From Oscillatoriales cyanobacterium (GTDB lineage: Bacteria; Cyanobacteriota; Cyanobacteriia; Cyanobacteriales; Microcoleaceae): 44,219 nt of DNA. The position numbers and the translations under genes are program-made. Where the stretch lies: positions 1-44,219 of the forward strand of contig RDYN01000053.1 in NCBI GenBank assembly GCA_004293365.1, in the 5' to 3' direction. Of this stretch, positions 1-44,219 are shown piece by piece. A model generated the notes under the pieces. It made no database searches and was not told where the DNA came from. It saw nothing but the letters and a program-made list of their open reading frames with translations. Numbering within the stretch: position 1 is the stretch's first letter; the number at the start of each line of letters is the position of its first letter.

Positions 1-60
1 GGCAAATTGAGTAATCCGTCAAGATGAAAATCCATAAGCTTAGCCTCTAGCGTAAAGTTC

Positions 61-3000
61 CTATATTATACAGTTTTCACCGCAAACCCAGAAGAGCCGC
101 TGCATCTTTCCCTGATTCGCACTAATCCGCTCTAAAATTTGAATTTGTTCTGATGCTTCAGCATTGGCATAAATTGCCAATCGCGCCAACGAATCATAGA
201 AGTAAAAATTGGGAACTCTGACCTTAGAAACAGCCACCATTAAATATTGTTCTACCTGCACTGCATTTTCCAGCGCCGCACCGTATTCGCCCAACAAATA
301 ACAAAGCTGAAGCTTGTAACGATAGAAGTCAAAAAGCCCGAACATATCGCTTGCTTGCAGGTGAACCGGCAGCATTTCCTCTTCGTTATAAGCAGCACCG
401 ATCAGCAAACAGGGATTTGCGCTTGCTCCCAATAAATTTAAGACTGCTTGCTCCGCGATTAAATTGCAGTACAACACTCTTTCTTGCTTGATTTGCCGGA
501 GAAAATGATTGTATTGGGTAATTTCTGGCCCTAAATCTACTAAATTGTAACCACGTAAATATGCAGTGCTGCAATACTCGGCTATACCGTAGGCTGTAAA
601 TTCCCAATCTCCGGTTTCCAAACCCAACGTGTAAATTTCTAAGAAAAATTTTAAAGTATCTCTAATATGTTGCTGCCAAGGTTTAATGCAAGAGGCGACT
701 GGTAACAATACCTTGACTCTCATCTCCGGCCTGTGAAACTGCGACACTAAAATCATAGCGAGTTCGCCAAATTGATATCCAGTTTCGAGATCGCCGATAA
801 TTCCGCAGAGAATTAATCCATAATTAGCATAACCAAAAGCAGAATCAGCAGCGTTGCCGTATTTAAGCGATAAATCGATTTGTTTTAAAGTAACTAGCGG
901 AAACAAAGCTGGGGTTACGGTAAATGCCAGCGGAATCAAGTTCGACAGCATCCGCATTGCTGCTAAAGCTTCAGCATCCGTCATTTGTGGCAAATTAATT
1001 AAATCTTGAATCGATTGATTGGCTAATTTTGCACTTATCTGCTGAAAATCTCGCTGAAAATCTGACGGATTTGGCTGTTCAGGAAACTCTACGCCAAACA
1101 TTTTTAACAAGCCAAGTGCGAGATTGACCGCTTCTTGTCCTTGGTTTCTAGCAGCACAAGCTTGAATTTTTACTTCATAAGCTTTGACTTGCTCTACCGC
1201 TGTTTTAGCCTGCGCCCAAATTATTTGCACTAATTGTTCCATCGCTGCTAAATCTCCGCCAAAATATGCAGTTTCTGCCGCTAGATTATGCAATTTTAAT
1301 GTCAGTCGATACTGAGTTTCCCAGCAATCGGCGTTCAGCAATCCCAAGCCGATTGTGGCATATTTGCTGGCAGTAACATAGGCAGTTGATGCTCTAGCTT
1401 TGTGTCCGGCTGCCAAGTTTAACTCAGCGAGTTGTTGCTGTTTGTCTGACCCAACTAGCAAATCAACGCCATAGTTTAATTGATTGACAATCTCAAAAAT
1501 CTTCTCATCTAGCTCTGCGGCAGATGTACGCTGGAGCAGCAGTTGTCCTATTTGCAAGTGAGTTGCTTGTTTTTGGTTTTCCGGAATCAATGAATAAGCA
1601 GCTTGCTGGACGCGATCGTGCAGGAATTTGTAGCTGACAATTTCCGCAGTCTGCGGCGCCTCTTCTCTGGCTCGTCCGAGATAAAATTTGTACACTTCAG
1701 TGGTCGGCAAAATCAAGCCTTCTTGCAATGCTTGCCACAAATTTGTTGCTGTTTCCGCTGACAATTCTTCTGTGACAGTCGCCAAAGTTTCTAAATCAAA
1801 AGAGTTGCCAATACACGCGGCTTTCTTTAACAATTCTTGCGTGGATTTTGGCATTTTTTGCAATTGCAACGCCATAAACTCAACGACATCATCAGTCAGA
1901 GCTAATGCTTTGACTTTGGCAATATCGCAGTGCCAATTACCAGCAGCAAAGTCAAACTGAATCAGCCCATCATCGTGCAGCAGTTTCAGAAATTGCGTGC
2001 TAAAAAATGGATTGCCTTTGGTTTTTTGATAAATTAGTTGAGTTAATGGTAGTGCGATGGCTTCCGCACAGGTAAGCGTATCGGCAACGAGTTGATTTAA
2101 ACTCGTTTCAGTCAGCGCTGCTAATCTAATCGTATTGATTGTAGCTTGTGCTTTGCGAATTTGTTCTAGCGCCAACATCAAAGGATGAGCGGCAGCAACT
2201 TCATTGTCGCGATAAGCTCCAATTAATAGGAGATATCCGCCGTCTGATTCGCTCATCAACAACTGCATCAATTTCAAAGATGCCGAATCAGCCCACTGCA
2301 AATCATCGAGAAAAATGACTAACGGATGTTCTTTGGTGGTGAATACTTGCAGGAATTTTGGCAACAGTAAATTAAAGCGGTTCTGTGTCGCTGTTCCAGA
2401 CAGTTCTGTGGCGGTTGGCTGTTGACCGATAATTTGCTCTAATTCGGGAATTACCTCGATAATTACTTGGGCGCTGTCACCGAGTGCCGCTAAAATTTTG
2501 GTTTTCCAATTTGCTAATTCAGCGTCGCTTTCACTCAGCAATTGTCCCATTAATTCTCTAAATGCTTGCACGAAAGCACCCAAGGGAATATTGCGGTTGA
2601 ATTGGTCGAATTTGCCTTTGATGAAGTAGCCGCGCGCTCCGACAATTGGTTTGTGTACTTCGTTGACAATCGCGGTTTTACCAATCCCGGAAAAACCCGC
2701 GACTAACATTAACTCGCGCTTTGACTGGCTCCTCGCTATAGTTTCGGAATTAGAAATGCGATCGAACGCAGCCAATAATTGAGCAACTTCGGCTTCTCTA
2801 CCGTAGAGTTTCTCTGGGATGAGGAAGCGATCGCACACATCCCGACTGGCGATCGCAAAGCCTTGTATTTTCCCACTTTCTGCAAATTGACGCCCACACA
2901 ATTCTAAATCAAATTTTAGCCCCAAAGCGCTCTGATAGCGGTCTTCAGCATTCTTTGCCATCAATTTGCTGACAATCTCTGAAAGTGCCTCCGGGATTTG

Positions 3001-3708
3001 CGGATTGATTTGGTGCAGCAATGGCGGTTGTTTGGCAATATGAGAGTGTACCAATTCCATCGGATCGTTGCTTTGAAACGGCAACTTACGCGCCAACAAC
3101 TCGTAAAAAGTGACACCCAGAGAGTAAAAATCAGTACGGTAGTCAACGCCGCGATTCATCCTTCCCGTTTGTTCGGGAGATAAATAGCCTAATGTGCCTT
3201 CGAGCCGGTTGGGATTCATCAGGGTTTGAGTTTCCCTCGGCAGCACTGATGCGATGCTAAAGTCAATGAGTTTGACTTGTTTTGTTTGGGGATTAATCAG
3301 AATGTTGGCGGGTTTAATGTCTTTGTGAATGATGCGCTGGCGGTAAAGTATATCTAATGTATTGGCGAGAGCGATCGCAATTTGGAAAAACTCCACCAGA
3401 GATTTAACTGTTTCGCCTTTCCCCGTCCATGCCTTCAGAGAAATTCCCCCGAAGTCTTCGACAATCAGCGCATAGCCGTTGCGGTAGGATTCCAAGCTGT
3501 AGGTTTGGATGATTCCGGGAAAATTTAGGTTTTTGGCGATCGTGTACTGATTGCGAAAATGCAACAGTTCGCTGAAGCTGGGATACTCGTTCCGCAAGAC
3601 TTTGATGATGACGGGTGTTCGATCGCCGAGGCTGCGGGCGCGATAAACCTGGGTGCGAGTCCCTGAATAAATGCGATCGAGAATTTGATAACCTGTTAGT
3701 TCGATCAT
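61..3708 (-). CDS. Ser/Thr protein kinase fused to AAA-type ATPase (C-terminally short)
   Basis: Multidomain signalling protein of about 1215 residues. The ATG at 3708 is preferred because the only upstream in-frame start is a TTG at 3762 and the kinase domain begins immediately after this ATG. Residues 1-270 are a Hanks-type kinase: ATP-binding lysine in VIIKVL (about K36), catalytic loop HKDIKPANIL, a DFS in place of DFG, and SPEQ in place of APE. A P-loop ATPase follows, with Walker A GFSGIGKTAIVNEV and Walker B LVIFLDDLQWAD, then a long helical region. Family members usually continue for several hundred residues into GAF and histidine-kinase domains. Here the frame stops at 61 after an atypical tail, so the sensor half is missing or lies out of frame beyond the left edge. 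Phosphorylation targets are not evident. Confidence 0.85.
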   Translation of the reverse strand: MIELTGYQILDRIYSGTRTQVYRARSLGDRTPVIIKVLRNEYPSFSELLHFRNQYTIAKNLNFPGIIQTYSLESYRNGYALIVEDFGGISLKAWTGKGETVKSLVEFFQIAIALANTLDILYRQRIIHKDIKPANILINPQTKQVKLIDFSIASVLPRETQTLMNPNRLEGTLGYLSPEQTGRMNRGVDYRTDFYSLGVTFYELLARKLPFQSNDPMELVHSHIAKQPPLLHQINPQIPEALSEIVSKLMAKNAEDRYQSALGLKFDLELCGRQFAESGKIQGFAIASRDVCDRFLIPEKLYGREAEVAQLLAAFDRISNSETIARSQSKRELMLVAGFSGIGKTAIVNEVHKPIVGARGYFIKGKFDQFNRNIPLGAFVQAFRELMGQLLSESDAELANWKTKILAALGDSAQVIIEVIPELEQIIGQQPTATELSGTATQNRFNLLLPKFLQVFTTKEHPLVIFLDDLQWADSASLKLMQLLMSESDGGYLLLIGAYRDNEVAAAHPLMLALEQIRKAQATINTIRLAALTETSLNQLVADTLTCAEAIALPLTQLIYQKTKGNPFFSTQFLKLLHDDGLIQFDFAAGNWHCDIAKVKALALTDDVVEFMALQLQKMPKSTQELLKKAACIGNSFDLETLATVTEELSAETATNLWQALQEGLILPTTEVYKFYLGRAREEAPQTAEIVSYKFLHDRVQQAAYSLIPENQKQATHLQIGQLLLQRTSAAELDEKIFEIVNQLNYGVDLLVGSDKQQQLAELNLAAGHKARASTAYVTASKYATIGLGLLNADCWETQYRLTLKLHNLAAETAYFGGDLAAMEQLVQIIWAQAKTAVEQVKAYEVKIQACAARNQGQEAVNLALGLLKMFGVEFPEQPNPSDFQRDFQQISAKLANQSIQDLINLPQMTDAEALAAMRMLSNLIPLAFTVTPALFPLVTLKQIDLSLKYGNAADSAFGYANYGLILCGIIGDLETGYQFGELAMILVSQFHRPEMRVKVLLPVASCIKPWQQHIRDTLKFFLEIYTLGLETGDWEFTAYGIAEYCSTAYLRGYNLVDLGPEITQYNHFLRQIKQERVLYCNLIAEQAVLNLLGASANPCLLIGAAYNEEEMLPVHLQASDMFGLFDFYRYKLQLCYLLGEYGAALENAVQVEQYLMVAVSKVRVPNFYFYDSLARLAIYANAEASEQIQILERISANQGKMQRLFWVCGENCII

Positions 3709-3823
3709 AGCAAAAAATTTTATTATTAAATTAAATTTTCTACTATTATAATCTATTGACAATCCGATTTTGCCCTCGTATAAATACTGAAAAATCCCAC
3801 AAATTTCCCAACCAGCGAGCAGC

Positions 3824-3853
3824 TAACTGTTAACGGTTAACCGTTAACAGTTA
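3824..3853. repeat. 30-bp perfect palindrome downstream of murE
   Basis: A perfect 30-bp palindrome made of nested GTTAAC-type units (centre GGTTAACC) lies 6 bp past the murE stop and about 115 bp before the kinase start, both read leftward. It could act as a terminator-like cruciform, an operator, or a dispersed repeat. There is no clear T-run, so classical termination is unproven. Confidence 0.7.
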
Positions 3854-3859
3854 AGAGAA

Positions 3860-5377
3860 TTAACTCATTCGGGCTGTCAAGGCATCTCGCGCTTGTTCTC
3901 GATCGTCAAAATGGACTTTTTCGGTGCCCAAAATCTGATAATCTTCGTGTCCTTTTCCTGCAATCAGCACGCCATCTCCGGGTTTAGCGTCGATAATAGC
4001 AGCGCGAATTGCTGCGGCGCGATCGCACATCACGACGGGTTTTACGGTGGCAGGAATGCCTGCGATCACGTCTTCTAAAATGCGATCGGGATTTTCGGTA
4101 CGCGGATTGTCGGAGGTAACAACGGCTAAGTCGGCCAACTCTGCCACGATTTTACCCATAATTGGGCGTTTCGTGCGATCGCGATCGCCACCGCAACCAA
4201 ACACACAAATCATTTGACCGGGAATAAACGGCCGCGAAGCCTTCAACAAGTTCTCCAAACTATCTGGAGTGTGCGCGTAATCGACAATTACACTAATATC
4301 TTGATCGGAACTAATTTGCACCCGTTCCATCCGTCCCGGAACTCCCGAAAACAAAGCTAATTTCTCCACAATTGCGGACAAATCTAAACCCAATTGTAAA
4401 GCAGCACCGACAGCAGCCAACATATTAGATAAATTGAACTGACCGACTAAAGGCAAAACAAAAGCAGTTTCGCCCTTGGGAGTGTGCAGCATTCCCTTAA
4501 CTCCATTGGGCTGATACTGCAAATCAAAAGCATACAAATCAGCAGTTTTGTCCGTAGTGCTGTAACTCCATACTTGCTCGGATTTGAGGCTTTCAACAAT
4601 CCGCCGTCCGTAGGAGTCGTCAATATTAATTACAGCGCAATTCTTGAGGTAATCCGAACCGAACAACAGAGATTTTGCCTCAAAATAATCCTCCATATCG
4701 CGGTGATAATCGAGATGGTCTTGAGTCAAGTTTGTAAACACAGCAACTTCAAAAGAACAGCCCAAAACTCGCTGCTGTGCCAAAGCGTGGGAACTGACTT
4801 CCATCACGCCGTATTTGCATCCGGCGGTGACAGCTTCTGCTAGCTGTTTTTGCAAGTCGATCGCAAAAGGTGTAGTGTAAAGAGCAGTTTGTTGAAAACC
4901 AGGCCAGCGAGTGTAAAGCGTGCCGAAAATTGCTGCCGGCAACTGCATTTGATTGAGCAAAAATTCGATTAAATGAGTTGTTGTAGTTTTGCCGTTAGTT
5001 CCGGTAACGCCGACAAGTTTTAATTTGCTAGCAGGATTGCCGTAAAATGCGGTGGCTATTTGACCGCAAATTTGAGCCATATCGGCTACTGGGATGACGC
5101 AGGGAAGCTCTTCTAGCCCCCCCTTGCTAAGGGGGGGTTGGGGGGGTGTTTTCTCGGCGGAGGAGGTGGAAATTATGGCGGCAATTGCACCGCTGGCGAT
5201 CGCACTTTGCCAAAAATCTCCCCCATCAACGCGAGTTCCCGGCATTCCCAAAAACAAATCCCCCGCCCCACAAGCATGGGAATTAGTAGATAAACCCTTG
5301 ACTTCGGCATCGAGGGCCCGATGTTGGATGTCAAAGGAAATGCCGGGAAGTGTTGCTAATAATTCTCTCAATTTCAT
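3860..5377 (-). CDS. murE: UDP-N-acetylmuramoyl-tripeptide synthetase MurE
   Basis: Cytoplasmic Mur ligase adding the third amino acid, predicted meso-diaminopimelate, to UDP-MurNAc-L-Ala-D-Glu during peptidoglycan synthesis. The 505-residue length is normal. The ATP-binding P-loop is GVTGTNGKTTTTHLI. The DNPRTENP motif near residue 410 is the signature of DAP-adding rather than lysine-adding MurE. The central domain carries the EVSSHALAQ and FTNLTQDHLDYH motifs. The ATG at 5377 is preceded by AGGAG at suitable spacing. Unusually, a dispersed G/C-run repeat sits in frame in the N-terminal domain and encodes TPPQPPLSKGG (bases 5115-5147). The neighbours are not cell-wall genes, so it is probably transcribed alone. 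Confidence 0.96.
   Translation of the reverse strand: MKLRELLATLPGISFDIQHRALDAEVKGLSTNSHACGAGDLFLGMPGTRVDGGDFWQSAIASGAIAAIISTSSAEKTPPQPPLSKGGLEELPCVIPVADMAQICGQIATAFYGNPASKLKLVGVTGTNGKTTTTHLIEFLLNQMQLPAAIFGTLYTRWPGFQQTALYTTPFAIDLQKQLAEAVTAGCKYGVMEVSSHALAQQRVLGCSFEVAVFTNLTQDHLDYHRDMEDYFEAKSLLFGSDYLKNCAVINIDDSYGRRIVESLKSEQVWSYSTTDKTADLYAFDLQYQPNGVKGMLHTPKGETAFVLPLVGQFNLSNMLAAVGAALQLGLDLSAIVEKLALFSGVPGRMERVQISSDQDISVIVDYAHTPDSLENLLKASRPFIPGQMICVFGCGGDRDRTKRPIMGKIVAELADLAVVTSDNPRTENPDRILEDVIAGIPATVKPVVMCDRAAAIRAAIIDAKPGDGVLIAGKGHEDYQILGTEKVHFDDREQARDALTARMS
5115..5147. repeat. Dispersed C7/G7 repeat inserted in frame in murE
   Basis: A C7-TTGCTAA-G7-TT-G7 motif lies inside the murE coding sequence and is translated as PPQPPLSKGG. 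A near-identical copy is intergenic at 15226-15259, so this is a mobile or dispersed repeat rather than ancestral murE sequence. Confidence 0.8.
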
Positions 5378-5466
5378 CTGAAAAACTCCTCACTTGGATG
5401 TTTTGAATATGACTTGCGCCAGAAATTGTTCGATCCGCTATCTACAAGCCTTTTCGGTGTGAAATC

Positions 5467-5490
5467 CGCACTCTCCGGGCCCAGAGTGCG
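5467..5490. terminator. Hairpin downstream of glutaredoxin-like gene
   Basis: Arms CGCACTCT and AGAGTGCG flank an 8-base GC loop, about 40 bp past the stop of the leftward glutaredoxin-like gene. GC-rich sequence continues to about 5515. No T-run follows in either direction, so the terminator role is tentative. Confidence 0.35.
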
Positions 5491-5531
5491 GGCCCGGCAC
5501 CCGAAGGGCTTGATTTTTTGCGTAAATCATA

Positions 5532-5840
5532 TTATTGTGACGGATCTATTTGCAAATATTTCTGTAACATTTGCTCCAATTGTGGGACTGTACAGCGGGG
5601 AGAAGGACGAGGTAATTGTTCTTCTGGGGAAAATGCAGCGTCGCCACCAGAATTTTTGCGTTGGGAGTCAACTTTAAACAAAACTGGTACTTCGTACTGG
5701 TAAGCTTGAAACCAGTCATCACGTTCGGTAATGTCTCGTACTTCCAATTGAAACTTGAGGCTTTCAATCTGTTCGAGTTTTTCTTGCAACCCTTCGCACA
5801 AGTGGCATCCGGGTTTGCTGTACAAAATCAATCGCATCAT
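5532..5840 (-). CDS. Glutaredoxin-family (thioredoxin-fold) small protein
   Basis: A 102-residue protein whose N-terminus, LILYSKPGCHLCEGL, is the first strand and redox-active CxxC (C12-H-L-C15) of DUF836/glutaredoxin-like proteins. The ..EVPVLFKVD segment corresponds to the cis-proline turn of the thioredoxin fold (VPVL). The likely role is cytoplasmic thiol-disulfide exchange, with unknown partner. Two ATG codons (5840 and 5837) are adjacent and the start could be either. The C-terminal 30 residues are less typical. It stands alone between murE and a divergent acyltransferase. Confidence 0.85.
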   Translation of the reverse strand: MMRLILYSKPGCHLCEGLQEKLEQIESLKFQLEVRDITERDDWFQAYQYEVPVLFKVDSQRKNSGGDAAFSPEEQLPRPSPRCTVPQLEQMLQKYLQIDPSQ

Positions 5841-6073
5841 CAGAGTACAATTAGACTTGATATTAAATTCTCGAAAGTGCGAAAAGTGCGATCCTCTTCG
5901 AGGGCTTCGCTAACGGAAGTTGGCGAACCAGACTTCGCAAGAAGCAACTCCTGGCATGATTGACCTCAACGCACGATCGAGGCTATCTTAGCATTGGTGG
6001 CGAACCGATTACTACAATTTGCCATCTCAATGCAAATGCCAGCCGATCGAACCCTACACTTTTTCTGTAAAAA

Positions 6074-7126
6074 ATGCAAATTACGCCGGAAATATCTTGC
6101 CGAATTAAATTATTGCGTCTGCCTCTCATCATTGGGATTGTTACTATTCACTCGTCCATCAATTCTGTGGGATATGCTGACAAATTTTTCCAGACGTTGA
6201 TTGCGGGGACTTGGGGCGGTTCTTGCGTGGCTTTTCTGTTCATGCTTTCAGGCTTCCTGTTTTTCAGAAATTTTAATTTATCGCTGAATTCTTATAAAGA
6301 AAAGCTCCAATCTCGGTTTTGGACTCTCCTGGTTCCCTATTTATTTTGGAACTTATCTTTATTGACTGTGGTGTTAATTGTCATGAACGTACCGGCAACG
6401 AGTGCAATTATCCAAGGGCATTACAAGGCATATATTGGGGACTACAGCTTTGCTAATTTTATAGATTGTTTGACCGGATATAAAAGCCTTTATCCGATCG
6501 CATTTCATTTCTGGTACGTCCGGGATTTAATCGCGATGGTGATTCTATCTCCGATATTTTTGATAATCGCTAGAAAGATACCTTATCTAGGTGTAGCTTT
6601 GTTTGCCGCGCCTTGGTTGCTGAATTTGCAAATTGGTTTGAGTATCCAGTGGTTGGGGCCGTTGTTCTTTTATTTGGGATGTCTGATTGCTGTTCAAAAA
6701 TTGGATTTAACTTGGCTCGATAGACGAAAAAGTGCGATTATCGGTATATACTTAGGGATGGCTCTTGTGCTGGCAATGACGCAAACAGCAGACATTAAAA
6801 CTTTTCAACACCAGTTTGAATGCTGCACGAGAGTAATGGGTACGGCGGCGATTTGGTGCGCTTCAGATTTAGTGTCGGGAAAGCTAGAAAAAGCTTGTTT
6901 GAATTTTTCGGGTTTGGCATTTTTTGTTTATGCTATTCACGAACCGACGGTAACAGTTTTTAAGGAAGTTTTTGACAAGTTATCAAAGCCTTCTAATTCA
7001 ATAACTGTCATTGTATACTATTTGTTGACAATCATCCTGGCAACTTTAGTTACGCTGGCGGTGGGGAGTTTTTTACAAAGATATACGCCTAGGTTTTTTC
7101 AAACGGTCACAGGTGCAAGGGGATAA
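6074..7126 (+). CDS. Acyltransferase family 3 membrane protein
   Basis: A 350-residue polytopic membrane protein with about ten hydrophobic segments. The N-terminus (RIKLLRLPLIIGIVTIHSS, then a conserved FLFMLSGFLFF segment) matches the acyltransferase-3 (OafA/YrhL-like) family, which moves O-acetyl or other acyl groups onto surface polysaccharides or related acceptors. The His in the first membrane helix (IVTIHSS) is at the position of the family's conserved catalytic histidine. The final helices end in SFLQRYTPRFFQTVTGARG, a normal C-terminus. There is no strong ribosome-binding site before the ATG at 6074. The substrate cannot be read from context. Confidence 0.85.
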   Translation: MQITPEISCRIKLLRLPLIIGIVTIHSSINSVGYADKFFQTLIAGTWGGSCVAFLFMLSGFLFFRNFNLSLNSYKEKLQSRFWTLLVPYLFWNLSLLTVVLIVMNVPATSAIIQGHYKAYIGDYSFANFIDCLTGYKSLYPIAFHFWYVRDLIAMVILSPIFLIIARKIPYLGVALFAAPWLLNLQIGLSIQWLGPLFFYLGCLIAVQKLDLTWLDRRKSAIIGIYLGMALVLAMTQTADIKTFQHQFECCTRVMGTAAIWCASDLVSGKLEKACLNFSGLAFFVYAIHEPTVTVFKEVFDKLSKPSNSITVIVYYLLTIILATLVTLAVGSFLQRYTPRFFQTVTGARG

Positions 7127-7221
7127 TCGGACTATTTTGGATTTTGGATTTTAGATTTTGGATTGAAGATTTTAAGATTGAAGATGAGCAATGATTGATG
7201 GCATAATGCCTTGAAGTACAA

Positions 7222-7281
7222 GGTTTGTAGTGCGGACTTCAGTCCGCAGCATGAAAGCGGACTGAAGTCCGCACTACGAAC
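7222..7281. repeat. Hairpin repeat with 21-bp perfect arms
   Basis: Arms at 7227-7247 and 7257-7277 are perfect inverted copies around a 9-base loop. The core GCGGACTTCAGTCCGC recurs in related form at about 20010 and in the 8821-9055 array (GGACTTTAGTCC). This is a dispersed cyanobacterial fold-back repeat between the acyltransferase and the ligase promoter. Confidence 0.85.
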
Positions 7282-7350
7282 TGCTTTTTGCGGACTGTTT
7301 TTGTTATAGTAATCGACCAGACATGATATAAATCCTGGTTTTGTGCTTGC

Positions 7351-7379
7351 TTGACTAATGAATCAAGCTTGAGTATACT
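7351..7379 (+). promoter_or_regulatory. Sigma-70-type promoter for DNA ligase gene
   Basis: TTGACT (7351-7356) and TATACT (7374-7379) are separated by exactly 17 bp, close to the housekeeping consensus. The predicted start is around 7386, giving a leader of about 25 nt with GGAGG at 7401-7405 just before the ATG at 7410. An imperfect operator-like inverted repeat, GCTTGA-N8-TCAAGC (7349-7368), overlaps the -35 box and may bind a repressor. Confidence 0.7.
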
Positions 7380-7409
7380 TTACAAGTAGCCCTACAAAAA
7401 GGAGGCATT

Positions 7410-8684
7410 ATGGAGTGCACCGAATACGCAGAAGCCAAGCGAAAAGCAGCCAAAAAAATTAGCGCCGATATTCGAGAACGCTGGAACAATCGCATCGTCA
7501 CGCGGGGATTGCACTTGATGGGTGAAGCGGGGGCGGTGCAGTATTTAGCTGATTACGGGCGCGGCATTGGTACGGCAAAAGTTATCAGTTTTGCACTGTG
7601 TGCCGAGTCGGAAGGATATCCAGAAATGGCGATCGGCTTTTGGAAAAGAGCGTTTGAATTGGAAACGGGAGAAAAGCCGGCTAAAAACACTCCAAACAAG
7701 TCTACCACCAATGCTGCTCCTGCGGCAAAATCAAAGGCCGCGGCTAAAGTTGAGACTGCCAACAATCCAATTGTCCCCGAATTACCTCCGCACTTGCAGC
7801 CGGGAAGGATTGTGACGATGCAGCCGGTTGACGCGCCCAGCGAACGTTCTTATTATATCGAAAATCCCGAGTATTGGGGACAGCCAAAACGCGATGGCAA
7901 CCGAGTTGTGGTCGTGGCGACGCTAGATAAAGTATACTACCAATCGCGATCGACTAACCTGCGGCAACAAGCGTCAATTGCGATCGATCGCACTTTAACC
8001 GACACAGCAGCTAAAATTGGCATCTTTGTTTTAGACGGCGAACTGTATTACAAAAGCTGTACGGGCAGCGAACACCGCACGGGCGCCCAAGCTGCTACAG
8101 TTAATATTGAAAGCGGTTTTCCGACAACCCAGCCCACCGCAGTTTATGCCATTTTCAAAGCTTTGTTTTTCCAGGGAAATGACCTGACCAAAACCGCCGA
8201 ATCAGAAAGAATTGCCGCCGGAGTTGAAGTTGGCGAAATGCTGTTAAGTTTATCTGCGGAATTTGAAATTGTCCCGACATCTCGCACCGCAGGCGAAAAA
8301 CTTTTGCTAGCGCAGCAACAGGAAGCTGAAAACAGAGAAGGCGAAGTTTGGATTTTGCACAACTGCCGCTACGTAGGCGGCAAAGATGTTAAGAAATTCC
8401 CGATGGTAAGGACTAAATACTGTCAGGAATACGACTTATTTATTGTGGGATTGACTCCGACAAAAGTTGCGGGGCGGCCGTTTAGCGCGATCGAAGTCGC
8501 GCAAGAAATCGACGGCAAATTAGTACCTGTCGGAACAGTGGGAACGGGCTTTAGCAGCGGGGAAATGCTGGAAATCGCCAGACTGCACGAGGCAAACCCC
8601 CGGGGAGTCAAAATCAAAGTGCGATCGCAGGGATTGACAGAAAGTGGCAAACTGTGGCACGCCCGATTTCTAGAATTGTGTTAA
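7410..8684 (+). CDS. ATP-dependent DNA ligase-like protein
   Basis: A 424-residue protein. The first 100 residues are an unassigned helical domain followed by an Ala/Lys-rich linker. Residues from about 145 form a nucleotidyltransferase-type ligase core: adenylation motif KRDGNR with predicted nucleophile K160, motif III FVLDGELYY, motif IV REGEVWI, and motif V around RTKYCQEYDLFIVG. An OB-fold-like end carries GTVGTGFSSGEML. The expected reaction is ATP-dependent sealing of DNA nicks, supplementary to the NAD-dependent LigA that bacteria use for replication. Canonical motif IV is EGhhhK, and the lysine is not obvious here. GGAGG lies 4 bases before the ATG. The next gene is an SbcD-like nuclease, which suggests a repair role, though about 390 bp of repeats separate them. 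Confidence 0.82.
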   Translation: MECTEYAEAKRKAAKKISADIRERWNNRIVTRGLHLMGEAGAVQYLADYGRGIGTAKVISFALCAESEGYPEMAIGFWKRAFELETGEKPAKNTPNKSTTNAAPAAKSKAAAKVETANNPIVPELPPHLQPGRIVTMQPVDAPSERSYYIENPEYWGQPKRDGNRVVVVATLDKVYYQSRSTNLRQQASIAIDRTLTDTAAKIGIFVLDGELYYKSCTGSEHRTGAQAATVNIESGFPTTQPTAVYAIFKALFFQGNDLTKTAESERIAAGVEVGEMLLSLSAEFEIVPTSRTAGEKLLLAQQQEAENREGEVWILHNCRYVGGKDVKKFPMVRTKYCQEYDLFIVGLTPTKVAGRPFSAIEVAQEIDGKLVPVGTVGTGFSSGEMLEIARLHEANPRGVKIKVRSQGLTESGKLWHARFLELC

Positions 8685-8693
8685 AATAGCACG

Positions 8694-8755
8694 GCGGTTC
8701 AAACCGCGTCTATACAAACAATGTCTGCCTCCGCAGACTGAATAAAATAACATAA
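8694..8755. repeat. Dispersed 'CGGTT-AAACCGCG' repeat, copy 1
   Basis: The segment beginning GGCGGTTCAAACCGCGTC and continuing through TATACAAACAATGTC is closely similar to 19652-19710 (GGCGGTTGAAACCGCGTC, TATACAAACAAAGTG). It is a short dispersed repeat of unknown function, sitting directly behind the ligase stop. Confidence 0.75.
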
Positions 8756-8820
8756 TTTTAGCCGTCCGGTATTCAGCGATGTCCTAGGCGGATCTGCAAA
8801 TTTAAACAAATATTATCGCA

Positions 8821-9055
8821 CAGGTTCGTAGTAAGGACTTTAGTCCTTCTTCAGCATCAGGTTCGTAGTAAGGACTTTAGTCCTTCTTCAGCATCAGGTT
8901 CGTAGTAAGGACTTTAGTCAGGTTCGTAGTAAGGACTTTAGTCCTTCTTCAGCATCAGGTTCGTAATGAGGACTTTAGTCCTTCTTCAGAAGCAAAAGAA
9001 GGACTGAAGTCCTCACTACGAACCTAAATTAAGTCCTCACTACGAACCTAAATTA
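8821..9055. repeat. Tandem array of 37-bp fold-back units
   Basis: This fills the 392-bp gap between the ligase and the SbcD-like gene. A unit starting CAGGTTCGTAGTAAGGACTT recurs at 8821, 8858, 8895, 8919 (the preceding unit is truncated) and 8956. The array then ends in two inverted partial units, each reading toward CACTACGAACCT. Each unit contains GGACTTTAGTCC, and the whole array can fold back on itself. There are no unique spacers, so it is not CRISPR. Confidence 0.9.
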
Positions 9056-9076
9056 CAAGTCACAAACCCAAAAACA

Positions 9077-10318
9077 ATGATTAAAATTCTTCACCTTTCA
9101 GACATTCACATGGGAAGCGGCTTTTCCCACGGGCGCGTCAATCCAGAAACCGGGTTAAATACGCGGCTGGAAGACTTCGCGGCGACGCTGAGTAAATGTA
9201 TGGATAGAGCAATTTCTGAACCCGTAGATTTAGTCATATTCGGCGGGGATGCTTTCCCGGATTCAACGCCGCCACCGTTTGTCAAAGAGGCTTTTGCGCG
9301 CCAATTCAGCCGCTTGGTTGAGGCGCAAATTCCGACGGTTTTGCTAGTAGGAAATCACGACCAACATTCCCAGGGACAGGGCGGCGCGAGTTTGGGAATT
9401 TACCGGACTTTGGGAATACCTAAGTTTATTGTAGGCGATCGCCTGGAAACACACCTCATACACACCCGCAACGGCGCCGTACAGGTGGTTACACTGCCTT
9501 GGTTGACGCGATCGACCTTAATGACTAAATCAGAAACCGAAAGCCTGTCTGTAGGCGACGTTAACCAATTATTAACCGAAAAACTGACGATCGCCATGGA
9601 AGGTGAAATCCGCCGCCTCAATCCCGAAATACCAACCGTACTATTAGCGCACTTAATGGCAGATAAAGCAAGCTTGGGCGCCGAGCGTTTTTTAGCAGTC
9701 GGCAAAGGATTCAACATACCCGTTGCCATGCTAACACGCCCTTGTTTCGACTACGTAGCCCTCGGTCACGTCCACAAACACCAAAATCTCAACGCTTCCA
9801 ACAATCCGCCCGTAATTTATCCCGGAAGCATCGAACGAGTTGACTTTAGCGAAGAGAAAGAAGACAAAGGCTTTGTGTTGATTAATTTGTCACGGGGTAA
9901 AGCCGAATGGGAATTTTGCACCTTACCCGTGCGGGTGTTTCAGACGATTAAGGTGAACGTATCTGAATCGGAAAGTCCCCAAGCCGACTTGGTGAAAGCC
10001 ATTGGGAAGAAGGAAATCCAAGATGCTGTCGTGAGATTGATCTACCAATTGCGATCGGAACAATTAGACTTAATTGATAACGCCGAATTGCACGCACTTC
10101 TCGGCGCAGCCCACAGCTACACAATTCAGCCGGAATTAGTCAGCCAGCTAGCAAGGCCGAGGTTGCCGGAATTGAATGCTAATAATAGTATAGAACCGTT
10201 AGATGCTTTGAAAACTTATTTAGCAAGTCGCGAAGATTTGAAAGATATTACTGAGAGTATGTTAGAAGCCGCGCGGGATTTGTTGGGAGTTGAAGAAGAA
10301 GCTTTAGTCGAATTTTAG
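9077..10318 (+). CDS. SbcD/Mre11-like metallophosphoesterase (DNA repair exonuclease)
   Basis: A 413-residue calcineurin-like phosphoesterase with the two-metal motifs in order: LSDIHMG (residues 6-12), FGGDAF, VGNHDQHS, LLAHLM and GHVHKHQ. This order and the capping region that follows resemble the nuclease subunit SbcD/Mre11, which trims DNA ends and hairpins with an SbcC/Rad50 ATPase. No SbcC is adjacent. The downstream ATPase (10545-11879) is only 444 residues and lacks long coiled coils, so it is not SbcC. The ligase upstream and fold-back repeats around the gene fit a DNA-processing setting. Whether it pairs with an SbcC encoded elsewhere is unknown. Confidence 0.85.
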   Translation: MIKILHLSDIHMGSGFSHGRVNPETGLNTRLEDFAATLSKCMDRAISEPVDLVIFGGDAFPDSTPPPFVKEAFARQFSRLVEAQIPTVLLVGNHDQHSQGQGGASLGIYRTLGIPKFIVGDRLETHLIHTRNGAVQVVTLPWLTRSTLMTKSETESLSVGDVNQLLTEKLTIAMEGEIRRLNPEIPTVLLAHLMADKASLGAERFLAVGKGFNIPVAMLTRPCFDYVALGHVHKHQNLNASNNPPVIYPGSIERVDFSEEKEDKGFVLINLSRGKAEWEFCTLPVRVFQTIKVNVSESESPQADLVKAIGKKEIQDAVVRLIYQLRSEQLDLIDNAELHALLGAAHSYTIQPELVSQLARPRLPELNANNSIEPLDALKTYLASREDLKDITESMLEAARDLLGVEEEALVEF

Positions 10319-10323
10319 TAAGT

Positions 10324-10425
10324 TATAGTGGTTCTCAGAAAGATGAGGTACGTTGTTGGGCTTCAGCCCTCTTAGTCTAAGCGGTTATAATAAGCCGTCA
10401 GTCATCTTTTTAAGAAAGGCTATAT
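10324..10425. repeat. MITE-like 102-bp element, copy 1
   Basis: The ends are imperfect inverted repeats (TATAGTGGTTCTCAGAAAGA and, reversed, TATATAGCCTTTCTTAAAAA). The interior, including GTTGGGCTTCAGCCCT, matches the reverse complement of 19797-19902. Two copies in opposite orientation with shared ends indicate a non-autonomous mobile repeat. It lies just upstream of the PARIS-like pair. Confidence 0.75.
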
Positions 10426-10544
10426 ATCAATTCCGGCTGTACCGTCAGGTGATTTAACCGCAGAGAACGCAGAGAACACAGAGGAAGAGAAGAGAGAAAT
10501 CAATAATTCCAATACTAACGGATTTGATATAAGTAGAGGGAAAA

Positions 10545-11879
10545 ATGAGAATAAATAAAATTTCTGTCACCAAACTTTTTGGAGTGTTCAACCATCCGGT
10601 TTCGCTCAATATGGAAGATAGGATCGCGATTATTCATAGTCCAAATGGATTTGGCAAAACAGCCTTATTTAGGTTAATTAATGGATTTTTCAATTCACTT
10701 GACTCAGAACTTTGGACTATCCCATTTACAGAGTTCCGGTTAGACTTTGATGATGGTAGTTGTCTACAAATAACTAAATCGATCGATGCACCTGAACATG
10801 AGAAAGATAAAAATTTAATGTTTTACTTTGCTAAGCCTGGTGCAGCAAAAGAGATATTCTCACCGAATTTAATAATGGACTCAATAGATGATTTCTCAGC
10901 GGGAATCAATGTGTCTTCGGATATCACAGATGATACACTACAGTCATCAGGTGACATAGACACACCAACTCAAGTTTCAGAATTAGAATTAGAACGTATT
11001 CTCGTCTTTAAAGCTAGACAGTTAATATCAAGGTTAGCAAAGAGCGTTAAGAAAGAACCAAAATGGCTGTCAGAACTAAGAAGTTCTATCGATGTTCATT
11101 TTATCGAAACTCAACGTTTGTTAACTCCCTCAAGTTTTCCTAAACCAGCGGTAGATACAAAACACCCTTCAATGATTCCATCGGTTAGTATCTATTCCCA
11201 GGAACTCGCAGAAGAGATTCAAGCAAAACTGGCTGAATACGGTGCATTATCTCAATCCCTTGAAAGAACCTTTCCCGCAAGAATTTTTAATAACAAATCA
11301 CCCTCCAATATCACAGAGAAAACGCTGCATAACAAATTAAATGAAATTGAGCAAAAGCGTTCTCTTCTCAGAGAAATTGGTCTTTTGGATAAAGACGAAA
11401 ATCCTGATTTTCAAATTGAACAACATATTGATAATACCACAAAAAATATTTTGTCAGTTTATGTTGAAGATGTAGAACAAAAACTCATGGTTTTCAAGGA
11501 ACTCGCTACTAAAATAGAACTTTTTACGAGAATTATTCAACAGCGATTTCTATACAAGCATATGAGTATCAGCAAAGATAAAGGTTTTACCTTTACAACG
11601 GCTGATGGTAAGCCTTTGTTGGCGACAGACTTATCTTTCGGAGAACAACACGAACTGGTAATGCTTTACGAGTTGTTATTCAGAGTTAAACCTAACTCAC
11701 TGGTTCTCATTGATGAACCTGAAATTTCGCTTCACATAGCATGGCAAGTTGAGTTTCTCAAAGATTTGCAAGCAATTATTAAGTTGGCAAACTTTGACGT
11801 GCTTATCGCATCTCATTCTCCAGATATTATAGACGATCGCTGGGATTTGACAGTGGAATTGAAAGGGCCAGTTGAATGA
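10545..11879 (+). CDS. AriA-like ATPase of a PARIS-type defence pair
   Basis: A 444-residue ABC/AAA-type ATPase with Walker A SPNGFGKTALF (K38), an ABC-signature-like LSFGEQ near residue 366, Walker B LVLIDEPEISLH (D390-E391) and a switch histidine in ASHSPDII. A helical middle region separates the two halves. This is the architecture of OLD/AAA_15 ATPases that partner DUF4435 proteins in PARIS, where the ATPase scaffold senses a phage anti-restriction protein and releases the toprim effector AriB. The ATGA overlap with the next gene (11876-11879) shows coupling. AGAGGG lies 4 bases before the ATG. Assignment to PARIS rather than another ATPase-DUF4435 system rests on this pairing; the trigger is unknown. 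Confidence 0.78.
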   Translation: MRINKISVTKLFGVFNHPVSLNMEDRIAIIHSPNGFGKTALFRLINGFFNSLDSELWTIPFTEFRLDFDDGSCLQITKSIDAPEHEKDKNLMFYFAKPGAAKEIFSPNLIMDSIDDFSAGINVSSDITDDTLQSSGDIDTPTQVSELELERILVFKARQLISRLAKSVKKEPKWLSELRSSIDVHFIETQRLLTPSSFPKPAVDTKHPSMIPSVSIYSQELAEEIQAKLAEYGALSQSLERTFPARIFNNKSPSNITEKTLHNKLNEIEQKRSLLREIGLLDKDENPDFQIEQHIDNTTKNILSVYVEDVEQKLMVFKELATKIELFTRIIQQRFLYKHMSISKDKGFTFTTADGKPLLATDLSFGEQHELVMLYELLFRVKPNSLVLIDEPEISLHIAWQVEFLKDLQAIIKLANFDVLIASHSPDIIDDRWDLTVELKGPVE

Positions 11880-12733
11880 CAAATAATCTTAAACCGGATC
11901 GTATTGCCAACAAACTTCGCTTGCTGAGAACTCAATCTAAATATACTGGATCTTTTGTAATTGCTGAGGGAGATACAGATGCGCGGGTGTGGAAAAACTT
12001 GATAGATTCCACAAAGTGTCGTGTGGAAATTGCCCATAATAAGGACAATGTTGTAAAAGTGCTCAATATCCTTGAAAAGGATAACTTTGCGGGCGTGTTG
12101 GCTATTGTTGATGCTGATTTTTGGATACTAGAAGGTACTGTTACATCTAGTTCTAACTTACTATTAACTGATACTCACGATCTTGAAACTATGCTGCTGA
12201 AATCGCCAGCACTTGAAAAAGTTCTTTCCGAACACGGTTCTGAACAAAAAATCAATAATTTTGGTAAAGATATTCGCCAAACTTTACTGGAAAGTGCCAA
12301 AGTTATTGGTTATTTACGATGGGTTTCGTTAAAGTTTAATTATGCTTTAAAATTTGAAGGTTTAGCTTTTAGTAAATTTGTAGACGATAAAACCTTGGAA
12401 CTAAATGAGTCAAAATTACTGCAAACTGTGAAAAATAACTCTCAAAAACTGGGACTTGATGAGGCAGAAATTATAGCAAAGATGGATAGCTTAAAAACAA
12501 ATGCTCAAGATATGTGGTATGTTTGTTGCGGTCACGATATGATTTGTATTTTGTCGATCGCACTTTGCAAAGCCCTAGGCACCTGCAACTCCAAGCAAGT
12601 TGAGCCAGATGTACTAGAAAAAGACCTTAGACTTGCTTACGAGTCCTCTCATTTCCAACTGACACAACTTTACACAGCCATTCAAGATTGGGAAAAAACC
12701 AATCAACCCTTCCAGGTACTTTCTAGCCTGTAG
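11876..12733 (+). CDS. AriB-like DUF4435/TOPRIM protein of a PARIS-type pair
   Basis: A 285-residue protein with a TOPRIM-like metal site: IAEGDTD (E31), then LAIVDADFW (D79, D81) and [11 protein letters not shown], the hallmark of DUF4435. In PARIS, this component is the effector released from the ATPase; TOPRIM nucleases of this type cut nucleic acid (tRNA for the studied AriB) and abort phage infection. All expected acidic residues are present, so it is probably active. Its ATG overlaps the upstream stop by four bases. Its 3' end overlaps that of the convergent fmt gene by 11 bp, a very tight fit for a horizontally gained cassette. Confidence 0.8.
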
Positions 12734-13736
12734 CTTCAACTTTCCCAAAAATCTCACCCGCCGTCAACCGAGCACCATTGGCAAAATCCACCCCAGACTG
12801 AACTTTTTTACCAGCCAACTGCACCTCCCGCAATAATAGCAAACCATCGCCTGTTTGGACGATCGCCCCTAAGCCCTTCACAACCTTCACAACCTCCCCA
12901 TTTGCGCCCGACAACTGGGCCAAAACAGGCCATTCCCGTTCCAAAACCCTCAACTCCGGCGGTAATTGCAGCCAATATTCCGGCCCCACCGGCACAGTTG
13001 CAATCACCTTCAGAGAGTTACCGCGAAAAGTCGTCGTGCAATTCGGGAAAAAACCCCTAACTTGATTGTGAAGGGCGATCGAACTTTTCGACCAATCCAG
13101 CACAAAATCAGCCGCCTCAATCATCGGCGCATAAGTCGCCTCACCATCATCTTGAGGTACACCTTTAACTTCCCCATCCCTCAATTTAATCAAAGTTTCC
13201 ACCAACAAATCCGCCCCAACATCCGCCAACCTATCCGCCAAAGAATCAGCATTATCCAACAGCGAAATACCAGCAAAAGCCTTCAACAACATCGCCCCAG
13301 TATCCATACCAGCATCCATCAGCATAGTAGTAATTCCAGTAGCCTTTTCCCCATTAAAAAGACAGCGCTGAATCGGCGCCGCCCCGCGATACTTCGGCAA
13401 AATAGAACCGTGAACATTCACACAAGCCAAACTAGGAATATCCAGAATTTCCTGAGACAGAATCTGCCCGTAAGCCACCACCACAAACACATCAGCCTCC
13501 GCTTCCCGCAACTTAGCAAGCGTTTCCACATCCTTCTTAATTCGGCGCGGCTGCCAAACCGGAAGACTGTGATTTAAAGCCACATCTTTTACAGGTGAAC
13601 CCATCAATTTATTGCCCCTTCCCCGGCGTTTGTCCGGCTGAGTCACCACACCCACAACCTCAAAATCCGGGTGACTCAGCAAACTGGATAAAGTAGGAAC
13701 AGCAAAATCAGGAGTGCCAAAAAAAACAATTCTCAT
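12723..13736 (-). CDS. fmt: Methionyl-tRNA formyltransferase
   Basis: A 337-residue enzyme that formylates Met-tRNAfMet with 10-formyl-tetrahydrofolate for translation initiation. The N-terminal Rossmann-like domain starts [15 protein letters not shown]. The catalytic signature ..[18 protein letters not shown] contains the family's conserved Asn, His and SLLP-type loop (SILP here). A C-terminal OB-like domain carries [10 protein letters not shown]. The ATG at 13736 is used; the codon just upstream is a TTG and adds nothing conserved. Family length is about 310-340. Its def partner is not nearby. It converges on the DUF4435 gene with an 11-bp overlap of stop regions. Confidence 0.96.
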
Positions 13737-13779
13737 CAATTTTTAGTTAAGTAGAAAAGATCCCAAAAACTATAATATA

Positions 13780-13889
13780 TTACAATACGGTTCAGTTAGC
13801 GTTGTCCGAAGAGAGAAACGAAGCAATCGCATTGTCTATGTTTCACAGTGTTTTATCGCTAGGACTCTCTTATCGGAACTGTATTGTAA
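13780..13889. repeat. Fold-back element of 110 bp upstream of fmt
   Basis: The terminal arms TTACAATACGGTTC (13780-13793) and GAACTGTATTGTAA (13876-13889) are inverted with one mismatch. The interior has no gene. It sits in the 276-bp gap between fmt and the DUF2442 gene, close to the fmt start, and resembles the other ~105-bp fold-back elements in the window. No target duplication is apparent. Confidence 0.65.
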
Positions 13890-14012
13890 CCTATTGTTGC
13901 TTGTTACTTTCGCTCTGCCTGGTAACGCAGATCCGGAGGAAGAGCCTCCTTTTAGCTCGCAGCTTACATGAGAGAGGATTATAGGTGTATTTAAGTTATT
14001 AAATTTTCGCTC

Positions 14013-14297
14013 CTAAAATCGACTAACAGATTCTTTTTCATAGGTAGCGATTGGCTGATTTGTAATAATTGAATACAAAACATCTGGGTCTAAATCGGCT
14101 CCATTTTCCCAGTAAACCGTTCCCAAATCAGGATTAACTTTGACTTGAACAAAGTAACTCAAGTCTTGTAGGGGGGAAAAGATGCCCGTGAATTCGATCA
14201 GTTCACTGATATCAACAACTCCCTCTATACAGTCTTCAAACTTGAGATGTAGTTGATAGAATTCTAACGGTTTAACCGAGATAATATCTTTAAGCAT
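14013..14297 (-). CDS. DUF2442 family protein
   Basis: A 94-residue protein with the DUF2442 layout: an N-terminal strand pair (VKPLEFYQLHLKFEDC), a central GVVDISEL segment and a LGTVYWENGADLDPD motif near residue 65. The function is not established. It follows the DUF4160 gene by 3 bp on the same strand, with GGAG before its ATG, so the two are almost certainly one transcript. Such DUF4160-DUF2442 pairs recur widely and resemble toxin-antitoxin modules in size and arrangement, but this role is inferred from layout only. Confidence 0.85.
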   Translation of the reverse strand: MLKDIISVKPLEFYQLHLKFEDCIEGVVDISELIEFTGIFSPLQDLSYFVQVKVNPDLGTVYWENGADLDPDVLYSIITNQPIATYEKESVSRF

Positions 14298-14300
14298 TTT

Positions 14301-14561
14301 CTACTCCAACGGTGTGATAGGCTCTAAAGGAGATTGAACTCTAGCTAGTTCCCAGTTTTGCATTAGTTCTGTCTGATGAATAGCCGCCCATTCTATAACT
14401 AGACCTAAGATGCGGGGGGAAAGTTTACCTTCTAAAATCGAAAGAGTTGCGATATCAATGATAGCTTTTTGTTGATTGTAGCGGACGTGAAAATGTGGAG
14501 GCGGGTGGTCTTTGTAGGACATAGTGATGATGATACCTAAAAAACGGCTGATTTCTGGCAT
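14301..14561 (-). CDS. DUF4160 family protein
   Basis: An 86-residue protein beginning PEISRFLGIIITMSYKDH, followed by PPPHFHVRY, the recognisable core of DUF4160. The GKLSPRILGLVIEWAAIHQ helix and a Pro/Glu tail complete it. It is the first gene of a two-gene unit with DUF2442. The biochemical role is unknown, and a small toxin-antitoxin-like module is a plausible but untested idea. It lies between fmt and the DGR template repeat, where a DGR reverse transcriptase would normally be expected. Confidence 0.85.
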   Translation of the reverse strand: MPEISRFLGIIITMSYKDHPPPHFHVRYNQQKAIIDIATLSILEGKLSPRILGLVIEWAAIHQTELMQNWELARVQSPLEPITPLE

Positions 14562-14880
14562 TATCTCGCCTTCTCCATTATCGGTTGGAAAATTATTCCT
14601 GAACTCTTTTTATACATCCAATAAATTCCAATTTGCTAGCCTAGGAACTAGGGTATTATACTATGGCAAAATCTTAACTATTTCGCACATCATCAGCCTG
14701 ACACACGTTACAAGTTTGGTAATTCATTTATAGTTTTATCTAATAAATCGGGCAACTCTTCGGAATCCCTACCAAGCTACCCGATTTGGTTTTATTTTCG
14801 GATGAAGTCACCCCATCACAGGAACAAGTCTGGACTCTTCTTACACGCCCGACAAATTCCCATTTGCCAGTTCCGATAGC

Positions 14881-15040
14881 GAAGAGTGCTCACAGGGAAG
14901 ACAGGGAGGAAGGGACAGCCAAAGCTACCGCTACACGAAAACCCCTGTTCCTGTTCGAGTTGCCCGCAGAGTTGTAGTTGCGGTTGGCAGCACGGCAATT
15001 GACCGCATTGTTGTTCCACGAACCTCCACGCTGCACTCGG
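14881..15040 (-). ncRNA. DGR template repeat (TR)
   Basis: A non-coding 160-bp sequence aligning without gaps to 15417-15576, the 3' end of the adjacent lectin-fold gene. Read on the minus strand in the target frame it would encode RGGSWNNNAVNCRAANRN and then YNSAGNSNRNRGFRV, an Asn (AAC/AAT)-rich string typical of DGR templates. Of 16 mismatches, 13 are at TR adenines and change nine codons. Two are silent non-A changes (GCC/GCA and TCG/TCA). One lies after the stop (14888 versus 15424) and may separate the IMH from the IMH-star. There is no start codon or upstream gene body in this frame. In DGRs the TR RNA is copied by an error-prone RT, which is not visible in this window. Confidence 0.9.
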
Positions 15041-15189
15041 AAGTGCTTGTCCCTTCTCCACCCTCTCACTTGCGCGAGAAAAATGGATACTTATTTACTA
15101 TCTCAAAAAAAGGGATATTTCTCAACCTTTTTTCTCATGACTTACGCAATGAAACCGGGTTTCTACGAAAAATCTTGGTTTCTCAACTA

Positions 15190-15293
15190 ATACCAATTTA
15201 AAAAAAGAATGCAACAGTATTCTTGTCCCCCCCCTTAGCAAGGGGGGGCTAGGGGGGGTCGAAGAGTGTTGCGCGATTTTAGTAAAATGGTAT
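15190..15293. repeat. Fold-back element carrying a nested C/G-run repeat
   Basis: The ends ATACCAATTTA and, inverted, ATACCATTTTA mark a 104-bp palindromic element with arms of about 26 bp. The centre contains the C8-TTAGCAA-G7 motif (15226-15259) also found inside murE. It lies between the DGR TR and VR and has no coding content. Confidence 0.7.
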
Positions 15294-15343
15294 AAACATC
15301 TACCAAGAAACCCGGTTTCTACCTACCCATCGCCACTTCCCCG

Positions 15344-15369
15344 AAAAAAAAATTGAGCGCTAGCGCGCT
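15344..15369 (-). terminator. Hairpin with T-run after the DGR target gene
   Basis: On the minus strand a 5-bp stem AGCGC/GCGCT with tetraloop GCTA (15356-15369) is followed within a few bases by nine T residues (15344-15352). This fits an intrinsic terminator. DGR target genes often carry a short tetraloop hairpin just after the VR that aids retrohoming. This one is about 47 bp past the VR and its loop is not the usual GNRA-like type, so that role is uncertain. Confidence 0.5.
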
Positions 15370-15416
15370 AGAGGGAAAAGGAAAAAGAGCAAAGCGCAAA
15401 AGGGCAAAAGAGCAAA

Positions 15417-15576
15417 GAAGAGTCCTCACAGGGAAGACAGGGAGGAAGGGACAGCCAAAGCTACCGCTACACGAAAACCCCTGCCCCTGTATGAGTAGCC
15501 CGCAGAGCCGTAGTTGCGGAATGCAGCACGGCAATCGACCGCATTGCCGTCCCACGAACCTCCACGCAGCACTCGG
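15417..15576 (-). repeat. DGR variable repeat (VR)
   Basis: This forms the last 49 codons of the target gene plus 9 bp past the stop. Relative to the TR, nine codons differ at adenines: one CAG to CTG (Q to L), AAC/AAT to GAC/GAT (N to D, twice), to GGC (N to G, three times), to TTC (N to F) and to TAC (N to Y, twice). The last 60 bp or so up to the stop are invariant, as expected for the initiation region. Confidence 0.9.
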
Positions 15577-17549
15577 TTACTATCTCCGCCAGTTGTCCGC
15601 GAAGTACCATCAGATGGCGCGCCATTGTAACTACCATGCCAAGGATCAGCGCACCATTCCCAAACATTGCCGTGCATATCGTACAAACCAAACCCATTCG
15701 GGGGAAAACTTCCCACCGGAGTAGTTTCTTGACGATAAAGTCCTTTCGGTGCAGAACCGTAGGGATTATTGCCGTCATAATTAACTAAATCTGGAGTAAT
15801 AGTCTCCCCAAAGTGAAAAGCCGTAGTTGTTCCAGCCCGACAAGCATATTCCCACTCGGCCTCACTCGGCAAACGATAGGTTTTTCCAGTTTTCTCAGAC
15901 AACTTCTGACAAAAACTTACCGCATCATTCCACGATACATTTTCTACAGGCCGTTTCTCACCTTTAAAACCAGAAGGGTTATTTCCCATCACCGCTTGCC
16001 ACTGTTCTTGAGTAATGGCATATTTCCCTAAATAGAATGGCTGGGCAAAAGTTACCTGATGTTGGGGGCGTTCACTATCACTACCTTCTCCCGACGGTGA
16101 ACCCATCATAAAACTACTCGCCGGGATATGCACCATTTCCAGTTTCACCCCATTACCCAAATCTTCCTCTTTTTGATAAGCTTTCCCCGACTGCTTGCTA
16201 GTTTGTTTCCCGTACTTATCCACCGCGATCATTTCAAAAGTAAATGCTTTACCTTTACTAGCTTCTTCCTCCCGCCGCAAACGTTCCGCTTCGGCTGCCT
16301 GATGTTGACGTTCCCTTTCCTTTGCTTCTTGACGCAAACGTTTCGCTTCCGCCTCCCGTTTTCTCTCCTCCAATACAGCCAAAGCCACATCGCGGATATG
16401 CAAAACACCCGGTAAACTCGGATTAATTTGCAACGCCAGATTAAAATCTTCAACTGCCCGTTCTAACTGTCCCAGCTTCTGATAAACTAACCCGCGATGG
16501 TGGTAAACACTAGCTTCATTCGGATTCAGCCGCAATACTTGGTCAAAATCAGCGATCGCGCCCTGATACTCTGCAATTTGATAATAAGCCAAACCCCGCT
16601 GAAAATTCGCCTCAAACCGAGAACCGTCTAACTGCAAAACCTGATGAAAATCTGTAATCGCCGAAGAATATTCCCCATTTTTTGCCCGTTGCAAACCCCT
16701 CCGCCAACAAGACTCAATGATACTTAACTGCAAACTCGCCCCCAAAACTCGCAAACATTCATTTAGCTTAGTTACATAGGGTTCATCATCAATCGTCAAA
16801 GCCGCCGCCAAAACATTTAATAACTGACTTTGTTCGGGAATCGGCAAACCGTGCAGCCTCAACCAATCTTGAACAGACAAATACAACTGTGCAGCAGCCC
16901 ACTGCTTGTCAGCCAAAATCAACAGAGATATAGCTAAATCCAAACGCAAATCAGGAATCAGTGCCGACTCTTGTTCAGCCAAACAATCATATAATTGCTG
17001 ATAATAACCAACCGCAATTTCCGTCAGAATATTCTGTTCGTCAGCGGGCATTTTTTTCAACATTTCCGGGAGTAACTGCGGTAGAAAAGGTGTTTTTCGC
17101 TCATCTGGAGGCAAAAACATCAGACAATATTCATCAACAATTAACCCCGCGATCAAAGCATGGCAAATGCAAATAAATTTTGTTAAATCATCGGAATCAT
17201 TTTTGTGAAAATGATAAGGGCGATGAATTTCGCTTAAATCTTCTCCTTCCTCTAGGGCTTCCCGTTCAATTTCCAAGATTCGTAAATTTTCCTGATAGCG
17301 TTTAACTGTTTCCTCACCAAAACGAAGATCGAAATCAGCCACAGGCTTACCAGAGTCAATATACGCTTGTCGTTTTGTTTGCCAATTCACAGCCCGTTGT
17401 TTGGCAAAATCATACAATATCTCAACCCAAGGTAACTGATTGATGGGAGTTTTGTAGCGATACTTTTTGAAATTAATATGCCAAAAGCCAAAACGCAGGT
17501 AAAACTTATCATGGGTAGCGGATGAGTCTAGAATCAGGGTAGGAATCAC
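15426..17549 (-). CDS. DGR target protein: TPR, coiled coil and C-type-lectin/FGE-fold variable domain
   Basis: A 707-residue protein. Residues 1-270 are unassigned. About 290-390 are three TPRs (for example GEYSSAITDFHQVLQLDG). About 395-435 is a charged coiled coil (EERKREAEAKRLRQEAKERE). From about 465 comes a formylglycine-generating-enzyme/C-type-lectin fold: VHIPASSFMMGSP, YAITQEQWQAVMGNNPSG, YRLPSEAEWEYACRAGT, DMHGNVWEWCADPW, then RGGSW. The last 49 residues are the VR, which in DGR proteins displays variable residues on a ligand-binding surface; binding, not sulfatase activation, is the likely role. The GTG at 17549 overlaps the upstream stop (GTGA). The same frame is open and protein-like 25 codons further upstream (GGSWRTNVFREEAAAENLF), which suggests a frameshift splits one longer gene. 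Confidence 0.85.
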   Translation of the reverse strand: MIPTLILDSSATHDKFYLRFGFWHINFKKYRYKTPINQLPWVEILYDFAKQRAVNWQTKRQAYIDSGKPVADFDLRFGEETVKRYQENLRILEIEREALEEGEDLSEIHRPYHFHKNDSDDLTKFICICHALIAGLIVDEYCLMFLPPDERKTPFLPQLLPEMLKKMPADEQNILTEIAVGYYQQLYDCLAEQESALIPDLRLDLAISLLILADKQWAAAQLYLSVQDWLRLHGLPIPEQSQLLNVLAAALTIDDEPYVTKLNECLRVLGASLQLSIIESCWRRGLQRAKNGEYSSAITDFHQVLQLDGSRFEANFQRGLAYYQIAEYQGAIADFDQVLRLNPNEASVYHHRGLVYQKLGQLERAVEDFNLALQINPSLPGVLHIRDVALAVLEERKREAEAKRLRQEAKERERQHQAAEAERLRREEEASKGKAFTFEMIAVDKYGKQTSKQSGKAYQKEEDLGNGVKLEMVHIPASSFMMGSPSGEGSDSERPQHQVTFAQPFYLGKYAITQEQWQAVMGNNPSGFKGEKRPVENVSWNDAVSFCQKLSEKTGKTYRLPSEAEWEYACRAGTTTAFHFGETITPDLVNYDGNNPYGSAPKGLYRQETTPVGSFPPNGFGLYDMHGNVWEWCADPWHGSYNGAPSDGTSRTTGGDSNRVLRGGSWDGNAVDCRAAFRNYGSAGYSYRGRGFRVAVALAVPSSLSSL

Positions 17550-18391
17550 GCGCAAACCGGCAAATAAGTTTTCCGCCGCCGCCTCTTCCCGAAAAACATT
17601 AGTCCGCCAAGAACCGCCATAAATTGTACTGGCCGACCATCGCTGATATACTTATCTAGGAAGGTTCGCAAATAGTTGCTTAAAAACTCCTCAGATACCG
17701 GAAAGTTTTGATTACCTTTAGCCGGATCGTGAGTCAATACTGGAGGTGATAAGAAAACTCGTAAAGTGGGTGTATCTTCGGGGTTGATGTTGGCAATAAT
17801 GTTTTCGGCGGTGACTAGAATCGGGGAATTTTCTAAGTTTTTTTGCTTGACAATGGCGGCAATTGCTGTTTCGCGATTTACCTGAGCAATTTCTCGTGCT
17901 AGAAGTGCGTCTAACTGTTTTAATTCTAGTTGAAGTTGACGCTGTTCGGCGATGCAGAATTTTTGCAATTCAGCGCGCAATACTTCAATTTGGGCGCTGT
18001 GTTCGCGGTTGAGTTTGCCTTCATTGGCTTGAAAATCTCGATTGAGTCGGGCTAATTTGTCTTGTAATTCGCGATTCAGCGTGCCTTCATGGGCTTGAAA
18101 TGCGATATTCATTTCGGCGAGGTATTTTTGTAAACCTCGGTTCAAATCGCCTTGTTCTTTTGTGATATCAAGACTGGCTTGATGTTGCAAGTTTTGGACG
18201 ATGGTAATTTTTTGTTGTAATTCTCGTTGTTTGTTGGCGTTTTCAATGGCAGTCTCTGAATTAATTGTAGCAGTAACAATGCCAGTTTCTAATATGCGGT
18301 CTTGCCGATATTTTTCTGGCATAAATATGGATTTGCAAGCATCGCCTATGTTACTCCAAAATCCTTTTTTTCCTGGTAATGCTTTGGTCAT
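17546..18391 (-). CDS. Coiled-coil protein upstream of DGR target (probable N-terminal half)
   Basis: A 281-residue protein. After a basic N-terminus (TKALPGKKGFWSNIGDACKS) residues 45-185 are a long Gln/Glu/Leu-rich coiled coil with near-repeats (GTLNRELQDKLARLNRDF and GKLNREHSAQIEVLRAEL). A compact region then includes PTLRVFLSPPVLTHDP and DKYISDGRPVQF. The last 25 residues (GKRRRRKTYLPVCA) look like out-of-frame sequence, because the other frame over the same bases continues as a plausible protein into the lectin-fold gene. The shift point is near 17618-17626. AGGAG precedes the ATG. It is probably the N-terminal half of the DGR target, or a translationally coupled partner. No family was recognised. 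Confidence 0.75.
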   Translation of the reverse strand: MTKALPGKKGFWSNIGDACKSIFMPEKYRQDRILETGIVTATINSETAIENANKQRELQQKITIVQNLQHQASLDITKEQGDLNRGLQKYLAEMNIAFQAHEGTLNRELQDKLARLNRDFQANEGKLNREHSAQIEVLRAELQKFCIAEQRQLQLELKQLDALLAREIAQVNRETAIAAIVKQKNLENSPILVTAENIIANINPEDTPTLRVFLSPPVLTHDPAKGNQNFPVSEEFLSNYLRTFLDKYISDGRPVQFMAVLGGLMFFGKRRRRKTYLPVCA

Positions 18392-18442
18392 AAATAATCG
18401 CTCCTAGGGTGTATGTTTAAGGGTTTAACCCTGTTGTATTAA

Positions 18443-18690
18443 TACCCGACAGAAACCGGGTTTTTCGGAAATCTTGGGGGACAATCAAATATTTGGGAAA
18501 AAACCCGGTTTCTGGGCCTCTCGTCTACCCGACAGAAACCGGGTTTTTTGGGAGTTTTTGGGTGAGAATTAAGTATTTGGGAAAAAACCCGGTTTCTGGG
18601 CCTCTCGTCTACCCGACAGAAACCGGGTTTTTTGGGAGTTTTTTTGTAATAACGAAGTATTTGGGAAAAAACCCGGTTTCTCATCTCCCG
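18443..18690. repeat. Three tandem ~84-bp repeats with AAACCGGGTTT motifs
   Basis: Units start at 18443, 18526 and 18610, each carrying CCGACAGAAACCGGGTTTTT followed about 50 bp later by AAAAAACCCGGTTTCT. Each unit can fold into a hairpin. They fill most of the 318-bp gap between the coiled-coil gene and the His/Gln-rich gene. Isolated relatives (GAAACCGGGTTTCT and similar) occur near 15152 and 15307. Both strands are open across the array, but this follows from the repeat, not from a gene. Confidence 0.9.
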
Positions 18691-18709
18691 TGTAGCCATG
18701 ATTAATCAA

Positions 18710-19489
18710 TTAAGTTTTTGCGCCGCCTCCTACTGCAAATAATAGGTGGGCTGCACCTTCTAAATTTGTATCGGCACGTCCTATTTCTTTATGGTCTACA
18801 TTATAAATGTGACCATTCTCTATTTTACCGATATAATTATCCGCTGAGTGATAATTATATTTATAGACTTCTCCATTGTCTTTGAAGTAACCGACTTCCC
18901 ACCCAGATGAATTATACATTGCATGGCCTCGAACATCACCGACATCAACGGTGTGACCGTTTAGCTGATGCAGATAAATGTGGCCGTTGTCCCGGATATC
19001 TATGTGGGGGTCGTTCATGGTACGATCGCCCCCAGGAACAGTGGCATAGGATGAGTTGACTGTCCAAGCTTGTTGATGATGGGAATCGAGGGCTGATGTT
19101 TGATGCCAGTCTTGATGTTGCGGGTGCTCAACCCATCCAGATTGGTGGAAATCTGGAATGATTTCTGGTTGGTTGACTGGGTGATTTAGATGCTGTGAAT
19201 CTAGGGCTGATATTTGATGCAAGTCGTGGTGTTGGTGAGAGAAGTCTTGATGTTGGGGATAGTCTGCCCATCCAGGTTGAGAGAAATCTGGTAAAATATC
19301 CGGTTGGTTGGTGCGAACAAAATTAGGCTGTTGAGAGCGATCGGGTAAATGATTTTGTGGTAAGCTCAGGTCGGAATGCGGATCTGAATGTTGAACGGTG
19401 TGTGGCGTGTCGATGCCTAAAGATTGCAGAAAATCATTGAGTTGAAATTGCGGGATATTTTGTCCGGCATCGGGAAGATGATTATTCAT
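18710..19489 (-). CDS. His/Gln-rich protein with internal duplication, unknown function
   Basis: A 259-residue protein. The N-terminal 150 residues are rich in His, Gln, Asp and Pro and contain a duplicated module (ILPDFSQPGWADYPQHQDF and IIPDFHQSGWVEHPQHQDW, each followed by SALDS). The C-terminal 110 residues are a string of short beta-type repeats: DNGHIYLHQLNGHTVDVGDV, YFKDNGEVYKY, IGKIENGHIYNVDHKEIGRA. They end in a Gly/Ala-rich AAHLLFAVGGG segment, resembling small beta-flower-like domains in which 'xNGxIY' strands repeat. No signal peptide is seen. The gene precedes the coiled-coil/DGR genes on the same strand, so it may belong with them, but a repeat array intervenes. The His content suggests metal binding, without proof. 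Confidence 0.6.
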   Translation of the reverse strand: MNNHLPDAGQNIPQFQLNDFLQSLGIDTPHTVQHSDPHSDLSLPQNHLPDRSQQPNFVRTNQPDILPDFSQPGWADYPQHQDFSHQHHDLHQISALDSQHLNHPVNQPEIIPDFHQSGWVEHPQHQDWHQTSALDSHHQQAWTVNSSYATVPGGDRTMNDPHIDIRDNGHIYLHQLNGHTVDVGDVRGHAMYNSSGWEVGYFKDNGEVYKYNYHSADNYIGKIENGHIYNVDHKEIGRADTNLEGAAHLLFAVGGGAKT

Positions 19490-19616
19490 GGCGAGTTACC
19501 AAAATAATAGCTAGGTCTTGATCGTAGCGGAAATTTTAAAATTCATACAGGGATTACGCAAAGTTGTTTTACAGGCTAGATATAGAACTATAAAGTTCAG
19601 TTAACGAAGCGTGTCA

Positions 19617-19735
19617 TACCAAATCTGGGTATCCTAGCCCCTTTATGACTTGGCGGTTGAAACCGCGTCTATACAAACAAAGTGTCCTCGGCCGACGGTC
19701 GAAATAAAGGGGGTTTAAAACCCGGATTTGGTATC
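19617..19735. repeat. Fold-back element with nested dispersed repeat
   Basis: The arms ATACCAAATCTGGGT (19617-19631) and ACCCGGATTTGGTAT (19721-19735) are inverted with one mismatch. The interior contains copy 2 of the GGCGGTTGAAACCGCG repeat (19652-19710). One repeat family appears nested in another. Confidence 0.75.
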
Positions 19736-19790
19736 ATTGCGAGGCCCGAAGCAATCACCAAGACTAAGATTGCTTCGTTCCTCGCAATGA
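19735..19790. repeat. REP-like hairpin (TCATTGCGAGG type)
   Basis: The arms TCATTGCGAGG..GAAGCAATC and GATTGCTTCG..CCTCGCAATGA form a long imperfect hairpin. The TCATTGCGAGG/GAAGCAATC sequence is a widespread bacterial dispersed palindromic repeat. It abuts the preceding element directly. Confidence 0.8.
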
Positions 19791-19796
19791 CAGATA

Positions 19797-19902
19797 TATA
19801 GCGGTTTTCAGAAAGATGAGGTATGGCTGACAGCTTATATAACCACTAAACGTATAGGGCCCAAGCCCAACTACCTACCTCACCTTTTTGAGAATTGCTA
19901 TA
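19797..19902. repeat. MITE-like element, copy 2
   Basis: This is inverted relative to 10324-10425. The shared ends (TATATAGCGGTTTTCAGAAA and, reversed, TATAGCAATTCTCAAAAAGG) and the shared interior GTTGGGCTT..GCCCT identify the same non-autonomous family. With the two elements before it, this fills most of the 619-bp gene-free stretch 19490-20108. Confidence 0.75.
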
Positions 19903-19972
19903 GATATTTATTTGTGTCAATAATTCAATGCTTTGATGTCGAGAATCTAATTAGTTATACAAGGGATTTAAA

Positions 19973-20079
19973 GGGTGTATCTCATTTTTATAATAAGCAT
20001 TTTTTAAAGAGCGGACTGAAGTCCGGACTACGAACCTTTTTTGAGCGGAACACTGTAAATGCAAAACTGAGATGCTCCC
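19973..20079. repeat. MITE 'GGAGCATCTCA', diverged copy
   Basis: It shares the AGCATTTTTTAAAGAGCGGA segment, the CTACGAACCTTTTTTGAGCG segment and the right end AAAACTGAGATGCTCC with the intact copy at 20851-20956. The left end is degenerate (GTGTATCTCATTTTT). No target duplication is recognisable. Confidence 0.8.
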
Positions 20080-20108
20080 GATTTAAACTTGTTTTTAAAA
20101 CAATAAAA

Positions 20109-20687
20109 TTATGCCATCAATTCATCCACCGCCACGCTAAAACCCGGCAACACAAGCTGAGTCTTCGCCACCTCACCAGGCTTAAATAAAACTGTCGCAC
20201 CTTGAGTAATTACTAACACCCAACTACTCTTCGGAAATAGCAGCCAAACTTCCAAACAACCAGACTCTAAATACTCTTGTGCTTTGGCAAAAACATCATC
20301 AGCAAAATCGTTAGGCGAAACAATCTCAGCTAGCAGCGGAAAACTCTGCGGCAAAACTGAAAACTCTCCAACTTGCGCCAACAGTTCAGGAGTAATATAA
20401 GATACATCTGGTATCCGTCCTTTTTTCCGAGTTTGACAAGTAACTTCCACATAAACCTCGCCCCCTTGAGCGCTTGAGTCCATGTAAATGCCCCAATACC
20501 GTACTAATCTGGCTTGAATGCGACGAGTCTTTGCAGTCATTCCCGGTTTCCCTACTACTTCTCCATTGACAAATTCTACAGGATGTTTAACTATAACTTT
20601 ACCGTCCGCCCACTCCGTCCCGTCAGGAGGATTTTGCATCCATTCTTCCAAAGTTAAATCTAATTGCTCTACACTAAAAGTTGTCAT
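20109..20687 (-). CDS. Uma2-family (PD-(D/E)XK fold) restriction-endonuclease-like protein
   Basis: A 192-residue DUF820/Uma2 protein, a family greatly expanded in cyanobacteria and folded like restriction endonucleases. The order of motifs fits: WADGKVIV near residue 28, the metal-site motifs RIPDVSYI and PLLAEIVSPNDFADDVFAKA (Asp, Glu and Lys of the PD-(D/E)XK core), and the LESGCLEVWLL strand. The ATG at 20687 was chosen over the TTG/GTG codons just upstream. Whether these proteins cut DNA in the cell is not established; many occur as solitary genes near repeats, as here. Confidence 0.9.
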   Translation of the reverse strand: MTTFSVEQLDLTLEEWMQNPPDGTEWADGKVIVKHPVEFVNGEVVGKPGMTAKTRRIQARLVRYWGIYMDSSAQGGEVYVEVTCQTRKKGRIPDVSYITPELLAQVGEFSVLPQSFPLLAEIVSPNDFADDVFAKAQEYLESGCLEVWLLFPKSSWVLVITQGATVLFKPGEVAKTQLVLPGFSVAVDELMA

Positions 20688-20850
20688 CTGATTCACCAAT
20701 TTTACTTACCATGTCGATTTTATCATATCTGCCAAAACATGAAAAAATCCTTGAATATGGGGCAGCCAGCCAGTCGCAGCTTGTTGGCAGATACCCCACA
20801 ACCAGAGTAATATATTCATAACGAACAAGTCAGTCAATGGCTATTAACCG

Positions 20851-20956
20851 GGAGCATCTCAATTTTGCAAGAAGCATTTTTTAAAGAGCGGACTCTACTG
20901 ACGTACTACGAACCTTTTTTGAGCGGAACACTGTAAATACAAAACTGAGATGCTCC
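20851..20956. mobile_element. Intact 106-bp MITE with 10-bp target duplication
   Basis: The terminal inverted repeats GGAGCATCTCAATTTT and AAAACTGAGATGCTCC (16 bp, one mismatch) bound a 106-bp non-coding element. The flanks CTATTAACCG occur on both sides (20841-20850 and 20957-20966), a direct target-site duplication. A diverged relative lies at 19973-20079. The remainder of the 517-bp gap 20688-21204 has no gene; GCGTCCATCCGCGTTCATCT near 21151 is another common short repeat. Confidence 0.88.
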
Positions 20957-21204
20957 CTATTAACCGAATTCCCGCATTCGGGCGCGTCGAAATGCCTAAC
21001 TTGGCAAAATATCGATCGCACTTGACAGCAATTTCTTGCGATCGGATGTGCCCGCAAGATACACTAGGAGGCGGAGTTTTCAGGGTTTTGTTTCAAAACA
21101 CCTCCCCCAGACTTCTGAGATTCAACCAGTTTCACCAACCTCTAACTATCCGCGTCCATCCGCGTTCATCTGCGGTTAAAAAAATCTTCCCTGAACACTA
21201 AAAA

Positions 21205-22524
21205 ATGATTTTATCCCAATTAGCCAAAGCCCTTAAAAAGCAACTAAAACTAGCAATCTGCCTTTTACTTGCCTTAAATCTACTAATATTAAGCGGCTGT
21301 CAAAACACCCCAAAAAATAGCGAGACAATCAAGCTCACACTGTGGCACGGCATCAATCCCCCGCCAAATCGCGACGTATTTAAAACCCTCACGGACAAAT
21401 TCAACCAAACGCATCCCCACATCCAAGTAGAACAAATTTACATCGGTCAGCCTGACCAACAACTGCCAAAAATCCTCACATCAATAGTAGGAAACGCACC
21501 GCCAGATTTGCTGTGGAACAATCCCACAATTGCGGGTAAACTAGCAGAAATGCAAGGAATTCAACCCTTAGAAAACTGGCTCGACAAATCCCCCATCAAA
21601 GCCGAAATCGATCCGTCATTGTTCGAGTCAATGGAACTCGGCGGACACATCTGGTCAATTCCCCTAGGCACTAGCAACACAGGCATATTTTACCGTCCCA
21701 GCTTGTTTGCAGCAGCAGGAATCAAAGAAGTGCCGCAGAATTGGGCGCAATTAAAGCAAACAGCCCGATCGCTCGCACAGGACACCAACGGAGACGGACG
21801 CACAGATCGACACGGCATAGTGCTCCCCCTAGGCAAAGGAGAATGGACAGTATTTACATGGCTGCCATTCATGTTCAGCGCAGGCGGCGAACTCCTGAGA
21901 GAAACATCTCAAACTCCTGTACCCCAAATAGACAATCCGGGTTCTCTCGCGGCCTTGGAATTGTGGAAGGACTTGTTAACAGAAGGTTCAGCAATACTGT
22001 CAGCACCCGAACGCGGTTACGAACTCGACAACTTTATCGCGGGTAAAGTCGCAATGCAAATCACCGGGCCGTGGACTCTAGCACAATTGCAGCAAAGTGC
22101 GATCGACTACGCAGTGATGCCTATACCCGCCCTCAAGCGCTCCGCCGCTGTTGTTGGGGGTGAAAACCTATTTTTAATGAAAACCTCACCAGAACGCGAA
22201 AAAGCAGCCCTTGAATTTTTAGAGTACGTTCTTGGTGAAGAATTCCAAACTGCCTGGGCCTTGGACACAGGTTACTTGCCAATTAACTTAAAATCGAGAC
22301 AGAGCCGAACTTATCAAAGTTTTGTGAAAAAAAATCCTGTTTTGGGAGTATTTTTAGAACAAATGAACTCGGCTCGATCGCGCCCAATTATCTCAGGTTA
22401 CTCTCGCCTGTCAGAAAATCTCGGCCGCGCCATAGAAGCAACTCTTCTCGGGCGCAACCCCCAAGATGCTCTTAAAGAAGCTCAAGAGCGTTTGACATTA
22501 ACCTTAGATATTGCTGTCAAGTGA
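21205..22524 (+). CDS. ABC transporter extracellular sugar-binding lipoprotein
   Basis: A 439-residue family-1 solute-binding protein. A basic N-terminus and hydrophobic helix end in the lipobox LSGC, predicting lipid attachment at Cys32 in the plasma membrane and export to the periplasm. The mature part starts KLTLWHGI and carries the typical FNQTHPHIQVE, PDLLWNN and GKVAMQITGPWTLAQL segments of UgpB/MalE-like proteins that bind oligosaccharides or glycerophosphodiesters. The specific ligand cannot be read. No permease or ATPase gene is adjacent, so it must work with components encoded elsewhere. A tandem heptamer array begins 4 bp after the stop. Confidence 0.92.
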   Translation: MILSQLAKALKKQLKLAICLLLALNLLILSGCQNTPKNSETIKLTLWHGINPPPNRDVFKTLTDKFNQTHPHIQVEQIYIGQPDQQLPKILTSIVGNAPPDLLWNNPTIAGKLAEMQGIQPLENWLDKSPIKAEIDPSLFESMELGGHIWSIPLGTSNTGIFYRPSLFAAAGIKEVPQNWAQLKQTARSLAQDTNGDGRTDRHGIVLPLGKGEWTVFTWLPFMFSAGGELLRETSQTPVPQIDNPGSLAALELWKDLLTEGSAILSAPERGYELDNFIAGKVAMQITGPWTLAQLQQSAIDYAVMPIPALKRSAAVVGGENLFLMKTSPEREKAALEFLEYVLGEEFQTAWALDTGYLPINLKSRQSRTYQSFVKKNPVLGVFLEQMNSARSRPIISGYSRLSENLGRAIEATLLGRNPQDALKEAQERLTLTLDIAVK

Positions 22525-22527
22525 GGT

Positions 22528-22596
22528 AGTCATTGGTCATTGGTCATTGGTCATTGGTCATTGGTCATTGGTCATTGGTCATTGGTCATTGGTCAT
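22528..22596. repeat. Tandem heptamer array (TCATTGG)n
   Basis: About nine perfect copies of the heptamer TCATTGG, followed at about 22624-22668 by degenerate TCATTAG/TGATTGG copies. Heptamer arrays of this kind are common in filamentous cyanobacteria. The rest of the 763-bp gap to 23287 shows no supported gene; CCGGGTTTTTTGCCCC near 22857 resembles the 18443-18690 repeat family. Confidence 0.92.
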
Positions 22597-23287
22597 GTTT
22601 TGCTGTCCCATTCGAGCGAAGGTTATTAGTCATTAGTCATTAGTTATTAGTCATTGGTGATTGGTGATGGGCAAGACAAATGGCGATTAGACAAAAATTT
22701 AGAATGGCTCTATTTCAGCAAAAAAAATGAAATACAGAATGATTTTTTTTTGGGGTATTTGTTTATTAGACTGCATTCAATCGCCAGACTCGAAGCCGGG
22801 ATTAATTGGTGGAAAATCCAGTGAAAATCAGCTTTCAGGCAATTGTAGTCAGAAGCCGGGTTTTTTGCCCCGCACTTACCTGAAAGCTGAGATGTTGCGC
22901 GGGTGTTATCGGCTCGTTAGATATTATTGAGCATGGTGCCTGATGTTAGAGTGAATAGAGTTGCGATCGCCCGACACGAAAAGACACCCGCAGTCGCTCG
23001 GTAATAAATCTTTAGCAAAAACCAACAATTAACAGACCGAATGCTTAGCCATCACAGATATATTGGCAAACAAGGGATGCTCCCGCAATTTATGCCCAGA
23101 TGCTATCCGTCGCACAGCAAAAAAAACCGAACCCTCAACGGCGTCACAAAAAATTATCTTAACAGGTTATTCCCTACCTACCACCCATGACCTACGATCG
23201 CCTAACAGACAGATTTTTCCTACCCCGTGCCTGTCCCGTGCTACCTACAGAAACCAAAACCAGCATCCACCTTTTCCCCAAACGACA

Positions 23288-25768
23288 ATGCAGAAAAAGT
23301 TCCTTAACGCAATCAAAGGACATTCCTGGCGGTACTTCTTCGCAGTAGGGGCGATCGCCGCGATCTACTATTTGGCATCGCAATTCGCCATTGCCACCCT
23401 CACCCTGAGCTCAGAAATCTACCCCATGTGGCCAGCAGCAGGAATTGCCCAAGTCGCTCTGCTGCTGTTTGGGCGGCAACTGTGGCCCGGAATTGCGATC
23501 GGCGCCTTCCTGTTCCTCATGAGCGCACCGGGGGCCAACATCGGCACTGCTTTGATCTCAGCGGGCGCCAGAACCCTGCAAGCGTGGACGGGAACTTATC
23601 TGCTACAGCGCATTAACTTTAGCGCCGGACTCGATCGGCTCAAAGACGTTTTAGGAATAGTCGGACTAGCAGCCCTAGGATCTACCCTCATCAACTCCAC
23701 CACCGGCAGCATCATCGTGTGCCTGAGCGGTTTATCTAGCTGGAGCAATTTTGGCACGATTTGGGGGACTTGGTGGGTGGGAGACGCCATGGGAATTTTG
23801 CTCGTCGCCCCGCTGCTGCTGACGTGGCACAAATTGCCCAAAATCTCCACCCCTCGCAAACAGATAGCTGAACGAGTGATTTGGCTGCTGCTGCTGCTAG
23901 CAATCGGCTGGCTAGTCTTCTGTTCCCGCACCCGGGCCGCCTACGCTCGCTATCCCCTAGAATACTTACCATTTCCCCTAGTAGTTTGGGCAGCCTTTCG
24001 ATTCGGCCAGCGCTACACGGCCATCGCCAACTTCATCCTCTGCGGCTTTGCCATCTGGGGCATCGCCCGGGGCAGCGGCCCCTTTCTCAAACACGCCAGC
24101 AGCATCCCCCAAGCACTGTTATCCCTGCAAGCCTTCATCGCCGTCATCGCCGTTACCGGCTTAGTTTTAGCCGCCACCGTCGCCGAACGCCACCAAGCAG
24201 AAGCCTCCCTGCGCGCCAGCGAAGCCAGCCTCGCCAACGCCCAGCGCATCGCCCAGCTAGGTAACTGGGACTTAGATCGCAACACGCAGCAATTGCGTTG
24301 GTCAGAAGAAATTTATCGCATCCTGGGAGAACGCCCGAGAACTTTCGATCCCAGCCTCGAAGCTTTCTTGCAATACGTGCATCCCGAAGATAGAGAATTG
24401 GTCAAAAGCTCGATCGAAGCAGCTTTATTTCAGCAACAGCCTTACAGCATCGACTACAGGCTGCTACTCCCCGACGGCAGCAGCCGCACAGTCTGCGAAC
24501 AAGCCGCCATCAACTCCCTCTACATCACCAGCACCGTCCAAGACATCACAGATAGAAAGCGGGCCGAAGCCGCCCTGCATTCTTCAGAAGAAAGATTTTC
24601 CAAGGCTTTTCACGCTTCTCCTGTTGGGATCGGCATCTGCACTCTCACAGACGCCCGCTTCCTCGATGCCAACGACAGCTTTTTGCGATCCTTAGGCTGG
24701 TTGCGGGAGGAATGTATCGGCCGCACCCCCACCGATTTAGGAATGTGGGTCAATTCAGAAGACGCGCGGCGGCTAGCCAAGGTGTTGCAGGAAGAAAATT
24801 CGATCGGCAACGCCGAAATCAAAATTCGCACCAAAGCCGGCGAAGTGCGCGACTGGCTGCTGTCAGGAGAACTCATCGACCTCGGCAGCACTCAGTGCGT
24901 TTTAATCATGACCAGCGACATCACCGAACGGTTGCGTTCCGAAGAATTCCGCCGCGCCGCACTAGCAGCCGAAGCTGCAAATCGATCTAAAACCATCTTT
25001 CTCGCCAACATGAGTCACGAACTCAGAACCCCCCTCAATGCCATCATCGGCTACAGCGAGCTCCTGCAAGAAGACGCCCGAGATTTAGGTGCCGAAGAGT
25101 TCATTGACGACCTCCAAAAAATTAACACCGCCGGCCACCACTTGCTAGGGCTGATTAAAGATATTCTCGATATCACTAAAATTGAAGCAGGTCACATCGA
25201 GCTGCACATCGAAACCTTCACCATCTTAAATCTGGTCGAACAAGTAGTCGGCACGATCGCGCCCATGGCCGACAAAAATAGCAATATCTTAGAAATACAA
25301 TGCCCTGAGGATATTGGCTCGATGCAGAGCGACTTAACTAAACTCCGCCAGTCCCTGCTCAACCTCCTCAGCAATGCCTCGAAGTTTACTTCCTCGGGCG
25401 CGATTAGTTTCAGCGTAACCCGCTGCCCCGAAACCCCCGCCGAGGCTTCCCAGAGACGCAAAAAACTTGGAGCCTATAAAGGAGTTGGTCTATCAGACAA
25501 TAGCTCGTCTTCCTTGTCTTCTCCACAAGATTGGATTGTTTTTACAGTCAAAGATACCGGCATCGGTATGAGTTCCGAACAGTTAGCCAGAATCTTCGAG
25601 CCTTTCACCCAAGCCGATTCCTCAACTACTAAGAAGTTCGGTGGCACTGGTTTGGGGCTGACAATTACCAAGAAATTCTGCGAAATGATGGGCGGAGATA
25701 TTACCGCTTCCAGCGAATTGGAGAAAGGTTCTACTTTTACAATTCGACTGCCAGCTATTATCAACTAA
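23288..25768 (+). CDS. MASE1-PAS sensor histidine kinase
   Basis: An 826-residue membrane sensor kinase. The ATG at 23288 is taken as the start because the open frame upstream lacks conserved sequence and the MASE1 membrane domain begins at once ([20 protein letters not shown], with [15 protein letters not shown]). About eight membrane helices fill residues 1-290. Two PAS domains follow (about 305-425 and 430-550). The dimerisation/phosphoacceptor helix has [20 protein letters not shown] with H577, then N-box [13 protein letters not shown]1 DTGIGM and G2 GGTGLGL. No receiver domain is fused, so a separate response regulator is needed. The kinase core is strongly similar to that of the hybrid kinase at 28022-31690, suggesting paralogy. 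The signal is unknown; MASE1 is an integral-membrane sensory domain. Confidence 0.92.
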
Positions 25769-26009
25769 ATTTTGTTGTTCCTAGAAAAGTATGATAAATA
25801 AGAAATTTTGCTAGTTGTTGTTGGCTGCTGCCAATTTTATTAAGGAGAATTCAGAATTCAAAAGGCTTTAGTTATCGTCGCGAGACAAATCAATTCGTTT
25901 AAATAAATAATGATTATTAAATAACTTACAATTTTTATTGTTCTTGTGGGACGGGCGTCCCGCCCATCTCACAAATATGTGTAAATTATTTAATTCGCGA
26001 TCCTAAGTT

Positions 26010-26115
26010 ATACCATTTTTTTAAAGTTATGACAGACTTTCGCAAACTAGGGAAACGAGAGAATTACAACGTCTTGTCCTCCTTTATCTCTATCTGATCT
26101 TTATAAAAATGGTAT
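26010..26115. repeat. Fold-back element of 106 bp
   Basis: The arms ATACCATTTTTTTAAAG (26010-26026) and CTTTATAAAAATGGTAT (26099-26115) are inverted with one mismatch. The ATACCA ends resemble the elements at 15190-15293 and 19617-19735. It lies in the 883-bp gene-free stretch 25769-26651, which also holds hairpins at about 25950 (GGGACGGGCGTCCCGCCC) and about 26127 (GATCGCGCTCAGCGCGATC), and AT-rich sequence before the TnpB gene. Confidence 0.75.
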
Positions 26116-26651
26116 TAAATAAGTACGATCGCGCTCAGCGCGATCTGTAACAATCAAGCAGTACCTCGGACTGTATCAGTTTTTGGTGGCTCAAAAAACC
26201 TAGTTTTGGCAGAAACCGAGTTTTTCAGCGTTAGTTCACGGTGATAATATGATACACTTTTTAAGTAGGGGGCCGATATTTAGAGCATGAGTTTGTTGAC
26301 AATCTAATTTTTTTTATACTAAATATAATTAGCGCAGTTTAAAAAATTTTGGATGATAAGCTGTCGTGCAAATAAACATTGCATATTCGGGACGCTGCTC
26401 AGAGCCACGTCCCACAAGACTTGGATTATTTCTTGACATACAGTTTAAATGCCGCAACAGCTTAGAGATGCTCCAGATAGCCTTCTCGATAAAATTTGTG
26501 ATAGAGTTTGAGCGCGTACCTTTTCACGAACTGTCTACCTGGGTATTGTAAAACTTCATTGAGTTTATAAGCAATTATAAACAATAATGGTATTATATTG
26601 TTGTGAGTGTTGAACAAGGAATACGCATAGCCCAAAAAACGCAAGTCTCAA

Positions 26652-27944
26652 ATGCAACTAACAGAGAGGCACATCATTAAATCAACGGAACACCGTTTCG
26701 CCCAAATAGACGAACTAGCTTTCAAGTCCAAAAACCTCTACAATGCCGCCAATTACGTCATTCGTCAGAGTTTTATTTATGGGTGGGGCTATGTCAATTA
26801 CAACGAAATGAACCGATTGATGAAGTCTCACGAAGCATATAAGGCAATGCCAGCTAAAGTAAGTCAGCAAATCTTGATGGTGCTAGACAAGAATTGGAAA
26901 TCGTTTTTTGAAGCCGTTAAAGCTTACAAAGCTGACTCTTCAAAATTCACGGGTAGCCCAAAGTTGCCAAAGTACAAAGATAAGACTAAAGGGCGAAATC
27001 TTCTCGTCTACACGATTCAAGCAATTAGCAGCAAACAGTTGAAAAAAGGAATCATTAAACTTTCCGGCACTGAACTTTCAATTAAAACCCAAGTCAATCC
27101 CAACCAGATTTGTCAAGTTAGAGTGGTTCCGAAATGTGATTCCTATGTAATTGAGGTGATTTATGATGCTTGTACTGAGTGTAGTCGAAGTGAACCGGAG
27201 TCCACCCTTGGCAATGCCAACTCTGTAGCTAGTATTGATTTGGGACTGGATAATTTAGTGGCGTTAACTTCAAATCAGCCGGGATTTATCCCTTTGTTGA
27301 TTAACGGGCGACCATTAAAATCGATTAACCAGTTCTATAACAAACGCAAATCCCGATTACAATCCCAGTTCAAAGGGAATCGTCAAACCTCACCCAGGAT
27401 TCAGCGCTTAACTCGTTGTCGCAACCAAAAAGTTGATAATTACTTGCATCATGCTAGTCGCCTGATTGTTGCGATTTTAAATACCAAACAAATTGGGACG
27501 CTAGTAATTGGCAAGAATGCACAGTGGAAAACTGAAATTGATCTAGGGAAGCAAACCAACCAAAACTTTGTTAGTATTCCTCACTCTCGATTAATTGAAA
27601 TGTTGGAGTACAAAGCTCGGTTGGTGGGAATCACAGTAATAGTGCAGGAAGAATCCTACACATCGCGGGCTAACTTCGTGGGTCTAGACCCAATCCCTGT
27701 CTATGGGAAAACAGAAAAAGAGCCAATGTTTACTGGTAAGCGTATTAAGCGAGGTTTGTACAAAACATCGACTGGTCAGTTAATTAATTCTGATATCAAC
27801 GCTTCGTACAACATCCTCAGAAAAGCAATCCCAAATGCCTTCGGCAATGGGATAGGGAGCTGCGTAGCTCAGCCGAGGCGGGTTAATCCGCTCAAAGTGA
27901 AAGTGAAGGGGGAGGGACTTGAAGCCTCCCATGCCTATAAATGA
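26652..27944 (+). CDS. Solo TnpB, IS891/IS1341 type (RNA-guided nuclease family)
   Basis: A 430-residue TnpB/OrfB protein of the IS200/IS605 group with no TnpA beside it. RuvC-I is SIDLGLDNLV and the last RuvC motif is SDINASYNILRK, giving two catalytic Asp. The usual RuvC-II Glu (normally in an EDLN-type motif) is replaced by VIGKNAQWK. A Glu in QEESYTSRA further on may substitute, as in TnpB groups with a rearranged site. The C4 zinc ribbon is not apparent. Bases 27170-27193 hold a dispersed cyanobacterial repeat translated as CTECSRSE, an in-frame insertion just before RuvC-I. The structured GC-rich 3' end (about 27840-27945) is where a guide omega-RNA would be expected. Confidence 0.88.
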   Translation: MQLTERHIIKSTEHRFAQIDELAFKSKNLYNAANYVIRQSFIYGWGYVNYNEMNRLMKSHEAYKAMPAKVSQQILMVLDKNWKSFFEAVKAYKADSSKFTGSPKLPKYKDKTKGRNLLVYTIQAISSKQLKKGIIKLSGTELSIKTQVNPNQICQVRVVPKCDSYVIEVIYDACTECSRSEPESTLGNANSVASIDLGLDNLVALTSNQPGFIPLLINGRPLKSINQFYNKRKSRLQSQFKGNRQTSPRIQRLTRCRNQKVDNYLHHASRLIVAILNTKQIGTLVIGKNAQWKTEIDLGKQTNQNFVSIPHSRLIEMLEYKARLVGITVIVQEESYTSRANFVGLDPIPVYGKTEKEPMFTGKRIKRGLYKTSTGQLINSDINASYNILRKAIPNAFGNGIGSCVAQPRRVNPLKVKVKGEGLEASHAYK

Positions 27945-27960
27945 CTATACTTTTACCAGC
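27840..27960 (+). ncRNA. Possible omega-RNA/right end of the TnpB element
   Basis: The 3' end of the tnpB gene and the following bases are GC-rich and can fold (GGGAGCTGCGTAGCTC; GGCGGGTTAATCCGC; GGGGGAGGGACTTGAAGCCTCCC). TnpB elements encode the guide RNA at exactly this place, overlapping the tnpB 3' end. The guide boundary is not defined. Confidence 0.4.
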
Positions 27961-28021
27961 TATATATACTATTAATTAAAAAGATATACTGTCAAAAGTT
28001 GCCTACAAAGCGCCCGAAATT

Positions 28022-31000
28022 ATGCATCCCTACCTCCAGCGCCAACTCGAACAGCTCGGTTTAGCCGGCGAGTCTCCCCCTCCCACTGCCGAGCAGTGGC
28101 AGCTATTCTTAGAGCAGGTAAGTTGTAGCTACGACGGCGCTCCAAGTGGGCCGCAACCCTCGGCACTAAAGGATTTTACCTCCTCGCCCCCCGAACCTCA
28201 AGACTCTCCAACAGCTTCAGAATTCCATCGCCTGCGATCGACAGTCAACAGTTTGGGGGTGGGATTGTGTATCCTAGACGGCAAGGGGTTGGTCATCTCG
28301 GTGAATCCAGCAGCCGAACGCTTGCTGGGGTGGCGAGAGTCGGAACTTGCAGGCATTTCGCTGCTAAAGCGCATTGATCCCCAGCATTCGCAAGGCAAGA
28401 AATCCCCAGTTTTGAAGGCTCGGAAACAAAAAAACAGCAAAAATCAAGATGGGGCGATCGCACCTACACTATCTTTACAAGAGGCGATCGCCAACCGTCA
28501 ACCTTGCAGCAATTGGGACGACGAGTTTCTATGTCGCGACGGCAAAATTTTATTAGTTTCCTATTTTTTCAATCCTGTAATTGAGGGCGACGAAATATCA
28601 GTCTTGGTATTTTTTGAGCAGGGAGAACACCAGCATATCTCGATGCTGCAAGCCGTTCTAGACGCTACAGATGCGGGAATTATCGCGGTTGACACTAAGG
28701 GCAATGTATGCAATTACAATCAGAAATTTGTCGAGATATGGGGTTTGTCTGACGCAGCAGAAAAGTTGAGCCGATCGCCCGCAGGCAATAGTGAAAAAAA
28801 CATCGCCACAGAATTCCCCTTCGCTAGGGAACAATTAAAAGACCCCCAAAGATTTATCGAACACGCGATGAAAGTGTCGGCCCAACCAGATGCGAAAATC
28901 AGCGACTTATTAGAATTTAAAGACGGAAGAGTTATCGAATTAAATTCACTGCCATCAAAAGTTGGAGCAAACACAGTTGGCAGAACATGGAGCTTTCGAG
29001 ACGTTACCGATCGCCAAAAAATAGCACAATCTTTGCAGGAGCGAGTAGAATTTGAGGCGTTGATTGCCACTTTGTCAACCTATGCGATCGCTGTGCCCGG
29101 AGCGGACATAGATGAAGGGTTCGATCGCACTCTCGAAGCCATTGCCCAGTTCAGCCGCTGTGACCGCAGTTACATATACTTGTTATCGGCAGACAAAACT
29201 CGCGCTCACAAAACCTACGAATGGTGCGCCGAGGATGTTCCGGCTCAAATAAAAGACAGCGCAGACCAACAAATAGACATCGCCCAAATCCCTTGGATTG
29301 CAGAAAAGCTCGATCGCGCCGAAGGCCTGCACATCAGAGAAATCCGCGAACTCCCGCCCGCAAATCAAGCCGAAATAGCCCGGTTGACAGGCCAAAATTT
29401 AGCAACATTTCTGGCAAACTCGCCATCGAAAACAGCAAGGGACTCCACAGGTGCGATCGCACATTCGGCAAAAACCAAATTAAACAAACCTCAAAAAAAT
29501 CTGCGATCGCTAATAATTATTCCCCTAATTTGCAGTAAAAACTTAGTAGGATTTCTCGGATGCGACAGTTGCAAACCTGCTGCGGGTCGATCGACCGAAA
29601 TATCAACTCCTCTCAAAATGGTAGGAGAAATGCTCGCCCATGCCCTAGAAAGGCAGCGGGCTCAAACAGCTTTGAAAGCAGCCGAAACCAAATACCGCAG
29701 CATCTTTGAAAACGCAGTCGAAGGCATATTTCAAACCACCCCAGACGGACGTTACCTCACCGCCAACCCCGCACTAGCCGCGATTTACGGCTACGAAACA
29801 GTCGCCCAAATGGTCGCCGAACTCGCAAACCTCAACAGCCAACTTTACGTTGACTCCAACCGGCGCGCTGAGTTTCTAGCCCAATTAGCCGCGCGCCACC
29901 AAGTATCAAAATTTGAATCCCAAATATACCGCCGAGACGGCAGCACGATCTGGATTTCCGAAAACGCCCGCAGCGTCTCGGACGAAAGCGGCAGCATTTT
30001 GTACTGCGAAGGCACAGTCACCGACATCACCCATCGCAAACTGGCAGAATCCGCCATGCAGTCGGCCCTAGAAGCAGCAGAATCCGCCAACAGGGCAAAA
30101 AGTACATTTCTCGCCAACATGAGCCACGAACTGCGGACGCCCCTGAATGCCATCATCGGCTACAGCGAAATGCTCCAAGAAGAAGCCGAAGACTCCGGCG
30201 ATGAAACCTTCCTCCCAGATCTCGAAAAAATCCGGGGCGCAGGCAAACACCTGCTGTCGATGATCGATGACATCCTAGATATCTCTAAAATTGAAGCAGG
30301 TCGCATGGATCTCTACTTAGAAAACTTCGACATTCATGCCTTGATTGAAAGCGCTGTGGAGACGGCCAGGCCGCTGGTGGAAAAAAACGGCAACGCGGTA
30401 GAAGTCTACTGTCCAGAAAACCTCGATACCATGCACGCGGATATGACCAAAGTCCGGCAAGTGCTGCTGAACCTGCTCAGCAACGCTGCCAAGTTCACCA
30501 AAAACGGGAAAATTGCGATCGGAGTTGAAAGAATTACCAACGAACAATTAAGAATGAAAAATCAAGAGGAATCTGCCCAAATTTTAATTTCCAACTCCGA
30601 ATTTTTAAGTTTTCGCGTCACCGACACGGGCATCGGCATGACACAAGAGCAATTGCAGCGAGTTTTCCAACCTTTTACCCAAGCTGACGCCTCGACTACC
30701 AAGCAGTACGGCGGCACCGGTTTGGGACTAGCTATCAGCCAGCGCTTCTGCCAGATGATGGGCGGCAGCATTGAGGCAAGCAGCACCTTGGGCGCAGGCA
30801 CTACTTTCACCGTACTCTTGCCCAGCGCCATCAAACAGCCACAAATCCACAAAAAAGTCGGCGACAGCACTAGGACTTTGGATGCACCTGCCGTCGGTAC
30901 GGTGCTGGTAGTTGACGATGACCCCATATCGCGGGATTTGATCGAGCGCGCCTTGGCTCGCCAAGGACTGCACATAGAAGTCGCAGGCAGCGGCGAGGAA

Positions 31001-31690
31001 GCCCTCATGCTCGCGAAGCAACTGCGGCCAGACGCCATTACCCTGGACGTAATCATGCCCGGAATGGACGGCTGGGCTGTGCTTTCGGCCCTGAAGGCAG
31101 ATCCTGACCTTGCCGAAATTCCCGTAATCCTGCTATCCTTTGTGGGCAACAAAAGCCTCGGCTTTGCATTGGGCGCTTCGGACTACCTCACCAAACCAGT
31201 GGACGGCAAACGGCTGGTTGCTTTGTTGAACAAGTACCGACGCGACCAAGAAGGCGTTGCGGCTCACAGTTTGCCCTGTCAGATATTAGTTGTGGAAGAT
31301 GACGATGCCACCCGCAAAATACTGCGGCGGATATTAGAAAAAAAAGGCTGGGCTGTGGCGGAAGCTGACAGCGGACGCACTGCTCTCGAACAGCTAGAAG
31401 TTGCTCGCCCGCAATTGATCTTGCTGGATTTGATGCTGCCAGAAATGGATGGTTTTGAGTTGATCGCCGAACTTCGCAAGTCGCATTCTGAAGATCCTAT
31501 ACCGATCGTCGTAATTACCGCCAAAGACCTGACTCCCGCAGAAAGTCAGCAACTCAACGGCTATGTCGATCGGGTGTTACAAAAAGGAGTCTACAGTTGC
31601 GATACTTTGCTGCGCGATGTTCGTTCTATAGTGAATGACAGGCTCGATCGCAGGAATGACTCGAAAGGCAAGGAGAACACCAATGGCTAA
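28022..31690 (+). CDS. Hybrid sensor histidine kinase (PAS-PAS-GAF-PAS-HK-REC-REC)
   Basis: A 1222-residue protein with no membrane helices, so probably a cytoplasmic sensor. Domains in order: PAS about 67-190 (VGLCILDGKGLVISVNPAA), PAS about 205-330, GAF about 340-560 (includes RSLIIIPLICSKNLVGFLGC), PAS about 560-680, kinase core with phosphoacceptor H702 in [14 protein letters not shown]-box [13 protein letters not shown]1 DTGIGM and G2 GGTGLGL. Two receivers follow: VLVVDDDP with LDVIMPGMDGW, and ILVVEDDD with LLDLMLPEMDGF, both with phospho-Asp and the DD pair. Its stop overlaps the next response regulator by 8 bp, so both are co-translated. It heads a phosphorelay operon ending in an adenylate cyclase. 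Confidence 0.93.
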   Translation: MHPYLQRQLEQLGLAGESPPPTAEQWQLFLEQVSCSYDGAPSGPQPSALKDFTSSPPEPQDSPTASEFHRLRSTVNSLGVGLCILDGKGLVISVNPAAERLLGWRESELAGISLLKRIDPQHSQGKKSPVLKARKQKNSKNQDGAIAPTLSLQEAIANRQPCSNWDDEFLCRDGKILLVSYFFNPVIEGDEISVLVFFEQGEHQHISMLQAVLDATDAGIIAVDTKGNVCNYNQKFVEIWGLSDAAEKLSRSPAGNSEKNIATEFPFAREQLKDPQRFIEHAMKVSAQPDAKISDLLEFKDGRVIELNSLPSKVGANTVGRTWSFRDVTDRQKIAQSLQERVEFEALIATLSTYAIAVPGADIDEGFDRTLEAIAQFSRCDRSYIYLLSADKTRAHKTYEWCAEDVPAQIKDSADQQIDIAQIPWIAEKLDRAEGLHIREIRELPPANQAEIARLTGQNLATFLANSPSKTARDSTGAIAHSAKTKLNKPQKNLRSLIIIPLICSKNLVGFLGCDSCKPAAGRSTEISTPLKMVGEMLAHALERQRAQTALKAAETKYRSIFENAVEGIFQTTPDGRYLTANPALAAIYGYETVAQMVAELANLNSQLYVDSNRRAEFLAQLAARHQVSKFESQIYRRDGSTIWISENARSVSDESGSILYCEGTVTDITHRKLAESAMQSALEAAESANRAKSTFLANMSHELRTPLNAIIGYSEMLQEEAEDSGDETFLPDLEKIRGAGKHLLSMIDDILDISKIEAGRMDLYLENFDIHALIESAVETARPLVEKNGNAVEVYCPENLDTMHADMTKVRQVLLNLLSNAAKFTKNGKIAIGVERITNEQLRMKNQEESAQILISNSEFLSFRVTDTGIGMTQEQLQRVFQPFTQADASTTKQYGGTGLGLAISQRFCQMMGGSIEASSTLGAGTTFTVLLPSAIKQPQIHKKVGDSTRTLDAPAVGTVLVVDDDPISRDLIERALARQGLHIEVAGSGEEALMLAKQLRPDAITLDVIMPGMDGWAVLSALKADPDLAEIPVILLSFVGNKSLGFALGASDYLTKPVDGKRLVALLNKYRRDQEGVAAHSLPCQILVVEDDDATRKILRRILEKKGWAVAEADSGRTALEQLEVARPQLILLDLMLPEMDGFELIAELRKSHSEDPIPIVVITAKDLTPAESQQLNGYVDRVLQKGVYSCDTLLRDVRSIVNDRLDRRNDSKGKENTNG

Positions 31691-32057
31691 AATCCTGTTG
31701 GTCGAAGATAACGAAATGAACAGGGATATGCTTTCGAGGCGTCTGGCCCGCAAGGGACACGAGGTCTTTATTGCTGTGGACGGTGCTGAGGGAGTGTCGA
31801 TGGCCCTCGACAAAGTACCGGATTTAATTCTGATGGATATGAGTCTACCAGTGCTCGACGGCTGGCAAGCCACGCAGCAAATTAAGGCGGCTCCTCAAAC
31901 TCAAACGATCCCGGTGATTGCGCTGACGGCTCACGCCATGGCGGGCGATCGTGAAAAGTGTATCGCAGCCGGCTGCGACGACTACGACACCAAACCCGTG
32001 GAGTTTCCCCGACTTCTGGGTAAAATTGAATTGCTTCTGAAAGAGGCTATGACTTGA
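31683..32057 (+). CDS. Single-domain response regulator, copy 1
   Basis: A 124-residue CheY-like receiver: ILLVEDNEMNRDML (acidic pair), LILMDMSLPVLDGW (phospho-Asp), IALTAHAMAGD (Thr) and DTKPVEF (Lys). There is no output domain, so it passes phosphate onward or acts by protein contact. The ATG at 31683 overlaps the hybrid kinase stop. The protein differs from the copy at 33400-33774 at only about 12 of 124 positions, so the two are products of a recent duplication, now separated by a TnpB element. Confidence 0.94.
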   Translation: MAKILLVEDNEMNRDMLSRRLARKGHEVFIAVDGAEGVSMALDKVPDLILMDMSLPVLDGWQATQQIKAAPQTQTIPVIALTAHAMAGDREKCIAAGCDDYDTKPVEFPRLLGKIELLLKEAMT

Positions 32058-32184
32058 GAGTCCCCGCCGTAACACCGATCGGGATTCTTAAGACATTAAA
32101 GCCTCAGTAGACTTTGAGTCGGACTTAAGTACCAAATAGTTTGCTAAACTTATCCACAGTTAATTACCGAGACGAGGTTTAACC

Positions 32185-33279
32185 ATGTTTGCCGTCAAAC
32201 GAGCGCTCAAATTGAATAATAGGGAAGCGACCTTGATGGCGAAACACGCAGGATTTCGGCGCGTGGTATTTAACATGGGGTTAAGTTTGCGGACTCAAAT
32301 GTACAGTGAGGGGAAACTTACAGACTCAAAGGTGATTAACGAAATTAAAAAAGTTCTCACTAATTACGTCAAAAAGCAGCCTGAATTCGCTTGGATGAAC
32401 CAATTGTCTAGCCGAGTTTACCAAAACGCTTTGATTGACTTGAAAGATGCTTTTAGCCGATATCGTTCTGGTTCTTCAGGTCATCCAAAATTCGCCAGTC
32501 GTCGAGACGGTCAATCTTTTACGGTTGATTCATCTAACGGCAAAGTTTTGTTAAACGCTGGCAACACTATTAAGATTCCTACTCTGGGAACTTTTCGGCT
32601 TTACGAAGCCCTAGATTGTAGTTTTATTTCTCAAACTTTTACGATTTCAAAAGAAGGGAATCGCTGGTTTGTTTCTATCTGCGTTGATGCAGAGCGTCTC
32701 CCGGTTCAGCAGTCTGAAAGTTCTGTGGGAATCGATGTTGGTATCAAGTCATTTGCCACTCTCTCAAAAGGGCAGTTTTTTGATGCACCGAAGCCGTTAA
32801 TAGCCCGTGCGAAAACCAAGCTTGCTACTTTACAGCGCCAAGCATCAAAGCAGGTAAAAGGCTCTCGAAATAAGCGTAAAACTTACAATAAGATTAGCCA
32901 GATTCATGCAAAGATAGCTCGTATTCGCCTAGATTTCCTTCACAAGTTAACAACTTATTTAGCTAAAACTTTTAAGTTAATTAAGATTGAAAATTTGAAC
33001 GTCAAAGGAATGATGGCAAATCACAAGTTAGCGGGAGCAATATCTGACCTTGGTTTTTATGAGTTTAAACGTCAACTCGACTATAAATGTCAAATGTATG
33101 GAGCTAACTTGGTATTGGTAGACCAGTGGTTTCCTAGTACCAAAACTTGCTCAAATTGCGGCACAAAAAAAGATATGCCACTAAGCATACGGACTTTTGA
33201 CTGTCCTGTTTGTGGCAGATATTTGGATCGCGATTGGAACGCCAGCATTAACATTTTAAATTGGGAACCCTCGGCTTGA
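32185..33279 (+). CDS. Solo TnpB (RNA-guided endonuclease, complete active site)
   Basis: A 364-residue TnpB of canonical layout: N-terminal helices beginning MFAVKRALKLNNREATLMAK, RuvC-I VGIDVGIKSFATL (Asp), RuvC-II LIKIENLNVKGM (Glu), zinc ribbon CSNCG...CPVCG and RuvC-III LDRDWNASINI (Asp). The whole triad is present, so a guide-RNA-directed DNA nuclease is expected. No TnpA accompanies it. It sits between two almost identical response-regulator genes of one operon and in the same direction, so read-through transcription of the downstream genes may depend on it. It is only distantly similar to the TnpB at 26652-27944. Confidence 0.93.
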   Translation: MFAVKRALKLNNREATLMAKHAGFRRVVFNMGLSLRTQMYSEGKLTDSKVINEIKKVLTNYVKKQPEFAWMNQLSSRVYQNALIDLKDAFSRYRSGSSGHPKFASRRDGQSFTVDSSNGKVLLNAGNTIKIPTLGTFRLYEALDCSFISQTFTISKEGNRWFVSICVDAERLPVQQSESSVGIDVGIKSFATLSKGQFFDAPKPLIARAKTKLATLQRQASKQVKGSRNKRKTYNKISQIHAKIARIRLDFLHKLTTYLAKTFKLIKIENLNVKGMMANHKLAGAISDLGFYEFKRQLDYKCQMYGANLVLVDQWFPSTKTCSNCGTKKDMPLSIRTFDCPVCGRYLDRDWNASINILNWEPSA

Positions 33280-33330
33280 GGGGGATAGCCTACTTATCTT
33301 GGGATAGCCGACTACCCAACAGCGTAGGAA
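33270..33330 (+). ncRNA. Possible omega-RNA/right end of the second TnpB element
   Basis: Immediately after the tnpB stop are short foldable segments (CCCTCGGCTTGAGGG and two TGGGATAGCC-like units at about 33281-33315). This is the usual location of the TnpB guide RNA and element end. The exact boundary is not defined. Confidence 0.35.
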
Positions 33331-33399
33331 GTAAACTCGTAATTGTATCTAAAGATGGCTTTAGATAGGTTTAGGTAAGTTTTATGAAGCAGGCAACCA

Positions 33400-33774
33400 A
33401 TGGCTAAAATCCTGTTGGTAGAAGATAACGAAATGAACAGGGATATGCTTTCGAGGCGCCTCGCCCGCAAAGGACACGAGGTGTTGATTGCTGTTGATGG
33501 CGCTGAGGGGGTATCAATGGCGAAGACAAAAGTACCGGATTTGATTTTGATGGACATGAGCCTGCCGGTGCTCGACGGATGGCGAGCAACCCAGCAAATT
33601 AAAGCGGATCCCGACACTAAAATGATTCCGGTGATTGCGCTGACGGCTAATGCTATGGCGGGCGATCGCGAAAAGTGTTTGGCGGCAGGCTGCGACGATT
33701 ACGACACCAAACCTGTGGAATTTCCCCGACTTCTGGGTAAGATTGAATTGCTTCTGAAAGAGGCCGTGCAATGA
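33400..33774 (+). CDS. Single-domain response regulator, copy 2
   Basis: A 124-residue receiver with the same motifs as copy 1 (VEDNEMNRDML, LMDMSLPVLDGW, ALTANAMAGD, DTKPVEF). About 90 per cent of residues are identical, and DNA similarity starts at the CAATGGCTAAAAT around the start codon. Its stop overlaps the cyclase ATG by four bases (ATGA, 33771-33774), so it is coupled to cAMP synthesis. Changes cluster around residues 42-43 and 71-76, surfaces that could alter partner choice. Confidence 0.94.
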   Translation: MAKILLVEDNEMNRDMLSRRLARKGHEVLIAVDGAEGVSMAKTKVPDLILMDMSLPVLDGWRATQQIKADPDTKMIPVIALTANAMAGDREKCLAAGCDDYDTKPVEFPRLLGKIELLLKEAVQ

Positions 33775-34829
33775 AAACTGACGAGGGCAACGTCCTGGTT
33801 GTTGACGATAATGAGGTAAACCGCGATTTGCTGGCCCGCCGACTTCAGCGTCAAGGCCACGCGGTGACTGTTGCTGAAGATGGTCTCCAAGCTATGGCAC
33901 TGATGCGTAGTGAGCCTTTTGATTTGGTACTCCTGGACATTATGATGCCGCAAATGAACGGCTATCAAGTTCTGGAACATCTGAAAGCAGACGAGCAGTT
34001 GCGCCACATCCCAGTGATTATGATTTCGGCGGTGGACGATATCGACAGTATTGTCCGCTGTATTGAATTAGGGGCGGAGGATTATCTTTCTAAACCGTTC
34101 AATCCCGTATTGCTCAAGGCTCGGATTAGTGCCTGTCTGGAAAAGAAGCGGCTGCGGGATAAGGAACAAACTTATCTGCGGGAGTTGGCCGAGGAAAAGG
34201 AAAAGTCCGAGCGTTTGCTGCTGAATATTTTGCCGGGCCCGATCGCGCAGCGCCTCAAAGAAGGAGAAAATACGATCGCCGACAGTTTCGCGGAAGTTAC
34301 TGTCATGTTTGCCGATTTGGTCGGTTTTACGAAGCTTTCGGCTCATTTGTCGCCCGCGGAGTTGGTGGAATTGCTCAACGAGATTTTTTCGGCTTTTGAC
34401 GAATTGGCCGAGCGCTACGGACTTGAGAAAATTAAGACGATCGGCGATGCTTATATGGTGGTTGGCGGTTTGCCAAAGCCCAGCGACAACCACGCCGAAA
34501 GTATTGCTGAAATGGCGATCGACATTCTAGCAGCAATGGCTCAAATCCGCACCAAGGGAGGACAGCCGCTCAACATCCGCATCGGCATCCACACGGGCCC
34601 GGTAGAAGCCGGTGTCATAGGCACTAAAAAATTTACTTACGATTTGTGGGGAGACACAGTAAATACAGCTTCCCGGATGGAATCTCAAGGCGTCCCCGGC
34701 GGCATTCAGGTGACAGTTGCTACCTACGAGCGCCTGCGGAATAAATATGTTTTTGAAGAGCGCGGCGTGATTTCGGTGAAAGGCAAAGGCGATATGATGA
34801 CTTATCTGCTTGTGAGCAGAAAGGCTTAA
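33771..34829 (+). CDS. Receiver-adenylate cyclase (class III)
   Basis: A 352-residue protein. Residues 1-125 are a receiver (VLVVDDNEVNRDLL, VLLDIMMPQMNGY, EDYLSKPF). A short helical linker (KEQTYLRELAEEKEKSE) follows, then a class III cyclase domain from about 170. Metal-binding Asp residues lie in VMFADLVGFTKLS and KIKTIGDAYMV. The Lys of EKIKTIGD and the Asp of YDLWGDTVNTASRM are the adenine-selecting pair, and the Asn and Arg of VNTASRM are the transition-state residues, so the product should be cAMP. This is the logical output of the upstream kinase and response regulators. Confidence 0.93.
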   Translation: MKTDEGNVLVVDDNEVNRDLLARRLQRQGHAVTVAEDGLQAMALMRSEPFDLVLLDIMMPQMNGYQVLEHLKADEQLRHIPVIMISAVDDIDSIVRCIELGAEDYLSKPFNPVLLKARISACLEKKRLRDKEQTYLRELAEEKEKSERLLLNILPGPIAQRLKEGENTIADSFAEVTVMFADLVGFTKLSAHLSPAELVELLNEIFSAFDELAERYGLEKIKTIGDAYMVVGGLPKPSDNHAESIAEMAIDILAAMAQIRTKGGQPLNIRIGIHTGPVEAGVIGTKKFTYDLWGDTVNTASRMESQGVPGGIQVTVATYERLRNKYVFEERGVISVKGKGDMMTYLLVSRKA

Positions 34830-34847
34830 TTAGTCCGAATAGAATGG

Positions 34848-34933
34848 GGCATTGGGCATTGGGCATTGGGCATTGGGCATTGGTAACTAATATCAACAGC
34901 CAACAGTTAACAGTCAACAGTCAACAGTCAACA
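34848..34933. repeat. Two adjacent tandem heptamer tracts
   Basis: Four to five copies of GGCATTG (34848-34881) are followed by tandem CAACAGT-type heptamers (34899-34933). They separate the cyclase stop from the Ycf51-family start. An in-frame ATG at 34844 would translate the repeats and is rejected as a start. Confidence 0.88.
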
Positions 34934-34942
34934 AATTATCAA

Positions 34943-35464
34943 ATGAACGTAAATTCTAACCTTTTAATGTACGCCCAATGGGCGGGAATTCTATCAGCAG
35001 CCTTGTTTGTTTTAACGATCGTAGCATTTATCTTCAAATGGGGTTTTCGCTTTCGATTGGTAGGAGTGAGCAGTTTTATGGTAGTAATTGCTGCGAGTAT
35101 ATTCGGTCTCGGTTTAGGACTGTTTACTCGCACCGAAATTCCCGGTGCAGTGCGCTATTCTTTGGTTTACGATACTGGCGGCGCTCAAACAGTAGTTACC
35201 GTGCCACCTTCGATTACTGAGTCGGAGTTAGAAGCAACGATGCAGCAAGTGGCTGCGGATTTGTACTCTCCAGGGCGATCGGGAAGCGGAAGAGATTACA
35301 TGACAATCCGCGTTCGGACGGTGGTACATCCTGAGCCTGGTCTGTCTCAGCCGCTGTTTTTGGGCGAGGTGCGGCGATCGCTCGCGACGAGATATGATGA
35401 CAAAATGGCGATCGACATCTACCCCGAAAAAGTCGCAATTCTGAAAAAGTATCAAGTCTCATAA
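34943..35464 (+). CDS. Ycf51-family (DUF2518) membrane protein
   Basis: A 173-residue protein starting at the ATG 34943, immediately after the heptamer repeats. Two hydrophobic segments (WAGILSAALFVLTIVAFIF and SSFMVVIAASIFGLGLGLF) precede a soluble C-terminal domain (VRYSLVYDTGGAQTVVTVPP, then TIRVRTVVHPEPGLSQ). This pattern matches Ycf51-like proteins conserved in cyanobacteria and some plastids, for which no biochemical function is known. Location would be thylakoid or plasma membrane. It is probably transcribed apart from the cyclase, given the repeats between them. Confidence 0.85.
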   Translation: MNVNSNLLMYAQWAGILSAALFVLTIVAFIFKWGFRFRLVGVSSFMVVIAASIFGLGLGLFTRTEIPGAVRYSLVYDTGGAQTVVTVPPSITESELEATMQQVAADLYSPGRSGSGRDYMTIRVRTVVHPEPGLSQPLFLGEVRRSLATRYDDKMAIDIYPEKVAILKKYQVS

Positions 35465-35471
35465 ATCCTGT

Positions 35472-35529
35472 AAGGGCGGGTTTTACAAACAAGAATTGCC
35501 TAAAACCGACAATAAGATAAAACCCGCCC
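35472..35529. terminator. Inverted repeat downstream of Ycf51-family gene
   Basis: GGGCGGGTTTTA and TAAAACCCGCCC form a perfect 12-bp pair about 33 bases apart, just beyond the stop at 35464 and before the ATPase gene. It could terminate transcription or be a fold-back repeat. There is no adjacent T-run. Confidence 0.45.
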
Positions 35530-35566
35530 GCACCAACGACAAATCAAGTATAAACAATATAAAATT

Positions 35567-36910
35567 ATGACTAAAAATTCTGAAGAATTACTAACAAATC
35601 TATTCAATCTTTCCAACCCCTACAATCCTTTACCCGCAGGCGACCCGCGATATGTTGACTGTCGGGAAGTGCGAGGAGATGACAATATTACCGTAGACCT
35701 GGGCCTAAATATTCAGCGTTCCCAAGAGATGACTTGTCAGTTGTATGCCGGACATTTTGGTGCAGGAAAATCAACCGAATTGCGGCGACTAGAACAGTAT
35801 TTGAAAGAACAAGGTTATTTTGTAGTTTATTTCGCGGCTGAGGAACAAGATATCAATACCGAAGATACGGAATATACAGATATTTTGCTGGCTTGTACCA
35901 GACATTTATTAGAAGCAATTAAAGATGCGGACTCAAAACCTTTACTCGATTGGATGAAAAACCGCTGGAACGATTTAAAAGATTTAGCCTTGACAGAAGT
36001 ATCTTTTGAAACATTGAGCTTAGAAATGCAAATTGCTCAGTTTGCCAAACTGACGGCGAATGTGAGAACCGAACCTAGTCTGCGCCAAAAAATTAGAGAA
36101 AAAGTTAATCCTCACACTACCAGTCTGATTGAGGCGCTGAATCAGTTTATTCGAGATGCTAAAAAAAAGTTGCCCGATAAATATTCGCAATTGGCAATAA
36201 TTGCCGATAATTTAGATAAGATCGTGCAGTTTTCTAAAGACGGAGGAGAACGCAGCAATCTCGACGAAATTTTTTTAGACCGCAGCGAACAACTCAAAGC
36301 TTTAGATTGTCATATCGTTTATACAGTACCAATTTCGATGGTGCATTCCAATCGCGCGGCCGATCTGAGCAATAACTATAATAACGCTCCGCAAGTTCTA
36401 CCGATGATTATGGTAAACAATCCCAGCGGTGAAGTTAATCAAGCGGGACTTGCTAAAATGAAACAGGTGATTGAGAAACGGGTGAAACAAGTCGAACCCA
36501 GTTTATCTCTAGAATTAGAAACACAATGGTTTGAAAACAGAGAAACACTAGAAAAGCTGTGTTTGATGAGTGGGGGACACGTCAGGAATTTGCTGTCGAT
36601 GTTGCAAGAAGCTATAAATCGTACCCAAGATTTGCCAATTACTGCAAAAGCGGTGCAAAGGGCAATTACGAACTTGCGGAATATTTATAGAAGAACCGTT
36701 AATAAAGAAGAATGGTCAATTTTAGCGAAAGTATCTGTCTCTCACCGGATACTTAATGACAAACAGCACCGCGATTTGCTATTTAACCGCTGTATTTTGG
36801 AATATCGATACTATGATGAAGAAGAAGAAATGCAGAATTGGTATAACGTTCACCCGCTAATTAAAGGCATTCTGGAATTTAAGGAAGCAGTTGCACAACT
36901 TGAGCCATGA
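35567..36910 (+). CDS. P-loop ATPase of a coupled ATPase-TPR pair
   Basis: A 447-residue P-loop NTPase. Walker A is GHFGAGKSTELRRL (K68), with a Walker B-like AIIADNLDKIV near residue 210 and a sensor-like HIVYTVPISM segment, an ORC/STAND-type AAA arrangement. The N-terminal 45 residues (LSNPYNPLPAGDPRYVDCRE) and the C-terminal winged-helix-like region (RNIYRRTVNKEEWSILAK) are characteristic of this pair but have no assigned role. The four-base ATGA overlap (36907-36910) couples it to the next gene, so the proteins are probably stoichiometric partners. The arrangement resembles ATPase-plus-sensor modules found in conflict systems, but nothing in the sequence proves this. Confidence 0.75.
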   Translation: MTKNSEELLTNLFNLSNPYNPLPAGDPRYVDCREVRGDDNITVDLGLNIQRSQEMTCQLYAGHFGAGKSTELRRLEQYLKEQGYFVVYFAAEEQDINTEDTEYTDILLACTRHLLEAIKDADSKPLLDWMKNRWNDLKDLALTEVSFETLSLEMQIAQFAKLTANVRTEPSLRQKIREKVNPHTTSLIEALNQFIRDAKKKLPDKYSQLAIIADNLDKIVQFSKDGGERSNLDEIFLDRSEQLKALDCHIVYTVPISMVHSNRAADLSNNYNNAPQVLPMIMVNNPSGEVNQAGLAKMKQVIEKRVKQVEPSLSLELETQWFENRETLEKLCLMSGGHVRNLLSMLQEAINRTQDLPITAKAVQRAITNLRNIYRRTVNKEEWSILAKVSVSHRILNDKQHRDLLFNRCILEYRYYDEEEEMQNWYNVHPLIKGILEFKEAVAQLEP

Positions 36911-38385
36911 CATCGGAAATCATTGATTGGGACGAAGATTTGCCACCAGCAACACCGGAGGAAGAATATGAATCTCTGGTACGCACTCTCAGACGGACAA
37001 ATGGTTTCCGGTTGTTGTTTGTGGAGTGTGTGCCGTCGGAGGGGAAACGATTGATTGCGAAAGTTCAAGCAGATTTCCCTCGGAAAAAGGTTGAGGTGTT
37101 GCCGCTGGATGAGTCGGTTTATAATTTTTATAATTTAATTGAAGAGTTACCAAAACGAGATGAAATTAATATTTTGTTTGTGACAGGCTTAGAATATTCG
37201 TTTGATGAATACGAACGAGAAAAAAGGGCGATCGGATGGGAAAGCAAGGATATTTATTCTTACAGTTGGCGGGGAGTGCCACCTGTTTTAATGAATATTA
37301 ACCAGCAGCGAGAGCGTTTTCTAGATAATTTTAAAATTTGTTTTGTTTTTCTTTTGCCTAAGTTCGGTATTGAATATTTTATTCATCGCGCGCCGGACTT
37401 TTTTGATTGGCGATCGAGTTTATTTAAGTTGTCAATGGATAAGGAAAGCTTGCAAGCCGAATCAATGCTGGCTTGTTCGGAAAGATGGAAGTTAGAACAA
37501 TATCTAGCTTTGACTCCCGAAGCGCGGAAACGGGAATTGGTGAGGATTCAAGGTTTAATTGATGAGGATGGGCAAACACCAGAACAAAAAGCTGAGTTGT
37601 TTTATGAACAAGGTTTATTGTATGACTTTGCCGAACAATATGCAAAGGCGATCGCCTCCTACGACAAAGCCTTAGAAATCAAACCAGATAAACACGAAGC
37701 CTGGAACAATCGGGGCAATGCACTGGGTAATTTAGGCAGGCTTGAAGATGCGATCGCCTCCTACGACAAAGCCTTAGAAATCAAACCAGATTTACACGAA
37801 GCCTGGTACAATCGGGGCATTGCACTGGGTAATTTAGGCAGGTTGTCTGAAGCGATCGCCTCCTACGACAAAGCCTTAGAAATCAAACCAGATAAACACG
37901 AAGCCTGGTACAATCGGGGCATTGCACTGGGTAATTTAGGCTTGCTTGAAGATGCGATCGCCTCCTACGACAAAGCCTTAGAAATCAAACCAGATAAAGA
38001 CGAAGCCTGGTACAATCGGGGCATTGCACTGGGTAATTTAGGCAGGCTTGAAGATGCGATCGCCTCCTACGACAAAGCCTTAGAAATCAAACCAGATAAA
38101 GACGAAGCCTGGAACAATCGGGGCATTGCACTGGGTAATTTAGGCAGGCTTGAAGATGCGATCGCCTCCTTCGACAAAGCCTTAGAAATCAAACCAGATG
38201 ACACATCGGCATTTTATAATAAAGCTTGCTGCTATGCGTTACACGGTCAAGCTGACTTATCTATTCAAAACTTGCAGCGCGCGATTAATCTAAATCCTGA
38301 CAAATACCGAGAAATGGCAAAAAATGACTCGGATTTTGACAGAGTGCGATCGCACCCTCAGTTTCAATCCTTGATTCAAGAATAA
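36907..38385 (+). CDS. TPR protein partner of the P-loop ATPase
   Basis: A 492-residue protein. The N-terminal 200 residues form an unassigned alpha/beta domain (RLLFVECVPSEGKRLIAKV; EINILFVTGLEYSFDEYERE; DFFDWRSSLFKL) resembling a degenerate NTPase fold without a P-loop. From about 230 come seven TPRs, six of them nearly identical (AIASYDKALEIKPD..EAW), then a C-terminal cap (AINLNPDKYREMAKNDSDF). The repeats are almost identical at base level, every one starting at a GCGATCGC, which indicates recent unit expansion or gene conversion. The start codon overlaps the ATPase stop. The TPRs probably bind a partner; the number of units may vary between strains. Confidence 0.82.
   Translation: MTSEIIDWDEDLPPATPEEEYESLVRTLRRTNGFRLLFVECVPSEGKRLIAKVQADFPRKKVEVLPLDESVYNFYNLIEELPKRDEINILFVTGLEYSFDEYEREKRAIGWESKDIYSYSWRGVPPVLMNINQQRERFLDNFKICFVFLLPKFGIEYFIHRAPDFFDWRSSLFKLSMDKESLQAESMLACSERWKLEQYLALTPEARKRELVRIQGLIDEDGQTPEQKAELFYEQGLLYDFAEQYAKAIASYDKALEIKPDKHEAWNNRGNALGNLGRLEDAIASYDKALEIKPDLHEAWYNRGIALGNLGRLSEAIASYDKALEIKPDKHEAWYNRGIALGNLGLLEDAIASYDKALEIKPDKDEAWYNRGIALGNLGRLEDAIASYDKALEIKPDKDEAWNNRGIALGNLGRLEDAIASFDKALEIKPDDTSAFYNKACCYALHGQADLSIQNLQRAINLNPDKYREMAKNDSDFDRVRSHPQFQSLIQE
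37648..38259 (+). repeat. Six 102-bp TPR-coding units with near-identical DNA
   Basis: Units start at GCGATCGCCTCC in positions 37648, 37750, 37852, 37954, 38056 and 38158, a strict 102-bp (34-codon) period. The first five units are nearly identical at base level; the last diverges after its first half. Each carries the HIP1 octamer at the same place. Confidence 0.93.
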
Positions 38386-38684
38386 ATAGATAGACTGAAA
38401 GTTTATCTGTCTGGGGTGATATTTTTTACACCTCAGCCCGATCGCCCTTTGCTCTCTTCTACGCAATTCCAGAAAAAGCTTAGTAAAAATACATACATTC
38501 AAATCAACACCGCCGACAAAATCACTTAGAATTCAACGAGAAAAAATTGAAAAAGTTCCCCAGTTTAGATAAAATTGTCAACAATAACAAAACAAGGTAC
38601 AATCGCCACCATTAGATGGCAGATGGCGAAAAACATCGCATATAAAAGAAAAAACGACAATTTTACATAATGAGGTGAAAACCC

Positions 38685-39887
38685 TTGCAAAAATTAGCTA
38701 ACAGAGAAAAAGCGATCGACTCTGGGGAACAATCCATATCAGCCAACGCTCAAAACGCTCAAACGCTGTACGATCGCGGTAACGCCCTAGAATCAATGGG
38801 ACGCTTGTCCGCAGCGATCGAATCTTGGTCAAAGGCGATCGAACTCGAACCAAAATTTCACGAAGCTTGGTACAACAAAGGCGTAGCCTTCAGAAAGTTG
38901 GGACAGCTACCGGAGGCAATCTCGGCGTACAACAAATCTTTAAAAATTCAACCAAAAAATACAGAAGCGTGGTACAATCGCGCGAATGTTTTGCGGAAGC
39001 TCAACAGACTCTCAGAAGCGATCGCTTCCTACGAACAGGCGATCGAACTCAAGCCAGACTATCACGAAGCTTGGACGAACCGCGGCAACACCCTCGTCAA
39101 CTTGGAAAAATTCTCAGAAGCCCTCGCATCCTACGACAAGGCGATCGCCATCAAAGCAGACTACTCGGAAGCTTGGTACAACAAGGCATTTGCGCTGAAA
39201 CAGTCGGGGCAAATATCGGACGCGATCGCATCCTACGACAAAGCGATCGAACTAAAACCAGACTTGCACCAAGCTTGGTACAACCGCGGCTTGGCCCTAG
39301 CGGAGGAAAAACTCTACGCCGAAGCGGTTGCTTCCTACGACAAAACCCTGCAATTGCGCCCGAATTCCCCCGAAGTTTGGAACAAACGCGGCACGGCGAT
39401 CGCCCAAATGGGACAATTTAAAAACGCGATCGCGTCCTGGGACAAAGCGATCGAACTCAAGCCAGATGACAGCGAAACCTGGTACAACCGCGGCTTAGCT
39501 TTAGTAAACTTAAAACGCTTTAAAGAAGCAATCGCTTCCTGGGACAAAACCTTAGAGTTGCAGCCCAACAACATCGAAGCCTGGTACAACCGCGCTGTCG
39601 CCCTCAAAAAAATCGATCGCTTTACCGAAGCGATCGCTTCCTACGATCGCATTATCGCCATCACACCCGACGATCCAAATCTTTACTATCAAAAAGCTTG
39701 CGTCTACGCCCTAGAAAAAGCAGCAGGCGATCGCAAAAACAGCCCCAAAGCTGTAGCAACCAGCATTCAGAAAGCGATCCAAAACTTATCAAAGGCGATC
39801 GAGCTAAATCCGGAAAAATACCGGAAACTGTGCCAGAATGACTCTAAATTGCGTACAATACGGGAAGAAGTGCGGTTTTTAGCTTGA
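38685..39887 (+). CDS. TPR-repeat protein
   Basis: A 400-residue protein of about ten TPRs (pattern EAWYNRG..LxKLxRxxEAIASYDKAIELKPD) from residue 27 to 350, then a short C-terminal cap (AIELNPEKYRKLCQNDSKL) like that of the previous gene. The start is a TTG at 38685, supported by GAGGTG at 38672-38677; the nearby ATG at 38670 is followed by a stop after one codon. Unlike its neighbour, its repeats are diverged at base level, although many also begin at GCGATCG. It has no signal peptide, so a cytoplasmic scaffold role is likely. The shared cap suggests the two TPR genes derive from one ancestor. Confidence 0.85.
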   Translation: MQKLANREKAIDSGEQSISANAQNAQTLYDRGNALESMGRLSAAIESWSKAIELEPKFHEAWYNKGVAFRKLGQLPEAISAYNKSLKIQPKNTEAWYNRANVLRKLNRLSEAIASYEQAIELKPDYHEAWTNRGNTLVNLEKFSEALASYDKAIAIKADYSEAWYNKAFALKQSGQISDAIASYDKAIELKPDLHQAWYNRGLALAEEKLYAEAVASYDKTLQLRPNSPEVWNKRGTAIAQMGQFKNAIASWDKAIELKPDDSETWYNRGLALVNLKRFKEAIASWDKTLELQPNNIEAWYNRAVALKKIDRFTEAIASYDRIIAITPDDPNLYYQKACVYALEKAAGDRKNSPKAVATSIQKAIQNLSKAIELNPEKYRKLCQNDSKLRTIREEVRFLA

Positions 39888-39966
39888 TTTCAGGGTAGCA
39901 ATGATTGATGGATACCGATGCCGCACTGCAACCTTTGTAGGCAAAACAGCACCACAACTCCCAATC

Positions 39967-41490
39967 ATGCAAACCCTAGACAAAACTCAAGCAAAATTCG
40001 CTCAACTCGCAGCGCATCTGGGCGAAGTTACCGACATTGAATCAGCCTCATCGCTGCTGCATTGGGATCAGGCGACTTATATGCCCGTCAAAGGTGCAAC
40101 TGCTAGAGGCCGTCAGTTGGCCACACTCAAACAAATATCCCACGAAAAATTTACCGATCCCAAAATTGGCGAACTCCTAGAAGACTTGCGTTTCTACGAA
40201 CAAACCCTCCCCTACGATTCCACCCCAGCTAGCCTGATCCGGATCGCACGCAGAGATTACGATCGCGCCGCCAGAGTCCCCGCCACCTTCATGTCCGCAC
40301 TCTGCCGCCACCAAGCCGACTGCTACGAAGCTTGGGCCAGGGCCAAAGCAGCCAACAACTTCGCAGCCGTCGAACCCTATCTCGAAAAAACCCTAGAATT
40401 AAGCAGGCAGTACGCCGACTTTTTCCCCGGATACGAACACATTGCCGATCCTTTGATCGATCGCAGCGACTACGGCATGAAAGTATCCCTGCTGCGCCCG
40501 CTGTTCGCCCAACTGCGTCAAGAATTAGTGCCAATAGTCGAAGCCATCACCTCACAGCCTCCCGCCGACGACTCCTGCTTGCACCAACACTTCCCACAAG
40601 CTCAACAGCTAGAATTCACCCGCACAGTCGTAGAACGCATGGGCTATGACTTCCAACGGGGACGCCAAGACACCACCCTGCACCCCTTCATGACGAACTT
40701 CTCGATAGACGACGTGCGAATCACCACCCGCGTCTACGAAGATCACCTCGATCAAGCACTCTTCAGCAGCATCCACGAAGCCGGACACGGCCTCTACGAA
40801 CTCGGCAATTCCCCGGAATTTGAAGGTACGCTACTCGCTGGTGGCATTTCCTCCGGCGTGCACGAAAGCCAGTCGCGGCTTTGGGAAAATCTAGTGGGGC
40901 GCAGCCGCGGTTTTTGGCAGTATTTTTACCCGCAATTGCAAAGCCTATTTCCGCAGCAGTTGGGCGCAGTATCCGCAGACGCATTTTACCGCGCCATTAA
41001 CAAGGTCTCGCGATCGCTCGTCCGCACCGATGCTGACGAAGTAACTTACAACCTCCACGTCGCCATCCGCTTTGACCTAGAATTGGCAATGGTAGAAGGC
41101 AAATTAGCAGTGCGAGACCTCCCCGAAGCCTGGAACGATCGCTATAAAACAGACCTCGGCGTTGTCCCCGCTACTGACAGCGACGGTGCGATGCAGGATG
41201 TTCACTGGTACGTTGGGACGATCGGCGGAATGTTTCAAGGTTACACCCTCGGCAACTTAATGAGCGCTCAATTCTACGAAACCGCACTCAAAAACCATCC
41301 CGAAATTCCCGCACAAATAGAACAGGGAAACTTTAGCGTACTCCACGACTGGCTCAAACAAAACATCTACGACCACGGCCGCAAATACACTGCCGTCGAA
41401 TCGATCGATCGCGTCACCGGTTCACCTTTAACTATCGATCCGTTTGTGCGCTACATTCGCCACAAATACGGCGAATTTTATGTCATTTGA
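39967..41490 (+). CDS. Metallocarboxypeptidase, M32 (Taq) family
   Basis: A 507-residue zinc carboxypeptidase that removes C-terminal residues from peptides in the cytoplasm. The HExxH motif is in SSIHEAGHGLYELG (H270, E271, H274), and the third ligand Glu lies in HESQSRLWENLVGRS about 30 residues later. Family motifs LHWDQATYMP near residue 34 and NLHVAIRFDLE are present. The ATG at 39967 gives the usual length of about 500; an in-frame ATG at 39901 would add 22 residues without family similarity. It follows the TPR gene closely but has no evident functional link with it. Confidence 0.95.
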   Translation: MQTLDKTQAKFAQLAAHLGEVTDIESASSLLHWDQATYMPVKGATARGRQLATLKQISHEKFTDPKIGELLEDLRFYEQTLPYDSTPASLIRIARRDYDRAARVPATFMSALCRHQADCYEAWARAKAANNFAAVEPYLEKTLELSRQYADFFPGYEHIADPLIDRSDYGMKVSLLRPLFAQLRQELVPIVEAITSQPPADDSCLHQHFPQAQQLEFTRTVVERMGYDFQRGRQDTTLHPFMTNFSIDDVRITTRVYEDHLDQALFSSIHEAGHGLYELGNSPEFEGTLLAGGISSGVHESQSRLWENLVGRSRGFWQYFYPQLQSLFPQQLGAVSADAFYRAINKVSRSLVRTDADEVTYNLHVAIRFDLELAMVEGKLAVRDLPEAWNDRYKTDLGVVPATDSDGAMQDVHWYVGTIGGMFQGYTLGNLMSAQFYETALKNHPEIPAQIEQGNFSVLHDWLKQNIYDHGRKYTAVESIDRVTGSPLTIDPFVRYIRHKYGEFYVI

Positions 41491-41621
41491 GGGAGAGCAA
41501 TTTCCTATTGCAGACTTTAAAATGAGATTAAAAAAAGTAGGCGCCTAAAAAAAGGGTGGTACTAATACAGTATCGCCCTTTTTCACAGCGAAAATCAAAA
41601 ATCTCAAATAAGGGAGTATCT

Positions 41622-44042
41622 ATGTCTGAACTCTTTGAGGCTGTTATTAGCAGCGACGAAAAAACCGACTTGCGACAATTTGTCAGCGATTTGCGGGCTT
41701 TGGGAAACAAATATTTACTGCGAAACGATATAGTTAGCGCTTTTGCCGCCTACTGCACCAAATACGAAAAGTCCCAACAGTTTCATCAATCCTCTCATTT
41801 GAGCAAACTGATTTACTACGTTCAGGAAATTATTCTCGAACCAGGCAGCCTTTGCGTCCTGCTGCGGCCCAAAATTGCTACAATGGAAATAGTGCGAGTT
41901 GGAGATGACTTGACACTGGAGCGGATGACAGTGCAAGAATTGCTCGACGTGCGCGATCGCTACGTCAACCACTTTCACCCCCAAGAAGGCGACATCCTCG
42001 AACTAGATTTCGGCCCGTTTTACGACTATTCCCCCTCCATTCGCGACCCCAAAAACATCGGCAAAGGAGTGCAATTCCTCAACCGCTACCTGTCCAGCAA
42101 ACTGTTTCAAGACTCCAAACAGTGGCAGGAAACTCTATTTAATTTCTTGCGGATTCACCGCTACAACGGCGTACAATTACTAATTAACGATCGCATAAAA
42201 TCTCAAGAACAACTTTCAGAACAAGTCAAAAAAGCCCTCACCTTTGTCAGCGAACTTGCTGAAGATGAACCCTACGAGAGATTTAGATTTGTCCTGCAAA
42301 TGATGGGTTTGGACGCAGGTTGGGGAAATACCGCAGCCCGCGTGCAGGAAACTCTAGGAATTCTAGACGAATTAATTGATTCCCCCGATCCCCAAACCCT
42401 AGAAGCATTTATTTCTCGGATTCCGATGATTTTCAAAATCGTCCTAGTTTCTCCTCACGGCTGGTTCGGCCAAGAAGGAGTTTTGGGGCGGCCGGATACG
42501 GGCGGTCAGGTAGTTTACGTCCTCGATCAAGCCAAGAATTTAGAGAAACAACTGCAAGAAGACATTCATCTTGCCGGTCTCGATAGTTTAGGCGTCAAAC
42601 CCAAAGTAATTATTCTCACCAGGTTAATTCCAAACAGCGACGGCACGCGCTGCAACGAACGTTTAGAAAAAGTTCACGGCACAGAAAATGCTTGGATTTT
42701 GCGGGTTCCCTTCCGCGATTTCAATCCCAAATTGACTCAAAATTGGATTTCGCGGTTCGAGATTTGGCCTTATTTGGAAACTTACGCGATCGATGCGGAA
42801 AAAGAACTGCTGGCTGAGTTTCAGGGCAAGCCAGATTTAATAATTGGCAACTATTCTGACGGAAATTTAGTGGCATTTTTGCTGTCTCGCAAACTCAAAG
42901 TTACTCAGTGCAATATTGCCCACGCCCTGGAAAAGTCTAAATATTTGTTCAGCAATCTCTACTGGCAAGAATCTGAAGAAAAATACCATTTTGCCCTGCA
43001 ATTTACTGCGGATATCATTGCCATGAATGCGGCTAATTGTATTGTCAGCAGCACCTATCAAGAGATTGTCGGCAAACCGGATAGTGTCGGCCAGTACGAA
43101 TCTTACAATTGTTTTACTATGCCGGATTTGTACCACGTCGTCAACGGCATTGAACTGTTCAGCCCTAAATTTAACGTCGTGCCGCCGGGAGTGAACGAAA
43201 GCGTGTATTTCCCCTACACGCGCAACGAAGATAGGGTGCAGGGCGATCGCGATCGGCTCAACGAACTGCTGTTTACCCTAGAAGACCCCGAACAAGTGTT
43301 CGGAACACTCGACGACCCGCAAAAGCGCCCTTTATTTTCCATGGCCAGGCTCGATCGCATTAAAAACATGACCGGCTTAGCAGAATTGTTTGGAAAAAGC
43401 AAGGAATTGCAAGAAAAATGCAACTTAATTCTAGTAGCCGGCAAGCTGAAAGTCGAAGAAACCGAAGACTACGAAGAAGCCGAAGAAATTAAAAAGCTCT
43501 ACGCAATTATCGAGCAATACAACCTGCACGGTAAAATTCGCTGGCTGGGAGTGCGGCTGTCCAAAAGCCTGTCCGGCGAAATCTACCGGGTAATCGCCGA
43601 CGGCCAAGGTATATTTGTACAGCCAGCCTTATTTGAAGCTTTCGGCTTGACAATTCTCGAAGCAATGATTACCGGGATTCCGACTTTCGGGACGCAGTTT
43701 GGCGGCCCGCTGGAAATCATTCAAGATGGGGTAAACGGATTTTATATTAACCCGACAAACCACGAGGAAACCGCCCAAAAAATTCTCGATTTTTTATCGA
43801 AATGCGAACAAAATCCCAACTATTGGTATGAAATTTCAACGCGAGGAATTGACAGAGTTTACAGCACGTACACCTGGAAAATTCACACTACCAAACTGCT
43901 GACTCTGGCCCGGACTTACGGTTTCTGGAACTACTCGTCCAAGGAAAACCGCGAAGATATGCTCCGCTACATAGAAGCGCTGTTTTATCTGATTTACAAG
44001 CCGAGAGCGAAGGCTTTACTGGAGGAACACGCACAGCGATAA
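41622..44042 (+). CDS. susA: Sucrose synthase
   Basis: An 806-residue enzyme, the standard length for cyanobacterial and plant sucrose synthases. It reversibly converts sucrose and UDP/ADP to fructose and NDP-glucose, mostly in the breakdown direction, feeding glycogen and other glucans. The N-terminal regulatory part covers residues 1-270. The GT-B core starts at FKIVLVSPHGWF with GRPDTGGQVVYVLDQ, and the donor-binding E-x7-E motif lies in PALFEAFGLTILEAMI. The ATG at 41622 has AGGGAG 6 bases upstream; an ATG at 41556 lacks this. The Gln-rich regulatory phosphorylation site of plant enzymes is not seen. It appears to be a single-gene unit. Confidence 0.95.
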   Translation: MSELFEAVISSDEKTDLRQFVSDLRALGNKYLLRNDIVSAFAAYCTKYEKSQQFHQSSHLSKLIYYVQEIILEPGSLCVLLRPKIATMEIVRVGDDLTLERMTVQELLDVRDRYVNHFHPQEGDILELDFGPFYDYSPSIRDPKNIGKGVQFLNRYLSSKLFQDSKQWQETLFNFLRIHRYNGVQLLINDRIKSQEQLSEQVKKALTFVSELAEDEPYERFRFVLQMMGLDAGWGNTAARVQETLGILDELIDSPDPQTLEAFISRIPMIFKIVLVSPHGWFGQEGVLGRPDTGGQVVYVLDQAKNLEKQLQEDIHLAGLDSLGVKPKVIILTRLIPNSDGTRCNERLEKVHGTENAWILRVPFRDFNPKLTQNWISRFEIWPYLETYAIDAEKELLAEFQGKPDLIIGNYSDGNLVAFLLSRKLKVTQCNIAHALEKSKYLFSNLYWQESEEKYHFALQFTADIIAMNAANCIVSSTYQEIVGKPDSVGQYESYNCFTMPDLYHVVNGIELFSPKFNVVPPGVNESVYFPYTRNEDRVQGDRDRLNELLFTLEDPEQVFGTLDDPQKRPLFSMARLDRIKNMTGLAELFGKSKELQEKCNLILVAGKLKVEETEDYEEAEEIKKLYAIIEQYNLHGKIRWLGVRLSKSLSGEIYRVIADGQGIFVQPALFEAFGLTILEAMITGIPTFGTQFGGPLEIIQDGVNGFYINPTNHEETAQKILDFLSKCEQNPNYWYEISTRGIDRVYSTYTWKIHTTKLLTLARTYGFWNYSSKENREDMLRYIEALFYLIYKPRAKALLEEHAQR

Positions 44043-44201
44043 GTGGGAATTTTTGGTTTGTAGGGGCCGGTTGAGACAAAAAACTGGGCCGGTACGTAGT
44101 TGCGATGAAAGCGCTCCGATCTATAGAACCCATTTGAGATCTTTGGGCGATAGCGTAGAATCAAGGCAGAGTAGGTGAATTTGAGTAAATTGAGGTGAGA
44201 A
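44043..44201. other. Region between sucrose synthase and window edge
   Basis: No gene is complete here. GGGGCCGGTTGAGAC and CTGGGCCGGTAC around 44063-44094 are a short local repeat. GAGATCTTTGGGCGATAG (about 44134-44151) could be the end of an insertion sequence whose transposase starts at 44202. Confidence 0.3.
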
Positions 44202-44219
44202 ATGGGGTATTCAAGTGAC
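44202..44219 (+). CDS. Possible 5' end of an IS5/IS4-type transposase (cut by window edge)
   Basis: GAGGTG (44192-44197) precedes an ATG encoding MGYSSD before the window ends. IS5-family transposases often start M-x-Y-x-S/T-D-L-T, so these six residues fit such a gene, but the evidence is very short and another gene is possible. Confidence 0.3.

What the first reader, a model, noticed from the sequence alone, without database searches (positions are those of the whole stretch)
14881..15576. Diversity-generating retroelement: adenine-specific TR/VR pair at a lectin-fold gene
Seen: 160 bp at 14881-15040 and 15417-15576 align without gaps on the same strand. Of 16 mismatches, 13 are template adenines (A to G, T or other) in nine codons of the target's C-terminus, turning template Asn/Gln into Leu, Asp, Gly, Phe and Tyr. 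Only two other coding mismatches exist and both are silent. Known: DGRs use a reverse transcriptase that misincorporates at template adenines, and their VRs sit at the end of C-type-lectin/FGE-fold proteins with AAY-rich templates. Inference: this protein's binding surface is, or was, hypermutated. The pairing of the variable domain with TPRs and a coiled coil suggests a diversified recognition scaffold.
Basis: partly seen in the sequence, partly recalled or inferred. Interest (0 to 1): 0.95.

Follow-up and report, generated by a model that had tools for sequence, protein, structure and literature searches.

The report
Self-mutating gene cassette missing its enzyme
A cyanobacterium, likely a Microcoleus, carries a short template and a matching gene end that differ almost only at the template's adenines, the mark of a known kind of self-mutating cassette, but no reverse transcriptase of that kind is found in its assembled genome, so the gene was likely hypermutated in the past and is now likely frozen.

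Summary
Relatives confirm the origin: a congener has the same target gene, a TR and an RT with the DGR-type motif, and VRs at ten loci in nine other species differ from the window's TR at 9-19 of 30 adenines but at 3-12 of 130 other sites. No RT lies in the window, and none of DGR type was found in the 7.3 Mb assembly, whose five RT matches are group II intron, RT-Cas1 and retron types. And the target gene has a frame change near 17.55-17.6 kb, so the N-terminal part and the TPR/lectin part lie in different reading frames; intact copies exist elsewhere. Best reading: remnant of a diversity-generating retroelement (DGR) whose template-RNA unit still looks intact, likely frozen by RT loss. RT-less TR/VR remnants are on record in cyanobacteria, so: new member of a known kind.

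The parts
14881..15040 (-). Template region (TR), 160 nt, 30 A, 10 AAY codons in the VR's frame
   Evidence: 88% identical to the TR of a complete DGR in congener G008
15417..15576 (-). Variable region (VR): end of the FGE/lectin-fold gene, its stop codon and the first bases after it
14737..15097 (-). Template-RNA unit (inferred): 57 nt + TR + 144 nt, alike in a complete DGR; ends in a predicted hairpin (14745-14787) that could be a terminator
   Evidence: 88.7% over 362 columns to G008; fold z -2.69; 3' flank matched in 15 of 61 family genomes at E<=0.001, some only in part
14814..14838 (-). 25-nt element of the TR 3' flank (AGAGTCCAGACYTGTTCCNGTGATG)
   Evidence: 31 of 58 loci with a DGR-type RT match it with up to 6 mismatches (two places are held twice, so 29 of 56 places); each window base is a state seen among them
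14888..14888 (-). Base that marks the TR (C); its partner in the VR is 15424 (G). Resembles the IMH*/IMH difference of known DGRs (names recalled)
   Evidence: C at the TRs of window and G008 and at G036's gene end fused to a TR flank, G at 18 distinct gene ends; G007's TR also has C and the fused copy of G015 has G
15426..17555 (-). Target gene, C-terminal reading frame (709 aa): TPRs about 16407-16715, FGE/C-type-lectin-like domain 15465-16139
17546..18391 (-). Target gene, N-terminal reading frame (281 aa), out of frame with the rest; one frame in relatives
14599..14639 (-). Possible decayed second copy of part of the TR 3' flank, downstream of the TR
   Evidence: 0 of 2000 shuffles score as high (37; highest 34); weak BLASTN E 0.005

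Best explanation
The template and gene end at 14881-15576 differ at 13 of 30 template adenines but 3 of 130 other bases, so they are most likely the remnant of a diversity-generating retroelement (DGR) that once rewrote this lectin-fold gene and, with no DGR-type reverse transcriptase found in the assembled genome, likely no longer does. Inferred mechanism: the TR was transcribed as an RNA running from about 15097 to the hairpin at 14745-14787; a DGR RT, now lost, copied it with errors at adenines; the cDNA replaced the 3' end of the target gene, the join being set by the homologous tail that carries C in the TR and G in the VR. Shown: the adenine signature, the conserved TR unit, a complete cassette in a congener, the failure to find a DGR-type RT in this assembly, and the frame break in the target. 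Inferred: transcription, retrohoming, the order of losses, and that the VR is frozen.
Against: The assembly is in 218 contigs, so an RT in a gap, a lost plasmid or a minor variant is not excluded. The TR 3' flank is no more changed than that of an RT-bearing relative (0.12 to G008, 0.12 to G036; G008-G036 0.13), and TR and VR differ at only 3 of 130 other bases, so the system worked recently on an evolutionary scale. The genome's two other VR-like gene ends (C57, C124) are not fresh copies of this TR: 31/130 and 29/128 non-A differences. Seven other aligned loci (G010, G023, G016, G019, G022, G002, G015 C172) differ at 13-26% of non-A sites, as do G003 (21/124) and G023:C53 (20/127). Within the orthologous 381-aa genes, four-fold sites of body and VR do not clearly differ (0.01-0.17 v 0-0.13), so there the rewriting shows only at A-codons.
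Confidence: 0.76

Rival explanations
1. The DGR is still working: its RT is supplied in trans, from a plasmid, a gap of the assembly or a minority structural variant, and uses the TR RNA.
For: TR flank and 25-nt element look intact; few non-A differences between TR and VR; trans activity and structural variants with intact RT are reported for Thiohalocapsa PB-PSB1 (PMC10907252, passages seen); RTs 84-92% identical to the G008 RT exist, one (87%) in Microcoleus sp. A003_D6.
Against: No DGR-type RT found in an assembly listed as 99.99% complete; none in cis on an unbroken contig; target reading frame broken.
Confidence: 0.2
2. A variant of the best reading: the strain never had an RT beside this locus; an RT elsewhere, since lost, wrote the VR. 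(Overlaps with the best explanation; differs only in where the RT was.)
For: DGR components and targets are often dispersed in cyanobacteria (PMC7517822, section 6); the same flanking genes surround target genes without TR in G024, G023, G016.
Against: In G008 target, TR and RT follow in one order, and homology to the window runs through target and TR; a possible decayed second TR flank lies just downstream.
Confidence: 0.15
3. Ordinary partial gene duplication: the TR is a truncated copy of the gene end that drifted.
For: The two copies lie in direct order, 536 bases from start to start.
Against: Drift would not put 13 of 16 changes on 30 of 160 bases (p 1.1e-8), nor keep the TR's non-coding flank alike across genera, nor give the same pattern in other species.
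Confidence: 0.01

Closest known systems
   Same: Same target gene (80% DNA identity over 3.1 kb), same order VR-TR, TR unit 88.7% identical
   Different: Has the RT about 520 nt after the TR; its target frame ends about 13 nt into the VR at a stop codon
Nostoc sp. PCC 7120 all3226 (as described in PMC7517822, section 6)
   Same: TR-VR homology at a lectin-domain gene with no RT gene or pseudogene nearby
   Different: That genome has two DGRs elsewhere; no DGR-type RT was found in this one
Cyanobacterial DGRs with C-terminal CLec variable proteins (PMC7517822)
   Same: C-terminal FGE/CLec domain with VR near the 3' end, joined to other domains; remote target copies
   Different: No RT found; target frame broken
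Treponema denticola variable protein 1, TvpA (2y3c)
   Different: The match covers the FGE-like domain only; other phylum

Membership tests
Diversity-generating retroelement | TR/VR pair with substitutions at template adenines | tested here: met
   13/30 A, 3/130 other
Diversity-generating retroelement | DGR-type reverse transcriptase in the element or the genome | tested here: not met
   None found in the window; 0 matches in G000 at E<=1e-30; the five RVT_1 matches are group II (two of the pieces so named by sequence only), RT-Cas1 and retron types. Hence filed as a DGR remnant, not as a working DGR
Diversity-generating retroelement | VR at the 3' end of a C-type-lectin/FGE-fold gene | tested here: met
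Diversity-generating retroelement | Homing-initiation site at the 3' end of VR that differs from its TR copy | tested here: inconclusive
   C in TRs, G at 18 distinct gene ends; one fused copy with C, one with G; function not testable here
Diversity-generating retroelement | Accessory gene (Avd type) in the element | tested here: inconclusive
   PF05635 matches in G000 lie on C122 and C11, and none of those listed for G008, G007, G015 lies on the contig with their DGR RT
Diversity-generating retroelement | Ongoing diversification in a population | not testable with these tools
   one assembly, no reads
Formylglycine-generating enzyme | Catalytic cysteine pair (human C336/C341, numbers recalled) | tested here: not met
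   In the alignment to human FGE the first cysteine of YMCHRSYC faces a variable Gly, the second a Cys

The most novel reading that the evidence does not exclude
Hit-and-run hypermutation: in this genus the DGR core (TR plus RT) comes and goes while the genes it rewrote stay, so that most species carry a frozen repertoire of hypermutated lectin domains. The window would catch a half-way state and hold the only surviving template of its type, among 29 species searched, for VRs that sit in nine other species.
Probability: 0.35. Interest if true: 0.62.

Novelty: new member of a known kind. Interest (0 to 1): 0.42.

Why it matters
A search for DGRs that starts from the RT would miss a remnant like this one. 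Here the window's TR acts as a key that picks out past targets in species in which no DGR-type RT was found. That makes the life and death of DGRs, and whether bacteria keep the products after dropping the machine, open to counting.

Tried and rejected
Rfam on the window: no match at gathering scores; no tRNA. The five RVT_1 matches in the genome were examined as possible trans RTs and set aside: group II intron (C165), what look like two parts of another (C161, C2; by sequence), RT-Cas1 (C137), retron-type (C140). C57 and C124 as live remote targets: not supported. Decay of the TR flank since RT loss: looked for, not seen; the one departure from the common base in the 25-nt element outside its free position (C to T) also occurs in 4 of 31 loci. 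Of the 58 loci, 25 gave no copy of that element within 7 mismatches and 2 only at 7; some are distant relatives or cut short. Phage origin: one viral contig with a 34% identical RT, and no viral contig with the exact 19-base VR/TR tail. Apparent TRs in G036 and beside the RT in G015 proved to be gene ends fused to the TR 3' flank; G034, G035 and G059 matched the flank only in part. TR flank without a DGR-type RT: G000, G034, G035, G036, G059; RT without flank match: G001, G055, G056, G057. Of 45 rows, 24 places were aligned; of the 21 left out, five have E below 1e-20. Eight fetched ones were measured; two of these (L035, L044) were sliced at the wrong place in my script and tell nothing. In one search the rows for G023, G016, G007 and G022 were extended beyond their local matches, which inflates their non-A differences. 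A structural face for the nine residues could not be measured.

Full report
What is there. On the - strand, 15417-15576 ends a gene with an FGE/C-type-lectin-like domain, and 14881-15040, 376 bases further down, is a near copy. Of 16 mismatches 13 face a template adenine; the template has 30 A and 130 other bases, Fisher p = 1.1e-8. The 13 fall in nine codons and all change the amino acid; the two other coding mismatches are silent. The last mismatch lies after the stop codon, at TR base 14888. A pattern scan of the fetched loci finds C there in the TRs of the window and of G008 and in a gene end of G036 that is fused to a TR flank, and G at 18 distinct gene ends. G007's TR also has C, while the fused copy of G015 has G. 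The base therefore looks like part of the signal that tells VR from TR, not like drift.

Relatives. The window is a whole contig of a 7.3 Mb genome. Same-genus genomes include contigs whose lengths and RTs match records titled Microcoleus sp. LEGE 07076 (G015) and Microcoleus sp. CSU_2_2 (G009), so the host is inferred to be a Microcoleus. Of 29 genus genomes, the own one included, 21 have a TR/VR-like stretch and 5 a DGR-type RT. In G008 the target gene is followed by a TR and an RT of 348 aa with the motif LPIGNLTSQ and YVDD (that SQ in place of SP marks DGR RTs is recalled). Homology between the two loci runs through the target gene and then through 14737-15097, i.e. TR with 57 nt before and 144 nt after it, and stops there. 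The G008 RT starts about 377 nt beyond that point; the window has instead two small genes (DUF4160, DUF2442) and a formyltransferase gene.

Test of the DGR reading across species. Against the window's TR, VRs at ten loci of nine other genomes (G004, G006, G011, G012, G018, G020, G024 twice, G025, G026) differ at 9-19 of 30 A sites and at 3-12 of 130 other sites (4 of 129 in one). TR against TR is the reverse: window v G008 2/30 A, 17/130 other. Eight of these genes were compared with the window's over the rest of the domain: four-fold sites differ by 49-65%, VR codons without A at 3-10% of sites, codons with A at 28-35%. Pooled over nine carriers: body four-fold 766/2725, VR non-A-codon four-fold 68/854, VR A-codons 713/1944 (pairs are not independent). 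Gene ends in far diverged bodies were thus likely rewritten from one template very like the window's. Two shorter matches left out agree (G020:C267, G004:C215). Against a simple story: G010, G023, G016, G019, G022, G002, G015 (C172) and the genome's own C57 and C124 differ at 13-26% of non-A sites and are not recent copies of this TR. Within the orthologous 381-aa genes the four-fold sites of body and VR do not clearly differ, and two pairs (G004-G006, G020-G025) hardly differ even at A-codons (3/54, 2/54), as expected of frozen VRs. P0002, a 989-aa intact relative at 90% identity, departs from the TR translation at 11 residues, all in codons with A.

The missing enzyme. The genome has five RVT_1 matches at E<=0.001: a group II intron RT (C165, above the NCBIfam cut-off), what look like two parts of a second (C161, C2), an RT-Cas1 fusion (C137) and a retron-type RT (C140, PADLOC RT_XIII 665 bits). 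None shows the SQ motif (by eye; C2 holds only the end of the domain) and none matches the G008 RT at E<=1e-30. In the window the best tblastn match of two DGR RTs has E 0.11. Over 61 family genomes the TR flank matches in 15 and the RT in 14; both occur in 10. G024, G023 and G016 keep genes of both flanks and at least part of the target gene but show no TR flank and no such RT. A 41-nt piece resembling the TR 3' flank lies at 14599-14639 (0 of 2000 shuffles as good), perhaps a trace of what was lost.

The target gene. As open frames counted from stop to stop it is one frame of 952 aa in G008 and 1070 aa in G023, and 989 aa as a protein in P0002; here it is two overlapping frames (281 and 709 aa). 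A 659-aa entry (P0001, 100% identical) starts inside the gene and ends at the VR's first codon, so the break may recur in another assembly of the same organism. G024's copy is split elsewhere, G016's is shortened, and G008's frame ends in the VR. This target seems weakly guarded in several lineages. The 709-aa frame has TPRs and the FGE domain; the N-terminal frame matches no Pfam, NCBIfam or PADLOC family. The predicted domain (pLDDT 94) fits PvdO, TvpA, FGE, TaqVP and Mtd. The FGE cysteine pair is not kept, so a binding rather than catalytic role is inferred.

Is the template decaying? Not measurably: 3' flank distances are 0.12 (window-G008), 0.12 (window-G036) and 0.13 (G008-G036), and a 25-nt element shared with 31 of 58 RT-bearing loci (two places held twice) looks intact. 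With only 3 of 130 non-A differences between TR and VR, RT loss should be recent, or the RT is merely unseen.

Literature. Of PMC7517822 I saw the abstract, find passages and section 6: cyanobacterial DGRs with C-terminal lectin domains, remote targets, and one TR-VR remnant without a nearby RT (all3226). Of PMC10907252 I saw passages: incomplete DGRs, trans activity, structural variants. PMC8144416 and PMC8867640: passages only. A search for DGRs with Microcoleus listed one paper, which names the genus in another context. So the kind is known. What I did not find in the listings or in these passages is a TR/VR pair in a genome without any DGR RT that serves as a key to VRs in RT-less species.

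Noticed in passing
window 10545-12733 (+): Overlapping gene pair: AAA ATPase (best PADLOC match AriA, 1.5e-21, with PtuA models close behind) and DUF4435 protein (AriB, 6.7e-26): a PARIS-like anti-phage pair about 2 kb from the DGR remnant (the name PARIS is recalled).
   Followed up: partly
L215 7597-7895 (G036) and L104/L098 (G015): Gene ends fused directly to the TR 3' flank, as if VR and TR had recombined and removed what lay between: another way for a DGR to die.
   Followed up: partly
window 18453-18704: Three tandem copies of an 84-nt repeat upstream of the target gene; similar words recur between VR and TR.
   Followed up: no
window 19966-20083 and 20843-20961: Direct repeats of 52 and 60 nt, 877-878 bases apart, on both sides of a Uma2 gene.
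   Followed up: no
window 26652-27944 and 32185-33279 (+): Two OrfB/TnpB-like genes of the IS605 kind.
   Followed up: no
L121-L149, downstream of RT: In 13 of 51 DGR-RT loci, mostly Nostocales, the TR-like match starts within about 20 nt after the RT, while in G008, G007 and G015 it precedes the RT.
   Followed up: no
window 7410-8684 and 9077-10318 (+): ATP-dependent ligase-like gene followed by a calcineurin-like phosphoesterase gene; possibly a nucleic-acid repair pair.
   Followed up: no
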